Source: Aquimonas voraii (lineage in GTDB: Bacteria > Pseudomonadota > Gammaproteobacteria > Xanthomonadales > Xanthomonadaceae). From it: 64,000 nt of DNA. Positions 1-64,000 of this stretch are shown here, in pieces; position 1 is the first letter of the stretch; each line of letters starts with the position of its first letter. The stretch is taken from contig NZ_FNAG01000002.1 in the NCBI RefSeq assembly GCF_900101825.1, positions 1 to 64,000 on the forward strand. Reading direction: 5' to 3'. The notes below the pieces were generated by a model. The model was not told where the DNA came from. It searched no databases and was given only the letters and a program-made list of their open reading frames with translations. A program made the position numbers and the translations under genes.

Positions 1-356
1 GCGATGCGCGCGCCGGTCTTGACCAGTAGCGCATCCATCACCGCAACCGGCGCGAGCTCGGCCATGCGCTCGGCGTTTCGCATGCGCAGGCCTTCGGCGC
101 GGGCGCGCAACAGGCCCAGGCGCTCGCGCTGCAGCTCGGGCGAGGATTGGCGCGCGCGGTCTGCGGCGGTGTCGCGGAGACGCTGCGTGTAGGCGCGGAC
201 CCACTCGCGCAGCGATGCGCCCTCGACCAGCACACCAGCAGCGATCAGACGCGAGACGTGCTGCTGCGACAGGCCGACCAGCAGGCCGAAGTCGGCTTGA
301 CTCGGCGCCGGCTTGCCCAGGTCGAAGCCAGCCAGGAAGCCAGAACTCAGGGGCAT
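1..356 (-). CDS. Phage terminase small subunit, Nu1-like (partial, runs off left edge)
   Basis: This gene reads leftwards from an ATG at 354-356 and stays open for 118 codons to the edge of the window, so its C-terminus is not visible. The start follows a strong ribosome-binding site, GAGGGGGG four bases before ATG. An N-terminal helix-turn-helix is visible at about residues 19-45 (SQADFGLLVGLSQQHVSRLI), followed by a charged helical stretch ending in RMRNAERMAELAPVAVM. This is the layout of Nu1-type small terminases, which recognise the packaging site and deliver DNA to the large terminase. It is the last visible gene of the element inserted at tRNA-Phe. A terminase small subunit in such a short int-alpA-primase layout is typical of phage satellites, but a prophage would also have one. 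Confidence 0.75.
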   Translation of the reverse strand, partial: MPLSSGFLAGFDLGKPAPSQADFGLLVGLSQQHVSRLIAAGVLVEGASLREWVRAYTQRLRDTAADRARQSSPELQRERLGLLRARAEGLRMRNAERMAELAPVAVMDALLVKTGARI

Positions 357-623
357 ACAACCCCCCTCGCACCGCACACAGCCCCATGCCGCACCCCATG
401 ACTAGCGCGGGAATGCGGCCATGCAACCCGCACTTGATCGACCGCCGGGAGGACCCGGACCGCCCGGGGCATAACCCCGAGCACAGGCCATAACCGGTTG
501 CCGAGCCCTAGCCCTAGTCGCGTTTTGCGGCCATGCAACCCGCATCCAGGCGCGCAGGGGAGGACCCACCCCCGGCCACCGGCCGAACCGGTCGCCGGAT
601 TTCCGGAGACGCCGGATTTGTTC
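357..623. repeat. Intergenic repeat region with 19-bp direct repeats upstream of terminase gene
   Basis: The 267-base gap between the helicase and terminase genes holds two perfect copies of tgcggccatgcaacccgca at 414-432 and 526-544, 112 bases apart. Each is followed by a GGGAGGACCC-like block (about 448 and 558). A shorter direct repeat, cgccggattt, lies at 593-602 and 610-619. No ORF of coding quality was seen. Spaced repeats next to a small terminase gene could be terminase recognition (cos or pac) sites; next to a replicative helicase they could instead be origin iterons. The sequence does not decide between these. Confidence 0.6.
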
Positions 624-2297
624 TCAGCCCCTGACGGTTTCATATCCGGATGCTTTCCCATGCGTAGCTGAATCCATCTCCGGTAATCCGGTTCTCCGGC
701 GATCCTCGACAACCCACAGGCCGGTGTTGCCGATTACGTCGCGACGGTGACGAACCACCAGCGAGCCGAACATGCGATCGCGCTGGCGCCCGAGGTACTT
801 GCCAAGCCGGCGCGGGTTGATACCGCCCGGGCCGCCCGCGACGGCATCCAGCGCTCCGCGCAGCGGGCCATCGCGCCCAGCTTCAACGATGGCGTCTGCG
901 ACGCTTACAGCTCGATCACTGAAGGCGCGGCGCCACTCGGTCAGCACCTCGACTGCCGCTTCGCGCTCCGGGTCATCACGGTGCAGGGTGTCCAGGCAGG
1001 CGCACGGGTCGGCCATTCCCAGCGCTATCAGCGGGTCACGCACGCGCCGCGACCAATCCTCGAAGCTGCCGAGCGGCGGGCGCTGCGCCTCGACGGTGCG
1101 GCCCCACATCGCAATGGTCAGTAGCGCACGGACCAGCGGCACCCGCTCTTGGCGCGCACGCGCCACCGGGCAGAACTTGAACTCCCGCGTCTCCGGACGC
1201 TCGATACCCGGGTCGATATGGCAGACCAGGAAGCGCCGGCTCAGGTCGCCTTGGATCACCAGGTTATTGCCGGTGGCGAGGAACAGTGAGGCCACCTGCA
1301 CGCGGGGCATCGAGCTGGAGCCCAGCACGCGGATGGCGACCTCGCTCTGCGTCATGGCGCTATTGAGCGCAGCCGAGCGCAGCGGCGTCTCCAGGTTGTC
1401 CAGGCACACCACCGGGTCACCGGCCAGCAGGGTGGCGCCGAGCCGCTTCTCGGCCTCTTCTTCCTTCGGTGGCCAGGACACCGCAGCCGAAGGCCGGCCC
1501 GTCGCCAGCACCGCGCACACGTCCGCCAGCTTGGACTTGCCCGAGCCGCGCACGGGCGCGGTGAAGCCGAAACCCGGGCACGTGCTCAGGCTCGGCCGCA
1601 GCACCGCCGACAGCATCGCCGCGATCGCCGTTGCTTCGTCGCTCGGGTCGACGAACACGAACCCACCCAGCAGCGCGCGCAGCGGCAGCAGCGCCGCCTC
1701 GGCTTCGGACTTCGTTGGCTTCGTGGGGATCGCGCCCCAATCTTCCGAGCTGCACACCACCGCGCGGCTGCGCGCGTCGTAGCCCTCCCGAACAATCGTG
1801 CCATCCGGGTGCACCACGGGCACGCATGCCACCGCGCGAACGGGCTGCACCTGCCAGCGCCCGACGCGCCCGAGGTACACGGCCGGCAGCTGGGGCGGAC
1901 AGCCCACCGGGCGAATCTCCGTCGTGCCGTCTTTCAGCTTGAAGGCAGCGACGAATCTGGCCGAAGCCTCGAACGCTTCCAGCAGCATCGGCCCCGAGGC
2001 CGGCACCAGCGAAGGTAGGGAATCATCCCGCCGAACGCCTGCCGTCTTGGCGCCGAAGGTCAGGCGCACCAGCACATCGCCGCGCGCATAGAACGGCAGG
2101 CCCTTCGCCAGCAGTGCGACCTCGGCGGCGTCGGCCGATTCGTGGATCCGCCCCTTGCGGACAATGACCTCGGGCCTTGTGTCGGCGCCTGGCGGATCAC
2201 CCGCCCGGCCGCGCTTCTTGGCGACTTGCGCCAGGCGCTCAAGATCTCGAGCGCTGGCCTTGTCCACCGCGGTGAGGTAGCCACCCGCGCCGGTCAT
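624..2297 (-). CDS. Phage/satellite D5-type superfamily 3 helicase (primase-helicase C-terminal half)
   Basis: A 557-residue protein with a Walker A motif, PVRGSGKSKL, at about residues 248-257 and a Walker B-like segment, DPVVCLDN, at about 294-301, followed by a sensor-like LFLATGNN. This is the arrangement of phage and satellite replicative helicases related to the C-terminal half of P4 alpha. The ATG at 2297 is chosen because its ATGA overlaps the stop of the zinc-finger gene upstream; the open frame extends further 5' but would overlap that gene extensively. The N-terminal 200 residues show no recognisable catalytic primase motif. Its likely role is unwinding the element's origin during autonomous replication. 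Confidence 0.75.
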   Translation of the reverse strand: MTGAGGYLTAVDKASARDLERLAQVAKKRGRAGDPPGADTRPEVIVRKGRIHESADAAEVALLAKGLPFYARGDVLVRLTFGAKTAGVRRDDSLPSLVPASGPMLLEAFEASARFVAAFKLKDGTTEIRPVGCPPQLPAVYLGRVGRWQVQPVRAVACVPVVHPDGTIVREGYDARSRAVVCSSEDWGAIPTKPTKSEAEAALLPLRALLGGFVFVDPSDEATAIAAMLSAVLRPSLSTCPGFGFTAPVRGSGKSKLADVCAVLATGRPSAAVSWPPKEEEAEKRLGATLLAGDPVVCLDNLETPLRSAALNSAMTQSEVAIRVLGSSSMPRVQVASLFLATGNNLVIQGDLSRRFLVCHIDPGIERPETREFKFCPVARARQERVPLVRALLTIAMWGRTVEAQRPPLGSFEDWSRRVRDPLIALGMADPCACLDTLHRDDPEREAAVEVLTEWRRAFSDRAVSVADAIVEAGRDGPLRGALDAVAGGPGGINPRRLGKYLGRQRDRMFGSLVVRHRRDVIGNTGLWVVEDRRRTGLPEMDSATHGKASGYETVRG

Positions 2298-2758
2298 GTC
2301 AGCACCGCCCGCGCGCCTTCCACACGCTCGCAGGCCACGCGCAAGCGGGCCAGGTCTTCGGCACTCAGCGGCTCGCCTGCGGCCAGCGAGCCCGCGGCGA
2401 TCTCGATCACCAGGGCCTCGCGCCCCAGCACGCCCAAGGCCGCAGCCCACGCCGCCTCACGCGAGGCACGCCAGGCCGCGCGGCGCTCTTCCGGCGTGTG
2501 GGCGCGGCGCAGGTTCGGCGGGAACAGGTCGCGCCGCTGCAAGCCGAGGGCGGCCACAACGTCATCCACCGAACAGCCCGCGAAGCAGTGCAGCAGCACG
2601 CGGCCATCGTCACCGGCTGCGATCGACAGCGAGGCCGCGCGGTCCTCATGCGCAGGGCAGCGGCACAGGTAGCCGCGACCGGACCGCCGAGGGCGATCCA
2701 GACGCGACAACACCAGTTCCAGCGGCCCCGCTTCAACCTCCCGCAGAGCCGAGGGCAT
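2294..2758 (-). CDS. CHC2-type zinc-finger primase-like protein
   Basis: A 154-residue protein. Residues about 29-62 carry a zinc-ribbon of the DnaG/P4 alpha type: LCRCPAHEDRAASLSI followed by LHCFAGCSVDDVVAALGL, giving paired Cys/His ligands. No TOPRIM catalytic domain follows; the rest is an alanine/arginine-rich helical region. The start overlaps the preceding stop (TGATG) and the end overlaps the helicase start (ATGA), so it is translationally coupled to both. The primase zinc module and the helicase are therefore separate polypeptides here. It probably helps the helicase recognise the origin template. Confidence 0.75.
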   Translation of the reverse strand: MPSALREVEAGPLELVLSRLDRPRRSGRGYLCRCPAHEDRAASLSIAAGDDGRVLLHCFAGCSVDDVVAALGLQRRDLFPPNLRRAHTPEERRAAWRASREAAWAAALGVLGREALVIEIAAGSLAAGEPLSAEDLARLRVACERVEGARAVLT

Positions 2759-3021
2759 CAGACACCCCCGGCGATGGCGCGAGGCGGTGGCGGCGGCTCA
2801 TTGCGCACGATGCGTTCAAGTTCAGCCGTGATGTTCTCAGGGAACCCCAGCATCGCAATCTGCAGCTTGATGTTCGCAGCCTGCTGCACGGCCATCGCCT
2901 CAGCCATTGCATAGCCAAGCCACGCCTGCGAGCCGTTCAGGATCTGATCGGCGGCCTGCTGCAGGGAGTGCACGGAGCCACGAAAGAACCGCCACTCCCG
3001 ATTCTCTTCCGGCCGCCTCAT
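2758..3021 (-). CDS. Small element-encoded protein of unknown function (87 aa)
   Basis: I do not recognise this family. The product is a soluble, mostly helical protein with an alanine/glutamine-rich centre (YAMAEAMAVQQAANIKLQIA) and a run of five prolines near the C-terminus. It starts with ATGA overlapping the stop of the gene before it and ends in TGATG coupled to the zinc-finger gene, so it belongs to the replication operon. It has the size and position of the accessory ORFs found between alpA and the primase in P4-like elements. Confidence 0.6.
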   Translation of the reverse strand: MRRPEENREWRFFRGSVHSLQQAADQILNGSQAWLGYAMAEAMAVQQAANIKLQIAMLGFPENITAELERIVRNEPPPPPRAIAGGV

Positions 3022-3272
3022 GAATCACCCCGCGTACCGATCACGTTCCGCATATCTTCTTGCAGCCCTGCGATCCCGTTGGTCACCAGATCACGCAACG
3101 TCGCCGAGACCTCGTGCACCACCTCGAATCCGACGCTATCGGGATCATTCCGGACCCGCTCCAGGGGGCGGGCAGCCTCAAGAAGCTGCGAAAGCATCAG
3201 CTGTGCGCGGACTCGAGCAAACTCGCGCGCGACTTTCGGAGACAGGGGGAAGCGCTTGATTTCGTCAGCCAC
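3018..3272 (-). CDS. Small element-encoded protein of unknown function (84 aa)
   Basis: The start is a GTG at 3270-3272 preceded by a near-perfect Shine-Dalgarno, AGGAGG, six bases upstream, which decides it. The product is a charged helical protein without membrane segments or a recognised domain. Its 5' end overlaps the stop of the 52-residue gene by eight bases and its 3' end overlaps the next start by four bases, so all are read from one transcript. Confidence 0.6.
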   Translation of the reverse strand: MADEIKRFPLSPKVAREFARVRAQLMLSQLLEAARPLERVRNDPDSVGFEVVHEVSATLRDLVTNGIAGLQEDMRNVIGTRGDS

Positions 3273-3423
3273 GGCGGACCTCCTGAGCGCTAGCGCGCTC
3301 GAACTCGCGACCCTCGGGCGTGATGCGCACCGCGGGCAGCTCGCGGACGGTGCGCTCGGCGAATCCGCGCTTACTGGCGCGGGCCTCGCGGCGGGCGTTT
3401 CGCTTCGGCTTGCGGCGGCTCAC
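3265..3423 (-). CDS. Very small, highly basic protein (52 aa)
   Basis: A short gene with a GTG start at 3421-3423 overlapping the upstream stop as GTGA, ending at 3265-3267 within the start region of the next gene. The product begins MSRRKPKRNARREARASKRG and is strongly basic in its first 20 residues, becoming mixed-charge afterwards. It fills exactly the otherwise unexplained gap in a chain of overlapping genes, which is the main reason to believe it is real. Such a tail could bind nucleic acid, but no family is recognised. Confidence 0.55.
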   Translation of the reverse strand: MSRRKPKRNARREARASKRGFAERTVRELPAVRITPEGREFERASAQEVRRG

Positions 3424-3683
3424 GAGCCAACCACCACGCCCGCAGCGCGGGCCATCTCGCGGAGCTTCTTCAACGGTTCGGCAATGTCGCCGAGCGCGCG
3501 GTCCATGCTGTCCGCGCCGAGGCTCGCGAGGAAGAACGGGCGGCGGTGCTGCTCGCGCTGCGTCTCGCCCATCATCGCGCCGAACAGGGCCTCGGCCTCG
3601 GCGAGGCGATAGTCGACCATCTCCACAGCATCCACCAGGTCGCGCAGGTCTGAAACCGTCATGGTGATGGTGGCGGTATTCAT
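3420..3683 (-). CDS. Small element-encoded protein of unknown function (87 aa)
   Basis: Begins MNTATITMTVSDLRDLVDAV and continues as an acidic then mixed helical protein with no recognised domain. The ATG at 3683 is chosen because ATGA overlaps the stop of the upstream 59-residue gene. The frame remains open for a further 630 bases upstream, but that part crosses two other genes and has low-complexity composition, so it is rejected. It is coupled to the 52-residue gene downstream by a GTGA overlap. Confidence 0.6.
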   Translation of the reverse strand: MNTATITMTVSDLRDLVDAVEMVDYRLAEAEALFGAMMGETQREQHRRPFFLASLGADSMDRALGDIAEPLKKLREMARAAGVVVGS

Positions 3684-3859
3684 GCCGTCACCTCGGAGCG
3701 CAGGGCGGCGGCGATGGCGCGCAGTTCGGCGGCCAGGCTCTCGCTGTCGAAGATGGCGCGGCCCTCCAGGGCCATCGCTGCGTGCTGCAGCAGGCCGGGC
3801 CACTGTGGGCGGGGGACGTTGGTGCTCGCGGCCGTTGCGGCCGGGGTGCGGGTGTTCAT
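3680..3859 (-). CDS. Small element-encoded protein (59 aa), first gene after the leader
   Basis: Starts MNTRTPAATAASTNVPRPQW and ends with an alanine-rich amphipathic helix. The ATG at 3859 is preferred over longer options (the frame opens back to 4156) because proteins of this type in P4-like islands commonly start with an MNTRTP-like sequence right after a segment resembling WAPSQTESQA. That upstream segment may be non-coding leader. Function is unknown. Confidence 0.5.
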   Translation of the reverse strand: MNTRTPAATAASTNVPRPQWPGLLQHAAMALEGRAIFDSESLAAELRAIAAALRSEVTA

Positions 3860-4152
3860 AGCTTGGGACTCCGTCTGTGAGGGAGCCCACCACTGCGCTG
3901 TCAATCGCGAAGGTGGCGGACAGTACGCGGGTTGACAGACCGGCAGACGGACCGGCAGGGCTTGCGCCCTCCCACGCACTGCCCGCCATTGAAAGCTCGC
4001 GAGCACGCGCCACACCCTTTTCGCAGGCATGAAAAAAGCGCCGACCAACGGATGTGGGGCGCTTGTGCGCCGTCTGAAAACTGAGCGGCCTGTCAAAACC
4101 GCAGGCTGAGCATGCGACGGAACTCGCATGCACGTCAAGGCCCGCGCGCGCA
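3860..4152 (-). other. P4-like immunity/ash leader region upstream of the replication operon
   Basis: A 293-base stretch between alpA and the first small replication-operon gene. Read on the minus strand it can be translated without a stop (HPLVGAFFMPAKRVW, then WRAVRGRAQALPVRLPVCQP), and this resembles predicted ash-family products of P4-like islands. It contains a tandem accggcag repeat (3939-3946, 3951-3958), a small hairpin agggc-ttgc-gccct (3957-3970) and a perfect 8-bp inverted repeat gcatgcga/tcgcatgc (4110-4117, 4124-4131). In P4 the equivalent region encodes the CI immunity RNA that terminates transcription before the replication genes. An RNA-based switch is therefore the likeliest role; whether a protein is made is unclear. 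Confidence 0.4.
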
Positions 4153-4368
4153 TCACGCGGCCCTCGGCGCGCTGCGGCTGGCGGCGATGCGACCAGCTGC
4201 CCAGGCGTCAACCTCGGCAGCAACCCAGCGTGCGCAGTTGGGGCCGATGGATACCGGCTTGGGGAAGCCGTTGTCCTCGATCCAGCGGTAAACGGTTGAT
4301 CGACACACCCCAAGACGGCGCACTACGGCGCGAATGGGCAGGAACTGAACATCGGTATGGTCTTGCAT
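4153..4368 (-). CDS. AlpA/Vis-family DNA-binding regulator
   Basis: A 71-residue protein with an AlpA winged-helix: residues 8-30 (QFLPIRAVVRRLGVCRSTVY) form the helix-turn-helix and RWIEDNGFPKPVSIGPNCAR is the typical wing, followed by WVAAEVDAWAAGRIA. Proteins of this family act as excisionases and transcription switches (P4 Vis, E. coli AlpA). The ATG at 4368 is preceded by GAGGG. It lies between the integrase and the leader of the replication operon, the position of alpA in PICI and P4-type satellites, and probably controls excision and that operon's promoter. Confidence 0.88.
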   Translation of the reverse strand: MQDHTDVQFLPIRAVVRRLGVCRSTVYRWIEDNGFPKPVSIGPNCARWVAAEVDAWAAGRIAASRSAPRAA

Positions 4369-4637
4369 GCGTTTCCCTCGTCCGGCCTTGCTTTCGGAGG
4401 GGCACCGAAGGGTGCCCGCGAACAGCTGCGGACAACATGCAACACCAAGTGCGTCCCGGTCTCGGGGGAACGGGATACACCTGCAAGGCATTGATTTATC
4501 GGCAAATCGCAAATCTGCGTCGGCAGCCGCACCCCGAAAGCCCGCAATTCACAAGGCTTCCGGATTGCCTTAGAACTGCATGTGCCCGTCGCGCCCGGGG
4601 GAGGTCGCCCAACAGGGCAGGCTTTCGCGCGATGTGA
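4369..4637. promoter_or_regulatory. alpA upstream region with inverted repeat
   Basis: A 269-base gap between alpA and the integrase gene that must hold the alpA promoter. It contains a perfect 7-bp inverted repeat gggcacc-gaag-ggtgccc at 4400-4417, about 32 bases before the alpA start, a possible operator or 5'-UTR stem. The part from 4490 to 4570 is less GC-rich than its surroundings. No confident -35/-10 pair was identified. Confidence 0.35.
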
Positions 4638-5816
4638 TCAGCGCGCGCGAAGGGAGTCGAGGTAGTCCGCCCATGCCTGCATCATTCGGCGGCGTTCCGA
4701 TAGGTGCGTGGTCCGGTTGTAGCTGCGGCCCATCGCGTCGCGCACTTCGTGCGCCAATTGGTGCTCGATCAGGTGCGCCGGAAAGTGCAGTGCCTCATCC
4801 AACAGCGTGCGCGCGGTGGCCCGGAAGCCGTGCGCGCTCTGCCGGTCTCGATAGCCCAGCGTGGCGAGCGCCGCGGCCAATGTGTTCTCGCTCATCGGCC
4901 GATCCTTGCCCCGGTTCGCGGGGAAGGCGAGGGCGCCGCCTCCGGTCACCGCGTGCAGCTCGCGCAGGATCTCCACGGCCTGCCGCGACAGGGGCACCAG
5001 ATGGTCGTGGCGGGTTTTCATGCGCTCGGCGGGGATAGTCCACAGTGCGCCCTCAAGGTCGAACTCAGACCAGGGCGCTTGTCGAAGCTCACCAGGGCGG
5101 ACGAATACCAGCGGCTGCAGCCGAAGCGCGCAGGCGACCACGGCGCTACCCGGATACGCCCAGAGCGCCCGCAGCAGAGTGCCCAGCTGCGCCGGGTCGG
5201 TGATGGCGGGGAAGCTCTGCGGCTTGGGCGGGGTCAGGGCGCCCGCCAGATCGCGCGAGGGGTCGCGCTCGGCGAGGCCGCAGGCGATGGCGTAGCGGAA
5301 GACGCGGCCGGCCACGCTGCGGGCGCGCTTCGCCGTCTCCAGGGTGCCGGCCGCTTCGCTCTTGCGCAGGGCGGCCAGCAGTTCGGGCGGCTCGATCGCG
5401 CCCACGGGTCGGGCGCCGATGTGCGGGAACAGCTTGCGCTCAAGAACCCAGGTCACGGCCACGCGGGTGGACTCGGCCAGGCGCTGCCGCTGCAGCCAGT
5501 CGCGGCCGACGATCTCGAACGTTTGGCTGCCGGCGAACTCTGCGGCGTGGCGGGCGGCCTTGCGGACTTCGCCGGGGTCTTGCCCTTGCGCCAGTTGCGC
5601 GCGGGCTTCGTCGCGGCGCTCTCGGGCTTGCGCCAGTGAGACAGCGGGATATGCCCCCAGCGCAAGCCGCTTTTCCTTGCCCCCGAATCGGTACTTCAGC
5701 CGCCACAGCTTGCTGCCGGCCGGGGATAGCTCCAGGTAGAGCCCGCCGCCGTCGAACAGGCGTTGCGGCTTGTCTGCGGGCTTGGCCTTGCGGATCGCAG
5801 CATCGCTCAGGGGCAT
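4638..5816 (-). CDS. int: Tyrosine integrase of the P4/CP4 type
   Basis: A 392-residue site-specific recombinase. The N-terminal arm-binding domain (MPLSDAAIRKAKPADKPQRL, then DGGGLYLELSPAGSKLWRL) is the DUF4102 type found in tRNA-inserting islands. The C-terminal catalytic domain shows R240 (RPGELR), H329 and R332 (SAHGFRATART), H356 (QLAHEV) and the nucleophile Y366 (GRSYNR). The ATG at 5816 fits the family's usual start; the frame is open further upstream but runs through the tRNA. It lies 173 bases from the 3' end of tRNA-Phe and reads away from it, which marks that tRNA as the attachment site. Confidence 0.95.
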   Translation of the reverse strand: MPLSDAAIRKAKPADKPQRLFDGGGLYLELSPAGSKLWRLKYRFGGKEKRLALGAYPAVSLAQARERRDEARAQLAQGQDPGEVRKAARHAAEFAGSQTFEIVGRDWLQRQRLAESTRVAVTWVLERKLFPHIGARPVGAIEPPELLAALRKSEAAGTLETAKRARSVAGRVFRYAIACGLAERDPSRDLAGALTPPKPQSFPAITDPAQLGTLLRALWAYPGSAVVACALRLQPLVFVRPGELRQAPWSEFDLEGALWTIPAERMKTRHDHLVPLSRQAVEILRELHAVTGGGALAFPANRGKDRPMSENTLAAALATLGYRDRQSAHGFRATARTLLDEALHFPAHLIEHQLAHEVRDAMGRSYNRTTHLSERRRMMQAWADYLDSLRAR

Positions 5817-5950
5817 GGGGGCATCCTCGCGGCGGGTCGGGGGCACTGCCCCCAATGATGCCCCCTCATGCCCCAAGATTGGGTGCGACTCGATGCGACC
5901 GCCTTGGACGGTTGAACAGCCCGAAAGCGTTGGAAATGCTAGCTTTGGGC

Positions 5951-5981
5951 AAAAAAAACCCCGCTTTTGGCGGGGCTTTTT
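5951..5981 (-). terminator. Intrinsic terminator of tRNA-Phe
   Basis: On the minus strand the sequence GCCCCGC-CAAAA-GCGGGG is followed by eight T residues, a textbook rho-independent terminator beginning about nine bases after the tRNA CCA end. It separates the tRNA from the element's integrase. Confidence 0.9.
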
Positions 5982-5989
5982 CGGAAGTG

Positions 5990-6065
5990 TGGTGGCCAAG
6001 GACGGAATCGAACCGCCGACACGGGGATTTTCAATCCCCTGCTCTACCAACTGAGCTACTTGGCC
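5990..6065 (-). tRNA. tRNA-Phe (GAA), attachment site of the element
   Basis: A 76-base tRNA on the minus strand with encoded CCA. The acceptor stem GGCCAAG pairs with CTTGGCC, the D arm is GCTC..GAGC, the anticodon stem GGGGA/TCCCC encloses TTGAAAA (anticodon GAA), and the T arm GGCGG-TTCGATT-CCGTC is canonical. An integrated element starts right after its 3' end, so the 3' part is presumably the attL core; the gene itself is intact. Confidence 0.97.
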
Positions 6066-6466
6066 AGTTGCGGCTGGCGTCAGCCCGCCGCAGAGCGCGC
6101 TATTAAAGCGGCAGGCAATCGCTCCGTCAAGCATCGAGGTCGAGTCGCCTGCGCCGATGTGGCTTCAACGCCCCCGGCGAAGCCGACAGGGCAGGGCGCG
6201 GCGAAGCGGGATCGCCCGGCCGGGGTGCCGCGCTCGCGTCCGGAGGAACCGGGTCGGACCACGCAGGGCGATACGAATGCCGGCGCTCGGCTGTGCGTCG
6301 CGAGGGCCTGCTTGATGAATGCCGGCTCACTTGCGCAGCGGTCTTCGCCGAATCGGGGCTCCCAACACTTCGATCCTGCGCGACGATGGCGGGCGCCGTG
6401 GCATAGAGGGATTTCGACGGCCGCGGCGTCAGTTGCCCCTGCCTGTTGGCATTGAGGAGATACGAC
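6066..6466. other. 401-base gap between tRNA-Phe and the lipoprotein gene
   Basis: Apart from the tRNA promoter at 6102-6130 no gene is supported. Open frames on both strands have arginine/alanine-rich shadow composition and no convincing starts. The promoter of the plus-strand lipoprotein gene should lie near the right end but no clear hexamers were seen. Confidence 0.4.
6102..6130 (-). promoter_or_regulatory. Sigma-70 promoter of tRNA-Phe
   Basis: On the minus strand TTGACG (6125-6130) and TTTAAT (6102-6107) are separated by exactly 17 bases. The -10 lies 37 bases from the mature tRNA 5' end, which fits a short 5' leader removed by RNase P. Confidence 0.8.
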
Positions 6467-6868
6467 ATGATCCGTTCGCTGGTCTGGCTGTTGATTGGCT
6501 TTGCCCTCGCTTCCTGCGCATCGAGCAGCCCGCGTGAGCGCGACGAGGCCGCGCTGGCTCGCTACCGCGCACATGCCGGTGAGCCCGTCTCAAGCTTCCA
6601 TCTTCGTCTGATGCGGGAGTGGGCCTCGCTGGGGCGCGCCCACCTGGCGGTCTACACCGGCATCAACGAGGCCTGGCTGATCGAGGTCGAACAGCCCTGC
6701 CAGGGACTGGACTTCGCCCGCGCCGTGCAACTGAGCTCGAGCGGCTCGCGGGTCTATGCGAAGTTCGACACGGTGCGCTTCGATGAGCAGGTCTGCCGTA
6801 TCCGCGAGATCCGACCGGTGGACGTGCGTGCGATGAAGGCCGAGCGGCGCGCCGCTGCCGGGGACTGA
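6467..6868 (+). CDS. Small lipoprotein, DUF6491-like
   Basis: A 133-residue protein with a lipoprotein signal peptide: MIRSLVWLLIGFALASC ends in a lipobox LASC with the lipidated cysteine at residue 17. The mature part has a conserved pattern YRAHAGEPVSSF, NEAWLIEVEQPCQGLDFA and CRIREIRPVDVRAM, with two cysteines that could pair. I recognise it as resembling the DUF6491 family common in Lysobacterales; its function is unknown. The ATG at 6467 follows GAGGAGA and precedes the signal peptide. Confidence 0.7.
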   Translation: MIRSLVWLLIGFALASCASSSPRERDEAALARYRAHAGEPVSSFHLRLMREWASLGRAHLAVYTGINEAWLIEVEQPCQGLDFARAVQLSSSGSRVYAKFDTVRFDEQVCRIREIRPVDVRAMKAERRAAAGD

Positions 6869-7035
6869 TTGGCTTGGCTCTCCCCAAGCGCGAATCCTCC
6901 CGGTAGCTTGCGCCCGCGCAGCAGGACTGCCCGCCATCGTTTTGGGGGCGGGAGGCCGTCGCGGTCAGTCGCAGGGTGCGCGTAGGCGCCGCGGGCTTTA
7001 CCCTTCGCGCCCTTCCGAGCCTTTGGGGTGAGTCG

Positions 7036-7944
7036 ATGTCGATCCTGGTACTGGGCGCGAACGGACAGGTGGGTTTCGAGCTGCTGCGGGCTCTGTCGCC
7101 GTTCGGGCCCATCGACTGCACCTCGCGTTCCGGCAGGTTGCCCGGCCTGGCCCGTTGCCATGCGCTGGATATCGCTGACCCCGAGGCCGCAGCGACTTTG
7201 ATCGAGCGCTTGCGCCCGCGGGTGGTGGTGAATTCGGCGGCCTATACCGCCGTCGATCGCGCCGAGGACGAGCCCGAGCTCGCGTTCAGGGTCAATGCCG
7301 AGGCCGTCGGTGCCGTGGCGGTCGCCTGTGCCCGCCAGCAGGCTTGGCTGCTGCACTATTCAACCGACTATGTGTTTCCCGGTGACTCGACCCGCCCCTG
7401 GCGGGAAGAGGACGCCACCGCGCCGCTCGGCGTCTATGGCGCCAGCAAGCGCGCCGGTGAACTGGCGGTGCAGAGCAGCGGCTGCGCGCACTTCATCCTG
7501 CGCACTGCCTGGGTGTATGCGGCGCGTGGGCAGAATTTCCTGCGCACCATGCTGCGGCTGGCCGGCGAACGCCCGCAGCTGTCGGTGGTGGCGGACCAGC
7601 GCGGCGCGCCGACGCCCGCGCGCTGGATTGCCGCCGCGACCGCGGCCCTGCTGGCGCGCACCGACCTCGATTCGCATCAGGGCGAGCTGCTGCATCTGAC
7701 TGCAGCCGGCGAGTGCAGCTGGCACGACTTCGCCTGTGCCATCTTCGAGGAGGCCGTGGCCGCGGGTCTGATCGCGGCAGCGCCCGAGGTCCGTGCGATC
7801 GGCACCGCCAACTATCCGACCAAGGCCAAGCGGCCGGCCTATTCGCGTCTCGACAATGCCCGGCTTCAGCAGCGTCACGGGCTGGCCTTGCCGGACTGGC
7901 GCATCGGCCTGCAGCAGGTGATCGCCGAGCTTGCCGGCGGCTGA
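7036..7944 (+). CDS. rmlD: dTDP-4-dehydrorhamnose reductase
   Basis: A 302-residue extended short-chain dehydrogenase of the RmlD type, which reduces dTDP-4-keto-L-rhamnose to dTDP-L-rhamnose with NAD(P)H. Seen are the nucleotide-binding motif ILVLGANGQVGFELL at the N-terminus, the STDYVFPGD segment and the catalytic Y-x3-K in GVYGASKRAGE. The start at 7036 follows GGGGTGAG and places the Rossmann strand at residue 2. rmlA, rmlB and rmlC are not adjacent, so this gene is detached from the usual rmlBACD cluster. It presumably supplies rhamnose for O-antigen or other glycans. Confidence 0.9.
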   Translation: MSILVLGANGQVGFELLRALSPFGPIDCTSRSGRLPGLARCHALDIADPEAAATLIERLRPRVVVNSAAYTAVDRAEDEPELAFRVNAEAVGAVAVACARQQAWLLHYSTDYVFPGDSTRPWREEDATAPLGVYGASKRAGELAVQSSGCAHFILRTAWVYAARGQNFLRTMLRLAGERPQLSVVADQRGAPTPARWIAAATAALLARTDLDSHQGELLHLTAAGECSWHDFACAIFEEAVAAGLIAAAPEVRAIGTANYPTKAKRPAYSRLDNARLQQRHGLALPDWRIGLQQVIAELAGG

Positions 7945-8067
7945 GTCGGGGGCGCGCCAATCGGCCGTGCCGAGCTTCGGCGGAAGGCTGTCGCGCCAGC
8001 TCTCGGGCCGCGGCGCTCGCGTGCCGTCTGGCTTCCCTGTGCCTTGAAGGTCTTCATCCGGCCTGCA

Positions 8068-8096
8068 TTGAGCCCGCCGCCCCTAATGCGTACAAT
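8068..8096 (+). promoter_or_regulatory. Promoter of the suf operon
   Basis: TTGAGC (8068-8073) and TACAAT (8091-8096) are separated by 17 bases and lie 34 bases before the start of the Rrf2 regulator gene. The regulator it drives may bind here for autoregulation, but no clear palindromic IscR-type box could be assigned. Confidence 0.65.
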
Positions 8097-8129
8097 TTCG
8101 GTCCTGTTTGACGGAATCGGCTGCCGCGC

Positions 8130-8588
8130 ATGCTCCGCGTCACCAAGCTCACCGACTACGCCACCCTCGTATTGACCGTGATGGCGGCCGACGGCGAGGC
8201 CGTGCACAGTGCGGCCGGGCTGGCCGAGAAGGCCGGGCTGGAGCTGCCGACGGTGTCCAAGCTGCTGAAGCTGCTGGCCCAGGCACAGCTCGTGCAGAGC
8301 TTCCGCGGCGCCGCTGGCGGCTACAGGCTTGCGCGGCCGGCCGAAGAGATCCGGCTGATCCACGTGCTGGAGGCCATCGAAGGCCCGCTGGCGGTGACCG
8401 AATGCGTGGGCCAGGAAGGCCAGTGCGGCATCGAGCACCGCTGCGGCGTGCGCGCCAACTGGCGGCGCATCAACGACGTCATCGCCGAGGCCCTGCACGG
8501 CGTCAGCCTGGTCGATCTGCTGAAACCGCCGCCGCGCGGCCCCGTCCGCAAGACCCAATCCATCCCGCTGGTCATGGCCAGCGATTGA
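8130..8588 (+). CDS. Rrf2-family regulator of the SUF system
   Basis: A 152-residue IscR-like protein. The winged helix-turn-helix occupies residues 1-70 ([44 protein letters not shown]). Three cysteines, C92, C99 and C105 in [15 protein letters not shown], match the Fe-S cluster ligands of Rrf2 sensors. It fits the gammaproteobacterial SUF regulator subgroup that heads suf operons in Xanthomonads, and here it lies 40 bases before sufB. The likely role is to repress or adjust suf expression according to cluster supply. Confidence 0.9.
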
Positions 8589-8628
8589 ACGCCTCCCCGG
8601 CATCACGTTTCACCGCATAGGCAGCCCC

Positions 8629-10068
<1,440 letters not shown>

Positions 10069-10260
10069 AGCCGGGATTCGGGATTGGGGATTCGGGATTC
10101 AATGCCCGAGCCTTTGATACTCCGAAGTAACCCCGGCTGCCGCTCTGTATCGCCCACCCCCCCCACCTGCCTCGCTCCGCAGGGAGAGGGGCTGAAACTT
10201 GAGGCTGCGGCACGTCTTGCCGCGCCCCCCACGAATCCCCAATCCCGAATCCCCAATCCC
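10069..10260. repeat. Repeat-derived insertion between sufB and sufC, bounded by inverted GGGATTC arrays
   Basis: The sufB-sufC spacer is 192 bases, while the other suf genes overlap or nearly touch. Its left end (about 10073-10100) is an array of GGGATTC/GGGATTG units and its right end (about 10232-10260) is the same array inverted (gaatccccaatcccgaatcc...). Between them lies half of a gggagaggggc hairpin sequence. The terminal inverted repeats enclosing about 130 bases look like a REPIN-type, non-autonomous element. The right array ends exactly at the sufC ATG, so that start has no visible Shine-Dalgarno. Confidence 0.7.
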
Positions 10261-11021
<761 letters not shown>

Positions 11022-11022
<1 letters not shown>

Positions 11023-12314
11023 TGTCCGCCCTGCTTGAGAGCTTCGCCCAGCGCTGGGCCGAGCTGCCGGCGCCGCTGCGCGCGGCCGCGGACCTGGGCG
11101 AAGCGCGCAAGGCCGCACTTGAGGCGATGCTCGCCGATGGCCTACCGGCTCAGCGCGCCGAGCGCTGGCGCTACACCAACCTGCGCGCGCTCGGCCAGCG
11201 CAGCTATCGCGCCTCTGCCGGCGCCAGCGTCGACGCTGCGCTGATTGCGCACATCCCGCGGCCGCGCCTGGTCTTCGTCAACGGCTGGCTGGACACTGCG
11301 CTGAGCGACCTTTCCGACTTGCCGGTGGGTTTGTCCGTGCGCGCCCTGGGCCGCGTTCTGCCAGAGGCGCATGCGCGCGATGTGGCGCATCTGGGGCGTC
11401 GCTACATGTCGGCGGATGAGGTCTTCGCGCGCGCCAATGCCGCCTTGGCGGTCGAGGGCGCGGTGATCGAAGTCGAGGCCGATGCCCGCATCGAGGCACA
11501 CCTGCACCTGGTGGCGATCGGTGCCCCGGAGTCGGCCGAGGCCGCCTGGCATCTGCGGCATTTGATCGACCTGGGCGCGAATGCGCGCCTCATCCTCGTT
11601 GAGCACGTGCTGGGCTTCGAGGCGCATGGGCATCTCGACAATACGATTGCCCAGGTGCATCTGAAGCCGGGCGCCGAGCTCACCCATGCGCGCCTGCAGT
11701 CGGCGGCCGAGGGCGCGCAGCTGTTCGCCCGCGTGGACGCCGCGCTGGCCGCGGGTGCGCTGTACCGCCGCGTCGATCTGGAGCTGGGCGCGGCGCTGTC
11801 GCGCTTGGAACTTAATGCCGAGCTTCAGGGCGAGGCCGCGGCCTTTGTCTCTGGCGGCGCGCAGCTGGTCGATGCGAAGCGCGCGGTCGACGTGCGCCTC
11901 GCCGTCGACCACGTAGCCCGCGACACGCGCTGCGACCTGCGCTGGCGTGGTCTGGCCGCGGGCCGCGGCAAGCTCAGCTTCTATGGCGGCATCCGCATCC
12001 GCGAAGGCGCGGACGGCACCGATGCCGAGCTCTCGGATCGCAACCTGCTGCTGTCGGACACCGCCGAGGTCAACACCCAGCCGGTGCTGGTGATCGATGC
12101 CGACGAGGTCAAGGCCGCGCACGGTGCGACGGTCGGCCAGCTCGACGCCGCCGCGCTGTTCTACCTGCGCTCGCGCGGGATTCCGCGCGACGAAGCCCGC
12201 GCGCTGCTGACCCGCGCCTTCCTCGTCGAGGCCATCGAGGTCGGCGAGCAGTCGGCGCTGATCGAAACCCTGACCGATGCGCTGATCGCGCGCATCGAAG
12301 GAGCCGCCCTGTGA
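11022..12314 (+). CDS. sufD: Fe-S cluster assembly protein SufD
   Basis: A 430-residue SufB paralogue that pairs with SufB to form the scaffold and is needed for iron entry. The N-terminus has ERWRYTNLRALGQRSY, and the conserved C-terminal segment includes AAHGATVGQLDAAALFYLRS, containing the histidine at the SufB-SufD interface. It is coupled to sufC by TGATG and to sufS by a GTGA overlap. Confidence 0.95.
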
Positions 12315-13552
12315 ACGCCCAGCGCCAGCCCCACGCGTCCATCGACTGGCTCGCCCTGCGCGCCGAGTTCCCGGTGCTGGCGCGCGAAGTCCACGGCAAG
12401 CCCCTGGTCTATCTCGACAACGCCAACACCGGTCAGAAGCCGCGAACGGTGATCGAGGCCATGGACGCCTACTACAGGCGCTACACGGCCAATGTGGCGC
12501 GCGCGGTGCACAGCCTGGGCGAAGAGGCGACCGCTGCCTACGAAGGCGCACGCGCCAAACTCGCGAAGTTCCTGAACGTCCGGTCCGATGAGCTGGTGTT
12601 CACCTCGGGCACCACCCAGGCCATCAACCTCGTCGCCTACAGCTACCTGCTGCCCAAACTGCAGGCCGGCGACGTGATCCTCGCCAGCCGCATGGAGCAT
12701 CACGCCAACCTTGTGCCCTGGCAGCTGATCGCCGAGCGCACCGGCGCCACGGTGCTGCCGGTCGAGATCCTGCAGAACGGCGAGCTTGATCTCGTCGACC
12801 TCGAGAAGAAGCTCGACGGTCGCGTCAGGCTGCTGGCTGTCACCCACGTCAGCAATGTGCTGGGCACGGTGACGCCGATCCGCGAGATCTGCGCCATGGC
12901 GCGCCGCCATGGCGTGCCGGTGCTGGTTGACGGTTCGCAGGCGGTGCCGCACATGCCGGTCGACATCGCCGCGATCGGCTGCGATTTTTATGCGTTCACC
13001 GGCCACAAGATGGCTGGCCCCACCGGCACCGGCGCACTGTGGGCGAAGCGCGAGCATCTCCAGGCGATGCCGCCCTTCTTCGGCGGCGGCGAGATGATTC
13101 GCTCGGTCAGCTTCGAGCGCACCACCTTCAACGAGCCGCCGCACAAGTTCGAGGCCGGTACGCCCAATATCTCCGGCTTCATCGGTCTGGGCGCCGCGGC
13201 GGATTTCCTGTCCGGCATCGGCATGCCGGCGATTGCCGAGCGCGAGCAGTACCTGCTGGGTGTCGCCACCGAAGCGCTGCGCGCCGTGCCCGGCCTGCGT
13301 ATCTTCGGCGAAGCGCGCGAGAAGGCGGCGGTGATCTCCTTCCTTGTCGAAGGTGCGCACGCGCATGACCTCGCGACCTTGCTGGATCTCGAAGGCATCG
13401 CGGTGCGCTCGGGTCACCACTGTGCGCATCCGCTGATGAGCTTCTTTGGCGTGCCGGCGACCCTGCGAGCCAGCCTCGCGTTCTTCAATACCGAAGCCGA
13501 GATCGAGGCGCTGGTGCGCGGGATCGACAAGGCGCGGCGCTTGTTGGGCTGA
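12311..13552 (+). CDS. sufS: Cysteine desulfurase SufS
   Basis: A 413-residue PLP enzyme that removes sulfur from cysteine for cluster assembly. The PLP lysine is K233 in AFTGHKMAGPTG and the persulfide-carrying cysteine is C371 in RSGHHCAHP, the short-loop context of group II desulfurases that need a sulfur acceptor. The GTG at 12311 overlaps the sufD stop by four bases. The acceptor is probably the SufU-like protein encoded next, since no sufE is present. Confidence 0.95.
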   Translation: MNAQRQPHASIDWLALRAEFPVLAREVHGKPLVYLDNANTGQKPRTVIEAMDAYYRRYTANVARAVHSLGEEATAAYEGARAKLAKFLNVRSDELVFTSGTTQAINLVAYSYLLPKLQAGDVILASRMEHHANLVPWQLIAERTGATVLPVEILQNGELDLVDLEKKLDGRVRLLAVTHVSNVLGTVTPIREICAMARRHGVPVLVDGSQAVPHMPVDIAAIGCDFYAFTGHKMAGPTGTGALWAKREHLQAMPPFFGGGEMIRSVSFERTTFNEPPHKFEAGTPNISGFIGLGAAADFLSGIGMPAIAEREQYLLGVATEALRAVPGLRIFGEAREKAAVISFLVEGAHAHDLATLLDLEGIAVRSGHHCAHPLMSFFGVPATLRASLAFFNTEAEIEALVRGIDKARRLLG

Positions 13553-13618
13553 GAGCCGGGCAGTGGGGCTGCAGTGGGCGGCAGGCATCGAATCCCGATT
13601 CTCCATTGGCTCTCGCGC

Positions 13619-14068
13619 ATGTCGAACCCCTACCGGTCTGCCATTCTCGATCACAGTCGGGCGCCGCACCGGCGCGGCGTGTTGCTGCAGCCAACGCACT
13701 GCGGCTGCGGCGAAAACGCGCTCTGCGGCGACAGCCTGAGTGTGCAGCTGCGGGTGGCAGAGGGGCGCATTCTCGATTACGCCTTCGAAGCCGAGGCCTG
13801 CGCGATCGTGGTCGCTACGGCCTCGATGCTCGGGGAGGCGCTGGTCGGACATGCGCCGACCCGGCTGGAAGCGATCGAAGCGGATCTGCGGCGCCTCTTG
13901 GGCCAGACCCAGCCAGAACCTGACGGCGCTCTGGCTGTTCGCCTCGGCGCGCTCGCCGATCTTGCGGAGATGCGCGCGCTGCCGCGCCGCCATCGCTGCG
14001 TCATGCTGGCGCTCGAAGCCGTGCGCGCGGCGCTGATGGCGCCGAGTGCGGCGAACAACGCGGAGTGA
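13619..14068 (+). CDS. sufU: SufU-like sulfur acceptor / scaffold protein
   Basis: A 149-residue NifU_N/IscU-fold protein. The ligand set is retained: C36 and D38 in NALCGDSL, C61 in EACAIVVATASML, and C127 in RHRCVMLALE; two further cysteines lie at 28 and 30. In Firmicutes SufU uses these to bind zinc and accept sulfur from SufS. The ATG at 13619 matches the family start MSNPYRSAILDHSRAP. A partial GGGATTC-type repeat lies just upstream (about 13589-13606). It ends the suf operon. Confidence 0.9.
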   Translation: MSNPYRSAILDHSRAPHRRGVLLQPTHCGCGENALCGDSLSVQLRVAEGRILDYAFEAEACAIVVATASMLGEALVGHAPTRLEAIEADLRRLLGQTQPEPDGALAVRLGALADLAEMRALPRRHRCVMLALEAVRAALMAPSAANNAE

Positions 14069-14341
14069 TGCGGAGCGCGGAAGACGCCGAGAGGCCATCG
14101 CGATCACGCGCTTCGCGCGCATAGGGTGTGCCAGTGGCGCACCGCGTCTGGTCGAGTCGCGTGATTGAGCGCCTACTTGAACTCGGGCCCATGCGCTTTC
14201 GGTTTCGTTCCCTGCGAGCCGTCACTCGCAGGCGTGGGTGCGCGACACGCGCACCCTACAGCTTCCAGCGACGCCTTCGCTCCCGCGAAGGACGCGGTCA
14301 GCGTTCGCATGAGGTGTGCCTGCGGCGCACCATGTCCATGC
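14069..14341. repeat. Intergenic hairpin repeats after the suf operon
   Basis: A 273-base convergent gap without a supported gene. It holds a perfect 9-bp hairpin gggtgcgcg-aca-cgcgcaccc at 14236-14256 and two looser GGTG(T/C)GCC...GGCGCACC stems near 14125 and 14315. These look like REP-type elements and may also end transcription from both sides. Confidence 0.5.
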
Positions 14342-14803
14342 CTAGGCAGGCCCGCCGCGCCGCCGCTCGATCAGCCCGCTCACCAGCCCGCTCAGCGCCA
14401 GCGTCGCCGCGCCCATCAGCGCCCAGTGCAGGCCAATGTCCGAGGCCGCGGGCAGCCGCCACTGCAGCGGCTGCAGCAGCTCGGCCAGCACTGGCAGGCC
14501 GTAGAACAGGGCGAGCAGGCCGCCCAGTGTCAGCACGCCACCGAGCAGGGCGATCTCGAAGCGATCGCCGGCGTCGCCGCGCTGCACGCGTTGCTGCAGG
14601 CGCGCGGCGAAGCCGACGGGCAGGGCAGGGGCGGGCAGCGCGGCCGCGCGCGCCAGTGCCCGGTACAGCGGATCTTGCGTGGCCCCCGAGACCTCACCGG
14701 CGACGGCGGATCCTCGCGCGGCCTCCTGGCGGCGCCATTCGGCTCCGATGCGGGGATCGATTGCCGTGTTGCCGGGGACGGGGGAATCGGCTCGGTGGCT
14801 CAT
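14342..14803 (-). CDS. Putative anti-sigma-like membrane protein
   Basis: A 153-residue protein with a soluble N-terminal half and two predicted transmembrane segments (ALLGGVLTLGGLLALFYGLP and LHWALMGAATLALSGLVSGL). It overlaps the sigma-factor gene by four bases (ATGA) and is therefore co-translated with it, the position of anti-sigma factors in ECF operons. No zinc anti-sigma motif (HxxxCxxC) is visible, so the function is inferred only from context and topology. Confidence 0.55.
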   Translation of the reverse strand: MSHRADSPVPGNTAIDPRIGAEWRRQEAARGSAVAGEVSGATQDPLYRALARAAALPAPALPVGFAARLQQRVQRGDAGDRFEIALLGGVLTLGGLLALFYGLPVLAELLQPLQWRLPAASDIGLHWALMGAATLALSGLVSGLIERRRGGPA

Positions 14804-15372
14804 GCGGTTTCTCCGATCGCTTCCTTCAGCGCCTCACGCAGGCGCAGGCGGATGCGAAACAGCAGGTTTTTGATGGTGCCCTCGGGTCGCTCGGTGATGC
14901 GGGCGATCTCGGCGATGCCCAGCTCCTCGGCATGGTAGAGGCTGAGCACGGTGCGCTGCAGCGGCGGCAGGGCCTCGACCAGGCGCAGCGCATGCGCGTG
15001 CAGCTCGGCCTCGGCGAAATCCGCGGCGACATCGGCCTCGTCGGCGATGTGGTCGAGCGGGTCGAAGGCCTCGCCGTCCTCGAACAGGCCGCCGCGCTCG
15101 ATCGGCAGCGACTTGCGCTCCAGGTGGCGGCTGCCGAGGCTGAAGGCGATCCGGCCAATCCAGCTCGACAAGGCGCAGTCGAAGCGGAACTGGTCGAGCT
15201 TGCGGTACACGCGCAGGAAGCATTCCTGCGACAGGTCCTCGGCGTCCTGCTCCGACCGCACCATGCGCAACAGGATGTGCCAGACCAGGCGCTGGTGCGC
15301 CTCGACCAAGCGCGCGAAGGCGCCGGGGCGTTCGCGCAGCACATCGTCCACCAGGGTGCGGTCCTCACTCAT
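14800..15372 (-). CDS. ECF RNA polymerase sigma factor
   Basis: A 190-residue extracytoplasmic-function sigma factor. Region 2 spans about 20-90 (LVEAHQRLVWHILLRMVRSE, AEDLSQECFLRVYRKLDQF, SSWIGRIAFSLGSRHLERK), and region 4 lies at about 130-185 (LPPLQRTVLSLYHAEELGI, IARITERPEGTIKNLLFRIR). The ATG at 15372 begins MSEDRTLVDDVL. Just six bases before it is the -10 element of an ECF-type promoter, so the mRNA would be nearly leaderless. The sigma factor probably autoregulates through that promoter and controls the divergent membrane-protein genes. Confidence 0.9.
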   Translation of the reverse strand: MSEDRTLVDDVLRERPGAFARLVEAHQRLVWHILLRMVRSEQDAEDLSQECFLRVYRKLDQFRFDCALSSWIGRIAFSLGSRHLERKSLPIERGGLFEDGEAFDPLDHIADEADVAADFAEAELHAHALRLVEALPPLQRTVLSLYHAEELGIAEIARITERPEGTIKNLLFRIRLRLREALKEAIGETA

Positions 15373-15378
15373 GCGGAC

Positions 15379-15409
15379 ATCAGATACACCGAGGCTGACG
15401 ACGGTTGCA
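15379..15409 (-). promoter_or_regulatory. ECF-type promoter of the sigma-factor operon
   Basis: On the minus strand TGCAACCGTCG, 14 bases, then TCTGAT. The same two blocks with identical spacing occur on the other strand at 15442-15472 in front of the divergent gene. The -10 TCTGA is RpoE-like. The match between the two copies is the evidence that the adjacent ECF sigma reads both. Confidence 0.7.
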
Positions 15410-15441
15410 GTGCCGCCAGTGAAAAAAATCCGACCGACTCG

Positions 15442-15472
15442 TGCAACCGTCGGCGCGCTGGCCGTCTCTGAT
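15442..15472 (+). promoter_or_regulatory. ECF-type promoter of the divergent membrane-protein genes
   Basis: TGCAACCGTCG at 15442-15452 and TCTGAT at 15467-15472, separated by 14 bases, matching the inverted copy at 15379-15409. The predicted transcript start lies about 38 bases before the gene at 15517, which has a normal AAGGAGA ribosome-binding site. Confidence 0.7.
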
Positions 15473-15516
15473 CCTCCCAGGCAGGCATGGAGCCTGCCGC
15501 GCAAAGGAGAGACACC

Positions 15517-15849
15517 ATGGACTTCACCATCCTGATTCCGATCACCCTGTTCATCGTGATCGCCTACATCGTCAAGGTCATCCTCGACGGCCGCGTGCGG
15601 CGTCGGCTGGTCGAGTCCAGCGCCTCCGAATCGCTGGTGCGCTCGCTGATCGAGGCCGACGAGCTCGCGCGCCGTACGGCAGCTTTGAAGTGGGGCATGG
15701 TCCTGACCTCGCTGGGTGCCGCCTTCGGCCTGATCGAATGGCTGGACCTGCGTGCCGACAGTCCGGGCACCTTCGGCCTGCTGTTCGTCGCCGCCGGCCT
15801 CGGCATGCTGGCCTATCACCTGCTCGCGCAGCGCGGCCGCGGCGGCTGA
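15517..15849 (+). CDS. Small membrane protein divergent from ECF sigma
   Basis: A 110-residue protein with an N-terminal transmembrane segment (FTILIPITLFIVIAYIVKVI), a charged cytoplasmic loop, and two further hydrophobic segments (GMVLTSLGAAFGLIEWL and GLLFVAAGLGMLAYHLL). No enzyme motif is seen. The ATG at 15517 has an AAGGAGA ribosome-binding site. It is probably a target of the neighbouring ECF sigma factor. Confidence 0.7.
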   Translation: MDFTILIPITLFIVIAYIVKVILDGRVRRRLVESSASESLVRSLIEADELARRTAALKWGMVLTSLGAAFGLIEWLDLRADSPGTFGLLFVAAGLGMLAYHLLAQRGRGG

Positions 15850-15852
15850 ACC

Positions 15853-15993
15853 ATGGATACCGGCATCGATCTGCCTGCGCGGATCGAGCACGGCCTGTCG
15901 GCGCTGGCGCTGGGTCTGCTGCTGTGGGGCCCGGTGCCACCGGAGGCGCTGCTGCGCTTCACCTGGGCGTGGTTTCGGATCCTGCTGGTGTAG
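15853..15993 (+). CDS. Very small membrane protein (46 aa)
   Basis: A 46-codon gene starting three bases after the previous stop, with a hydrophobic core (HGLSALALGLLLWGPVPPEA) and a tryptophan-rich end (FTWAWFRILLV). It would be a single-pass or hairpin membrane peptide cotranscribed from the ECF promoter. Position and composition are the only support. Confidence 0.45.
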   Translation: MDTGIDLPARIEHGLSALALGLLLWGPVPPEALLRFTWAWFRILLV

Positions 15994-16024
15994 CCGTGCG
16001 CGTCGCTGCGCGCGCCCGCGAGGT

Positions 16025-17742
<1,718 letters not shown>

Positions 17743-17743
<1 letters not shown>

Positions 17744-18012
17744 CAGCCCTCCTCGTCGAAGCCGCGGGCGAACAGGTCGGCGGCTGCCGACATTGCGGCG
17801 TCTTCGTCGGGGCCGTCGACCCGCAGCAACACGCTGCTGCCCTGGGCGGCGGCAAGCAGCATCACACCCATGATGCTCTTGGCGTTGACCTCACGGCCGC
17901 GGCCGACCAGGAAGGCGTTGGACTTGAACCCGCCGAGCAGCTGCACCAGCTTGGCCGAGGCCCGCGCGTGCAGGCCGAGTCGGTTCACCACCAGCAGTTC
18001 GCGCTCAAGCAT
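17743..18012 (-). CDS. ptsH: HPr phosphocarrier protein
   Basis: An 89-residue HPr. H15 in NRLGLHARASAKLVQL takes phosphate from EI. S46 in VNAKSIMGVMLLAA is the serine that HPr kinase modifies in organisms with HprK, and an hprK gene lies 1.4 kb upstream in the same cluster. The start overlaps the EIIA stop by eight bases and the end couples to ptsI. Confidence 0.95.
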
Positions 18013-18397
18013 GGCCGTTCACCACTCCGCTGCGGGCGCCGGTGACCGCGGTCTGGGCCAGCGCCTCCAGGTTCTGTTCCGGATAGTTCAGCACGCGCAG
18101 CAGCATCGGCAGGCTCAGGCCGGAGACGCGCCGCACCGTGACCGGGGTGGATTCCAGTCGTGCGGCGAGGTTGCTGGGCGAAGCGCCGTAGAGGTCGGTC
18201 AGGATCAGCACGCCCTCGCCGCCGTCGAGGCGGTCGAGCGCACCGCGTGCGCGCATCGCGAGTTCATCGAGCGCGGCATCGAAGGGCACCTCCAGCACCT
18301 CGACCGGCAGGGTCGGATTGCCCAGCACCTTCTGCACCACGGCGCGCAGCGCGGTGCCGATCCCCGGATGGGTCAGCAGCAGAATCCCGACGGCCAT
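18005..18397 (-). CDS. PTS EIIA component, mannose family
   Basis: A 130-residue EIIA of the mannose/sorbose family with the phosphorylatable H10 in GILLLTHPGIGTAL and the fold motif LILTDLYGASPSNLAARL. In Proteobacteria lacking matching EIIB-EIID genes this protein sits beside HPr and EI and acts in signalling, not sugar uptake. It is coupled to ptsH by an 8-base overlap. Confidence 0.9.
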   Translation of the reverse strand: MAVGILLLTHPGIGTALRAVVQKVLGNPTLPVEVLEVPFDAALDELAMRARGALDRLDGGEGVLILTDLYGASPSNLAARLESTPVTVRRVSGLSLPMLLRVLNYPEQNLEALAQTAVTGARSGVVNGHA

Positions 18398-18456
18398 CAG
18401 AGGCTTCCTCCGGGCAGCGACGCGTGTACGACCGACGCCGATACGCGGCGCTTCTC

Positions 18457-18488
18457 CGATTCCCGATTCCCCATTCCCGATTCCCGAG
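18457..18488. repeat. GGGATTC-type repeat array
   Basis: The sequence cgattcccgattccccattcccgattcccga lies between the EIIA gene and the rapZ stop, seven bases downstream of that stop. It belongs to the same dispersed family as the copies in the suf operon and near 28102. Confidence 0.75.
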
Positions 18489-18494
18489 CGAAGC

Positions 18495-19400
18495 TCATTC
18501 GATCTCCCTGTGGAAGGTCACCACCTGTTCGCGGCCATTCTCGCGCAGGTGGCTGGCTACGGCTTCCGCGCAGTAGACCGAGCGATGGCGGCCGCCGGTG
18601 CAGCCGAAGGCGATGGTGACGTAGCTGCGGCTGTCGCTCTCGAAGCGTGGCAGGAAGCTGTCGAGGAAGCGGATGACGAGGTCCAGGTAGTCGCGCACCA
18701 GCGGCTGTTCGTCCAGGTGCTCGCGTACGGCCGCGTCGCGGCCGGACAGCGGCCGCAGCGCGGGCAGCCAGTGCGGGTTCGGCAGGCAGCGCACGTCGAA
18801 CACGAAGTCGGCGTCCGCGGGTAGGCCGTGCTTGTAGGCGAAGGATTCGAGCAGGATCGACAGCCGCGTGGCGGAGGAGACGCTGGCGATCTCGGTGGTG
18901 ATCTTGCGCCGCAGCTGGTGGACGTTGAGTTCGCTGCTGTCGATCACCGCATCGGCCAGCGCCATCAGCGGCCGCAGCAGCTCGCGCTCGCGGGCGATGG
19001 CCTCGGCCAGGGGCAGGCCATGGCGCGACAGCGGATGGCGCCGTCGGGTCTCGTTGAAGCGCTTGATCAGCACCTCGTCGCGGGTGTCGAGAAAGACCAG
19101 CCGGTAGCCGTGCCCGGCCTGGCCGAGCGCGGCCAGCGAGCGCGGCAGATCGGCGAGGTCCTCGACCCGATTGCGCACATCGATGCCCACGGCGAGGCGG
19201 GTGGCGTCGCGATCGCCGTCGACCACGCTGTCCACGAACTGCGGCAGCAGCTCGGCGGGCAGGTTGTCGGCGCAGTAGTAATCGAGGTCCTCCAGGGTGC
19301 GCAAGGCCACCGACTTGCCGGAGCCCGACAGCCCGCTGACGACCAGCACCTGCGCCTGCGCCTGCGCCGCGGCCGGCGTCGCATCGGTGGGAGCGTTCAT
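18495..19400 (-). CDS. rapZ: RNase adapter / nucleotide-binding protein RapZ
   Basis: A 301-residue RapZ (YvcJ) protein. The N-terminal kinase-like domain has Walker A GLSGSGKS at residues 23-30 and [19 protein letters not shown]. The C-terminal domain ends in [20 protein letters not shown], the metabolite-sensing and RNA-binding part. In E. coli it directs RNase E to GlmZ to control glucosamine-6-phosphate synthase; here it sits with ptsN and hprK. The start overlaps hprK by four bases. Confidence 0.93.
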
Positions 19401-20347
19401 GATTCGAGTTTCCGCATCTGGTGGGCCTGGCGGTCCATGAAGGTCTGTGCGGGGTCGGCGCCCTTGGACTTGAGGATGTGCGAGCGCACCGCCGCCTCGA
19501 CCAGCACGGCGAGGTTGCGGCCCGGCGCCACTGGCAGGGTGATCTGCGGGATGTCGAGATCCAGCACGCGACGATGGCTGCGGTCGCCGTGCAGGCGATC
19601 CAGGGTGGCAGGTGGCGCGGCGGGATCGTAGCGCTCGAGGTGGACGATCAGGCGCAGGTACTTGTTCCGCTTCACCGAGGTGTCGCCGAACATTTCGCGC
19701 ACGTTGAGAATGCCCAAGCCGCGCACTTCGATCAGGTCCTGCAGCAGCTCGGGGCAGGTGCCGTCGAGCACATCCGGGGCGATCTGGGTGAATTCAGGCG
19801 CATCGTCTGCCACCAGCCGATGGCCACGGGTGATCAGTTCCAGCGCCAGCTCGCTCTTGCCCGAGCCGGAGTCGCCGGTGATCAGCACGCCGATCGAATA
19901 GACCTCCATGAACACGCCGTGCAGGGTGAGCCTGCGCGCCAGTGCGCGTGCCAGGTGGTACTGGAGGTAGGTCAGCAGCTCATGGCCGCGGCGCGGCGAG
20001 CTCCACAGCGGGGTGTCGGTCTCGTTGCAGGCGTCGCGCAGGTCCGGCGGCGCCGACTGGTCGCGGCTTACCAGCAGGGCCAAGGGCCGCGCGTTCATGA
20101 TCTTGGCGAGGGTTTCCCAGCGCTGGCGGGAATCCAGCGCGTCGAGGTAGGCCAGCTCTTCGGCGCCGATGATCTGCACCTTGTTGGCGTGGATCGTATT
20201 GAGGTAGCCGGCCAGCGAAGGTCTGCGGGCGAGATGTTCGCCGGGCTCGATCTCGCGGCGCTCGCCGCGCTGTCCGGCGAGCCAGCGCAGGCCCAGGCGT
20301 TCCTGCAGCTGCTCATAGAGCTCGCGGGCGCTGATGCGGGCGTCCAT
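19397..20347 (-). CDS. hprK: HPr kinase/phosphorylase
   Basis: A 316-residue HprK that phosphorylates or dephosphorylates Ser46 of HPr. Walker A GDSGSGKS is at residues 158-165, followed by the DD pair at 181-182 (LVADDAPEF) and the family signature [15 protein letters not shown]. The ATG at 20347 begins [14 protein letters not shown]; upstream in-frame sequence overlaps ptsN and is rejected. With rapZ and ptsN it forms the usual proteobacterial regulatory-PTS block. Confidence 0.95.
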
Positions 20348-20363
20348 GCGTCCGCGCCTGCGC

Positions 20364-20834
20364 TCAGGCGGCGGCGTGGGTGAGTTGCCAGTCCGCCAGC
20401 AGGGCGTAGAGGCTGGCACTGTCGGGCGCACTGCGCAGGCGCTGGCAGAAGCCTGAATCGCCGAACATTTCGGCGAGCTGCGAGAGCAGCACCAGATGCT
20501 GGTGGCTGAAGTGCTCCGGCACCGCCATGGCGAATACCAGATCCACCGGGGCGCCGTCGATCGCGCCGAAATCGATGCCGTCGGAAAGGCGCACGAAAGC
20601 GCCAATGGCATTGCTCAGCCCCGGCGTGCGTCCGTGTGGAATCGCCACGCCATGGCCCAGCCCGGTCGAGCCCAGCTTCTCGCGGGCGAACAGGCTGTCG
20701 AAGATGGCGCGCTCGCAGGCTTCGCCCTGGCCATCGGCCAGACTGGCGGCGAGCGTTTCCAGCAGGCGCTTCTTGCTGGTGGCGCTGACGCCGACCGAGG
20801 TGCGGGCAGGCGTCAGGAGGTCGATCAGGAGCAT
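20364..20834 (-). CDS. ptsN: PTS nitrogen-regulatory EIIA(Ntr)
   Basis: A 156-residue EIIA of the fructose/Ntr family with phosphohistidine H67 in [13 protein letters not shown] and the conserved [20 protein letters not shown]. It links PTS phosphorylation to potassium, nitrogen and envelope control. It lies 16 bases upstream of hprK and downstream of hpf and rpoN, the arrangement common in Gammaproteobacteria. Confidence 0.95.
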
Positions 20835-20897
20835 GGTGTCATTGCCTGGGGAAGGCGGGCCGCCGGGCCAGCAGGGCCGGCCCGGCGGCGTAGGGTA

Positions 20898-21224
20898 CTA
20901 GCCGAAGCTGCCGTTGCGCGAGGGTGCGTCGCCGCGGTGGTGGTCGGTCAGCTTTTCCTTGTGCTTGACCACCTGGCGGTCCAGCTTGTCGGCGAGCAGA
21001 TCGATGGCGGCGTACATCGACTCCGCCACCGACTCGGCGTGGATGTGGCGGCCGGCGGCGTGCAGGGTCGCTTCGGCCTTGTGGTCGAGCTTGTCGACCG
21101 ACAGGATCACATGGACATCGAGCAGGTGGTCGAAGTGGCGCTCAAGGCGCGCCAGCTTGGTTTCGACGTACTCGCGCAGGGCGGCGGTGACATCGATCTG
21201 GTGACCACTGATATCGAATCGCAT
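20898..21224 (-). CDS. hpf: Ribosome hibernation-promoting factor, short form
   Basis: A 108-residue HPF/YhbH protein, the short form lacking the dimerisation tail. The beta-alpha-beta-beta-beta-alpha fold is visible from MRFDISGHQIDVTAALREYV through DKLDHKAEATLHAAGRHIH to AAIDLLADKLDRQVVKHKEK. It binds the 30S subunit in stationary phase. The ATG follows CTAGGAGGTTCC, a strong ribosome-binding site. Its place after rpoN is conserved. Confidence 0.93.
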   Translation of the reverse strand: MRFDISGHQIDVTAALREYVETKLARLERHFDHLLDVHVILSVDKLDHKAEATLHAAGRHIHAESVAESMYAAIDLLADKLDRQVVKHKEKLTDHHRGDAPSRNGSFG

Positions 21225-21515
21225 GGCTGGAACCTCCTAGGGGAACGTCCGGTTGGAGCCCGCTGCCGGCACGTTCCAGGCGGCAGGGGAGGGCGCGGCG
21301 GTCAAGCCGCGCGGCAAGGAGCGGCATGCAAGGGCCGCTCCAGAACAGGTTGGGATCAGGAGGCGCGAACCAAGTTCGCGCTGCAAAAACCGGAGTGTCG
21401 GTCTGCAGACGGGTGCTCCGGCGCCGCCGGGGGCTTCGCCCATCGCGGCAAGGCCCATGCGCGATGGGCGGGAGTGGATCGGGATGCCGGGATCGTCTGG
21501 ATGGGCCATTGGCGC
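21225..21515. other. rpoN-hpf intergenic region
   Basis: A 291-base gap with no supported gene. It contains a perfect 10-bp inverted repeat gcccatcgcg/cgcgatgggc at 21438-21469 with a 12-base loop, a possible attenuator or terminator stem after rpoN, without a T tract on the minus strand. The hpf promoter should lie here but was not identified. Confidence 0.4.
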
Positions 21516-22976
21516 TCAGCTTACCCGCTGGCGCTCGTTTGAGGAGGGGATGCTCATCGCTTCCCGGTATTTCGCCACCGTCCGCCGCGCGACCGAGATG
21601 CCCTCCGCCTGCAGCAGCTCGGTCAGGCGAGCGTCCGACAGGGGCTTGCGCGGGGATTCCGCATCGATCAGGCGCTTGATCATGGCCTGGATCGCCGTGC
21701 TGGAAGCGCTGCCACCGTCGACCGTGGACACGCCCGACGAGAAGAAGTGCTTGAACTCAAAGGTCCCACGTGGGGTGTGCAGATACTTGCGGGTGGTCAC
21801 CCGCGAAATCGTCGACTCGTGCAGTTCGAGCTCCTCGGCGATTTCGCGCAGCACCAGCGGACGCATGGCCTCGGGGCCGTGTTCGAGGAAGGCGCTCTGC
21901 TGGCGGACGATGCATTCGGCCACGCGGAGGATGGTGTCTGCGCGGGTTTCCAGCGAGCGGATCAGCCAGCGCGCTTCCTGCAGCTGGCCGCGCAGATAGC
22001 TGGCATCGCCGCGCGCGGCCACGCCGATCATCGCCTCGTATTGTCGGTTGATGCCCACGCGCGGCAGGCAGCCGGGCGCCAGGCTGACGCGCCAGGTCCC
22101 GCCCTGGCGCCAGGCATAGGCATCGGGCGCGACATACTCGACGCGTTCGCCGCCGTAGCTGGCGCCGGGTTTTGGATCCAGTCTGCGCAGCAGGGCCACG
22201 GCCTCGGCCACCCGTTCTGCGTCGAGCTTCAGCTGCTGGGCCAGCTTGAGGGTGCCAAGGCGGGCCAGGTCCTCCAGATGACCCCGCGCGATCTTCTGCG
22301 CCAGCGCCCAGGCGGGGCTGTCGTCCTGCTGGGCGCGCAGCTGCACGCACAGGCACTCGGCCAGCGTGCGTGCGCCCACGCCCAGCGGATCGAACTGCTG
22401 GATGTGCGCCAGCACGGCCTGCAGCTCATCGGCGTCGGCCTCGATCTCCGGCCTTAGGGTGGCGCGCACCGAGTCGAAGTCCTCCTGCAGATAGCCGTCG
22501 TCGCCGATGGCGTCGATCAGGGCGCGGCCGATGGCCTGGTCGCGCGCCGACAGATGCGAGAGTCCGAGCTGCCACAGCAGGTGGTCATGCAGGCTTTCGG
22601 TAACCGTGCCCTGCAGGCTCTCCAGGCGATCTTCGCCGTCGCCACCGCTGCTGCCGCTGCCGGCCGCGGTTTCGAGGTCCCAGTCCGGTTCGTAGTCGAG
22701 CGGGCTTTCGAGGACCTCGGTCGCGGCCTCGTCGGCACCGGTTTCGTTGCCGCCAGCGCCTGCGGCCTCGGCGTCCGCGGCCGCCGAGGCTTCGTCTCCG
22801 CCCGCCGCCTGCGGATCGGCGTCTTCGGCGCGCTCCAGCAGCGGGTTGGACTCGATGGCCTCGTTCAGCTCCGTTTCCAGCTCTACGGTCGACATCTGCA
22901 GCAGGCGGATCGCCTGCCGCAGCTGCGGGGTCAGCGTCAGCTGCTGGCCCATCCGCAGTTGCAGGGAGGGTTTCAT
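21516..22976 (-). CDS. rpoN: RNA polymerase sigma-54 factor
   Basis: A 486-residue sigma-54. The activator-interacting region I is at the N-terminus (KPSLQLRMGQQLTLTPQLRQ), an acidic region II follows at about 50-115, then the core-binding domain, and the C-terminus carries the RpoN box ARRTVAKYREAMSIPSS. The ATG at 22976 is preferred over the GTG one codon upstream because it fits the family start and is coupled to the lptB stop by TGATG. It recognises -24/-12 promoters with enhancer-binding proteins. Confidence 0.96.
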   Translation of the reverse strand: MKPSLQLRMGQQLTLTPQLRQAIRLLQMSTVELETELNEAIESNPLLERAEDADPQAAGGDEASAAADAEAAGAGGNETGADEAATEVLESPLDYEPDWDLETAAGSGSSGGDGEDRLESLQGTVTESLHDHLLWQLGLSHLSARDQAIGRALIDAIGDDGYLQEDFDSVRATLRPEIEADADELQAVLAHIQQFDPLGVGARTLAECLCVQLRAQQDDSPAWALAQKIARGHLEDLARLGTLKLAQQLKLDAERVAEAVALLRRLDPKPGASYGGERVEYVAPDAYAWRQGGTWRVSLAPGCLPRVGINRQYEAMIGVAARGDASYLRGQLQEARWLIRSLETRADTILRVAECIVRQQSAFLEHGPEAMRPLVLREIAEELELHESTISRVTTRKYLHTPRGTFEFKHFFSSGVSTVDGGSASSTAIQAMIKRLIDAESPRKPLSDARLTELLQAEGISVARRTVAKYREAMSIPSSNERQRVS

Positions 22977-23695
22977 CACATCCGGAACCCGTCGCCCAGG
23001 TAGACGCGGCGCACCTCGGCGTTCTCCAGCACCTCGGCCGGGCTGCCCTCCGCCAGCACGCCGCCGTCGTTCAGGATATAGGCGCGGTCGCAGATGCCCA
23101 GGGTCTCGCGCACGTTGTGGTCGGTGATCAGCACGCCGATGCCGCGGGCCTTCAGGTGTCGCACGATGCGCTGGATCTCGCCGACCGAAATCGGATCGAC
23201 GCCGGCGAAGGGCTCGTCGAGCAGCATCATCCGCGGCTTGGCCGCCAGCGCCCGGGCGATTTCGACGCGGCGGCGCTCGCCGCCCGAGAGACTTGCGCCA
23301 AGGCTGTCGGCGACGTGGCCGATCTGCAGCTCGTCGAGCAGGGCCTGCAACTCGCGCTGGCGTTCGACGTCCCCGAGATCCTCGCGCAGCTCAAGCACGG
23401 CAAGGATGTTGTCGGCGACCGACAGGCGCCGGAACACAGAGGCCTCCTGCGGCAGGTAGCCGACGCCCAAGCGGGCACGGGCGTGCATGGGCAGGGCGGT
23501 GATGTCCTGCTGATCGAGCTGGATCTGGCCGCCGTCCGCCGGCACCAGGCCGACGATCATGTAGAAGCAGGTGGTCTTGCCGGCGCCGTTCGGGCCGAGC
23601 AGGCCGACGACTTCACCGCGGTCGAGCGTCAGTGAGAAGTCGCGCACCACCTCACGATCGCGGTAGCGCTTGCGCAGGTTGCGGGCACTGAGCAT
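22976..23695 (-). CDS. lptB: LPS export ABC transporter ATPase LptB
   Basis: A 239-residue ABC ATPase that powers LPS extraction from the inner membrane with LptF and LptG. Walker A is [17 protein letters not shown] near residue 34, the signature is [16 protein letters not shown], and Walker B is [16 protein letters not shown]. The start is coupled to lptA (TGATG) and the end to rpoN, the conserved lptA-lptB-rpoN order. Confidence 0.96.
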
Positions 23696-24228
23696 CAGCC
23701 GCCGTCCGTCGGAGTGGCGGGGGCGGCAGCGTTAGGGCGCGGCTGGAAACTCATGCGGATGCGGTCGTTGGCGCCCTCGCCGCGGGCGTTCAAGCGGCCA
23801 TTGGCCATGTCGTAGGTGATGACTTCGCCCTGCAGCATGCCTTCGGGGCGGTCGACCTGGACCGCTCCCTCCAGCAGTACCTCGTTCGAGGTCGGCGTGT
23901 AGGTCACCTTGCGGGCGCGCACGCTGACCGGCTGCCCCTGATCGTCGATCTGCTTGAGCGAGGCAGGCTCGCCCTCGAACACCACCCGGCTCAACTCGCC
24001 GGCCGCGCGGGTCAGCGTCGCCTTGTCGGCGCGGATCTCCAGGCTGCCCTGGGTGATCACCACCTCGCCGCTCAGGATCGAATCGCCGTCGGCGAGGGTG
24101 GCATCGCCCGCGCGGGCGGAGACGTCGACGGGCTGCTGGCGGTCGGCGCTCGCCGCCAGCGCGCTGCCGCTCGCAGCAAGGAGAAACATGCCAGCCAGCA
24201 GGCGGCCGTCAGCGCGAAGGGGGCTCAT
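23695..24228 (-). CDS. lptA: LPS transport periplasmic protein LptA
   Basis: A 177-residue periplasmic bridge protein. A signal peptide ([18 protein letters not shown]) ends near residue 26, and the OstA-like beta-jellyroll follows ([40 protein letters not shown]). LptA polymers carry LPS across the periplasm from LptC to LptD. It overlaps the lptC end by 20 bases and couples to lptB by one base. Confidence 0.93.
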
Positions 24229-24775
24229 AGCGGGCGCTCACCTGGTCGAGAAGTCGGAAACGGCGGGTGTCGAGCTCGGCCTCGAGGCCGAGCCCGCGGA
24301 GTATAAAACCGGGCCCGGAGGCGGTCACCGCATCGGCGCTGCGCAGCTGGCGCGCGCGCGGAAACAGGTCCAGCCGCTCGGTTTTGAGCTCGGACGGGCC
24401 GTCGGCACCTTCGGGTGCACTGACGCGCACGGCGCGCAGCAGGCGCAGTTCGCTGGCGTCCGCGCTGACCCAGGCGGCGTCGGAGCGCGCCAGCCAGCGG
24501 CCGCCCTCGGCATCCGGCAGCGTGAACTCCGGCGCGCTCACCTCCAGCGTGCCCGCCGTCGGGTGCCGGGCCAGCCGCGGGCCGCGGGCGGCGAAGGCTT
24601 CGCGGCCTTCGGCATCAAGAGCCACCATCGAGAAATCGGTGAGGAAGTAGTCCGAGCGCGGCGGCCCGACCAGGGCCGGGGCCGGGGCCGGTTCGCGCAG
24701 CAGCCAGACCAGCCAGCTGCTCACCGCCGCCGCCAACAGCAGCCCGATCAGGACGGGAATCTGGCGCGCCTGCAT
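24209..24775 (-). CDS. lptC: LPS export protein LptC
   Basis: A 188-residue bitopic protein with one N-terminal transmembrane helix (QIPVLIGLLLAAAVSSWLVW) and a periplasmic jellyroll containing PRSDYFLTDFSMVALDAEGR. It receives LPS from LptBFG and passes it to LptA. The ATG at 24775 puts the start five bases after the kdsC stop; a GTG at 24787 would overlap kdsC and is less likely. Sequence conservation of this family is low; context supports the call. Confidence 0.88.
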   Translation of the reverse strand: MQARQIPVLIGLLLAAAVSSWLVWLLREPAPAPALVGPPRSDYFLTDFSMVALDAEGREAFAARGPRLARHPTAGTLEVSAPEFTLPDAEGGRWLARSDAAWVSADASELRLLRAVRVSAPEGADGPSELKTERLDLFPRARQLRSADAVTASGPGFILRGLGLEAELDTRRFRLLDQVSARYEPPSR

Positions 24776-24780
24776 GGCCT

Positions 24781-25335
24781 TCAGCACGGCACGAAGCGTG
24801 ACAGCACTTCGGCGCTGCGGCCCTGGGCCTCGATGACGAAATCGCAGAACTCGCGCACCGCACCATGGCCGCCGGCCGCGCGGGTCTGCCAGTCGACGCG
24901 CGCGGCCACCCAGGCGTGGGCGTTCGCCGGCGCCACGCTGAAGCCGGCGACGGCCATGGCCGCGAGATCGGGCAGGTCATCGCCCATGAAGGCCGCGGCC
25001 TCGGGTTCGATGCGCAGGCTGGCGCACAGCGCCGACAGCGCCGCGCCCTTGTCGTGGCTGCCCTGGATCAGGTGGCGGATGCCGAGATCGGCCGCGCGCC
25101 GCGCTACCAGCGGGCTGGTGCGGGCGGTGATGAGGGCGATCTCGACGCCGATGCCGCCCAGCAGCTTCAGGCCCTGGCCATCGTGCACGTCGAAGCTCTT
25201 CAGCTCGCGGCCGTCGTCGCTGAAAAAAAGGCGGCCGTCAGTCAGCGTGCCGTCGACGTCGAAGGCAGCCAGGCGCAGGCCCGCGGCGCGGGCGCGGGCT
25301 TCGCTCGCGGACAGATGACGCAGCTCAGACGACAC
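24781..25335 (-). CDS. kdsC: 3-deoxy-D-manno-octulosonate 8-phosphate phosphatase
   Basis: A 184-residue HAD phosphatase of the C0 class releasing phosphate from Kdo-8-P. The catalytic aspartates D26 and D28 are in AAFDVDGTLTDGRLFF, followed by the substrate loop FDVHDGQGLKLL and the metal-binding GDDLPDLAAM. The GTG at 25333-25335 overlaps the kdsD end by 11 bases. It follows kdsD in the Kdo pathway and precedes the Lpt genes. Confidence 0.94.
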   Translation of the reverse strand: MSSELRHLSASEARARAAGLRLAAFDVDGTLTDGRLFFSDDGRELKSFDVHDGQGLKLLGGIGVEIALITARTSPLVARRAADLGIRHLIQGSHDKGAALSALCASLRIEPEAAAFMGDDLPDLAAMAVAGFSVAPANAHAWVAARVDWQTRAAGGHGAVREFCDFVIEAQGRSAEVLSRFVPC

Positions 25336-26347
25336 GGGCGCGCAGCAGGTCGTGGATGTTGAGGGCGCCGACCGCGTGCTGCTCAGCGTCGACCACCACC
25401 AGCGCGCTGATCTTGTGCGACTCCATCAGGCGGGCGGCTTCGACCGCCAGCTTGTCGGCGGTGATGGTCTTGGGTGCGCGCGTCATCACGCTCTCGACGA
25501 TGGTGGCGCGCAGGTCGAAACCGGGATCGTCCATCGCCCGGCGCAGGTCCCCGTCGGTGAACACGCCGACCAGGCGGTTGTCGGCATCGACCACTGCGGT
25601 CATGCCGAGGCGCTTGCGGCTGATCTCCAGCACGGCCTCGCTGATCGAGGCGGACGCAGCGACCCGCGGCACTTCTTCGCCGCTGTGCATGATGTCGCCG
25701 ATGTGCAGCAGCAGGCGACGGCCGAGGCTGCCGGCCGGATGCGAGCGGGCGAAGTCGTCGGCGGTGAAGCCGCGCGCTTCCAGCAGGGCCACGGCCAGTG
25801 CATCGCCCATGACCAGGGCGGCGGTGGTGCTGGAGGTGGGCGCGAGACCCAGCGGGCAGGCTTCGGCCGGCACGCTGACGTCGAGGTGCACGTCGGCGAG
25901 GCGCGCGAGCGTCGACTCCGGCCGGCCAGTCATCGCGATCAGCGGATTGCCCTGGCGGCGCAGCACCGGAAGGATGGTCAGCAGCTCGTCGGTTTCCCCG
26001 GAGTTCGACACCGCGATGACGACATCGGCATCGGTGATCATGCCCAGATCGCCGTGACTGGCTTCGCCGGGATGCACATAGAACGCCGGGGTGCCTGTCG
26101 AGGCCAGCGTCGCTGCGATCTTGCGCGCGATGTGGCCCGACTTGCCCATGCCGCTGCAGACCACCCGGCCCTCGCAGGCGAACATCAGCCGGCAGGCGGC
26201 GACGAAGTGCTGGTCGATGCGCGCGCGCAGGGCTTCGATGGCGTCGCGCTCAACGTCGATGACCTCGCGCCCGCTGTGGATCAGCGTCTCGGCCGAGAGA
26301 CCGCTGGCGTCGCGAAGAGAGGGCAGGGGCTGCACTTGGGCGCTCAT
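25325..26347 (-). CDS. kdsD: Arabinose-5-phosphate isomerase
   Basis: A 340-residue enzyme converting ribulose-5-P to arabinose-5-P, the first step toward Kdo. The N-terminal SIS domain contains RVVCSGMGKSGHIARKIAAT and FYVHPGEASHGDLGMI, and two CBS domains occupy about 210-335 (VGVFTDGDLRRAMD, HKISALVVVDAEQHAVG). It is the first gene of the minus-strand envelope cluster, with its promoter in the 210-base divergent gap before ibaG. Confidence 0.95.
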   Translation of the reverse strand: MSAQVQPLPSLRDASGLSAETLIHSGREVIDVERDAIEALRARIDQHFVAACRLMFACEGRVVCSGMGKSGHIARKIAATLASTGTPAFYVHPGEASHGDLGMITDADVVIAVSNSGETDELLTILPVLRRQGNPLIAMTGRPESTLARLADVHLDVSVPAEACPLGLAPTSSTTAALVMGDALAVALLEARGFTADDFARSHPAGSLGRRLLLHIGDIMHSGEEVPRVAASASISEAVLEISRKRLGMTAVVDADNRLVGVFTDGDLRRAMDDPGFDLRATIVESVMTRAPKTITADKLAVEAARLMESHKISALVVVDAEQHAVGALNIHDLLRARVV

Positions 26348-26557
26348 GGCGGGATTCAGGGATTCCGAAGAAACGGCGGTCGGGTGGCGCTTGGCCGCGG
26401 GCAGCGGAACGCCGGCGGATTCTGACGAGTTGTGGCAGGTGCCGGGACGGCCGGCGGGGATGCTTTAGAATCGCCGGCCATTCTACCCCGCCCCGCACCG
26501 GGGCCGCCCGCGCCCGGCGCGCTGCATCCCGGACGCGAGGCGCTGCCAAGCCTGCCC

Positions 26558-28055
<1,498 letters not shown>

Positions 28056-28084
28056 GCGCGCGCTGAGCGCGCGTTCGGGATCAC

Positions 28085-28123
28085 GGCCGCTGCGCGGCCT
28101 TGGGATTCGGGATTCGGGATTCG
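28085..28123 (+). repeat. Hairpin and GGGATTC array after murA
   Basis: A ggccgc-tgc-gcggcc hairpin (28085-28099) is followed by gggattcgggattcgggattcg (28102-28123), another copy of the dispersed array. The hairpin could serve as a weak murA terminator. Confidence 0.55.
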
Positions 28124-28187
28124 CAGGAGCGCGCTCGGATCCTTGTGCGCCCGGTTTTGTCAGTGGATTGGTCGCTCTGCTCTTGAA

Positions 28188-28212
28188 GCCCCTCTCCCAG
28201 TGGGAGAGGGGC
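28188..28212. repeat. Perfect REP-type hairpin
   Basis: gcccctctccc-agt-gggagaggggc is a perfect 11-bp stem with a 3-base loop. Half of the same sequence (gggagagggg) occurs inside the sufB-sufC insertion near 10180, so it is a second repeat family or part of a composite element. Confidence 0.7.
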
Positions 28213-28227
28213 CCAAAGCCCGCGCCG

Positions 28228-28565
28228 CTACCGCCTCGCGCTCCGATGTGCGTGCGCAGACGAGTCGGCCCAAGGTTCGAAGACCTGCTTCCTGATTTCG
28301 TCGAAGACTGCGTGATGGATCGCGAGGATCTGCTTGGGCTTCGCGACGAAGCCCTTATCTTCGAAAAGTTCCACCAGGCGCTCGCTGTCGATGCGTTCGA
28401 TAGGAATCACGCCCTCGCGGCTGGCATCGGCCTTGGCATAGGCGCTGAAGCGGCCGGTGGTGATGAGGACGCCCTTCTCGACTCACCCGGGCAGCGCGAT
28501 GCGGAACTCGCTGACGCGGGGCGCTCCACCTCCATGTAGCGTTTCGCTTGGAAGGTCACTCTCAT
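28228..28565 (-). pseudogene. Remnant of an Mrr-type restriction endonuclease
   Basis: Read on the minus strand from 28565, one frame gives MRVTFQAKRYMEVERP, recalling the V-x-x-KRY catalytic strand of the Mrr domain. After a frameshift another frame gives RVSEFRIALPG, a stop, then VEKGVLITTGRFSAYAKADA and PIERIDSERLVELFEDKGF, which match the C-terminal half of the Mrr catalytic domain. The N-terminal recognition domain is absent and the frame is broken at least twice, so it is a decayed gene. It lies among repeats. Confidence 0.6.
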
Positions 28566-28614
28566 GCTTGACGAGGGCACTCGGGCGGAGCTCGTCCGCC
28601 CGTCTACTGGCCGA

Positions 28615-29382
28615 CTAGTGCGATGAGTGTGTTTCAGCAGTCTCCAACAGAGCGTCGAATTGCTTTAGCAACCGATCGATTGCTGCGTCATCGGCATCCA
28701 GGCATTGGTGGAGTCGGACTTCCAGTTCGCCAGAAACGCAGGAGGCGAGCACAACGTGCCTCCCATCAAGACACACCAAATGAAGGGTCTGTGCGTGAGG
28801 AACCTTCCACAAGGACGGACTGCTCCAAGCAGATCGAAGAGATTCCAGCTCGACCAAGGGGATTCGGCTCAAGGTGCGCTGCGATCCGCGGGCGAGAATT
28901 TCTGACTCTCCAGCCGCGTGTTCCGCGGGGTCATCTTCCTGTGTCGGAGGTGGTGCTGGCCTCTGGACGAGTACGTGTTCGTCCAGGTGCGCTTCATCGC
29001 GACCGATGCGTAGCTGCAGCCATCGGGTATCCGCCCACGCTTCGGCGATCCAGAGCTGGTGGCGCTCGCGCTCCACTTCCACGATGCGGGAGTCACAGCG
29101 GCTGAGCTCAGAGAACTGAATGTCAAAAGGCGGTGCAGAGCGGTCGTGGAAATCTCGCTCGAATAGGGTCAACGCGACTGCTGCCATGCGCGTGGCTTCA
29201 GCTCGAATTGGCGTGGGTTCACCCTGCAACTCCAGCCACGGCTTGGGCAGCAAACTCCCCCCATCGCCCGCTTCAGCCGCCGGCCGGAACTCCCGCTCCA
29301 GATACAGCGCTGGGGCCACGGGGAAGGCCAGGGCGAGCGTCAGCCCCAGTGTCCGCAGCCACGAGATTCGCGGCTTCGCCAC
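28615..29382 (-). CDS. Hypothetical exported or membrane-anchored protein
   Basis: A 255-residue protein not recognised. The N-terminus (ISWLRTLGLTLALAFPVAPA) is a signal peptide or membrane anchor. The mature part is hydrophilic with scattered cysteines and no known catalytic motif. It begins two bases upstream of the ETF-QO stop on the same strand, so it may be read from that transcript. Codon use looks somewhat less GC-biased than its neighbours. Confidence 0.5.
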   Translation of the reverse strand: MAKPRISWLRTLGLTLALAFPVAPALYLEREFRPAAEAGDGGSLLPKPWLELQGEPTPIRAEATRMAAVALTLFERDFHDRSAPPFDIQFSELSRCDSRIVEVERERHQLWIAEAWADTRWLQLRIGRDEAHLDEHVLVQRPAPPPTQEDDPAEHAAGESEILARGSQRTLSRIPLVELESLRSAWSSPSLWKVPHAQTLHLVCLDGRHVVLASCVSGELEVRLHQCLDADDAAIDRLLKQFDALLETAETHSSH

Positions 29383-29384
29383 GG

Positions 29385-30983
29385 CTACAGGTTCTGGTAG
29401 TTCGGCCCCGCCGCCCCCTCAGGCGTCACCCAGTTGATGATCTGGTAGGGGTCCTTGATGTCGCAGGTCTTGCAGTGCACGCAGTTGGCGGCGTTGATCT
29501 GCAGGCGCTTGCCGGCCTCGTCCTCGACCATCTCGTAAACGCCGGCCGGGCAGAAGCGGGTGCAGGGGTTGCCGTATTCCTCGGCGCACTTGGTCACGCA
29601 GACGTCGGTGTTTTCGACGCGCAGGTGCACGGGCTGGTCTTCGTCGTGCTCGGTGGCGGCGTAGTAGACGCCGGCCAGGCGGTCGCGCGGGGCGAGGCTG
29701 CGGTCGACGTAGTCGCGCTTCGGCTTCTCGGCTTCGCTGAGTTTCTGCAGCGAGGACCAGTCCGGCTTGACCTTCAACGTCCACGGCGAGGCGCCGCCGG
29801 TCACCGTTTCCCAGCCCGAGTTGACCAGGCCGAACCACAGGCCCTTCTTGAAGCCGGGCTTGAAGTTGCGGACCTTCTTGAGTTCCGAATACACCACCGA
29901 GCCGCGCAGCTTGGCGTCCCAGCCTTCGACCTGATCGGTGCTGGCGATGTGCTCGGCGGCGAGCATGCCCGAGCGCATCGCCTGGTGCACACCCTTGATC
30001 TTGGGCACGTTGACCAGGCCGGCATCGCAACCGATCAGGATCGCGCCCGGCATCTCCGTCTTGGGCAGGCTCTGGTAGCCGCCGGTGACGATGGCGCGCG
30101 CGCCGGCCGAGAGAATGCTGCCGCCGTCCAGCAGCGGCTTCACGGTCGGGTGGTGCTTCCACTGCTGGAAGGCTTCGTAGGGCTGGTAGTTCGGGTCGCG
30201 GTAGTCGAGGCCCGAGACATAGCCGAGCGCGATGCGGCCGCCGGTCAGGTGGTACAGGAAGCTGCCGCCGTAGGTGCGCGAGTCGGCCGGCCAGCCGAGG
30301 CTGTGCACGATCTTGCCGGGAGTGACGCGGTCTTCCGGCACCTGCCACAGCTCCTTGATGCCGATCGAGTAGCTCTGCGGATCGCTGTTGGCATCCAGCC
30401 CGTACTGCTTGATGAGCTGCTTGGCGAGATGCCCGCGCGCGCCCTCGGCGAGCACGGTGATGCGGGCGCGGATGTCGATGCCCTGGGTGTAGCCGGGCTT
30501 GTGCGAGCCGTCTTTGGCCACGCCCATGTCGCCGATCCGCACGCCGACCACTCGGCCGTCCTCGATCAGGGTCTCGGCGGCAGCGAAGCCGGGGTAGATC
30601 TCCACGCCCAGGGCTTCTGCCTGCGGCGCCAGCCAGGCGCAGGTGGCGCCCAGACTGACGATGAAGTTGCCGTGGTTGTTCATCTGCGGCGGCACGATCG
30701 GGAACTTGAAGCCGCCGGTCTTGGTGAGGAACCAGAACTCGTCTTCGGTGGCCGGCACGCAGATCGGCGGCGGATTGTCGCGCCAGCCGGGCAGCAGCTC
30801 GTCCAGCGGGCCGGGCTCGATCACCGCACCGGAGAGAATCTGCGCGCCGATCGTCGAGGCCTTCTCGATCACGCAGACCGACAGATCCGGCTTGAGCTGC
30901 TTCAGTCGGATGGCGAAGGCGAGGCCGGCAGGGCCTGCGCCCACCGTGACCACGTCGTATTCCATGACATCGCGCTCGCTCAT
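29385..30983 (-). CDS. Electron transfer flavoprotein-ubiquinone oxidoreductase
   Basis: A 532-residue ETF-QO that passes electrons from acyl-CoA dehydrogenases via ETF to ubiquinone at the inner membrane. The FAD-binding VTVGAGPAGLAFAIRLKQ is at the N-terminus, and a 4Fe-4S ferredoxin-like domain is at the C-terminus (CVTKCAEEYGNPCTRFCPAG and NCVHCKTCDIKDP). The ATG at 30983 gives MSERDVMEYD. The open frame continues far upstream but crosses the alkB-like gene on the other strand and is not real. It supports the acyl-CoA dehydrogenase encoded at 37850. Confidence 0.96.
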   Translation of the reverse strand: MSERDVMEYDVVTVGAGPAGLAFAIRLKQLKPDLSVCVIEKASTIGAQILSGAVIEPGPLDELLPGWRDNPPPICVPATEDEFWFLTKTGGFKFPIVPPQMNNHGNFIVSLGATCAWLAPQAEALGVEIYPGFAAAETLIEDGRVVGVRIGDMGVAKDGSHKPGYTQGIDIRARITVLAEGARGHLAKQLIKQYGLDANSDPQSYSIGIKELWQVPEDRVTPGKIVHSLGWPADSRTYGGSFLYHLTGGRIALGYVSGLDYRDPNYQPYEAFQQWKHHPTVKPLLDGGSILSAGARAIVTGGYQSLPKTEMPGAILIGCDAGLVNVPKIKGVHQAMRSGMLAAEHIASTDQVEGWDAKLRGSVVYSELKKVRNFKPGFKKGLWFGLVNSGWETVTGGASPWTLKVKPDWSSLQKLSEAEKPKRDYVDRSLAPRDRLAGVYYAATEHDEDQPVHLRVENTDVCVTKCAEEYGNPCTRFCPAGVYEMVEDEAGKRLQINAANCVHCKTCDIKDPYQIINWVTPEGAAGPNYQNL

Positions 30984-31136
30984 GGCTGGCTCCTGGCTGT
31001 GTGCGTAAAGGGCGGCATTATCGGTGGCGGGGCGTGCAGGCGACAGCGTCTTGACCGTCTTGCCCGCAGAGTGCCGACGCGCGCGACCTGCATGGGGCAG
31101 GCCTGGCCGGCGAGGTTGGCAAGCATACTTCAGCGT

Positions 31137-31736
31137 ATGGAATGGATCGAGATCGCGCTCGATGGCGCCGAACTGCGGATCGCGCCAGCCTTCCTGCAGG
31201 CTGAGGAGGCCGATGCGCTGCTCGCGGCACTCAGCGCTGAAATCCCCTGGGAGCAGCACCGCATCCGGCTCTATGGTCGCGAGCACGCCTCGCCGCGGCT
31301 GTCCTGCTGGATCGGCGACCCCGGTGCGGCCTACACCTATTCGCGCACCCGCTTCGAGCCGCGGCCGTGGACGCCTGCGCTGGCCGGCCTGAAGCCGCGG
31401 ATCGAGCAGGCCTGCGGCGCGCGCTTCAACAGCGTGCTCGCCAACCTCTACCGCGACGGTGCCGACGGCATGGGCTGGCACGCCGATGACGAGCCCGAGC
31501 TGGGGCCAGAGCCGGTGATCGCTTCGCTCAGTCTGGGCGCGGTACGCGGCTTTGCCTTCCGCGACCTCGCCGAGCGCCGCCAGCGGCTCAAGCTCGAGCT
31601 GCCCCACGGCAGCCTGCTGCGGATGGCCGGGCGCACCCAGAGCCTGTACCAGCACGCCATCGCCAAGAGCGCCCGGGCATTGCCGCCGCGGCTGAACCTG
31701 ACCTTCCGCTGGATCGGGTGCCGTCCTGCGGCATGA
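31137..31736 (+). CDS. AlkB-like 2-oxoglutarate-dependent dioxygenase
   Basis: A 199-residue Fe(II)/2-oxoglutarate dioxygenase related to AlkB and ALKBH2/3, which repair alkylated bases by oxidative demethylation. Iron ligands H115 and D117 (MGWHADDEPELGP) and H173 (LYQHAIAK), and the 2-oxoglutarate arginines R185 and R191 (PPRLNLTFRW), are in place. The ATG at 31137 gives MEWIEIALDG. It is divergent from ETF-QO across 153 bases and has no ada or alkA neighbour. Confidence 0.9.
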   Translation: MEWIEIALDGAELRIAPAFLQAEEADALLAALSAEIPWEQHRIRLYGREHASPRLSCWIGDPGAAYTYSRTRFEPRPWTPALAGLKPRIEQACGARFNSVLANLYRDGADGMGWHADDEPELGPEPVIASLSLGAVRGFAFRDLAERRQRLKLELPHGSLLRMAGRTQSLYQHAIAKSARALPPRLNLTFRWIGCRPAA

Positions 31737-31901
31737 AGGGCTCGGGGTTCTGTGGCATGCTCCCGCCGTCCGTTCTGCAGCTGGACAAAGCGCCGCCCGG
31801 ATTCGTGGGGGACTGGGTTCCGGCGCCAGTGAATTCCATTCTTGGCCGCGCCCGGTCTGGCGTGGTGCGGACACCGCGGTCCCTCTTTCCAGGAGCAGTG
31901 C

Positions 31902-32747
31902 ATGAATCCGACCCTCAAGCTCGCGGCATCTGTGTGCCTGAGCCTTTCCTTCTCCGTGTCCGCCCACGCGGAAACCGTCTGGTTCGAAATCGCCGAGATC
32001 GAGACCGAGCGCAACCAGAGCTTCCTCGTCCCCTTGAGCGACCCCGAACACATCGCCCAGGCGCGGGCGATCATCGCCAACGGCGGGCGGCCGGGCGAGG
32101 ACATTCCGGGCATCCTGCTGGCCAAAATCGGCGCGGGCGGCGACGGCTTCAACCGCGATGTCCGCGATCCCGACCAGCGTTTGTGGCGCTGGCACATCGA
32201 GAGCGTGGACGGTTTCGGCGGCTTCGCCATCGAGCTCTGCGATGGCTGGCCCGGATTCGTCGAGGAGAATCCCAAGGCCTTCATCCAGAACACCGGGGGT
32301 CAGATCTGTTTCTGGGGCTATACCGTCAAGTCCGAGTTGCCGGGGGCGCCGCCATTCGAGATCGCCGAGGGACTCGATGGTGCTTGGTACGACCCCGAAC
32401 GCACGGGGCAGGGTGTGTATATCGATGTGCTCGAAGAGCAAGGCAAGCTCGCGTTCGCATGGTTCACTTGGTCGCAGGGCGCTCCGGGTGCGGCGCGAGC
32501 CGCTGAGCACCTCTGGTTCTCGGGGCTGACCGACATCGACGGCGATGAAGCGGCGGGCACGGTCTACCAGACAACCGGAGGCAGTTTCTCGGGCCTGCAA
32601 CAGTCCTTGGACACGCGGGGTGCCGGCGTCACCACCTTCGTCTTCAAGGACTGCAACACCGCCACCATGAGCTATCGGTTCAGCACTGGCGAGCAGGGTG
32701 AAATTCCCCTGGTTCGTGCGGTGCCGCTCAAGGGCTGCATGCGCTGA
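31902..32747 (+). CDS. Secreted protein with BP74-like N-terminal domain
   Basis: A 281-residue exported protein. The signal peptide ends at SVSAHA (about residue 23). Residues about 24-145 resemble the calmodulin-binding BP74 N-terminal domain: ETVWFEIAEIETERNQSFLV, LSDPEHIAQARAIIANGGRP, RLWRWHIESVDGFGGFAIEL with a cysteine nearby. The C-terminal half carries DGAWYDPERTGQGVYIDVLE, a motif common in secreted proteins of this order. Function unknown. The ATG at 31902 follows AGGAGCAGTGC. Confidence 0.6.
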   Translation: MNPTLKLAASVCLSLSFSVSAHAETVWFEIAEIETERNQSFLVPLSDPEHIAQARAIIANGGRPGEDIPGILLAKIGAGGDGFNRDVRDPDQRLWRWHIESVDGFGGFAIELCDGWPGFVEENPKAFIQNTGGQICFWGYTVKSELPGAPPFEIAEGLDGAWYDPERTGQGVYIDVLEEQGKLAFAWFTWSQGAPGAARAAEHLWFSGLTDIDGDEAAGTVYQTTGGSFSGLQQSLDTRGAGVTTFVFKDCNTATMSYRFSTGEQGEIPLVRAVPLKGCMR

Positions 32748-32869
32748 GCGGGTAGGCGCCATCGAGGGACGTGGGCTGCCGGGCCAGGCCCGACCTGGTC
32801 GCGGTCGAATGCAGGACATCGCGACTCGGCAGGGTCTGGCTCGCGCAGCCGCAAAGCCCGAGCCTGGCC

Positions 32870-33754
32870 TCAAACCACCATGCAGCCCACCCCCGCCATC
32901 GCCAGGGCGATGCCGCAGGCGCGGCGGCGGTCCATGGGCTCGCGCAGCCACAGCCAGGCCAGCAGGACGATGAAGGCCGATGAGCTTTCATTGAGGATGG
33001 CCGCGACCATGGCGTCGGTGTACTTGTAACCGCCCAGCCAGAACAGGGTCGACAGGAACTGGCCCACGAAGGCCGCGATCAGCAGGGTCGGCCAGTGCAC
33101 CCGCATGTGCCGCGGGTTCAGGCTGCGCAGCTCGCCGCGCAGGCCGACGATCAGCAGCAGTCCGAGCAGGGCCCCGCCCATGCGGATCAGGCTGATCCAG
33201 ACCAAGGGCTGCGCCTCCAGCACGCGCTTCACCATGACGATGGCGACCGCCATCAGCAGGATCGCGAGCACGCCCAGCAGCACGCCCGACAGCACGCTGG
33301 GGCCCCCGGTGTCGCGCTCGCGCTTGCTGCTCACCAGCAGCACGCCGGAACTCACCAGCACGAAGCCCACGATCTGCAGCGGCCCGAGGCGTTCGCCGAG
33401 GAAGACGAAGGACAGGGCGATGACGAAGGGGCTGTAGAGGTTGCCGATGATGCCCATGCGGCCGGCGCCGAGCTGATTCAGCGCCTTCAGGTAGAGCGTG
33501 TCGGCGAGAGCGAGACCGATCACGCCGCTGGTGACGGCGATGGCGATTTCGGCGGCGCTCATGTCGGGCAGGGCTAGGCCGTGCACCAGCGGCACCGCGC
33601 CGGCCAGCATGCCCAGCACGAGGGCATTCTTGATGAAATTCAACTGCAACGGCGGCAGCCAGGTGCCGAGCTTGCTGTAGAGGATCACGCCCACAGCCCA
33701 GGCCAGCGCGCTGAGCAGCGCGAAGGCTTCGCCGAGGCCGAACTGGATGGGCAT
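32870..33754 (-). CDS. EamA/DMT-family transporter
   Basis: A 294-residue membrane protein with ten predicted transmembrane helices in two EamA repeats (FALLSALAWAVGVILYSKLG, then GVLLGVLAILLMAVAIVMVK), the drug/metabolite transporter fold. The ATG at 33754 is chosen because the first helix follows directly; longer versions add a non-conserved tail. The substrate cannot be told. It ends convergently with the BP74-like gene. Confidence 0.85.
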   Translation of the reverse strand: MPIQFGLGEAFALLSALAWAVGVILYSKLGTWLPPLQLNFIKNALVLGMLAGAVPLVHGLALPDMSAAEIAIAVTSGVIGLALADTLYLKALNQLGAGRMGIIGNLYSPFVIALSFVFLGERLGPLQIVGFVLVSSGVLLVSSKRERDTGGPSVLSGVLLGVLAILLMAVAIVMVKRVLEAQPLVWISLIRMGGALLGLLLIVGLRGELRSLNPRHMRVHWPTLLIAAFVGQFLSTLFWLGGYKYTDAMVAAILNESSSAFIVLLAWLWLREPMDRRRACGIALAMAGVGCMVV

Positions 33755-33878
33755 GCAGATTCCGTTATGGCCGCGCGACGAGGGGCGCGAAGTATGCCCG
33801 CCCGCACGATGCGGCGAGCGCGTCCATGCGTGACTCGCGCAGCCGCTATCCTTGGCGGCCCCGCGATGCCCGACGCCC

Positions 33879-35123
33879 ATGAGCACACAGCCCAGCTACG
33901 CCGATCGCATCGAGTTCCTGCTGCAGCTCGCGGCCAGCCTGCACACCTATGGCACCACCGCCCAGCGCCTTGAGTTGGCGATCTCCAAGGTGGCAGCACG
34001 ACTGCGCCTGCGCTGCCAGCCCATGGCCAACCCGACCGGGCTGATCCTGTCGGTGGTGGATGCCGACGCCGTGGTCGCCGAGGGCGCGCCCGCCGCTGAA
34101 ACCACCCGGGTCGTAAGGCTGGAGCCCGGCGATGTCGATCTGGCCCGGCTGTGCGCGGCGGATGCCATCGCCGAGAAGGTGCTGGCCGGCGAGATGAGCC
34201 TGAACGAAGGTTCGCGCGCGCTGCGCGAGCTGAAGGCGCCGTCGGGGCCGGGCGCGCAGGCCTTGACCGCCTTGAGCTTCGGCTTGGCCTCGGCCAGCGT
34301 GGCCGGCCTGCTGGGCACGGCCTGGGCCGATATCGCGACCGCTGCCGGTATCGGTTGGGTGATCGGCCTGCTCTATGTGCTGGGTGCCGGGCGTCCGCGC
34401 CTGTCCGAGGGCTTGGACGCCATTGCCGCGCTCCTGGCAACCCTGCTGGCGACGGCGGTGGCCTTCTGGCTGGTGCCGATCAACCTGAAGACGGTCGTGG
34501 TGGCCAGCCTGATCGTGCTGCTGCCCGGCCTGACGCTCGCGAACGCGGTGTCGGAGTTGTCCAGCCAGCATCTGATGGCGGGCACTGCGCGCTTTGCGGG
34601 GGCGGTTTCCACGCTACTGAAACTGACCTTTGGCACCGTGGCGGCCACCCAGTTCGCGCGCCTGTTGGGCTGGGTGCCGGCTGAGCCTCCGATGCCGGTG
34701 CCGCCGGAATGGCTGGAGTGGGCGGCACTGCTGGTGGCCGCCTATTCCTTCGCCGTGCTTTTCCGCGCTGATCGCCGCGATTATCCGGTGGTGATGGCCT
34801 CAGCCGTTCTGGGCTATCTGTGCAGTCGCTATGGCGGTGCGGCGCTGGGCAACGAAGCCGGTGTGTTCATGGCCGGCATGGCGGTGAGTGCCGCAAGCAA
34901 TCTCTACGCGCGGACTTTCAGTCGCCCGGGCGCGGTGGTGCGGGTGCCGGGCATGATTCTTCTGGTGCCGGGCAGCGTGGGCTTTCGCAGCCTGTCATTC
35001 GTTTTCGAGCGTGATGTGTTTCTCGGTTTGGATGCGGGATTCACGGTCATCACCGTGCTGATTTCGCTGGTCGCCGGTTTGCTTTTCGGCAACCTGCTGA
35101 TTCCTCCGCGCCGCAGTCTCTGA
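33879..35123 (+). CDS. ThrE-family threonine/serine exporter
   Basis: A 414-residue protein joining the ThrE_1 and ThrE_2 halves. The soluble N-terminal part (RIEFLLQLAASLHTYGTTAQ) is followed by about ten membrane segments (GLASASVAGLLGTAWADIAT, VVVASLIVLLPGLTLANAVS, GMILLVPGSVGFRSLSF). Family members export threonine and serine. The ATG at 33879 gives MSTQPSYADRIEF. Adjacent to a hairpin terminator at 35160-35185. Confidence 0.85.
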   Translation: MSTQPSYADRIEFLLQLAASLHTYGTTAQRLELAISKVAARLRLRCQPMANPTGLILSVVDADAVVAEGAPAAETTRVVRLEPGDVDLARLCAADAIAEKVLAGEMSLNEGSRALRELKAPSGPGAQALTALSFGLASASVAGLLGTAWADIATAAGIGWVIGLLYVLGAGRPRLSEGLDAIAALLATLLATAVAFWLVPINLKTVVVASLIVLLPGLTLANAVSELSSQHLMAGTARFAGAVSTLLKLTFGTVAATQFARLLGWVPAEPPMPVPPEWLEWAALLVAAYSFAVLFRADRRDYPVVMASAVLGYLCSRYGGAALGNEAGVFMAGMAVSAASNLYARTFSRPGAVVRVPGMILLVPGSVGFRSLSFVFERDVFLGLDAGFTVITVLISLVAGLLFGNLLIPPRRSL

Positions 35124-35159
35124 GCGCTGCCGCGCATTTGCCGAGCCCCGCAGAAAGCA

Positions 35160-35185
35160 GAACGCCGGCACTGGGGCCGGCGTTC
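35160..35185 (-). terminator. Hairpin terminator between thrE-like and H-NS genes
   Basis: gaacgccgg and ccggcgttc form a 9-bp stem over an 8-base loop in the convergent gap. On the minus strand it is followed by TGCTTTCTGC, so it more likely ends H-NS transcription, but it may act both ways. Confidence 0.6.
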
Positions 35186-35206
35186 CGTGTTGCCGCGTCC
35201 GCAGAA

Positions 35207-35524
35207 TCAGCCGACGCGCAGCGATTCCTCCGATGCGCCCGAAGCCAGCGCATCCTTGAACCAGTTCGGGCGCTTGCCGCGGCCGGTCCAGGTTTGCGAG
35301 GGATCCGCCGGGTTGGCGTACTTCGCGCCGACGCTGCCCTTGCCGCCCTTGCCGCCCTTGCCGAACAGTTCCTCGATCGAGTAACCCTCGTCCTTGGCGA
35401 TCTGGGTGAGCTTCTTGCGGACGTCGTTGATGCGCTGCTTGTGCAGATTGCGCTTGGTTTCCGCGGCCTTGGCGATCAGCTCGTCCAGCTGTTGCGGGCT
35501 GAGACCGGTCAGGTCGATGGACAT
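35207..35524 (-). CDS. H-NS family nucleoid protein (XrvA-like)
   Basis: A 105-residue H-NS-like protein. The N-terminal coiled-coil oligomerisation part is about 1-50 (LSPQQLDELIAKAAETKRNL), a glycine/lysine linker follows (GKGGKGGKGSVG), and the DNA-binding motif is at the end (PSQTWTGRGKRPNWFKDAL). It silences AT-rich, horizontally acquired DNA. The ATG follows a CTGAAGGAGCC ribosome-binding site. It has its own promoter in an unusually AT-rich upstream segment. Confidence 0.92.
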   Translation of the reverse strand: MSIDLTGLSPQQLDELIAKAAETKRNLHKQRINDVRKKLTQIAKDEGYSIEELFGKGGKGGKGSVGAKYANPADPSQTWTGRGKRPNWFKDALASGASEESLRVG

Positions 35525-36009
35525 GGAATGGCTCCTTCAGGGGACTCTGGATTTTTTTGGGTTGACGCGCTCCGAGTGTTCGCACTGACGTGGAACACAG
35601 CGTTTTATAGCCGAATGCCAATAGTCAAGGCAATTCCCGGATTCATACCTTTCGAGCGGTGCCTGCCGGATTCGAATCTGCGCAAGCACACAGACAAAGT
35701 GGAATTGACGCCCAGAAACCAGGCTGCGTGCAGCCGCTTTGGTGCGAGGCGCGAGTCGGTATTGGCCTGCGTCGCGGTCGATCCAAGGACCTCGATCCGC
35801 ATTCTCGGCGTCGCTGCCATCGCGCGGCAGCGACCGCAGCTGCGGTCCGCACGGATACCCGTCGGCCCCGGCGCTTGCGATTCGAGCCAGCGGGCAGGCG
35901 GGGCGGCCGCCATCGCCCGGCCTTTCGGGCGGGTATCCTTGGTGCCTACGTGCAGAATCATATTCCGCAGATCAACACAGCCTGATTCAGGCGAAGGGAG
36001 CGCATCACC
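35525..36009. other. 485-base gap between H-NS and SDR genes
   Basis: The left part is AT-rich and holds the H-NS promoter and 5' leader. The right part has no supported gene; short open frames on both strands have shadow composition. A perfect 16-bp palindrome gaccgcagctgcggtc lies at 35832-35847, 163 bases before the SDR start, a possible regulator site. Confidence 0.45.
35604..35633 (-). promoter_or_regulatory. Promoter of the H-NS gene
   Basis: On the minus strand TTGCCT (35628-35633) and TATAAA (35604-35609) are 18 bases apart. The leader of about 75 bases contains a run of seven T residues' complement (attttttt on the plus strand). The local AT content suits self-binding by H-NS. Confidence 0.6.
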
Positions 36010-36786
36010 ATGGGCGTACGTCAACTGTTTGAACTCGGCGGCCGCGTCGCCGTCGTCACTGGCGGCTCGCGCGGGCTCGGCCTGCAGATCGCGGAGGGTC
36101 TGGCCGAGATGGGCGCCAGACTGGTGATCACCGCGCGCAAGGCCGAGGAGCTGGCGCAGGCCCAAGCGCAGCTCGAAGCGCAGGGGGCCGACGTCCTGGC
36201 CGTGCCCATGGACATCGCCAAGCCGGGTGCAGCCGCAGTCCTGGTGGACGCCGCGCTGGCGCGCTTCGGCCGCATCGACATCCTGGTCAACAACGCCGGG
36301 GCCACCTGGGGGGCGCGTGCCGAAGAGCACCCGCCCGAGGCCTGGGCCAAGGTCATCGACCTGAACTTGAATGCCCTGTTCGCGCTGACCCAGGAAGTGG
36401 CTCGACGCTGCCTGCTGCCGCAGGGCAAGGGACGGATCATCAACGTGTCGTCCGTCGCCGGGCTGGGCGCTTCGCCGCCGGAAGTGCTGTGCGCCGCCGC
36501 CTACCACGCCAGCAAGGGCGCGGTGGTCAACCTGACCCGCGCGCTGGCCGCCGAGTGGGGCGGGCGCGGCATCACCGTCAACGGCATCTGCCCCGGCTTC
36601 TTCAGCAGCAAGATGGCCGACAAGATCATCGAGCGCTCGCACGAGCTGCTGACCCGTCTGACGCCGCGCGGGCAGATGGGTGGCGATGAGGATCTCAAGG
36701 GTCTCGCCGTGCTGTTGGCCTCGGATGCTTCGGCACATATCAATGGCCAGAACATCGCCGTCGACGGCGGCATGAGCGTGCTCTGA
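36010..36786 (+). CDS. Short-chain dehydrogenase/reductase
   Basis: A 258-residue classical SDR: cofactor motif TGGSRGLG at residues 18-25, NNAG in DILVNNAGATWG, catalytic Ser in NVSSVAGLG and Y-x3-K in YHASKGAVVNL. The closing INGQNIAVDGGMS is typical of NAD(P)-dependent 3-oxoacyl or hydroxy-acid dehydrogenases. It is coupled to the kinase-like gene by TGATG and probably reduces or oxidises a keto/hydroxy acyl-CoA in that pathway. Confidence 0.88.
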   Translation: MGVRQLFELGGRVAVVTGGSRGLGLQIAEGLAEMGARLVITARKAEELAQAQAQLEAQGADVLAVPMDIAKPGAAAVLVDAALARFGRIDILVNNAGATWGARAEEHPPEAWAKVIDLNLNALFALTQEVARRCLLPQGKGRIINVSSVAGLGASPPEVLCAAAYHASKGAVVNLTRALAAEWGGRGITVNGICPGFFSSKMADKIIERSHELLTRLTPRGQMGGDEDLKGLAVLLASDASAHINGQNIAVDGGMSVL

Positions 36787-37850
36787 TGGTCCTGCCCGCC
36801 GGTGTCACCGCTGTGCGCGAGGCGCATCGTATCGACGAGCTCGCTCTCGCCCTGTGGCTGAAGCAGACGCTGGGCTTCGAAGGGGCGCTGAAGCTCTGGC
36901 AGTTCGAGGGCGGGCAGAGCAACCCGACCTACTACCTCGAAGTGGGCAACGAGCGCCTGGTGCTGCGTCGCAAGCCGCCGGGCAAGCTGCTGCCCTCGGC
37001 GCATGCGGTCGATCGCGAGTACCGGGTGATCCGCGCGCTCCGTGGCAGCGCCGTGCCGGTGGCCGAGGCGCTTGCGCTCTGCGAAGACGAGGCCGTCATC
37101 GGCACCGCCTTCTACGTGATGCGCCACGTGCCGGGCCGGGTGTTCTGGGACCCGAAGCTGCCCGGGCTTGAACCCGCACAGCGGCGCGAGGCCTTTTTGT
37201 CGATGGCGCGGACCATCGCTGCCCTGCATGCGATTGAACCTGCGACGGTCGGGCTCGAGGACTACGGCGCACCGGGCAATTACCTGGAGCGCCAGACCAG
37301 TCGCTGGACCCGCCAGTACCAGGCCTCCGAAGCGCCACCGATCGCAGCGATGGAGCGCCTGATCGAATGGCTGCCCGCGCACCTGCCGCCGCCGAATGCG
37401 GTGCGCATCGTCCACGGCGACCTGCGCCTCGACAACTTCATCTTCGCGCCAGATTCCATCGAGATCCGCGCCCTGCTGGACTGGGAGCTGTCGACGCTCG
37501 GCGATCCGCTGGTCGACTTCGCTTACAGCACCCTGACCTGGCGCATGCCCGGTGCGGGCTTCCGCGGCTTGGCCGGCGTCGATATCGAAACCCTGGGCAT
37601 TCCAAGCGAGGCCGAGTACATCGCCGAGTACTGCAGGCTTGCTGGCGTCGAGCTCGGCAGCGCCGGCCGACCCGCGCACTGGAACACCTACCTCGTCTTC
37701 AACCTGTTCCGGCTCGCTGCGATTCTGCAGGGCGTGCTGGCCCGCGCGCTGGCCGGCAACGCCGCGTCCAGCAAGGGCGCAGAAATGGGCAAGCAGGCCG
37801 TGCCGCTGGCCGAGCTGGCCTGGACCATCGCACAGAAGGAAGCGCCCTGA
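36786..37850 (+). CDS. APH-like phosphotransferase, ACAD10/11 N-domain type
   Basis: A 354-residue protein of the aminoglycoside-phosphotransferase fold. The ATP-binding part has [20 protein letters not shown] and [20 protein letters not shown]; the catalytic Brenner motif is [13 protein letters not shown] and the metal site is [18 protein letters not shown]. This subgroup is fused to acyl-CoA dehydrogenase in human ACAD10/11, and in Pseudomonas lva operons it phosphorylates 4-hydroxyacyl-CoA. It is coupled by single-base overlaps to the SDR and dehydrogenase genes. Confidence 0.85.
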
Positions 37851-39067
37851 TGGACTTCGAGTACTCGCAGCGCACGCAAGACCTGCTGGCCCGCGTCGAG
37901 GCCTTCATGCAGGCCGAGGTTCATCCCAACGAGGCCGCTTTCTTCGACGAGGTCGAGGCCAACCGCCGCGCCGGCAACGCCTGGGTGCCGACCCGTGTGG
38001 TCGAGGCGCTGAAGGCCAAGGCGAAAGCGGCCGGGCTTTGGAATCTGTTCCTGCCCGAGTCCGCGCGTGGCGCGGGCCTCAGCAATGCCGAGTACGCGCC
38101 GCTGTGCGAGCTGATGGGCCGCTCGCCGATCGCGCCGGAGGTGTTCAACTGCAGCGCGCCCGACACCGGCAACATGGAGGTGCTTGAGCGCTACGGCACA
38201 CCGGCGCAGCAGGCGCAGTGGCTTGAGCCACTGCTGGCCGGCGAGATCCGCAGCTGCTTCGCCATGACCGAGCCCGACGTGGCCTCGTCCGATGCCACCC
38301 AGATCCGCACGCGCATCGAGCGCGACGGCGACGACTACGTCATCACCGGCCGCAAATGGTGGAGCTCGGGCGCCAACGACCCGCGCTGCCGGATCCTGAT
38401 CGTGATGGGTCAGAGCCAACCCGACCACCCCAGCCCGCACCTGCGGCAGTCGATGATCCTGGTGCCCATGGACACGCCGGGCGTGCAGCTGCTGCGGCAC
38501 TTGCCGGTGTTCGGCTACGACGACGCGCCGCACGGTCACGGCGAGATCGTCTTCGACAAGGTGCGGGTGCCGGAGGAGAACATCCTGCTCGGCGAGGGCC
38601 GGGGTTTCGAGATCGCCCAGGGGCGACTGGGGCCGGGCCGCATCCACCACTGCATGCGACTGATCGGCCTGGCCGAACGTGCGCTGGAGCTGATGTGCAA
38701 GCGCGCCTTGAATCGTCATGCCTTCGGCCGCGCCGTGGCGGAGCAGGGGGTGACCCGCGAGCGCATCGCCGAGGCGCGCATCCTGATCGACCAGGCCCGC
38801 CTGCTCACCCTCAACGCGGCCTGGAAGATGGACACGGTCGGCAACAAGGTGGCGGCCAAGGAGATCGCCATGATCAAGGTCGCCGCGCCGAACATGGCCT
38901 GCCAAGTGATCGACTGGGCCATCCAGGTGCATGGCGGCGGCGGCGTGAGTAATGACTTTCCGCTCGCGTACGCCTACGCGATGGCGCGTACCCTGCGCTT
39001 GGCCGATGGCCCCGACGAGGTCCATCGCAACCACATCGCCAAGCTCGAGCTGAAGCGCTGGAGCTGA
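37850..39067 (+). CDS. Acyl-CoA dehydrogenase, ACAD10/11 (LvaC) type
   Basis: A 405-residue FAD acyl-CoA dehydrogenase: [20 protein letters not shown], the FAD/substrate signature [17 protein letters not shown], and near the C-terminus [20 protein letters not shown]. The close coupling to the APH-like kinase reproduces the ACAD11 fusion as two genes. Together they would dephosphorylate and isomerise 4-phosphoacyl-CoA for beta-oxidation, with electrons leaving through ETF-QO. The ATG at 37850 overlaps the kinase stop. Confidence 0.88.
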
Positions 39068-39090
39068 ACCACGCAGGGAATCACAGGGCA

Positions 39091-39930
39091 ATGACCGACC
39101 GGAACGACACCGCCAGCACCGCCGCCGACGACACCTTGGCCACCGAGGCCGGCATCCGCGCCGAAGAGGCCCGCGATCGCCGCTTCGTCACCGCGCTGGC
39201 GCGCGGCCTGGCGATCCTGCGCTGCTTCAAGCGCAGCGAGCGCTGGCTGGCCAACAGCGAGATCGCCAGCCGCACCGGCCTGCCGCGTCCGACCGTTTCG
39301 CGCCTGACCTATACCCTGACCCGGCTCGGCTATCTGGAGCACTCGCAGAAGCTGGAGAAGTACGCGCTGGGCGCCAGCGTGCTCGCATTGGGCCATGCCT
39401 TCCTCGCCGGCGAGGATGTGCGCACCGTGGCGCGCCCGCTGATGCAGGCGCTGGCCGAAGAGGTGCAGGCCAGCGTGATCCTGGGTGCACTCGACCAGAC
39501 CCAGATGGTGGTGCTCGAGGTCTGCCACGGCAGCAACGCCTTCCATATCCGCCGCGAGATCGGCGAGCGGCTGCCGCATGGCACGACGGCGCTGGGGCGC
39601 GCCTACCTTGCGGGGCTTGAGCCGGCGCGCTACGAGGCCGCCATGGCCGCACTGCTGCAGCGCGTGCCCAAGGCGCAGCGCGCCGAAGTGACGGCGGGCG
39701 TCGAGCAGGCCCGCGCCGACTTCGCCGCGCACGGCTTCGTGTTCTCGCTGGGCGACTGGATGCCCGAGCTCTACGCCGTCGGCGTCCCGCTGCCGATCCA
39801 GGGCGGCGAGCGCCTGCTGGCGCTGTCGGTCAATGGGCCCGTCTACAGCATGACCCGCGAGCGCCTGGTCGGCGAAGTCGGACCCGCCCTGCTGCGCGCG
39901 CGCGACGACATCCTGCAGCGGGTGGGCTAG
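39091..39930 (+). CDS. IclR-family transcriptional regulator
   Basis: A 279-residue regulator with an N-terminal winged HTH (ARGLAILRCFKRSERWLANS, ASRTGLPRPTVSRLTYTLT) and a C-terminal effector domain (HIRREIGERLPHGTTALGRA, AVGVPLPIQGGERLLALSVN). It lies 23 bases after the acyl-CoA dehydrogenase on the same strand, so it is probably the pathway's own regulator. Confidence 0.9.
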   Translation: MTDRNDTASTAADDTLATEAGIRAEEARDRRFVTALARGLAILRCFKRSERWLANSEIASRTGLPRPTVSRLTYTLTRLGYLEHSQKLEKYALGASVLALGHAFLAGEDVRTVARPLMQALAEEVQASVILGALDQTQMVVLEVCHGSNAFHIRREIGERLPHGTTALGRAYLAGLEPARYEAAMAALLQRVPKAQRAEVTAGVEQARADFAAHGFVFSLGDWMPELYAVGVPLPIQGGERLLALSVNGPVYSMTRERLVGEVGPALLRARDDILQRVG

Positions 39931-39991
39931 CCGCCACCGACAGGGCGCGGCGTTGCAGCCACGCCCTGTCTCTCGCGCGATCGCGCTTGCT

Positions 39992-40474
39992 TCAGTCGCG
40001 GAAGTTGTCGAACTGCAGCGGCAGCTCGAAATCGCTCTTGCGCAGCAGCGCGATCACCGCCTGCAGGTCGTCGCGCTTCTTGCCGTTGACGCGCAGCTTC
40101 TCGCCCTGGATCTGGCTGTCGACCTTGATGCCGCTGGCCTTGATCGCGGCGACGATCTTCTTGGCCGTGGCCTGCTCGATGCCCTGCTTGATCTTCACCG
40201 CCTGGCGCGCGCCGGCGACATTGGTCTCGATATCGCCGGGCTCCAGGCAGCGGATATCGATGCCGCGTGCGGTCAGGCGCTGGCGCAGGATGTCCATCAG
40301 CTGCTGCAGCTGGAACTCGCTGTCGCCGCGCAGCTTGACGGTCTTGTCCTCCAGCTCGAAGGCGGCCGAGGTGCCGCGGAAGTCGAAGCGCTTGCCCAGC
40401 TCGCGGCTGGCCTGGTCGACCGCGTTGGTGAGTTCGTGGGCATCCACTTCGGAGACGATGTCGAAGGAAGGCAT
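39992..40474 (-). CDS. yajQ: YajQ-family nucleotide/c-di-GMP-binding protein
   Basis: A 160-residue YajQ protein, full length for the family, starting MPSFDIVSEVDAHELTNAVD and containing FDFRGTSAAFELEDKTVKLR and ASGIKVDSQIQGEKLRVNGK. In Xanthomonas a YajQ homologue binds cyclic di-GMP and works with a LysR-type regulator. The start at 40474 is fixed by the conserved N-terminus; the longer frame upstream is a shadow of the M23 gene. Confidence 0.93.
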   Translation of the reverse strand: MPSFDIVSEVDAHELTNAVDQASRELGKRFDFRGTSAAFELEDKTVKLRGDSEFQLQQLMDILRQRLTARGIDIRCLEPGDIETNVAGARQAVKIKQGIEQATAKKIVAAIKASGIKVDSQIQGEKLRVNGKKRDDLQAVIALLRKSDFELPLQFDNFRD

Positions 40475-40509
40475 GGTGGGCCTCGGAAAGGGTGGAGAAG
40501 AGGGAGGAT

Positions 40510-41304
40510 TCAGGGCAGCAGCAGGGCCGGATCGAGTCGCGTCTCGAACCAGTTGAGGCCCCAGTGCAGATGCGGGCCCGAGGCGCGGCCGGTGGCGCCG
40601 ACCGCGCCGAGCGTCTCGCCGCGCTCGACGCGCTGGCCCTCGCGCACATCGATGCGCGACAGGTGCAGGAAGCTGGACGACAGACCGTGACCGTGGTCGA
40701 GCAGCACGGTGCCGCCGGTCAGGAACAGATCGGGCCCCACGAAGCTGACGACGCCCGCCGCTGGCGCCCGGATCGGCGTGCCCGTCGGCACGGCGATATC
40801 GAGCCCCATGTGCGGCGCGCGCGGCTCGCCGTTGAGGATGCGTTGGCTGCCGTAGACGCCGCTGATGCGGCCGCCTTCGATGGGCCGCAGGAAGCCCGCC
40901 GCGAAATCGATGCGGTCGTCGTTGCGCTCGCGCGCCTTGCCCACCGCCGCCTGCTCGCGGGCGATGCGCTCGGCGATCGCCGGGTCCGGCGTGACTGTCC
41001 GCTGCGGCAGGCCGTTGACCCGCTCGATGCGGAAGTCGCGCGGCACGATGCGGATCCGATGGGCGTGACGCCTGCCGTCGCGGTCGATGCGGACGAACTC
41101 CAGTGCGCCGGTCGCTTCGCGGCCAATCCCGAAGACCAGCCAGCCCTCGGGCGAGACCTTGAGCGTACGGCCGTCGAGCTCGGCGTGCTCGCCGGGCGCA
41201 AGCTGGACGATCGCTACACCGCCTTGCGCCAGACGTTCGGGGATCGGGCCCGCATGCAGCGCAGGGGCAGCCAGCAGAAGCAGCAGGTTCAGCAGGACGC
41301 GCAT
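40510..41304 (-). CDS. M23-family metallopeptidase, exported
   Basis: A 264-residue LytM-domain peptidase. A signal peptide ([17 protein letters not shown]) is followed by a beta-rich N-domain, and the C-terminal zinc site comprises [15 protein letters not shown] (H-x3-D), a histidine in SSFLHLS, and GPHLHWGL (H-x-H). All ligands are present, so it should cut peptidoglycan cross-bridges. It overlaps the yidD end by 16 bases. Confidence 0.92.
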
Positions 41305-41639
41305 CGGCGAGGGTCATCCGTGTTGGGGCCGGCGGGCGGAGTGCTGGCGGCTGCGCTTTCCGCGGTGTCTCCGGGCGTTCCCGCCTCGCCGCAGCGACAG
41401 CGGCGATGCTCGCCCCGCTTGGGCCAGGTGTCGGGGACAGGATCCAGGCCGCCGTCGCACAGGGGCTGGCAGCGCGCGAGACGACGCGCGGTGAGCCAGC
41501 CACCGCGGATTGCACCGTAGCGTTCGATGGCCTGCATCGAATACTCCGAGCAGCTCGGGTGGAAGCGGCAGTGCTGGCCCAGCAGCGGGCTGATGAATCG
41601 CTTGTAGCCGCGCAGGAGTAGGATCAGGAATCGACGCAC
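41289..41639 (-). CDS. yidD: Membrane protein insertion efficiency factor YidD
   Basis: A 116-residue YidD. The conserved core is at residues 1-70: [40 protein letters not shown], and [18 protein letters not shown] 40-residue C-terminal tail with four cysteines (RCRCGEAG, ending RRCASC) is not part of the family core. yidD normally lies between rnpA and yidC; here it is detached and linked to an M23 peptidase gene. Confidence 0.92.
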
Positions 41640-41761
41640 GGGCAGGCCGGTCGGATTGAGTGGGAAAGACGACGACAGCGCGGACGTGAATGCACGTCGA
41701 AGTACCCTGCGGATGCGCGGCAGGCGGAACTTGCAGGGGCTTCGGGCAGGCGCGGTTTTGC

Positions 41762-41790
41762 TTGCCGCAGAGCGGGCGACAGGCTATAAC
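41762..41790 (+). promoter_or_regulatory. Promoter of dksA
   Basis: TTGCCG (41762-41767) and TATAAC (41785-41790) are separated by 17 bases, 46 bases before the GTG start of dksA. Confidence 0.65.
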
Positions 41791-41836
41791 ACGCGCCCGC
41801 TGAGCCTCAAGCAACTCACACAAGGGAAGGGCTATC

Positions 41837-43039
41837 GTGGCAGCGAAGTCGAAAGCGGTGAAAGCACCGGCCAAGGCGGCCGCAGCGTCGAAATCGAAGG
41901 CGGCTCCGGCCAAGGCGGTCAAGCCCGCGGCGAAGCCCGTAGCGAAGGGCGCGAAGGTCGTCGCCAAGGCTGCGTCAAAGCCTGTCGCCAAGGCCGCGAA
42001 GCCCGCCGTGAAGTCTGCGGCGAAGGCGGGGGGCAGGCCAGCTGCCAAGCCTGCTGCCAAGCCTGCAGCCAAGCCTGCAGCCAAGCCTGCAGCGAAGCCC
42101 GTGTCGAAGGTCGCGACCAAGGTATCGGCCAAGCCCGCCGCCAAGCCTTCGACCAAGCCGGCAGCGAAGCCCGCCGCCAAGGCCTTAGCCAAGCCGGCAG
42201 CGAAGCTGCCTGCCAAGACCTCGGTCAAGCCGGCCGCAAAGCCGCCCGCCAAGGCCGCAGCCGCCGCCAAACCCGCGGCCATCGCCAAGAAGGCGGTGAC
42301 CGCGGTCAAGTCGATCACTCAGGCGATCGTCGGCATGGTCAAGGCCGCGCCCGCAAAACCCGTCGCAGCGACTGCCAAGAGCGCGACGGCCGACAAGAAA
42401 CCGGAACCTGCGGCCGCTAAAGTGTCGACCGCGGCCGCCCCGGCCACTGCAGCCAAGTCTCGCGCTGCGGGCACGGACGCCTCCAATGCAACAGGGAACA
42501 CGATGAAACCAAGCGTCACCAAGTCCAAGTCCAGCGGCGCCGGCAGCGGCGAAGGCACGCGCGCTCGCGCGGTGGCCCCGAGCCGTCCCGCCGCCCAGCC
42601 CGAGCCGCTGGTGGCCCACCAGATCATCCGCGTCGAGTTGCCCGAGGGCTACAAGCCCAAGGCGGACGAGGAGTACATGTGCCCCGAGCACCTCGAGTAC
42701 TTCCGCCAGAAGCTCATCAACTGGCGCGCCGAACTGGTCGAGGAATCCAAGCAGACCATCGACAACCTGCGCGAGGAAGTGCGTGACGTCGGCGACGAGG
42801 CCGAGCGCGCCACCCGCGAGACCGAGAACTCGCTGGAGCTGCGCACGCGCGATCGCTATCGCAAGCTGATCAACAAGATCGAGAAGGCGCTGAAGCGTAT
42901 CGACGACGGCTCCTACGGCTACTGCGAGGAGACCGGCGAGGAGATCGGCATCGACCGTCTCGAAGCGCGTCCGATCGCCACCCTGTGCCTCGACGCGCAG
43001 GAGCGCTGGGAGCATCGCCAGAAGTTGATGGGCGACTGA
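41837..43039 (+). CDS. dksA: DksA with histone H1-like N-terminal extension and degenerate zinc finger
   Basis: A 400-residue protein. Residues 1-215 are alanine/lysine/proline repeats (PAAKPAAKPAAKPAAKP) like a histone H1 tail and should bind nucleic acid. Residues about 265-400 are DksA, an RNA polymerase secondary-channel factor acting with ppGpp: the coiled-coil tip DVGDEAER keeps the D-x2-D-x-A pattern. Of the four zinc cysteines only C363 and C384 remain; the partners are T366 (CEET) and A387 (CLDA). The start is GTG after AAGGGAAGGG. A start at the internal methionine near 42503 would give DksA alone. Confidence 0.9.
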   Translation: MAAKSKAVKAPAKAAAASKSKAAPAKAVKPAAKPVAKGAKVVAKAASKPVAKAAKPAVKSAAKAGGRPAAKPAAKPAAKPAAKPAAKPVSKVATKVSAKPAAKPSTKPAAKPAAKALAKPAAKLPAKTSVKPAAKPPAKAAAAAKPAAIAKKAVTAVKSITQAIVGMVKAAPAKPVAATAKSATADKKPEPAAAKVSTAAAPATAAKSRAAGTDASNATGNTMKPSVTKSKSSGAGSGEGTRARAVAPSRPAAQPEPLVAHQIIRVELPEGYKPKADEEYMCPEHLEYFRQKLINWRAELVEESKQTIDNLREEVRDVGDEAERATRETENSLELRTRDRYRKLINKIEKALKRIDDGSYGYCEETGEEIGIDRLEARPIATLCLDAQERWEHRQKLMGD

Positions 43040-43063
43040 TTCACGGCCCGCCCGAGCCCACGA

Positions 43064-43092
43064 CAAACGGCCCCGCTCAGCGGGGCCGTTTG
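43064..43092 (+). terminator. dksA terminator
   Basis: A perfect 13-bp stem caaacggccccgc/gcggggccgtttg with a TCA loop begins 25 bases after the dksA stop. The stem itself supplies a short T run; the following tail is TGCG-poor in T but the structure is strong. Confidence 0.8.
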
Positions 43093-43131
43093 CGTTGCGG
43101 CGGCGGATCGTCTCAGCGCCTCAGGTGCACC

Positions 43132-44877
43132 TCACTCCCAGCGCCAGAGCGGCTGGTCCTTGTCCGGCAGCTCGCCGCGCAGGCGCAGACGGACCAGATC
43201 CACTGGCATGGTGCCGCCCTTCAGGATGGCGTCGTGGAAGTCGCGCTCGCCCATCTGGCCTGATTCGACCAGCTCGCGGCGCAGGGCCATGAACTGCAGG
43301 CCGCCGAGCAGATAGGCCGCCTGGTAGAGCGGGCCGTAGTCGCCGGTGAAGCTGCGCCGCACTTCGGCCGCGGCGTTCTCGCGCTCGTGGCCGACTTCGT
43401 TCACCAGCAGCTCGATGGCCTGCTGCGGGGTCATCGTGCCGAGGTGGAAGGCCAGGCTGAACTGGATGCGCGCGGCGCGGTGGCTGCGCCAGAACAGCAT
43501 GCCCATGCGGTCTTCGGGGGTCTGCGCGAAGCCGCGCTGGTACAGGAACAGCTCCCAGTACAGCGCCCAGCCCTCCATCCAGAACGGCGTGCTGAACAGC
43601 TGGCGCTGCGTCTGGTGGCGCAGGTTGTAGAAGTACTGCAGGTGGTGGCCGGGAATCAGCTCGTGGTGCACCACCGCGCGCGAGAAGTGGCGGTTGTTGC
43701 CGCGCAGACTCATCAGCTGCTTCTCGTGCGGCATGCTCGAATGCGGATAGGCCACCCACACATCGCGGCCGCCGAGGAAGAACGGTGCCTGCAGCTGCGC
43801 CTGCGGGCTCAGCATGTTCATGCGCCAGTCGCGCCGCGACAGCTCGGGCACGGTGACCAGCTGGTTGTCGGTGAGGTAGTCGATGGCCTCGCGCGCCAGT
43901 TCCACCACCAGCTTCGGCTGCTGGCCCACCGGCGGCGACTTCTGCTTGACGGCCTCCAGCGCCTCGCGCCAGTCCGCAAAGCCCATCTCGCGCGCGGCCT
44001 TCTGCATTTCCTCGCGGCACCAGGCCAGCTCGCGGCGGCTGATCTCGACCAGCTGCTCCGGCGTATACGGGATGCGCTCCGCCGTGAGTGCGGCGATCAG
44101 CGCCTCGCGACCGATCGGGTCGCCGATGATCACCTCGGGGTTGTCGACCCCGGCCAAACGCTTGCGGATCAGCTCGGCGGTCTTCGGCAGCTGGGCGTCG
44201 AGCGCCTGCCAGGGGTTGCTGACCCAATGGGTGAAGTCGGGGTCGTAGCCGTCTTGATGCGCGTGCCAGTCCTTCAGCGCGCGATGGGTGGCGTCGAGCA
44301 CGCGTGCGGCACGATGCGCCACGGCGGGCGACAGCGTCGACAGCGTAGCGTCCTTGGCCTCGATGCGCGCATCCAGATCCGCCAGTGCGGCCCGCGCGTG
44401 CTCCAGCACGCCGGCGCTGCTGCGGCCCTCGGCCTGCTGCAGGGCGCGGCGTGCCTCCGCAAGTTCGATCAGCGCCGCCACTTTGGGCAGCAGGGGCGCG
44501 GCTTCGGCCAGACGCTGGCGCTCGAAGTCCAGTTCGCGCTGGCGCTGCTGCAGCTCGCCGCGGAACAGGATCCAGTCGATCCGGTCCTCGAGGCCCAGTG
44601 CGTCGAAGTCCATCGAATCCAGTCGTGTCAGCCAGCCGGTGTAGAGCTCACCCAGCGCACGCCGGCGGGCTTGGCCCCAGGCGATGTCGTTGACGTGCTC
44701 GATGGCGGCGAGGTCGGCGCGAAAGCGCTGGATCTGCGGCGCCAGCACCTGCGCGCTGGGCGCGTGCTCGGTGGCCGGAGGCACCAGCGCCTCGCTCGGA
44801 AGCGGCGGCGCGGCGAACGCGGCGGCAGGGGCGAGCAGTGCGCCGAGCAGGGCGGCGGCGAGGCGGGTGTGGCGCAT
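43132..44877 (-). CDS. DUF885-family exported metallopeptidase
   Basis: A 581-residue protein with signal peptide (RLAAALLGALLAPAAAFA). The zinc motif is in SRAVVHHELIPGHHLQYF (H-E-x3-H-H type) and a downstream acidic ligand lies in WMEGWALYWELFL, features of the DUF885 peptidases. The C-terminus QAAYLLGGLQFMALRREL is typical. It likely degrades peptides in the periplasm. The ATG at 44877 precedes the signal peptide. Confidence 0.88.
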   Translation of the reverse strand: MRHTRLAAALLGALLAPAAAFAAPPLPSEALVPPATEHAPSAQVLAPQIQRFRADLAAIEHVNDIAWGQARRRALGELYTGWLTRLDSMDFDALGLEDRIDWILFRGELQQRQRELDFERQRLAEAAPLLPKVAALIELAEARRALQQAEGRSSAGVLEHARAALADLDARIEAKDATLSTLSPAVAHRAARVLDATHRALKDWHAHQDGYDPDFTHWVSNPWQALDAQLPKTAELIRKRLAGVDNPEVIIGDPIGREALIAALTAERIPYTPEQLVEISRRELAWCREEMQKAAREMGFADWREALEAVKQKSPPVGQQPKLVVELAREAIDYLTDNQLVTVPELSRRDWRMNMLSPQAQLQAPFFLGGRDVWVAYPHSSMPHEKQLMSLRGNNRHFSRAVVHHELIPGHHLQYFYNLRHQTQRQLFSTPFWMEGWALYWELFLYQRGFAQTPEDRMGMLFWRSHRAARIQFSLAFHLGTMTPQQAIELLVNEVGHERENAAAEVRRSFTGDYGPLYQAAYLLGGLQFMALRRELVESGQMGERDFHDAILKGGTMPVDLVRLRLRGELPDKDQPLWRWE

Positions 44878-44961
44878 GGCGGGCTCCGGCACGGATCGGC
44901 CTGCGATTGTGCCCGCTCCCGGCACCCACGGCGGGTGCCACAGGTTCGGGCACGCAGGCGC

Positions 44962-45711
44962 TCAAGCGCCCATCGCGGCCACCAGTTCGGCTTCCAGGGA
45001 GCGCTCGGGATCCGCTCGCAGCAGCGCCAGCGCGGCGCGGTCGAGATCCAAGCGCATGCGGCCATCCACCAGCAGGACGGCGCGATGCACGTGGCGCTCG
45101 GCGAGTTCGATCGCGTGGGTGGCGAGCACGATGGCGGTGCCACGCGCAGCGAGGTCGGCGAGATGGCGCTTCAGCGCCCAGGCGCTGGGCGGATCGAGGC
45201 CGTTGAGCGGCTCGTCGAGCAGCAGCAGGGGCGGCTCGCCGATCAGGCCGAGCAGCACCGCGAGTTTCTGTCGCGTGCCCAGCGAGTATTCCTCAACCGG
45301 GCGGTCAAGGTAGGGGCTGTAGCGCAGCGCTTCCGCAAGCGCGAGCGTGGCGGCCGGCACCTTGCCGAGCCCGCGCGTGCGGGCGAACAGCTGCAGGCAT
45401 TCGCGCCCGGTCAGCAGGCCGGGCAGGGCGGCGGGATCCACCGCCATGCCGAACTTCGCGCGTGCCGCAGCGGTGTCGGCGGCAATCGCATGGCTGCAGA
45501 TGAGGATCGTTCCGCGCTGCGCGGGCAGCAGCCCGGCGATGCAGCGAAGCAGGCTGCTCTTGCCCGAGCCATTGGGCCCGGCGAGCGCCAGGAACTCGCC
45601 GGGTGGAAGCTTCAGGTCGATGCCCTGCAGCACGGGACGGCCGCCCAGCGCCAGATGCAGGTCGCGGATATCGAGTGCGTGCGTGCTCAAGCCAGTCTCC
45701 GTGCACGCCAT
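44962..45711 (-). CDS. ABC transporter ATP-binding protein
   Basis: A 249-residue ABC ATPase: Walker A GPNGSGKSSLLRCIAGL, signature region YSLGTRQKLAVLLGL (LGTRQ instead of LSGGQ, as in CcmA/YhaQ-type exporters), Walker B PLLLLDEPLNGLDPPS and switch histidine in LATHAIELAE. The ATG at 45711 overlaps the membrane-protein gene by 25 bases; a TTG at 45690 with a 4-base overlap is an alternative start. It pairs with the membrane protein upstream. Confidence 0.88.
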   Translation of the reverse strand: MACTETGLSTHALDIRDLHLALGGRPVLQGIDLKLPPGEFLALAGPNGSGKSSLLRCIAGLLPAQRGTILICSHAIAADTAAARAKFGMAVDPAALPGLLTGRECLQLFARTRGLGKVPAATLALAEALRYSPYLDRPVEEYSLGTRQKLAVLLGLIGEPPLLLLDEPLNGLDPPSAWALKRHLADLAARGTAIVLATHAIELAERHVHRAVLLVDGRMRLDLDRAALALLRADPERSLEAELVAAMGA

Positions 45712-46871
45712 GCGTGCCATCCGATCATTCCGAGCGCCGGCAGCAGCACGGCCGGCCCCAGACCCTCGCGCGCCAGCACCAGCAGCAGCGCGACTTCGGC
45801 CATCAGCTGGCCGCGCTGGCGGGCGCGCGAGCGCGGGTAGTGCAGCATCAGCGCGATCTCCAGTCCGCAGAGCAGCAGCAGAGCAAGCGCGCCGAGCGCG
45901 ATGTTGAGTGGCGGCGCGCCGAAGAGCGAGAGGGCCAGCGCGCACACGACGCTCGCCAGCAGCGCGCGTGAGGCTGGGTAGCGCCAGCCGCTGCGACAGA
46001 ACTCGATACGCGAGCGCGGCGTCGCCAGCAGCAGGCGTTCGGCCTCGGCCAGTGCGCGGGCGCTGGCATCGAGTGCGGTGCGCAGCCAGGGCAGCATCAG
46101 CACCAACAGCAGCATGCCGGCCAACACGCGCGCGCCTTCGCCGGCCAGCACCATGAGACCCAGTGGAAGGAGCCAGACCCAGGCGCGACCGCTGCGCCAG
46201 GCGCGCTGGCTGCTGCGGCGCTGCAGCTGTCCGAGTTCAGGCCAGGGACCGAGCCAGCGTGGTGCGACTGCCCAGCCCCGGGCTTCGCTGCCAAGAGTCG
46301 GCTTCGCCTCGGCTGGGGCCGAGCTTGCGGTCGTCCTGGCGCCTTGGAGTCGGCCCGGGCGGCTCTGCAGAGCGAGGGTCAGGCCCCCCGCGAGCAGGAC
46401 GGCCGCCATGCCCTGCGTCGCCAGAACAAGGGCCTCGTGGGGCGCGAGTACGCGTGAAGCCAGCGCGGCCAGCGAGCCTGCCAGAACCCAGAGCAGCCCG
46501 AGCCCGAGGCCGAGCAGCAGATGCTGGCGTTGGCCGCGCCGCTGCAGGGTGAGGCCGACAGGCAGTGCAGAAAGCCAGTCGATTGCGCGAGAGGCCGCTT
46601 CGAATCGACGAGCCCGGCGCTGCAGCGCTGCCAGGGCGATCAGGACGAACAGCCCAAGGGCTGACCCTCCATGGCCTCGCCACGCCTCGACCAGAGGCGA
46701 CAGACGTGTGGACAGGGCGCCGAGGAAGAATGTGGCAAGCATCGCCAGCGCGAGCATGGCGAGCAGGTGGAACAGCGTCTCGCCGGGGCGACTTCGCCAC
46801 TGTCTGAGCCGCGCCCGTGCTTCGAGCGCGGACTGCTGGAGGTGGGGGTGAATCAGCCAGTCCTGCGGCAT
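45687..46871 (-). CDS. Multi-pass membrane protein, putative ABC permease partner
   Basis: A 394-residue protein with about ten hydrophobic segments (LFHLLAMLALAMLATFFLGA, LLLGLGLGLLWVLAGSLAAL, VWLLPLGLMVLAGEGARVLA, ALGALALLLLCGLEIALML). No family is recognised. It overlaps the ABC ATPase gene, so it is most likely the permease of that exporter. The ATG at 46871 gives MPQDWLIHPHLQ; longer frames upstream are shadow. Confidence 0.6.
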   Translation of the reverse strand: MPQDWLIHPHLQQSALEARARLRQWRSRPGETLFHLLAMLALAMLATFFLGALSTRLSPLVEAWRGHGGSALGLFVLIALAALQRRARRFEAASRAIDWLSALPVGLTLQRRGQRQHLLLGLGLGLLWVLAGSLAALASRVLAPHEALVLATQGMAAVLLAGGLTLALQSRPGRLQGARTTASSAPAEAKPTLGSEARGWAVAPRWLGPWPELGQLQRRSSQRAWRSGRAWVWLLPLGLMVLAGEGARVLAGMLLLVLMLPWLRTALDASARALAEAERLLLATPRSRIEFCRSGWRYPASRALLASVVCALALSLFGAPPLNIALGALALLLLCGLEIALMLHYPRSRARQRGQLMAEVALLLVLAREGLGPAVLLPALGMIGWHAWRARRLA

Positions 46872-46989
46872 GCGCGACTCGGTTCGGAACAAGCAGGCCG
46901 GCTTGGAGCAAGCCTGCGGCGATTGGTTCCGCTTGCTTTGCTGGCCTCTCCAAATCCAGCCAGAACCTTGTTCACCCGCGCCCAAAGGA

Positions 46990-47019
46990 AAGGGCGCCGT
47001 CGTTGCCGACGGCGCCCTT
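46990..47019 (-). terminator. Terminator after the M3 peptidase gene
   Basis: A perfect 13-bp stem aagggcgccgtcg/cgacggcgccctt with a 4-base loop lies 32 bases past the peptidase stop on the minus strand, followed by TCCTTTGG. It insulates the peptidase gene from the ABC pair. Confidence 0.8.
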
Positions 47020-47050
47020 CCTGGTTGCAGCGTGGGAGAACCCGGGGCGA

Positions 47051-49252
47051 TCAGTCGTCGCTCTTGTTCTTCAGGCCGCGGCGGTACAGCAGGTTCTCGG
47101 CGTCGGGCTGCTTGCCGCGCCAGTTCACGTACATCTGCATCGGGTCTTCGGTGCCACCGCGCGACAGGATGCCCTGGCGGTAGGCCGCACCCAGCTCGGC
47201 GTTCAGGCCGCCCTGCTCGGTGACGAAGGCGAAGGCGTCGGCCGCCAGCACCTCGCTCCAGATGTAGGCGTAGTAGCCGGAGGAGTAGCCGCCCGGGAAG
47301 ACGTGGGCGAAGAAGGCGCTGCGGTAGCGCGGCGGCACCGGCGCGAAGTCGACGCCGTGCTTGGCCAGGGCGGCCTTCTCGAAGGCCTCGACGTCTTCCA
47401 CCACGGTGCCCTGCGGGAGGGTGTGCCACTCCATGTCGAGGAAGCTGGCCGCGATGTACTCCAGGGTGTCGAAGCCCTGGTTGAAGCCGGAGGCGTTCAG
47501 GATCTTCTGCATCAGCTCAGCCGGGATCGGCTCGCCGGTCTGGTAGTGCTTGGCGTAGTTGGCCAGGATCTCCGGGTGCTTGGCCCAGTCCTCCTCGAAC
47601 TGCGAGGGGAACTCGACGAAGTCGCGCGGCACGGCGGTGCCGGCCAGCGAGGGGTACTTCACCTTGGAGAACAGGCCGTGCACGCCATGGCCGACCTCGT
47701 GGAACATCGTGGTGACCTCGTCGAAGCTCATCAGCGCCGGCTGGCCGTCGACCGGCTTCGGGATGTTCATGACGTTGATCGCGACCGGCTTCTGGTTCAG
47801 CAGCTCGCTCTGATCAACGAAGGTGGACATCCAGGCGCCGCCGCGCTTGCTCGGACGGGCGAAGTAGTCGGCGTAGAACAGGCCGATCTGGGTGCCGTCG
47901 GAGTCGATCACGTCGAACACGCGAACGTCGGGGTGGTAGACGGGCAGGTCCTTGCGCTCGTTGAAGCTGACGCCGTAGAAGCGGTTCAGGGTGTAGAACA
48001 CGCCGTCACGCAGCACGCGGTCGAGCTCGAAGTAGGGCTTCACCTGCTCCGGGTCGAGGTCGTACTTCTGCGCGCGCACCTGCTCCGCATAGAACTCCCA
48101 GTCCCAGGGCTGCAGCTGGAAGCCGCCACCCTGCGAGTCGATCAGGGCCTGGATGTCGGCCGCTTCGCGCTGGGCGTTCTGCACCACGGTCGGGGCGAGA
48201 TCCGACAGCATCTTCAGCACCGCTTCGGGCGTGCCGGCCATCTGGTTCTCAAGCTGGAAGGCCGCGTGGTTCGGCTTGCCGAGCAGCGCCGCGCGCTCGG
48301 CGCGCAGCTGGGCCAGGCGCAGCACCATCGGGCGGGTGTCGCCTTCGCCGTCCTGCAGGCCGCGGTTGGCCGAGGCTTCCCACACGCGCTGACGCAGCTC
48401 GCGGTTCTTGAGCTGGGTCAGCACCGGCTGGCGGGTGGTGTTGGTGATGCGGATCAGCCACTTGCCCTCGTGGCCGGCGGCCTTGGCGGCTTCGGCGGCG
48501 GCGGCGATCTGACCCTCCGACAGGCCGTCGAGCTGGGCGGCGTCATCCACCACCACGGCGGCGCGCTCGGTCTGCTTCAGCAGCGCCTGCTGGAATGCGG
48601 TCATCAGCCCGGCCTGCTCTTCGTTCAGGGCGCGGATCTTGACCTTGGCATCCTCGGACAGCTCGGCGCCGGCGCGCACCATGCGCAGGTGGGTCTGCTC
48701 GACCAGGCGCTTGGTCTCGGGATCGAGATTCAGCACTTCGCGGGCGTCGTAGATCGACTTGACGCGCTCGAACAGCTTGGCGTTCAGCAGGATCGCGTCC
48801 TGGTGCGCGGCCATCTTGGGTGCGATCTCCGCCTGCACCTGCTGGATGGTCGGGTTGGTGTCGGTGCCCGCGAGATTCATGAACACTTCGGCGGTGCGGG
48901 TCAGCAGGGCGCCGGAGCGCTCCAGTGCGACCAGCGTGTTCTCAACCGTCGGCGCCTCGGGGTTGTTGGCGATCGCCTCGATCTCGACGATGTGCTGGCG
49001 CATGCCTTCCAGCAGGGCGGGCAGGTAGTGCTCGTCCTTGATCTTGCTGAAGTCGGGCGCCATGAAGGGCAGGCTGCTCGGCTGCATGAAGGGGTTGCCG
49101 GAGAGGTCGGCCGCGGCGGCAGGCGCGGCGTCGGCGGCGGCCGTGCTCGCGGCCGGAGCGGCGGTGTCGCCTTCAGGCTTGGAGCAGGCGCTCAGGCCGA
49201 GGGCCAGGGTGATCGCGCCGGCGAGGGCGCCGGTGAGCAGGGGGCTACGCAT
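47051..49252 (-). CDS. M3-family zinc peptidase lipoprotein (Dcp/oligopeptidase type)
   Basis: A 733-residue M3 metallopeptidase with the zinc motif TTMFHEVGHGVHGLFSK (H-E-x2-H) and a second ligand region further on. The N-terminus is a lipoprotein signal ending LGLSAC with the lipidated cysteine at about residue 23, followed by an alanine/threonine linker. It is therefore anchored in the envelope, unlike cytosolic E. coli Dcp. GGYSSGYYAYIWSEVLAAD is the conserved substrate-binding stretch. The ATG at 49252 precedes the signal peptide. Confidence 0.93.
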   Translation of the reverse strand: MRSPLLTGALAGAITLALGLSACSKPEGDTAAPAASTAAADAAPAAAADLSGNPFMQPSSLPFMAPDFSKIKDEHYLPALLEGMRQHIVEIEAIANNPEAPTVENTLVALERSGALLTRTAEVFMNLAGTDTNPTIQQVQAEIAPKMAAHQDAILLNAKLFERVKSIYDAREVLNLDPETKRLVEQTHLRMVRAGAELSEDAKVKIRALNEEQAGLMTAFQQALLKQTERAAVVVDDAAQLDGLSEGQIAAAAEAAKAAGHEGKWLIRITNTTRQPVLTQLKNRELRQRVWEASANRGLQDGEGDTRPMVLRLAQLRAERAALLGKPNHAAFQLENQMAGTPEAVLKMLSDLAPTVVQNAQREAADIQALIDSQGGGFQLQPWDWEFYAEQVRAQKYDLDPEQVKPYFELDRVLRDGVFYTLNRFYGVSFNERKDLPVYHPDVRVFDVIDSDGTQIGLFYADYFARPSKRGGAWMSTFVDQSELLNQKPVAINVMNIPKPVDGQPALMSFDEVTTMFHEVGHGVHGLFSKVKYPSLAGTAVPRDFVEFPSQFEEDWAKHPEILANYAKHYQTGEPIPAELMQKILNASGFNQGFDTLEYIAASFLDMEWHTLPQGTVVEDVEAFEKAALAKHGVDFAPVPPRYRSAFFAHVFPGGYSSGYYAYIWSEVLAADAFAFVTEQGGLNAELGAAYRQGILSRGGTEDPMQMYVNWRGKQPDAENLLYRRGLKNKSDD

Positions 49253-49589
49253 GGAGAACTCCGTGGAGACGGACCGAAAGAACCGCGGAGCATAACAGTG
49301 TGAAACCCGCGTCCCATCGGCCATCGGTTGGGGTTCGCTGCGGTGTCGATGGGGCGGGCGTGCGCCCATCGGAGCCCGGTGCCGGCCGCCCGCTTCGGCA
49401 GTGAGACCGTCATGGGGCCAGCGGCGGGTGTTGACCCGTCCGCTCAGGGCGCTGCTGCGCCAGCGGCTCGCGGGCCCCGCTCATGGCTCGCACTGCTAAC
49501 ATCCAGCCACTGGCGCATGCCACCCTTGCCTGCGAGGTTCCGCGACGAGGCCCCGCGAAGCGCCAGCAGGGCCGCGTCCGTCTGTGCCC
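49253..49589. other. 337-base gap upstream of the M3 peptidase gene
   Basis: No gene is supported on either strand. The peptidase promoter must be in the left part; a ribosome-binding ACGGAG lies just before its ATG, but no clear promoter hexamers were found. Confidence 0.35.
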
Positions 49590-51077
49590 TCACCAGCGGT
49601 AGGTCACCGTGTAGCGCACCGTCTGCTTGCCCTCGGCCGGCAGTTTCACCGCGAAGTCGATCGTCTGCGCGTCGCGCTTGTCGTAGGCCTGGCTGTTGCC
49701 GGTGATCGTCCAGCCGCTCCAGCGGTAGAGGTACTCGCGCACCGTGACATCGGCCGGGCTCTTCTTGCCGTTGCGGACCTCGACTTCGATGGTCTCGGTG
49801 ATGGTGCGGGCCTTTTCGTCGTAGCTGTAGCTCACCTGCCTGCGCTCCCCGCTGATGTCGAAGGCGGTGCCCAGTTTGAGTCGCAGCGTTTCGTTGCGAG
49901 CGGTGTGCTGGATCAGGTCCTCACCGATGAACTCCTGCGCGCCGTCGGCGCTGGCCTGGCTCACGCGTACGCGGCCGCCGGGCAGCGGGATGCCCAGCCG
50001 GTTGGCTTCGCGGTTCTCGAACTCCAGAAACGCGCCGGCCTCGCCGCGCTGGGTGGCGCCGAAGCCCTGGTCGGTCATTGCCGCGCCGTAGTTGTAGTAG
50101 CTCGGCGTGGCGGTGAACACCAGTTCACGTCGGCACTCGGCGCCTGCGACCGCGGGGAACAGTTCAAGCTGCTTGACCGAGTTGTCGGGCAGGTCGGTGC
50201 GCCGACCCAGGGTGTAGAGGTGGTACTCGAACAGTTCGGATTCGGCGAAGCCATCGGCCTTGGGCGCAGCTTCAGCGACCATGGTTCGATACAGCATCTG
50301 CGGCTCGGGCGCGGCTGGCGCGCGATTGACGTCGCCGGCCACGAGTTTCAGCTTCGCGTTGGGAAAGCTGCCGCCGCTCTGGTTCACCAGGCTCACCCAG
50401 GCAGCGAGATCCATGCGGCAGCGACCGCCCTCCTCGCGCAGGGTGATGTTGTAGTCGGTCCACCAGGTCATGCCCTGGGTCTGGTAGCTGACCTGGGCCT
50501 CATGGCGACCGCCGCGTGCGGCATCGAGCTTCCACACCAGGGTGGGCTTGCTGATCAGACCGCCGGGCAGGGCCGGGAACTGCACGCTGCTCCAGCTGCT
50601 GAGCGTGACCACGCTGCCGTCCTCGCGCGCCAGGATCAGCCCGCCATCGGCCGACAGCAGGGTGCCGCTGATGCGCTCGATGGCGTCGCCGCGCTGTTGC
50701 TCCACCGTCAGCGGCTGGCCCAGATAGCGCTGCAGCAGCTTCTGCTGGCTGACCAGGTCGTACTGGTAGTTCTGCTCCAGCACGCGAGTGCCCGTGGGAT
50801 CGGTGATCGAAGCAAAGCTCACGGTGGTCGGGTCGATCCGCCGCGCCACATCCGAGAAGCGCAGTTCGCCCGTGCCGCGCGAGAGCTCCAGCGCGCGCCG
50901 GTCGCTGACCACCGCGTAGCCGGGCAGGCGATCGCCGTAGTCGGCGAGGCGTTCGGTCGACAGCGTGCCGGGGGCAGCCGCGCTGTAGACGGTCAACGCG
51001 TAGTCGGGTGTGTCGGCAGCCGCGGCGGAGGTGGCGGTCATGGCAAGGCTCAGCATCGACAGCAGGGGAACGCGCAT
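49590..51077 (-). CDS. DUF4139 domain-containing exported protein
   Basis: A 495-residue protein with a signal peptide (LLSMLSLAMTATSAAA). Segments such as LSSWSSVQFPALPGGLISKP, WWTDYNITLREEGGRCRMDL and the C-terminal TETIEVEVRNGKKSPADVTV belong to DUF4139, a beta-rich domain of unknown role found in envelope proteins. The ATG at 51077 precedes the signal peptide. It is not coupled to a neighbour. Confidence 0.8.
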   Translation of the reverse strand: MRVPLLSMLSLAMTATSAAAADTPDYALTVYSAAAPGTLSTERLADYGDRLPGYAVVSDRRALELSRGTGELRFSDVARRIDPTTVSFASITDPTGTRVLEQNYQYDLVSQQKLLQRYLGQPLTVEQQRGDAIERISGTLLSADGGLILAREDGSVVTLSSWSSVQFPALPGGLISKPTLVWKLDAARGGRHEAQVSYQTQGMTWWTDYNITLREEGGRCRMDLAAWVSLVNQSGGSFPNAKLKLVAGDVNRAPAAPEPQMLYRTMVAEAAPKADGFAESELFEYHLYTLGRRTDLPDNSVKQLELFPAVAGAECRRELVFTATPSYYNYGAAMTDQGFGATQRGEAGAFLEFENREANRLGIPLPGGRVRVSQASADGAQEFIGEDLIQHTARNETLRLKLGTAFDISGERRQVSYSYDEKARTITETIEVEVRNGKKSPADVTVREYLYRWSGWTITGNSQAYDKRDAQTIDFAVKLPAEGKQTVRYTVTYRW

Positions 51078-51193
51078 CGTGGACCTCCAATCGGTGTTCG
51101 GACAATGCCGACGCAGAATGCGGCGACGGCGACCGGGTACGGAGGATGCGCCCTTGCGGGGTTGCGCGGACAGTGGAGCCTGCCCGCTTCCGT

Positions 51194-52450
51194 TCAGCTT
51201 CGGACGCGGGCGCGCACCAGCAGCGCCGCCACCGTCAGCAGCGCGGCCGCCAGCAGGAAGGGTGCGCCCGGCAGGTGCCAGGCCTTCAGCGGGCCGATGG
51301 CGGCGGCGAGGATCTGGCTGAACATCAGCGGGCCGATGATGCCGGCGATGCCGGTCAGGCTGGTCAATGCGCCCTGCAGCCGGCCCTGGGCTTCGGCTTC
51401 GACGTGGCGGGTCAGCAGGCCCTGGGCCGAGGGCATGGCGAAGCCCCACAGCGCCATCACCGGCACGCCGAGCAGCAGGATCCAGCCCTCGGAGGCGAAG
51501 CCGTAGAGCGCGAAGCCGGCAGCACCCATGGAAAGGCCGAGCAGCAGGCCGCGACGCTCGCCGATGTGCGGGATCACCCGCCGCACCAGACCGGCCTGGA
51601 CGATCGCCGAACAGATCCCGACCAGGGCCAGGGCCAGGCCGACCTCGCGCTCGTCCCAGCCGTAGCGGTAGTCGGCGTACAGCACGAAGGCCGCAGGCAG
51701 GGCCATGTGGGCGAGCTGGCTCAGGAAGAGCCCACCGGCCAGCACCGGCACGCCTGGATGCGCGCGCAGGAACTTCAGCGCACCCAGCGGATTGGCGCCG
51801 CGCCAGGCGAAGGGCCGGCGCTTCTCGGCCGGCAGCGATTCCGGAAGGATCAGCCAGCCGTAAATGAAATTGGCCAGGCTCAAGCCCGCCGCCAACCAGA
51901 AGGGCAGGCGCAGGTCGATGCTGCCGAGCACGCCGCCCAGCGCCGGGCCGATCACGAAGCCGAGTCCAAACGCGGCGCCGAGCATGCCAAAGCCGGCGGC
52001 GCGCTTCTCCGGCGGAGTGACATCGGCGATGTAGGCGTTGGCCGTGGTGATGCTGGCGGCGGTGATGCCGGCCAGCAGGCGGCCGACCAGCAGCCACCAC
52101 AGGCTGGGGGCCAGCGCCATCAGGATGTAGTCGAGCCCGAGGCCCAGGTTCGACAGCAGGATGACGGGGCGCCGCCCGAAACGGTCGGAGAGCGCGCCGA
52201 GCACCGGCGAGGCCAGGAACTGCATGGCCGCAAAGGCCACCGCGAACAGGCCGTAGAGCGTCGCCGCCCGGGCCGAGTCACCCGCGCTGAACTCCAGGAT
52301 CAGCTTGGGCAGGATCGGGATGATCAGGCCCAGCGCCAGGATGTCCAGCGCGACCGTGATGAAGATGAACAGCAGCGCCGCGCGCCGCTTCGACGGCGGC
52401 GCGGCGATGGCCCCGCGGGCGGGGCCGTTCAAGGGATCGGATGCGCTCAA
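51194..52450 (-). CDS. TetA-type MFS transporter
   Basis: A 418-residue major facilitator with 12 predicted helices. The loop 2-3 signature GALSDRFGRRPVILLSNLGL and IDLRLPFWLAAGLSLANFIYG place it near the TetA/TCR drug-proton antiporters. The actual substrate is unknown. It lies 20 bases after yqeY and may share its transcript, where other Gammaproteobacteria usually have dnaG. Confidence 0.88.
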   Translation of the reverse strand: MSASDPLNGPARGAIAAPPSKRRAALLFIFITVALDILALGLIIPILPKLILEFSAGDSARAATLYGLFAVAFAAMQFLASPVLGALSDRFGRRPVILLSNLGLGLDYILMALAPSLWWLLVGRLLAGITAASITTANAYIADVTPPEKRAAGFGMLGAAFGLGFVIGPALGGVLGSIDLRLPFWLAAGLSLANFIYGWLILPESLPAEKRRPFAWRGANPLGALKFLRAHPGVPVLAGGLFLSQLAHMALPAAFVLYADYRYGWDEREVGLALALVGICSAIVQAGLVRRVIPHIGERRGLLLGLSMGAAGFALYGFASEGWILLLGVPVMALWGFAMPSAQGLLTRHVEAEAQGRLQGALTSLTGIAGIIGPLMFSQILAAAIGPLKAWHLPGAPFLLAAALLTVAALLVRARVRS

Positions 52451-52470
52451 GGCGTCGGCGCCGCGCGGCC

Positions 52471-52917
52471 TCAGCCGCCCAGACGCGCCTTGATGCGCGC
52501 CGACACCGCGCCCATGTCGGCGCGGCCGGCCACCTTCGGCTTCAGCGCGCCCACCACCTTGCCCATGTCGCGGCCGCTGCTGGCGCCAGTCTCGGCGATG
52601 GCGGCTTCGATCAGGGCGTCGATCTCGGCTTCGCCCAGCGCCTGCGGCATGTAGGCCTGGATCACCTCGATCTCGAAACGCTCCTGTGCGGCCAGATCTT
52701 CGCGGCCGGCGCCCTCGTACTGGCTGACCGAGTCGCGGCGCTGCTTGATCATCTTTTCCAGCACCGACAGCACCTGGGCGTCGTCGAGCTGGATGCGCTC
52801 GTCCACCTCGCGCTGCTTGATCGCCGCGTTGACCAGGCGGATCACCGCCAGGCGCTCCTTGTCACCGCCCTTCATGGCGGCCTTCATGTCGTCGGTCAGT
52901 CGCTGCTTCAGGCTCAT
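52471..52917 (-). CDS. yqeY: GatB/YqeY-domain protein
   Basis: A 148-residue YqeY: MSLKQRLTDDMKAAMKGGDK, IKQREVDERIQLDDAQVLSV, and the C-terminal RDMGKVVGALKPKVAGRADM. The domain resembles the tRNA-binding tail of GatB; the free-standing protein's role is unclear. It follows rpsU as in many bacteria. Confidence 0.93.
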   Translation of the reverse strand: MSLKQRLTDDMKAAMKGGDKERLAVIRLVNAAIKQREVDERIQLDDAQVLSVLEKMIKQRRDSVSQYEGAGREDLAAQERFEIEVIQAYMPQALGEAEIDALIEAAIAETGASSGRDMGKVVGALKPKVAGRADMGAVSARIKARLGG

Positions 52918-53018
52918 GGCTCACCTCGGATGTGCAGTGATGCGGCCCCGGCGTGGGGCAGGGCATCGGGATCGGGCGCGCGCCGCGGGGATCGCCACCT
53001 TCGCGCGCCAACAGGAAA

Positions 53019-53046
53019 AGCCGGTGTCGCTTGCGCAACACCGGCT
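53019..53046 (-). terminator. rpsU terminator
   Basis: On the minus strand AGCCGGTGT and ACACCGGCT form a 9-bp stem over a 10-base loop, followed by TTTTCCTGTT. It is 51 bases past the rpsU stop, so yqeY is likely expressed by readthrough or from its own promoter. Confidence 0.75.
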
Positions 53047-53097
53047 CCGGATTCCCTTCAAGGATTCAAGCCCCGGCCGCGCGGGCCGGGCGAAGCC

Positions 53098-53313
53098 TCA
53101 GTAGAGGCGACGGCGCTTGGTGACGTCGCGGCTGACGCGACGCAGATGGCGCTTGACCGCGGCGGCCGCCTTGCGCTTGCGCTCCTGGGTCGGCTTCTCG
53201 TAGAACTCGCGCTTGCGGGTCTCGGCGAGGACGCCGGCCTTCTCGCAGGTGCGCTTGAAGCGACGCAGGGCAAACTCGAACGGCTCGTTTTCGCGGACTT
53301 TGACGCTGGGCAT
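53098..53313 (-). CDS. rpsU: 30S ribosomal protein S21
   Basis: A 71-residue S21, starting [20 protein letters not shown] and ending in the basic tail [11 protein letters not shown]. Length and sequence match the gammaproteobacterial family; it helps base-pairing at the anti-Shine-Dalgarno. It is divergent from tsaD as in E. coli. Confidence 0.97.
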
Positions 53314-53390
53314 GGGATCTCCGGTGCGGATTCGGTGGGCCCCCGCGACAGTTGCCCGCGCGGTCAATGCGCGCAATGCGGGGGCGGGGA

Positions 53391-53427
53391 GCCGCGTATG
53401 ATACGCGGCCTTCCAACGCCCTTGCAA
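53391..53427 (-). promoter_or_regulatory. rpsU promoter region with 19-bp palindrome
   Basis: gccgcgtat-g-atacgcggc (53391-53409) is a perfect 9-bp inverted repeat around one base, placed in the rpsU-tsaD divergent gap. A minus-strand TTGCAA (53422-53427) and TATCAT (53398-53403), 18 bases apart, would put the palindrome over the -10, so a protein bound there would block rpsU transcription. Confidence 0.4.
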
Positions 53428-53456
53428 TCCGGGGCCCGATCTGCATCTTGCGCCCC

Positions 53457-54470
53457 ATGAATGTGCTCGGTATCGAAACCTCCTGCGACGAAACCGGCGT
53501 GGCCGTCTACAGCCACGCGCGCGGATTGCTGGGCCATTCGCTGTACAGCCAGGTGCGCCTGCACGCGGACTACGGCGGCGTGGTGCCGGAGCTGGCCAGC
53601 CGCGACCACGTGCGCAAGCTGTTGCCCTTGATCCGCGACTGTCTCGGGCAGGCCGGCCTCGGCGTCGCCGACCTCGATGGCGTCGCCTACACCGCCGGCC
53701 CCGGCCTGGTGGGTGCCCTGTTGGTGGGCGCGGCCACCGGCCGGGCGATCGCCTGGTCGCTGGGCCTGCCCGCGATCGGCGTGCACCACATGGAGGGCCA
53801 TCTGCTGGCGCCGCTGCTCGAGGCGAACCCGCCGCAGCCGCCCTTCGTGGCCCTGCTGGTCTCCGGTGGCCACAGTCAGCTGGTCGAAGTCGAGCGCATC
53901 GGCGTGTACCGCCTGCTCGGCGAGACCCTGGACGACGCCGCCGGCGAGGCCTTCGACAAGACCGCCAAGCTGCTGGGCCTGCCGTATCCCGGCGGTCCTG
54001 AACTGGCGAAGCTGGCCGAATCCGGTGACCCCGCGCGCTACACGTTTTCGCGGCCGATGACCGACCGGCCGGGCCTCGAGTTCAGTTTTTCGGGCTTGAA
54101 GACCCAGGTGCTGCTGGCCTGGCAGCAGTCGGATCAGAGCGCGCAGACCCGCGCCGACATCGCGCGTGGCTTTGAAGAGGCGGTGGTCGAGACGCTCGCG
54201 ATCAAATGCGATCGCGCCCTCAAGGCCACCGGCGCCAAAACCCTCGTCGTGGCCGGTGGCGTCGGCGCCAACCGCCGCCTGCGTGCGCGGCTCGACGAGC
54301 TCAGCCGACGGCGCAAGGTCAAGGTGAGCTTTCCCCGGCCGGAGTTCTGCACCGACAACGGCGCGATGATCGCCTTCGCAGGCGCCCTGCGGCTGGCGGC
54401 CGGGCAGCACGAGGCGAGCGCGCTCACCGTGCGGCCACGCTGGGATATGGCAGGCTTGCCGCCCGTCTGA
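53457..54470 (+). CDS. tsaD: tRNA N6-adenosine threonylcarbamoyltransferase TsaD
   Basis: A 337-residue ASKHA-fold enzyme that places the threonylcarbamoyl group on A37 of ANN-decoding tRNAs. Iron ligands H111 and H115 are in [14 protein letters not shown]; nucleotide-binding segments include [16 protein letters not shown] and [13 protein letters not shown]. The ATG at 53457 fits the family start. It needs TsaB and TsaE, which are not in this window. Confidence 0.96.
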
Positions 54471-54510
54471 GCGGGTGCTCGCGCCCCGCTTCCTCCACAC
54501 AGGACTGCGC

Positions 54511-54876
54511 ATGGACAAGGTTTTCATCGAGGCGCTCGAGATCGAGTGCCTGATCGGCATTTACGACTGGGAGCGGCGCATCCGCCAGCCGATCGTGCTC
54601 GACATCGAGATGGCCTTCGACAACCGCGTGCCCGCGGCTTCCGACGATATCCGCGACACTCTGGACTACAAGGCGGTCAGCAAGCGTCTGATGCAGTTCG
54701 TCGGAGAATCCGGCTTCGGCCTCGTCGAGACCCTGGCGGAGCGCTGTGCGGCGATCATCCTCGACGAGTTCAAGGTCAGCCATGTGCGCCTCAAGCTGTC
54801 GAAGCCGGGTGCGGTGCGCGGCGCCCGTGCGGTGGGCGTGATCATTGAGCGCACTCGATCCGACGCTGCGGCATGA
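54511..54876 (+). CDS. folB: Dihydroneopterin aldolase
   Basis: A 121-residue FolB: MDKVFIEALEIECLIGIYDW with the conserved E and Y, and VETLAERCAAIILDEF with the catalytic region, ending RGARAVGVIIER. It makes 6-hydroxymethyl-dihydropterin in folate synthesis. It overlaps folK by four bases (ATGA). Confidence 0.94.
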   Translation: MDKVFIEALEIECLIGIYDWERRIRQPIVLDIEMAFDNRVPAASDDIRDTLDYKAVSKRLMQFVGESGFGLVETLAERCAAIILDEFKVSHVRLKLSKPGAVRGARAVGVIIERTRSDAAA

Positions 54877-55360
54877 GCTTCGCCCTGCTCAGCCTGGGCA
54901 GCAACCAGCAGCCCGAGCATTACCTGCGTCTCGCGGCAGACGCCCTGCGCCAGCGTTTCCCCGGCGCGCGCTTCTCACCGGTCTACCGCACGCCGGCCGT
55001 GGGCTTCGAAGGCCCGGATTTCCTCAACGCGGCGGCGGCGATCGACAGCGACCTCGACCCGTTCGCGCTCAACGACTGGCTGCACGCGCTCGAAGATGCC
55101 CATGGTCGGCGCCGTGATGTGCCGCGCTTTTCCTCGCGCACTCTGGATATCGACATCGTCTATTTCGATGCGCTGGTGCTGGAAGGGCCGGGAAACCTGA
55201 AGCTGCCGCGCCCCGAACTGAAGCACGCCTTCGTGCTCAAGCCGCTGGTCGATCTGGCCCCCGATCACGTCGATCCGGTGCTGGGGTGCCGACTCGATGC
55301 GCTCTGGCGGCGAAGCGGGCTGTCCTCGCCGGCGGTGGATGGGCTGACGCTCGAGGACGT

Positions 55361-55364
<4 letters not shown>
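54873..55364 (+). CDS. folK: HPPK, 2-amino-4-hydroxy-6-hydroxymethyldihydropteridine pyrophosphokinase
   Basis: A 163-residue FolK: LLSLGSNQQPEHYLRLAADA at the N-terminus, the substrate loop EGPDFLNAAAAIDSDL and the magnesium-binding FSSRTLDIDIVYFD, then LPRPELKHAFVLKPLVDLAP. It uses FolB's product, which explains the coupling. Its TAG stop is shared head-on with the convergent GGEEF gene through the palindrome CTAG. Confidence 0.94.
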
Positions 55365-56987
<1,623 letters not shown>

Positions 56988-57010
<23 letters not shown>

Positions 57011-57401
57011 GAAGCGCTTCCCACTCGTCGAGCACCGTCCGGTACAGGCGCATGGCATCGAAGGGCTTGATGATGACGCCCTGCGCGCCTTCGGCCCGAT
57101 AGGCCTCGATATCGCTGGGCTGCACCTTGGCCGTCATGAACATCACCAGTCGATCCTCCAGCGGCATGCGCCCGGCGAGCCCACGCAGCGTGGTCGGTCC
57201 GTCCATGCCTGGCATCATCACATCCAGCAGCAGGATGTGCGGGTCGAAACCGGGGGCGTTTTCCAGGGCCTCAGCGCCGCTGGCGCAGGACAGCAGGGTG
57301 AACTGGCCGACCTGGGTCAGCGCGATCCGCGCGATCGCCCGGATCGCAGGGTCGTCTTCGACATGCAGGAGTCGAAGGCCCTGTCCTTTGTCGCCGCTCA
57401 T
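56988..57401 (-). CDS. Stand-alone response regulator (CheY-like)
   Basis: A 137-residue single receiver domain: acidic pair in LLHVEDDPAIRAIARIALTQ, phosphoacceptor in ILLLDVMMPGMDGPTTL, threonine in VMFMTAKV and lysine in GVIIKPFD. There is no output domain, so it probably shuttles phosphate between the hybrid kinase upstream and the HPt protein downstream. ATGA overlaps the kinase stop. Confidence 0.92.
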
Positions 57402-60400
57402 CGCGGGCTCCTTGCGGTCTGGGTGTCGGGAGAGGGCTGGCTGAGCAGCAGCCGACCGATGTCGGCGAGGCGGGACTTGGGCGTGCCCGCCTTGCCCAGG
57501 ACCGCGGCGAACTGCAGGGTGGCGTCCGGGCTCAGGGCCTGCTCGCTGAAGACCAGCACCGGCGGCGCGGGATCCTTGGGCAGCAGGGGAAGCAGGGTCC
57601 GCCCGTCGCCGTCCGGCAGCACCAGGTCGAGCACCACTAGATCGAAACGGCGCGCCTGGATCGCCACACGGGCCTGCGCGAGGTTGCGGGCGAATGTGAT
57701 TTCGCCCAAGGGGCGCAGCGCGGCAGCGATCTGCTTCAGGCTGTCTTCGTCGTCCTCGACGCAGAGAATCTGCGTGTGTTCACGGCTTGCCCGGCGGCCA
57801 ATCAAGGTGTGGAGTGCGCCGGTCAGTGCGGGAAGCCGCAAGGGTTTCTGCATGCGCGCGGTGTTCGGATCCAGCGCCGGCAGACGATCCGCATGCCCGC
57901 TGACGACCAGCACCGGCAGGTCGGCGGTCTCCGGGGTGCCTCGCAGCCACTCGAGAAGATCCTCACCGCGCTCTTCGCCCAGCGACAGGTCGAGCGTGAT
58001 GGCCTGCACGTCCGCCTTGGCAAGTTGGGTCTTCGCTGACTCCATGGAGTCGGCGTGCAGAGAGTCGAAGCCCTCGCGTTCCAGCAGCAGCTCAATCACC
58101 GCCGCCATGTCGGGGTCGTCCTCGACCACCAGCACGCAGGGGCGTGTGGATGACGGTGTGGGCTGGATTGCCTGAGCCGCTGTTGTGGTCGGCATCACCG
58201 GCAGCCGCAGCCAGAAGCAGCTGCCCCCGCCCTCGCGCGGCCGATAACCGATGTCGCCGCCCAGACGGCCCGTGAGCTCGCGGCTGATGGCGAGGCCGAG
58301 GCCGGTGCCCTCCTGGCTGCGGTCGCTGCCGCCTTCGGCCTGGGCAAAGCTCTGGAACAGCTGGTCGCGGAAGGCTTCCGGCACGCCGCGACCGCGATCC
58401 AGCACCTGCAGCTCGACCGCCTCGTCCACCAGCAGGGCTTGGATTTCCACGAGCCCGGCGCGCGGCGAGAACTTAATCGCGTTCGAGATCAGATTGGTCA
58501 GGATCTGGCTGAAGCGGCCGGGGTCGGTGTTGAGCTGGACATCCGGGGGCGCGTGCAGCTGCACCTTGACGTCGAAGCGCTCGGCGTAAGGCTGCAGGGC
58601 CGCCACGGTATCCACCAGCAGGCCGCCCAGGTTCTGCAGTGACTTGTTGAGGCTGATCTTACCCGCCAGCAGCTTTTCGAGATCGAGCAGGTCGCCGACC
58701 AGGGAGCCCAGGCGGCGGGCGTTGCGCTGGGCCAGCTGCAGCAGGTCATGGGCCTCATTGGGCAACTGTCCGAGCGCGCCGCCGACGACCAGGTCGAGCG
58801 CGCCCGAGATCGACGTCAGCGGCGTGCGCAGCTCGTGGCTGACCGTGGAGACGAACTCGGACTTGATCCGCTCCAGGCGTTTGCGCTCGCTGATGTCCTG
58901 CACCACGCTCAGGATGAGCACCTCGCCGCTGCCGCCCGGCTGGAAGCGCACCCCGTGCAGCAGCACCGGAATGCGATGGCCGTCGGCATGCAGGTATTCC
59001 TTCTCGTAGGGGCCATAGCGGCCCAGCGACTGCAGCTTGCCGAGCTGCACCCGCTCCAGCGCCTCGTAGTCGATCGGCGTGATGTCCCAGTAGCTGAGCC
59101 TGCGGAAACGCTCCTCGGAATAGCCGAGCATGCGGTAGAACTCGGGGTTGGCCTCGAGAAAGGCGCCGTCTTCCATCCGCTTGAGCGCGATGCCGACCGG
59201 CGACAGCCTGAACAGCTCCGAGAGCTTGGCCTCGCTGGCGCGCAGGGCTTCTTCGGCGCGCACGCGGGTGGTGATGTCCAGCACCTGCGACACGAAGTAC
59301 AGGGGTTGGCCCTCGCTGCCACGCACCAGGGAAACCGCCAGCATGGCCCAGACGGTCGCACCCTGCCGGGTGATGTAACGCTTGCGCAGCTGATAGCCCG
59401 GCAGCTTGCCGGCAAGGGACTGTCTGACCAGCTCGAGGTCGATGGCGAGATCGTCGGGATGGGTGAGCTGCTGGAAATCGCCGGAAAGCAGCTCTTCGGC
59501 GCTGTAGCCCAACATGTTGCACAGGGCCGGGTTGACCTGAAGAAAGCGGCCATCCGGGGCCACCAGGGCCAGTCCCAGGGCTGAGGCCCGGAATGCCCCC
59601 GCAAACCGGTCTTCCGATTCCACGCGGGCGCGCGTCTCCTGGGTCAGTTCGGTGAGGTCGATCGCGATGCCGACGAAGCCGTTGGGACGCCCAGCCGGGT
59701 CGCGGATGGCGCTCACGCACAGCCGCACCTGGCGCCGCCCTCCGTCGCGTCGGATGTAGGTCCACTGGCGGGTTTCGACGATGTCGCGGCGGGCAGCGTC
59801 GACAAAGACATCGAAGCCCTCGATGCTGCGGCCCTCGCGTTGGCTGAGCTCGCGAGCGCGCGCCTGGACCTCTTCGGGGTCGTGAAAGATCGCCGGCGTG
59901 CAGTGGCCGATCATGTCCTCGGCGCGATAGCCGAGCAGGCGCTCGGCGCCGGGGCTGAACAGGCGGATGGTGCCATCCACGTCCGTGGCGATGATCGAGA
60001 CGTCGAGCGCACCGGCGACAATCGACTGCAGTTGCGCCAGCGCCTGCTCCATGCGCTCCTGCGTCCGGCGTAGTTCGGAGACTTCGATATGGGTGCCGGC
60101 CATCCACAGAGGCTGGCCCTCGGCGTTGCGCGACATCACCCGGCCGCGATCGTGCACCCAGACCCAGTGGCCGGCCTTGTGCCGCATGCGGCAGACGAAG
60201 TCGTACTGCTCGGCTTCGCCGCGGAAGTGCGCCTGCAGGCGCTCCTCGGACCCAGGCAGGTCGTCGGGATGGGCGAGGTCCAGCCAGGTCTGGATGCTGA
60301 TCGGCGCGAGTTCTTCGAGGGTGTAGCCGACGATCTCGGCCCAGCGCGCATTGAAGCGCGTCTCGCCGGTCTGGACGTTCCATTCCCAGGTGCCGGCCCG

Positions 60401-61354
60401 GGTGCCCTCCAGCACCATCGCCAGGCGGCGGCGTTCCTCTTCGAGCGCGAGCTGGGCGTGACGGCGCTGGGTGATGTCATGCATCACCACCTGGGCACCT
60501 TCGGTGTTCCCCCAGGTGTCCCGGACAGGGCCGCCGCTGGCCAGCACGAAGCGTGGCGATTGGCCGCGCGCACGGATGCAGAATTCGACATCGCGCAGGG
60601 TTTCGCCGCGATACGCGCGTACCAGGGGGATGCGCTCGGGGCTCAATCGCGTTTCGCCGTCGGCTTCGTACAGGTCGAAGCGCTCCGCCCATTCACTCTG
60701 CGGCACGCGCATCGGGTCGCAGCCGTGCCAGGCGCGGGCGACGCCGTTGAAGTGGCTCAGTTCGCCTTGGGCGTTGCAGGCGACGACCCCATCGGGCAGG
60801 GCCTCCAGCAGCTGCGCAAGCGCGCGCTCGCCGCGCTCGGCCCGTTTTTGCGCCAGCCGCGCTTCGATCAGGTGCGAGCCCAGGGCGGCGAGCGTCGCCA
60901 GCTGCTCGCGCTGGCTGGGGGTCAGCGAGCGCGGCTCGGTGTCGATCACGCACAGGGTGCCGATCGGATAGCCGCCGGGGCCCTGCAGTGGAGCGCCTGC
61001 ATACAGGCGGATGGCGGGCGCGTCGGTGACCAGCGGATTGTTGCGGAAGCGCGGGTCCTCGCGGGCGTCCGGCACTTCCATCACCGCGTCGCCCAGGATG
61101 GCGTGCGCGCAGAACGCAAGTTCACGGGGTGTTTCCGTCGCGTCGAGACCCACACGGCTCTTGAACCACTGCCGGTGCTCGTCCACCAGCGACAACAGCG
61201 AAATCGGGGTTCCGCAGATCGAGGCCGCGAGGCGGGTGAGATCGTCGAAGACCGCCTCGGCTTCGGTATCGAGCAGCTCGGCCACCCGCAGCGAACGCAG
61301 CCGCTCGGCTTCATTGTCCGGGAGCGGGGCGCCGCCAGGGAGTTCGCTGCGCAT
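57398..61354 (-). CDS. Hybrid sensor histidine kinase with GAF, five PAS and two receiver domains
   Basis: A 1318-residue soluble kinase with no membrane segment. Order: GAF (about 15-165), PAS1 (175-300), PAS2 (305-430), PAS3 (440-570), PAS4 (580-700), PAS5 (705-825), HisKA with H840 (FVSTVSHELRTPLTS), HATPase with NLISNAIKFSP, DRGRGVPE and GTGLGLAIS (935-1052), receiver 1 (1073-1185, D1122) and receiver 2 (1195-1303, D1243). There is no HPt, which is supplied by the GGEEF protein two genes on. It begins two bases from the HDOD gene's end. Confidence 0.92.
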   Translation of the reverse strand: MRSELPGGAPLPDNEAERLRSLRVAELLDTEAEAVFDDLTRLAASICGTPISLLSLVDEHRQWFKSRVGLDATETPRELAFCAHAILGDAVMEVPDAREDPRFRNNPLVTDAPAIRLYAGAPLQGPGGYPIGTLCVIDTEPRSLTPSQREQLATLAALGSHLIEARLAQKRAERGERALAQLLEALPDGVVACNAQGELSHFNGVARAWHGCDPMRVPQSEWAERFDLYEADGETRLSPERIPLVRAYRGETLRDVEFCIRARGQSPRFVLASGGPVRDTWGNTEGAQVVMHDITQRRHAQLALEEERRRLAMVLEGTRAGTWEWNVQTGETRFNARWAEIVGYTLEELAPISIQTWLDLAHPDDLPGSEERLQAHFRGEAEQYDFVCRMRHKAGHWVWVHDRGRVMSRNAEGQPLWMAGTHIEVSELRRTQERMEQALAQLQSIVAGALDVSIIATDVDGTIRLFSPGAERLLGYRAEDMIGHCTPAIFHDPEEVQARARELSQREGRSIEGFDVFVDAARRDIVETRQWTYIRRDGGRRQVRLCVSAIRDPAGRPNGFVGIAIDLTELTQETRARVESEDRFAGAFRASALGLALVAPDGRFLQVNPALCNMLGYSAEELLSGDFQQLTHPDDLAIDLELVRQSLAGKLPGYQLRKRYITRQGATVWAMLAVSLVRGSEGQPLYFVSQVLDITTRVRAEEALRASEAKLSELFRLSPVGIALKRMEDGAFLEANPEFYRMLGYSEERFRRLSYWDITPIDYEALERVQLGKLQSLGRYGPYEKEYLHADGHRIPVLLHGVRFQPGGSGEVLILSVVQDISERKRLERIKSEFVSTVSHELRTPLTSISGALDLVVGGALGQLPNEAHDLLQLAQRNARRLGSLVGDLLDLEKLLAGKISLNKSLQNLGGLLVDTVAALQPYAERFDVKVQLHAPPDVQLNTDPGRFSQILTNLISNAIKFSPRAGLVEIQALLVDEAVELQVLDRGRGVPEAFRDQLFQSFAQAEGGSDRSQEGTGLGLAISRELTGRLGGDIGYRPREGGGSCFWLRLPVMPTTTAAQAIQPTPSSTRPCVLVVEDDPDMAAVIELLLEREGFDSLHADSMESAKTQLAKADVQAITLDLSLGEERGEDLLEWLRGTPETADLPVLVVSGHADRLPALDPNTARMQKPLRLPALTGALHTLIGRRASREHTQILCVEDDEDSLKQIAAALRPLGEITFARNLAQARVAIQARRFDLVVLDLVLPDGDGRTLLPLLPKDPAPPVLVFSEQALSPDATLQFAAVLGKAGTPKSRLADIGRLLLSQPSPDTQTARSPR

Positions 61355-61356
61355 GG

Positions 61357-62238
61357 CTAGAACTTCAGGGTTTCGATCAGCTGGCCGACTTCGGCAGCCG
61401 ACTCGCGCAGGATTTCCTGCAGGGTCTCCTCGCCCACCAGCATGTCGATCGAGGCCGCGCGGGTGGCGGCCGGCTGAGCGGGATCCTGCCAGCGCAGCGG
61501 ATGCGCCACCGGGGCCAGCACATCGGCCAGCAGCAGGGTGTCCCCCAGGGTTTCGGGCGGCAGTGACAGCATGCCCCGCCAGTAATCTTCGATGCCCTCG
61601 ATCACCGCCGCCGGCACCTCCAGCTTGCGCAGCACGGCGAGGCCCAGATCGCGCTCGACCCGCTGGTCGGTGTCGATATCCGTGCCCTCAGCGGCGTCGG
61701 CCAACTCCACCGCCAGGGGCGCCTCGACCTTGAGCAGGCTCGGGTACTGCACCGAGCGGGAGATCAGATAGAAGCCCCCGATGTCATGGACCAGGCCCGC
61801 GAACAGGGCGCTTTCCGGGTTCTGGCCGGTGACTTTCTGGGCCAGCACGCGCGCCAGCGCGGCCACGTGGGCCGTGCGTTCCCACAGCTGGCGCGCGACC
61901 GTCTGCTGGGCAGGGCTGCCGGTGCCTCCGGCCATCTGCCGTGTCACCAGGGCCATCGCCAGCGTACGCAATGTCGTGAAGCCGAGCCGGTTGACGGCGG
62001 TCTTGACGTCGGCCACTTCGCGTCCGCTGCGGTTGTAGGCCACCGAATTGGCCATGGCGACGACGCGCGCAGACAGCAGCGGATCGGCCTGGACCAGGCG
62101 TGCGGCTTGATCCACCGAGCAGTTCGGATCGTCCAGCGCCGATTTGATCTTGAGCGCCAGCTGCGTGTGGGTCGGGAAGCTCAGCTCACCGCTCGCGGCG
62201 TCGCGGGCGATGCTGCGCAGGGCTTCGAGTCGGTCCAT
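61357..62238 (-). CDS. HDOD-domain protein
   Basis: A 293-residue protein that is almost entirely HDOD: PTHTQLALKIKSALDDPNCS, ARLVQADPLLSARVVAMANS, VKTAVNRLGFTTLRTLAMAL and LFAGLVHDIGGFYLIS. The HD pair is retained, but HDOD proteins usually act in signalling without proven hydrolase activity. It heads the operon with the hybrid kinase. The ATG at 62238 fits the family; the longer frame upstream is non-conserved. Confidence 0.88.
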   Translation of the reverse strand: MDRLEALRSIARDAASGELSFPTHTQLALKIKSALDDPNCSVDQAARLVQADPLLSARVVAMANSVAYNRSGREVADVKTAVNRLGFTTLRTLAMALVTRQMAGGTGSPAQQTVARQLWERTAHVAALARVLAQKVTGQNPESALFAGLVHDIGGFYLISRSVQYPSLLKVEAPLAVELADAAEGTDIDTDQRVERDLGLAVLRKLEVPAAVIEGIEDYWRGMLSLPPETLGDTLLLADVLAPVAHPLRWQDPAQPAATRAASIDMLVGEETLQEILRESAAEVGQLIETLKF

Positions 62239-62492
62239 GGGGTCCTTGGCGGAGTGGGCGGCGGGTCCGAGGCCCGGTGATGCAAGTTCCTCGCCGCGCC
62301 AGGCGTCATCGCCCCGGCGTCGCCGCGGGCGATACCTCGCGGCGTTCTGGTGTAGCACATTCGGAGGAGGGACGGGACCGCAGGCAAGCGGAATCCGGTC
62401 GCCGCCTCGGGCCCAGCCTGCGCCTTCCTGCAGCGGGTGCTGGCGCCCTGTGGGCGTCCGCGCGCCGGGGACGAGCCGCACCCGCAGCCTGC

Positions 62493-62972
62493 CTATTCGC
62501 TGTCGGGAAGCAGCTCAAGCGCCATCACGATGGCGTCCTCGCGCCCGCCTGCGGCGGGATAGTAGTTGGCCCTGCGGGCGATCTCGTTGAAGCCGAGGGA
62601 GTCGTACAGGGCCACCGCACGCGGATTGGAGGGGCGAACCTCAAGGAAGATGCGCTCGGCGCGGTGCCAGCGGGCGAGGTCGATCAGGCGCCGCATCAGG
62701 CGGCGGCCGTGGCCCTCGCCCTGGTGGCGCGGCGAGACGCAGACGTTGAGGACATGGGCCTCGCCGGCGGCGGCACTGAGCACACCGTAGCCCAGCAGCT
62801 CGACCCCTGAGTCCAGCACCCAGCAGGCGTAGCCCGCGCGCAGGCAGTCGCGGAAGATCGTGTGGGTCCAGGGAAACGGATAGGCCTCCAGCTCGATGCG
62901 CATGACCGCGTCGATATCGGCCTCGACCATGGGCCGCAGCTGGACGCTGGCGGGGGCAGGGCGTGCGTTCAC
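62493..62972 (-). CDS. rimI: Ribosomal protein S18-alanine N-acetyltransferase
   Basis: A 159-residue GNAT with the RimI pattern: EADIDAVMRIELEAYPFPWT, the acetyl-CoA loop VSPRHQGEGHGRRLMRRLID, and LEVRPSNPRAVALYDSLGFN ending with RRANYYPA. It acetylates the N-terminus of S18. It overlaps the upstream holD-like gene by four bases, the same order as E. coli holD-rimI. Confidence 0.92.
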   Translation of the reverse strand: MNARPAPASVQLRPMVEADIDAVMRIELEAYPFPWTHTIFRDCLRAGYACWVLDSGVELLGYGVLSAAAGEAHVLNVCVSPRHQGEGHGRRLMRRLIDLARWHRAERIFLEVRPSNPRAVALYDSLGFNEIARRANYYPAAGGREDAIVMALELLPDSE

Positions 62973-63343
62973 GGCGACTGCAGGCGTCGACGCAGTGCGC
63001 GCAGGGCGGGCCAGAGCGCGCGCTTGGCCGAACCGTCGCGGCGTAGAACCTCCAGCGGCGGCAGGCAGAGGGCTGCGCTCGCATCGAGCCGATCGATGGC
63101 CAGCAGGGGGGCTGTCCCTGCCTGCTCGGGGCCGATGTCCTCCGGCCCCAGATCAAGCGCGCGCAGCACGGCCAGCAGCAGTCGATCCTCGCGCAGCGTC
63201 TCCAGCGGAGCCGCAGCGACGACGCGAAGTCGCGCAGGCGGCATCGGTCGGGGGCGATCGCGCAGGCGCAGGGGGCGCAGCCCCAGGGCCGCGGCCAGGC
63301 GCAGCTGTTCCGCAGGCTGCGCAGCGGGCGCCAGACGGCTCAT
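62969..63343 (-). CDS. holD: Divergent DNA polymerase III psi subunit (HolD-like)
   Basis: A 124-residue protein. The segment RLRVVAAAPLETLREDRLLL then AVLRALDLGPEDI, and the C-terminal LEVLRRDGSAKRALWPALRA, align by eye with the core of E. coli HolD (VSDVLRALTVSPDQV and LTDLRANPTARAALWQQI). Its place directly before rimI is that of holD in Enterobacteria. Psi joins chi to the clamp loader. Overall identity is low, so this rests on motif pattern and context. Confidence 0.7.
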   Translation of the reverse strand: MSRLAPAAQPAEQLRLAAALGLRPLRLRDRPRPMPPARLRVVAAAPLETLREDRLLLAVLRALDLGPEDIGPEQAGTAPLLAIDRLDASAALCLPPLEVLRRDGSAKRALWPALRALRRRLQSP

Positions 63344-63987
63344 CGGTCGGCTCCCTGCAGGGCCGCATCAAGATCACGCAGGAAGTGGCCCAAGGCTTGG
63401 TCCGTCGCTTGGCCCAGCGCCATGACCGAGGCCGCCAGACTGTCGTTCTCGGCACGGACTGCAGCGGCGTATACGCCCTCGACCAAGGGCAGGCGGCCGT
63501 CACGTGGGTTGGCGCGCAGCCTGAAAGTGACCCGAGCCTCGTAGCCGGCGTCTTCGGTAGGGGCGCGTTCGAAACGTTCGATGCGACCGCCGATCCACAA
63601 TCCCCGCTGGCCGGCAGGCAGTTGGTCAGTGACCCGGTCGGCCGCGCCCGCCGCCTGCAGCTGCTGGATGAGTCGCCTCTGCAGCAGATAGCCCGGCGGG
63701 TCGACCCACAGGTTGTAGTGGTAGGCACGCAGCCGCTGCCCCTGCGGATCGAGTGCATACAGCAGGGCCTGGTCTGCGTGCAGGCCATCGGCCTCAAGCC
63801 GCTGGACGACGAGGGGAAGCGCGCTGACCTGTGTGAACGCGGCCGCGCGCTCACTGGCCGGCAAGCGGTGCCAGGTGGTTTCGGGAATGCCCGGCGCGCT
63901 GGCGCAGCCGGTGAGTGCGGCAACCAGCAGCAGGATCAGGCTTCGCCAGCCGGTGCCGCGCAGGGAGCTCAGCGGACGCGGGTTCAT
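63340..63987 (-). CDS. PqiC-like ABC transport auxiliary lipoprotein
   Basis: A 215-residue lipoprotein: signal SLILLLVAALTGCAS with the lipidated cysteine at residue 28. The mature domain has LLYALDPQGQRLRAYHYNLW and PPGYLLQRRLIQQLQAAG, the pattern of PqiC/DUF330 auxiliary components of MCE transport systems. No pqiA or pqiB is in the window, but they could lie to the right. It overlaps holD by four bases. Confidence 0.7.
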   Translation of the reverse strand: MNPRPLSSLRGTGWRSLILLLVAALTGCASAPGIPETTWHRLPASERAAAFTQVSALPLVVQRLEADGLHADQALLYALDPQGQRLRAYHYNLWVDPPGYLLQRRLIQQLQAAGAADRVTDQLPAGQRGLWIGGRIERFERAPTEDAGYEARVTFRLRANPRDGRLPLVEGVYAAAVRAENDSLAASVMALGQATDQALGHFLRDLDAALQGADR

Positions 63988-64000
63988 TCGACCGGATCCT

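Follow-up and report, generated by a model that had tools for sequence, protein, structure and literature searches.

Positions 1-6004 of the window, the whole 64,000-nucleotide stretch of the Aquimonas voraii genome that was analysed, carry features that support their assignment as most of an integrated phage satellite, element A. Element A and a second element of the same genome, element B, are very probably integrated cos-type satellites with a layout like that of Gram-negative PICIs, which would make their own shell and take the terminase large subunit (TerL), portal and tail from a helper phage. A sequence-only reading of the first 6 kb had proposed a phage satellite. The proposal is supported by direct repeats at tRNA-Phe that enclose neither TerL or portal genes nor genes for tail or lysis.

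Element A is about 9.34 kb long and consists of window positions 1-6004 plus positions 433-3780 of locus L011 (contig C14). The 3' end of tRNA-Phe is directly repeated at its two ends, and attL and attR share a 15-bp exact match within a 57-bp match at 84%. Site-specific integration flanked by direct repeats is a Gram-negative PICI trait; element B, ∼10.0 kb, lies at tRNA-Leu. The features that define the extent of A are as follows.

5990..6065, minus strand: tRNA-Phe (GAA), the attachment gene (ARAGORN; Rfam RF00005, 71.5 bits)
5990..6004, minus strand: attL core CGTCCTTGGCCACCA, attR partner at L011:3766-3780 on contig C14
1..432, minus strand: 432-bp segment, 100% identical in A and B, which ends contigs C19, C20, C14 and C11

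The assembly breaks at window position 1 because the 432-bp segment, which covers the terS region, is duplicated in A and B. The terS junction across the break is a putative one drawn from the overlap, the att repeats and synteny. In a same-genus genome (G022) both flanks of element A surround tRNA-Phe, there with an unrelated 8.7-kb integrated element between them. Since the flanks share one tRNA-Phe in G022, the two contigs of element A belong together. The sequence-only reading had listed the element under 1-5990; position 1 is a contig end within terS, so the element runs on beyond it. Leftward extension had been expected to reach a second copy of the tRNA-Phe 3' end, which is present at L011:3766-3780, and the tail, lysis and protein-repressor genes that would have indicated a prophage were not found between the repeats, nor were TerL and portal.

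Genes from int through the capsid gene are transcribed in a single direction from one strand, as in Gram-negative PICIs. Every part listed by the sequence-only reading was present on the minus strand. The integrase and early region comprises the following.

4638..5816, minus strand: P4-type tyrosine integrase, 392 aa (Pfam PF13356/PF22022/PF00589; phrog_1, 2.2e-61)
4153..4368, minus strand: AlpA-family regulator/excisionase, 71 aa (PF05930, 4.9e-14; phrog_66)
3909..3993, minus strand: C4 antisense RNA (P4-type immunity RNA), early-operon leader (Rfam RF01695)
3680..3859, minus strand: small ORF, 59 aa (no match in Pfam or PHROG)
3420..3683, minus strand: small ORF, 87 aa, overlapping the 3680..3859 ORF (91% aa identity with element B)
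3265..3423, minus strand: small ORF, 52 aa
3018..3272, minus strand: small ORF, 84 aa
2758..3021, minus strand: small ORF, 87 aa

The integrase at tRNA-Phe had been called P4-type, in agreement with its Pfam matches to Arm-DNA-bind_3 (1.2e-29), Phage_int_M (3.7e-28) and Phage_integrase (2.6e-14). ARAGORN also placed a tRNA-Ala inside the integrase (4900-4974), which was rejected as it had no Rfam support. AlpA, a further Gram-negative PICI trait, was likewise confirmed, and the small coupled genes are the five ORFs, overlapping or abutting, at 2758-3859. What had been described as a P4-like leader is the C4 RNA, which scored 66.9 bits (gathering score 45; E=8.4e-11). C4 RNA was found in A, B and the related loci G211, G239 and L101. 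Pairing between C4 and its leader target was clear in B (2/500 shuffles) and weak in A (32/500 shuffles), and an a1/b1 target model of C4 was not found in element A. The C4 RNA probably stands in for the missing protein repressor in A. A simple scan of 3600-6000 found no sigma-70 promoters.

The replication module consists of two genes with PHROG matches, and an own primase/replication module is again a Gram-negative PICI trait.

2294..2758, minus strand: CHC2 zinc-finger primase-like protein, 154 aa (phrog_6088, DNA primase, 1.1e-14)
624..2297, minus strand: D5/SF3-like helicase, 557 aa (phrog_29234, 2.6e-95; phrog_19930, 3.2e-17)

The CHC2 assignment held on the PHROG primase match, while the Pfam match was weak (Zn_ribbon_DnaG, 20.3 bits, under the 24.9 cut-off). 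For the protein read as an SF3 helicase, the helicase part is borne out by phrog_29234 and by a GxGKS motif invariant in 5/5 aligned relatives, and the SF3 class is only plausible; Pfam gave no match at 0.1. Between A and B, dN/dS was 0.26 for the CHC2 gene and 0.22 for the helicase. Values of 0.22-0.37 for the helicase, integrase and capsid genes indicate purifying selection.

The left end of the window holds the start of terS and two cos-like sites directly upstream of it.

505..577, minus strand: cos-like site 1, core GGGTCCTCCC at 558-567, downstream TGCGGGTTGCATGGCCGCA at 526-544 (phage-only model R1)
394..466, minus strand: cos-like site 2, core at 447-456, downstream repeat at 414-432 (phage-only model R1)
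1..356, minus strand: terS, Nu1-type terminase small subunit, codons 1-118 of 177, completed in L011:77-610

The truncated terS matched phrog_57 at 4e-12 and, completed from L011, at 2.1e-18, which agrees with its earlier description as Nu1-like. Model R1 was built solely from 12 phage sites, including one from this genome's own prophage (contig C20, about 937-980 kb), which carries the same cos-like site. R1 matched the window exactly twice, at the two sites upstream of terS, with 21.6 bits and E=1.5e-5 each; the next best E-value in the window was 0.054. Elsewhere it found two sites in B and a single site in each of G008, G239, G422, L096 and L103, was weak in G211 (E 0.06) and L098 (E 0.03), and gave no match in L101. 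Because the motif was first spotted in elements A and B and its 10-bp core served to choose most phage sites, independence extends only to the position and to the downstream half at fixed spacing. Comparison of the L118 terS region with named phages tied the cos-like site to no named phage with mapped ends. A terS homologue and/or a phage-like cos is a Gram-negative PICI trait. The sequence-only reading had suggested that the element diverts the packaging of a helper phage, and cos-like sites common to phages strengthen that suggestion.

Short exact words common to the elements and the own prophage were chance-like matches only. The cos-like site was reached by motif, not by shared exact words.

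Beyond the window, the left part of element A contains the following genes.

L011:603-1013: short orphan gene X
L011:973-3018: ClpP-protease/major-capsid fusion (NF045540, phrog_133)
L011:3282-3551: small exported protein

The fusion matched NF045540 at 1.9e-128 (below the curated cut-off) and 1.6e-143 (above it), and phrog_133 at 2e-140. An own capsid protein with a head protease is a trait of capsid-forming PICIs (cf-PICIs). TerL, portal, tail, lysis and protein-repressor genes were not found in the left part of A, nor was the full head, tail and lysis set of a complete prophage found in A; absence of TerL, portal, tail and lysis genes is a Gram-negative PICI trait. Between terS, X and the capsid gene there is neither a gene nor room for TerL, portal, HNH or head-tail connectors in A or B. 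The sequence-only reading had seen no repressor, lysis or structural genes in its 6 kb. For protein-repressor and lysis genes this holds between the repeats as well, and the capsid fusion lies beyond the window. A structure model of X (pLDDT 95) had no Foldseek match at E≤0.001 among PDB and viral models, and a tblastn search of 50,697 phages found no counterpart. When X was used as a marker among 369 genomes of the class, it found only G000 plus two matches, G331 and G490. These two had no capsid gene in reach and were taken as chance or as other elements.

A profile scan of genome contigs with a two-sequence capsid alignment found no loci; the same type of scan with a six-sequence alignment found three. 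X plus capsid without TerL and portal recurs in G008 (Lysobacter sp. CFH 32150), G239, G211 and G422, in a Rhodobacteraceae MAG and in the IMG/VR contigs L098, L101 and L103. In phage loci the capsid fusion follows TerL and/or portal and X is absent; in satellite loci it follows X, with TerL and portal absent, and TerL and portal models were silent in the satellite loci searched with them. The satellite capsids form one clade (99/98) with deep branches, which requires a single change on the tree. Contig L098, at ∼10.4 kb, closes into a circle through a 141-bp terminal overlap. In G211 a different N-terminal domain, interpreted as an S78-like protease, takes the place of the ClpP-type protease.

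The order terS, ClpP-protease, capsid is that of a lambdoid head module (mEp460) minus TerL, gpW and portal, and might point to a decayed, now inert prophage from which the TerL, portal, tail and lysis genes were deleted. We regard this as extremely improbable: the shortened layout, with the gap occupied by X, repeats across many unrelated hosts and attachment sites, the capsids are a single satellite clade with deep branches, the ORFs are intact and under purifying selection, the cos-like sites are retained, and L098 is circular. Prophage decay was rejected on the tree, the recurrence and the selection. Another role for the capsid protein would be to poison helper capsid assembly with the satellite itself entering ordinary helper capsids via cos. 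Ccm of SaPIbov5 is a capsid homologue that forms no shells alone and mixes with the helper capsid protein (PMC8569155), and EcCICFT073 has a capsid gene yet full-size capsids (PMC6092414). Neither of those capsid proteins has a protease, whereas the gene studied here retains a fused protease, like phages, and in G211 the ClpP-type protease was swapped for another N-terminal domain and not lost, which makes such interference very unlikely.

The elements could also be ordinary, already described Gram-negative PICIs of the PmCI172 type, with nothing new about them. PmCI172 has a capsid homologue and forms small capsids on helper tails, and terS is present in some Gram-negative PICIs (PMC6092414). 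However, the helper of PmCI172, which was compared by description only, is a Mu-like myophage; the EcCICFT073 capsid, the sole sequence comparator, is unrelated by BLAST (E=14); and X, C4 control and a phage-shared cos were not found described for PICIs in the searchable literature. We therefore consider this identity unlikely. That A and B belong to a separate, widespread TerS-X-protease/capsid satellite family, with its own shell, a foreign portal and motor engaged via X, a phage-shared cos and antisense-RNA silencing, is a serious possibility that stops short of probable. Some members of such a family may carry a short tape-measure or neck protein of their own, and X would act as a novel type of adaptor linking the satellite head to the helper motor or portal.

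For a helper-dependent satellite with its own shell, the preferred reading, the following life cycle is proposed. The integrase would insert the element at the tRNA 3' end. The early operon would be under AlpA and the C4 antisense RNA, with C4 holding it off (compare P4 immunity); if C4 silences the operon as in P4, no protein repressor would be needed. Upon helper entry or induction, the CHC2 and helicase proteins would replicate the element. Its own TerS would recognise the duplicated cos region upstream of terS and recruit a GpA-type TerL of the helper. The protease-scaffold-capsid fusion would build or co-build a shell, probably small, around the helper portal, and the helper would supply the tail. 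X, at the phage TerL-gpW-portal position, probably adapts TerS/capsid to the helper TerL/portal or sets shell size.

To our knowledge, known satellites borrow or resize the helper shell (PICI, P4, PLE) or make a whole head with motor and portal (cf-PICI). Elements A and B would be an unusual halfway form between these types. If the shell is made and the motor and portal are not, the helper portal must seed a foreign shell, which raises a question of cross-species assembly. P4-type RNA immunity would here be combined with a PICI-like body, and the range of such satellites is extended to Xanthomonadaceae as well as further environmental bacteria. A capsid fusion accompanied by X, with neither TerL nor portal, provides a sequence rule for more finds, and the cos-like signature may match satellites to helpers.

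In the lambdoid phages mEp460, cdtI and LESphi3 the fused head gene is of the same family (about 31-34% identity) and a Nu1-type terS lies upstream; they differ from A in that TerL, gpW and portal separate terS from the fusion and in having a full tail. P4 and P4-like satellites share the P4-type integrase, AlpA and the C4 antisense immunity RNA in the leader. P4 resizes the helper capsid, whereas A encodes a capsid, and Sid, Psu, Delta and P4 alpha replicase had no Pfam or PHROG match in the window and no PHROGs or NCBIfam match in the left flank. SaPIbov5 is also a cos-type satellite and has a capsid homologue that functions together with the helper portal, although Ccm, which has no protease, contributes only pentamers to mixed shells (PMC8569155); it differs in its Gram-positive host and lack of AlpA and C4. 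The cf-PICIs, as summarised in PMC10690885, likewise have a capsid protein, a head protease and a terminase small subunit of their own and use helper tails, but they additionally carry genes for portal, head-tail connectors, TerL and HNH, at an average of 14 kb. A and B are without these four, so the helper motor and portal would also be needed. Gram-negative PICIs (PmCI172 and EcCICFT073; Fillol-Salom 2018, PMC6092414) resemble A in fixed-att int, AlpA, primase/replication genes, transcription from a single strand, terS and/or cos, a capsid homologue, a size of about 9-10 kb and the absence of TerL, portal, tail and lysis genes. EcCICFT073 has no TerS homologue (PMC6092414) and, in its sequence region, a capsid gene that is short and lambda-like together with a decoration protein, whereas A has a protease-scaffold-capsid fusion of a separate lineage, X, its own terS, a duplicated cos-like site and C4.

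The window spans the initial 64 kb of C19, a contig of a 4.43 Mb genome in 40 contigs, and window position 1 is a contig end within terS. Four contigs, C19, C20, C14 and C11, carry the first 432 bases at one end with 100% identity. This pattern would be expected if the assembly broke at an exact repeat common to two elements. Copies of tRNA 3' ends on C14 and C11 assign C19 and C14 to element A (about 9.34 kb), and C20 and C11 to element B (about 10.0 kb). L011, L012 and L013 denote stretches of C14, C11 and C20.

Window 5990-6004; second copy L011:3766-3780 (C14): tRNA-Phe 3' end, 15 bases, CGTCCTTGGCCACCA
L012 about 4164-4181 (C11); intact gene L013:6270-6356 (C20): tRNA-Leu(CAA) 3' end
A and B, early half, in order: integrase, AlpA, C4 RNA, small ORFs, CHC2 protein, helicase
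A and B, late half, in order: non-coding stretch bearing a duplicated motif, terS, X (a short orphan gene), ClpP-protease/major-capsid fusion, small exported-looking protein, attR

In a genome of the same genus (G022), one contig holds both the window-side flank of tRNA-Phe and the C14 flank, about 9 kb apart; between them is an unrelated element that has a direct repeat of its own, copying the tRNA end. This arrangement confirms the C19/C14 pairing and the attachment site. The unrelated element, an 8.7-kb integrative element whose integrase lies at the distal end (L142:1131-9881), sits in the same tRNA-Phe, which is thus an integration hotspot. A and B are identical over a segment (window 1-432 and L013 1-432) comprising the second cos-like repeat and the 5' portion of terS, while neighbouring genes are 15-35% different, which points to recent exchange between the two satellites in one cell.

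A sequence-only reading had proposed a phage satellite at window 1-5990. The parts it described were all found, namely the integrase at tRNA-Phe, AlpA, P4-like leader (here the C4 RNA), small ORFs, CHC2 protein, helicase and terS. TerL, portal, gpW, tail, lysis and protein-repressor genes were found in neither A nor B, and their absence from the complete element A supports the satellite reading. The fusions of A and B matched NF045540 (1.9e-128 and 1.6e-143) and phrog_133 (2e-140 and 2e-150), and terS matched phrog_57 (2e-18). A small near-identical protein with a signal-peptide-like start, MRRALILSLALLLPALASA, closes both elements (L011:3282-3551 in A, L012:3686-3955 in B) and is possibly a host-benefit gene. 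Between terS and X, a second small conserved ORF is present at L012:640-944 (B) and in related loci (L050:10370-10801, L051:4818-5129, L098:6528-6833), and was not found in A. A tRNA-Ala predicted by ARAGORN inside the integrase (window 4900-4974) had no Rfam support and is likely a false positive.

In P4, a C4-type RNA silences the early operon. The Rfam C4 model scored 66.9 bits in A and 73.7 bits in B, and the a1/b1 target model matched in B (51 bits). Pairing of the C4 segment with the leader was far above that of shuffled leaders in B, where 2/500 shuffles were equally good, and weak in A (32/500). By analogy, C4 RNA may silence the early operon of both elements.

The host's family and class, GTDB genomes and IMG/VR supplied relatives of the fusion, and loci with long enough context were sorted into two kinds. 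In phage loci (L053-L059 and L089 by BLAST, L099-L123 by profile), TerL and/or portal adjoin the fusion and there is no X; within L099-L123, L101 and L103 count as satellites, L110 has insufficient length for a call, and L104 and L105 have TerL with no portal found. In satellites, X lies immediately 5' of the fusion with neither TerL nor portal. These are A, B, Lysobacter sp. CFH 32150 (G008), genomes G239, G211 and G422, a Rhodobacteraceae MAG (L096), and loci L098, L101 and L103. The X proteins can be aligned across their N-terminal half. Genome G560 (L094) is a variant, with terS and a capsid without protease.

It is very improbable that A and B are decayed prophages. A tree built on 37 capsid domains placed the 11 satellites in one group (support 99/98) with one change of state, and dN/dS between A and B (Nei-Gojobori) was 0.22 (helicase), 0.26 (CHC2 protein), 0.34 (integrase) and 0.37 (capsid). 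G211 (L052:7163-9022) has kept the capsid half of the fusion and exchanged the ClpP-like half for a different N-terminal domain, read by eye, without a database match, as an S78-type protease. The metagenomic L098 (IMGVR_UViG_3300028430_000815, 10492 bp) has a 141-base terminal overlap, giving a circle of about 10.35 kb that appears to be an excised or packaged satellite form outside a chromosome.

The G008 satellite has a tape-measure gene 3' of the fusion (L050:5041-7428, 795 aa, phrog_2335 2.4e-51), and others were read by eye only in L101 (7392-9281, 629 aa) and L098 (across contig ends). Tail length set by a satellite would be unusual. The G422 satellite has a neck/tail-completion protein there (L088:7842-8543, phrog_27 5e-20), found also at L103:8444-9145. 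L104 (2061-7108) and L105 show an odd head-gene arrangement, TerS and TerL followed directly by the fusion with 350 bp between and no portal.

In both A and B, the region upstream of terS carries GGGTCCTCCC twice, and 15-17 bases beyond each copy come a GCGGG motif and GGCCGC. A first-order Markov model predicted 3.4 occurrences of GGGTCCT[CT]CC in the non-redundant set, which contained 20. Among loci with a match, phages had one site and satellites one or two, all on the packaging strand, except for a chance reverse-strand match in L053. A sequence-only cos model was built from an alignment of 12 phage sites, including that of the own-genome prophage (C20:947,814). The core was first noticed in A and B and served to choose 10/12 sites, for which the fixed-spacing second half, position and strand were not used in choosing; a looser pattern including the second half yielded the remaining two, L058 and the own prophage. 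Run on L013 and the 64-kb window, the model, built on phage sites only, identified two sites in A and two in B (E=1e-6 to 1.5e-5), the next-best match having E=0.054. One site each was identified in G008 (2e-9), G422 (1.3e-8), L096 (4e-7), L103 (2e-7) and G239 (5e-6); G211 (0.06) and L098 (0.03) gave weak matches where a site would be expected. The model gave no site in L101 and no good match in mEp460, LESphi3 or prophages L053, L055 and L056. We call the sites cos-like, and cleavage at them is putative.

A lambda-like prophage in the same genome (C20, about 937-980 kb) has a GpA-type TerL (2.7e-104), portal, separate capsid and tail genes. It has the same cos-like site as A and B and is a candidate helper. 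The AlphaFold model of X is confident and all-helical (pLDDT 95.4, pTM 0.78); it had no Foldseek match at E<=0.001 among PDB and viral models, and X had no tblastn match in 50,697 phages. X occupies the place where phages have TerL-gpW-portal, and this position suggests an adaptor or size factor.

Together, the data support A and B as phage satellites. Among known satellites, EcCICFT073 is reported to have two cos sites and a capsid gene and to lack terS (PMC6092414); its region holds a short capsid gene and a decoration protein, and the capsid has no BLAST similarity to those of A and B. As summarised in PMC10690885, the definition of cf-PICIs includes TerL, portal and connectors; these are absent from A and B, placing both outside that definition. 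PmCI172 has a capsid homologue and forms small heads on helper tails (PMC6092414). The nearest functional parallel is SaPIbov5 Ccm, a capsid homologue that operates with the helper's portal (PMC8569155).

Follow-up and report, generated by a model that had tools for sequence, protein, structure and literature searches.

Arrays of G-rich, G-quadruplex-forming heptamers have been described in Xanthomonas by Rehm et al. 2015 (PMC4692102) as mainly intergenic (GGGANTN)n tandem repeats of two or more units, with GGGAATC. In the cited passages of that paper at least one GGGAATC unit was the search criterion, and 70 convergent inverted pairs were counted in Xcc and 75 in Xac. The heptamer GGGATTC itself is known from Xanthomonas vasicola as a variable-number tandem repeat that serves as a typing locus; the passage concerned deals with typing only and gives no element ends, pairing or gene context (PMC6459536). 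A different class of dispersed repeats, the REP units, consists of a GTAG or GTGG head with an imperfect palindrome and belongs to RAYT; the RAYT-linked REPs of Xanthomonas in the corresponding part of Nunvar 2010 are of the type GTAGGAGCGC..., a sequence different from the heptamers considered here (PMC2817692).

The element described here lies in the suf operon of Aquimonas voraii, within a window of 64,000 nucleotides (contig NZ_FNAG01000002.1 of assembly GCF_900101825.1, positions 1 to 64,000). It has in common with the repeats of Rehm et al., as the cited passages present them, the seven-base period, the preference for four units, the dispersed intergenic copies, the convergent inverted pairs, the tendency to lie on the coding strand immediately 3' of a stop codon and on the non-coding strand immediately 5' of an ORF, and a position that is often conserved between two species (PMC4692102). 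In contrast to those repeats, the heptamer here is GGGATTS. No counterpart was found in the same passages for the conserved outer and inner ends of the element, for its gapless contact with one start codon in seven genera, or for the change of heptamer type at an orthologous site.

A convergent heptamer pair between sufB and sufC

Pfam assigned the genes of the locus, in order, as an Rrf2 regulator, SufB, SufC (ABC_tran), SufD, SufS and a NifU_N protein. Since sufC overlaps sufD and sufD overlaps sufS, the sufB-sufC gap is the sole open gap among sufBCDS. A search of the genome for IscU gave no match above the cut-off, so that SUF is probably the only iron-sulfur scaffold pathway of this bacterium and SufC must be made. 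An Rfam search of 7900-14200 with E up to 1 returned no known RNA family, and a literature search, whose coverage left out most subscription journals, found no paper on this junction. By eye, the ORF at 4638-5846 on the reverse strand resembles a phage-type tyrosine integrase.

The sequence-only reading had described inverted GGGATTC-type arrays that bound the sufB-sufC spacer and end at the sufC ATG. This arrangement was confirmed (Table 1) and the interpretation put on it held in part, with the spacer counted as 192 bases from the sufB stop to the sufC ATG instead of the 190 given before. The 3' arm is the reverse complement of GGGATTG GGGATTC GGGATTG GGGATTC, and the apparent palindromic repeat of the spacer centre is more intact in G002, another genome of the genus, than in A. 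voraii.

Table 1. Features of the sufB-sufC junction and the adjacent genes (positions in the window)
Feature	Position	Strand	Basis
sufB; stop TAG 10066-10068	8629..10068	+	Pfam SUFBD_core 2.8e-79
Element outer end AGCC, directly 3' of sufB stop	10069..10072	+	family consensus ~(T)GAGCC; own-genome array flank alignment
5' arm, GGGATTC GGGATTG GGGATTC GGGATTC	10073..10100	+	sequence; family size
Element centre, ~17% different from G002; seemingly worn copy of palindromic repeat of CTCTCCC...GGGAGAGGGG type	10101..10232		sequence comparison
3' arm, four inverted heptamers GAATCCC CAATCCC GAATCCC CAATCCC; last base adjoins sufC ATG	10233..10260	-	
Predicted RNA stem, 22 bp, 10073-10094 with 10232-10253	10073..10253	+	folding; z vs dinucleotide shuffles
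In-frame upstream extension (TTG 10084, ATG 10102), judged non-coding	10084..10260	+	codon score, G002 comparison, no Pfam match
sufC, ATG 10261 kept in relatives, without Shine-Dalgarno	10261..11022	+	alignment, codon score, Pfam ABC_tran
sufD, overlapping sufC stop	11022..12314	+	ORF list, Pfam
sufS, overlapping sufD	12311..13552	+	ORF list, Pfam

The three-heptamer pattern GGGATTNGGGATTNGGGATT gave 448 matches genome-wide (229 + 219) compared with 0 for the reversed pattern, indicating that the heptamer arrays occur beyond chance and bearing out the earlier view that a dispersed repeat element occupies the gap. GGGAATS arrays account for 46 matches elsewhere in the genome. We tabulated 91 arrays of at least three units from the window and 40 further stretches of the same genome, dropping two more at stretch ends; the first 21 sources (the window and 20 stretches) came from places found by the pattern search and in a few cases by similarity, and the other 20 stretches by BLAST similarity to the element. 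Exactly four units were present in 60 of the 91 arrays. By gene calls from a simple in-house codon score, which sets both the start positions and the status inside a gene and some of which may be wrong, 11 arrays were inside genes and 80 outside. Array neighbours within 400 bases of each other were convergent in 26 cases, tandem in 5 and divergent in none.

The arrays follow an orientation rule with respect to genes. Of the 80 arrays outside called genes, 76 turn their G-rich 5' end towards the nearest gene and 4 turn it away; 36 overlap a stop codon or come within 20 bases of one, and 16 are placed likewise at a start codon. A gene edge is within 60 nt for 63 arrays; 62 of them are on the coding strand near a stop or on the non-coding strand near a start, and one breaks this rule. 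The array ends 0 bases from the start in 3 of 16 start-adjacent arrays of the genome, sufC included. Alignment of the array flanks revealed a conserved outer end, ~(T)GAGCC, and a conserved inner tail, ~GNNAGAGC; the unit reads ~(T)GAGCC-(GGGATTS)4-GNNAGAGC and usually occurs in convergent pairs whose outer ends adjoin genes. No target-site duplication was recognised in these flank alignments, and no clean empty site was found in two stretches compared with G002, G003 and G001.

The sufB-sufC spacer is a resident convergent pair of G-rich heptamer elements of the class of Rehm et al. 2015, and a variant of it because its arms consist only of GGGATTC and GGGATTG and lack the required GGGAATC unit. 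The 5' arm has four GGG tracts; ViennaRNA with the G4 option keeps a hairpin over a G-quadruplex for the 5' arm as well as for the whole spacer.

The spacer had been proposed to be REPIN-like, which would make it an element moved by a RAYT transposase. The heptamer family does resemble the REPINs, as described in the cited part of Nunvar 2010, in being multi-copy, intergenic and arranged in inverted pairs (PMC2817692), and the genome contains two Y1_Tnp (Y1-transposase) genes. However, no GTAG occurs in 10069-10260, and the arms are heptamer arrays with neither a GTAG or GTGG head nor a palindrome within the unit. No heptamer array was found in the 3.3 kb and 1.8 kb around the two Y1_Tnp loci (for L067 only 1.8 kb). 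Within this range no transposase is linked to the repeat, and the Xanthomonas REPs listed in Nunvar 2010 have another sequence. We rejected REPIN identity on these grounds and regard it as highly improbable.

Distribution and turnover of the element among relatives

SufC was found in 143 of 149 searched genomes of the family, and the junction was read in 110 of these 143, picked by similarity first, then as one per remaining genus, and then as more members of genera. Array-bearing junctions were compiled by eye, leaving out L211 as a possibly worn variant, and at the 7 junctions without a usable sufB end only the bases before sufC were judged. Heptamer arrays were present at sufB-sufC in 23 of the 110 genomes, A. 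voraii included, and in 11 genera (g1, g7, g11, g17, g18, g19, g28, g30, g43, g45 and g54), with mixed presence within g1, g7, g11, g17, g28 and g45. In 16 of the 23 junctions, from seven genera, no base separates the sufC-side array from the ATG; 6 of the 23 lack the 5' arm (L054, L099, L223 and L233-L235). Within the genus, the spacer recurs in G002 with 86% identity. The spacer of G001 is unrelated and 333 bases long, and none of three heptamer array types occurs anywhere in the G001 assembly, which is 76% complete. Outside the 110 genomes, Luteimonas salinisoli (L132) carries a GTGATTS pair at the junction and is the one with arrays among 11 named Lysobacteraceae-like or near loci. Spacers exceed 260 bases in 32 of the 110 genomes and are shorter than 30 in 4. 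In seven genomes (L039, L043, L048, L061, L089, L210 and L245) the same gap holds an inverted REP pair of the GTAGGAGC.. type, in most of them with an SD-like GGAA before sufC.

These data do not support the recent local insertion that the sequence-only reading had assumed, and we rejected a private event since G002 and other genera have the same arrangement. That reading had granted that conservation of the spacer in distant relatives would argue for native regulatory sequence, and this is largely what the comparison of junctions revealed. The exact fit at the ATG characterises 16 of 23 sufB-sufC junctions, whereas of the 16 A. voraii arrays next to a start codon only 3 show it. Shared descent, accompanied by many losses or replacements, therefore accounts for the fit at sufC better than repeated independent insertion would; selection for the exact fit is an alternative. 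The element would then have entered the gap in a common ancestor, before several genera of the family diverged. The mixed presence within six genera means that a single descent needs many losses, which counts against this explanation. A tail shared by L075, L092 and L132, CGCAAGAGC, was considered as proof of ancestry and dropped, since the same tail ends arrays across the A. voraii genome.

Between A. voraii and G002, the GGGATT cores at sufB-sufC are changed at 0 of 48 positions, compared with 5 of 6 for the seventh base and 23 of 136 for the centre. At the orthologous array 18459-18485 (L299, L301), the type is GGGAATS in A. voraii, GGGATTC in G002 and GGAATTS-like in G003, three sister species, in register and with shared flanks. 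Among 34 genomes, GGGATTS was present in 24, GTGATTS in 7 and GGGAATS in 18. Since three types occupy one orthologous site and the mixes differ between genomes, whole arrays appear to change type; either slippage that starts from a single unit or sequence exchange among copies could bring this about. A bolder reading would treat the heptamer arrays as an actively copy-edited system, in which the types GGGATTS, GGGAATS, GGAATTS and GTGATTS switch at fixed sites, the sufB-sufC arms change in step and still pair, and in genus after genus the array remains joined to the sufC ATG, forming an SD-free translation start at the foot of a hairpin; we consider this unlikely.

Several other places differ between A. 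voraii and G002. At the sufS / NifU_N junction (13553-13618, L300) A. voraii has a worn heptamer pair; in G002 a C-rich arm like that of sufC is intact and lies close to the ATG on its 5' side. At 28102-28121 (L299) a three-unit array is followed by a CTCTCCC/GGGAGAGGGG palindrome, and G002 has two array copies ~165 bases apart. A unit bearing an array is amplified in tandem (L267:2439-2501 vs L298:3141-3671), with copies at a 156-base period in G002 and fewer in A. voraii. Six GGGATTC units of A. voraii (L267:17423-17463 vs L298) have GTGAGAA-type heptamers at the orthologous place of G002.

The start codon of sufC

The sequence before the sufC start is CCCAATCCC-ATG. We measured SD strength as pairing to CCUCCUUA in the region -22 to -4 of the start, with a cut-off of -3 kcal/mol. 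The pairing energy at sufC was 0, in agreement with the absence of an SD noted before. An SD of -3 kcal/mol or better was found in 0 of the 23 array junctions and in 57 of 86 others, L086 being dropped from the count for its misaligned start; an earlier cut gave 0 of 12 and 40 of 56 (Fisher p 4e-6). The array thus goes with a missing SD and, judging from this comparison, may have replaced a former SD in this lineage. Of the claim that the insertion removes the SD of sufC, the absence at array junctions stands; removal is approached only indirectly, since array-less G001 has an SD of only -1.0 at sufC and the cut-off of -3 is attained by 45% of shuffled upstream sequences, compared with 71% of the observed ones. 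Since six array junctions have no 5' arm, sufC is SD-less even without a stem.

The frame of sufC is open from TTG 10084 through the element (ORF 10084-11022), as had been stated, and it had been suggested that SufC is made with an extra N-terminus; this would be a 59-residue extension from TTG 10084 or ATG 10102. Heptamer arrays are free of stop codons in all frames, and among relatives with spacers of 90-210 bases the sufC frame is open throughout in 13 of 19 array-bearing and also in 10 of 29 array-free ones, so the open frame in A. voraii says little in favour of an extension. In G002 the frame is closed by a stop 168 bases before sufC, and neither the start at 10084 nor that at 10102 is kept; in 8 of the 12 array loci examined this region contains neither ATG nor GTG nor TTG. 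A Pfam search of 10084-10260 gave no match, the same in-house codon score places the sufC start at 10261, and the ATG is at the aligned position in 109 of 110 genomes. The extension was rejected on this evidence, and we find it scarcely credible. Most likely, SufC starts at 10261 without an SD, which points to SD-independent initiation.

The predicted stem and rival explanations

The spacer folds with a minimum free energy of -92.1 kcal/mol (z -7.2 vs dinucleotide shuffles). Forcing the sufC start open costs 21 kcal/mol in A. voraii, compared with medians of 9.7 kcal/mol in 17 two-armed and 4.6 kcal/mol in 76 array-free junctions; the cost in A. voraii fits badly with efficient initiation unless kinetics keep the start open. 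For arm pairing, 18 loci with both arms were compared, 17 from the 110 genomes plus L132. Combining an arm with its native partner gives stronger pairing than combining arms from different genera (mean -43.5 vs -33.7; 0 of 20000 permutations, 10 loci); in 3 of the 18, however, the native 3' arm is equalled or surpassed by over half of the foreign ones. A hairpin with z <= -3 was predicted in 33 of 67 sufB-sufC spacers of 30-260 bases, compared with 12 of 68 control gaps, taken from 20 stretches of relatives and delimited with the same in-house gene calls (Fisher p 1e-4), and in 21 of the 44 array-free spacers of this length. The difference from the controls suggests that the sufB-sufC gap attracts or tolerates hairpins. 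Since 32 of the 110 spacers are longer and 4 very short, a hairpin in the gap is not required, and the six array junctions without a partner arm indicate that the stem is not essential. The predicted stem may modulate sufC expression.

We consider it probable that an old, resident heptamer pair lies in the gap and that SufC is made from the SD-less ATG 10261, the stem possibly tuning its level. In this scenario, the outer ends of the convergent pair sit against both coding regions, which puts CCCAATCCC-ATG without an SD at the sufC start; SufC would be made from this ATG by SD-independent initiation, and the 22-bp intercistronic stem may tune the amount. It is also possible, though doubtful, that the pair is a neutral passenger, a selfish or drifting repeat that is tolerated in the one non-overlapping gap of sufBCDS and whose effect is only the loss of a dispensable SD. 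The patchy presence of the array is consistent with this, as is the settlement of other repeat families in the gap, seen in the hairpin frequency of array-free spacers (21 of 44, against 12 of 68 controls). Long retention at the same base across genera argues against a passenger, and so does the invariance of the GGGATT cores (48 of 48 unchanged, while 17% of the centre differs); homogenisation among copies, however, might produce this in the absence of selection.

Intercistronic mRNA stabilisers or attenuators are exemplified by the REP sequences of malE-malF, and by analogy the stem might raise sufB relative to sufCDS. The strong stem directly after the sufB stop, the recurrence of unrelated hairpin repeats in this gap and its position as the only possible site among the overlapping sufBCDS genes are in keeping with such a role. 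On the other hand, the long and very short spacers show that a hairpin is dispensable there, and the SufBC2D complex, which contains two SufC, would call for more SufC and not less; we judge this role to be rather unlikely. Still less likely, in our view, is a coupling bridged by the hairpin, in which the stem brings the sufB stop near the sufC ATG and the terminating ribosome restarts across it, replacing the SD. In the predicted register the sufB stop is 4 bases from one foot and the sufC ATG 7 bases from the other, both feet adjoin coding sequence in many genera, and the better pairing of own arms and the absent SD would fit such bridging. In the cited part of a review (PMC12548453), the coupling of phage f1 genes VII-IX likewise involves a long hairpin a short distance 5' of the second start. 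The f1 genes, however, share a 4-base overlap, and their hairpin is opened by the ribosome on the first gene, whereas here the sufB stop lies outside the stem; when the f1 stop was moved upstream of the hairpin, coupling was lost. Moreover, A. voraii arrays abut gene edges closely throughout the genome, after stop codons too, and the foreign arms that pair as well as the own ones weaken the pairing argument. Since 6 of the 23 array junctions have the sufC-side arm only and are still SD-less, bridging is kept as a rival to the resident pair with an SD-independent start.

As an insertion event, the resident pair is ordinary, being one of several hundred copies of an already described repeat class. 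The junction holds a hitherto undescribed variant of the known heptamer class at an old, common position, and the likeliest picture is one of normal SufC made from an SD-less AUG, with a stem of putative effect; the element does not appear to change the SufC protein. Since SUF is probably the sole scaffold pathway, sufC must be translated despite its array-fused, SD-less start. The gene is thus a natural test of SD-independent initiation, with parallel species that have and lack the array and that have and lack the partner arm. If confirmed, the replacement of one heptamer type by another at fixed sites would point to a process, so far unknown, that homogenises short repeats across a bacterial genome.
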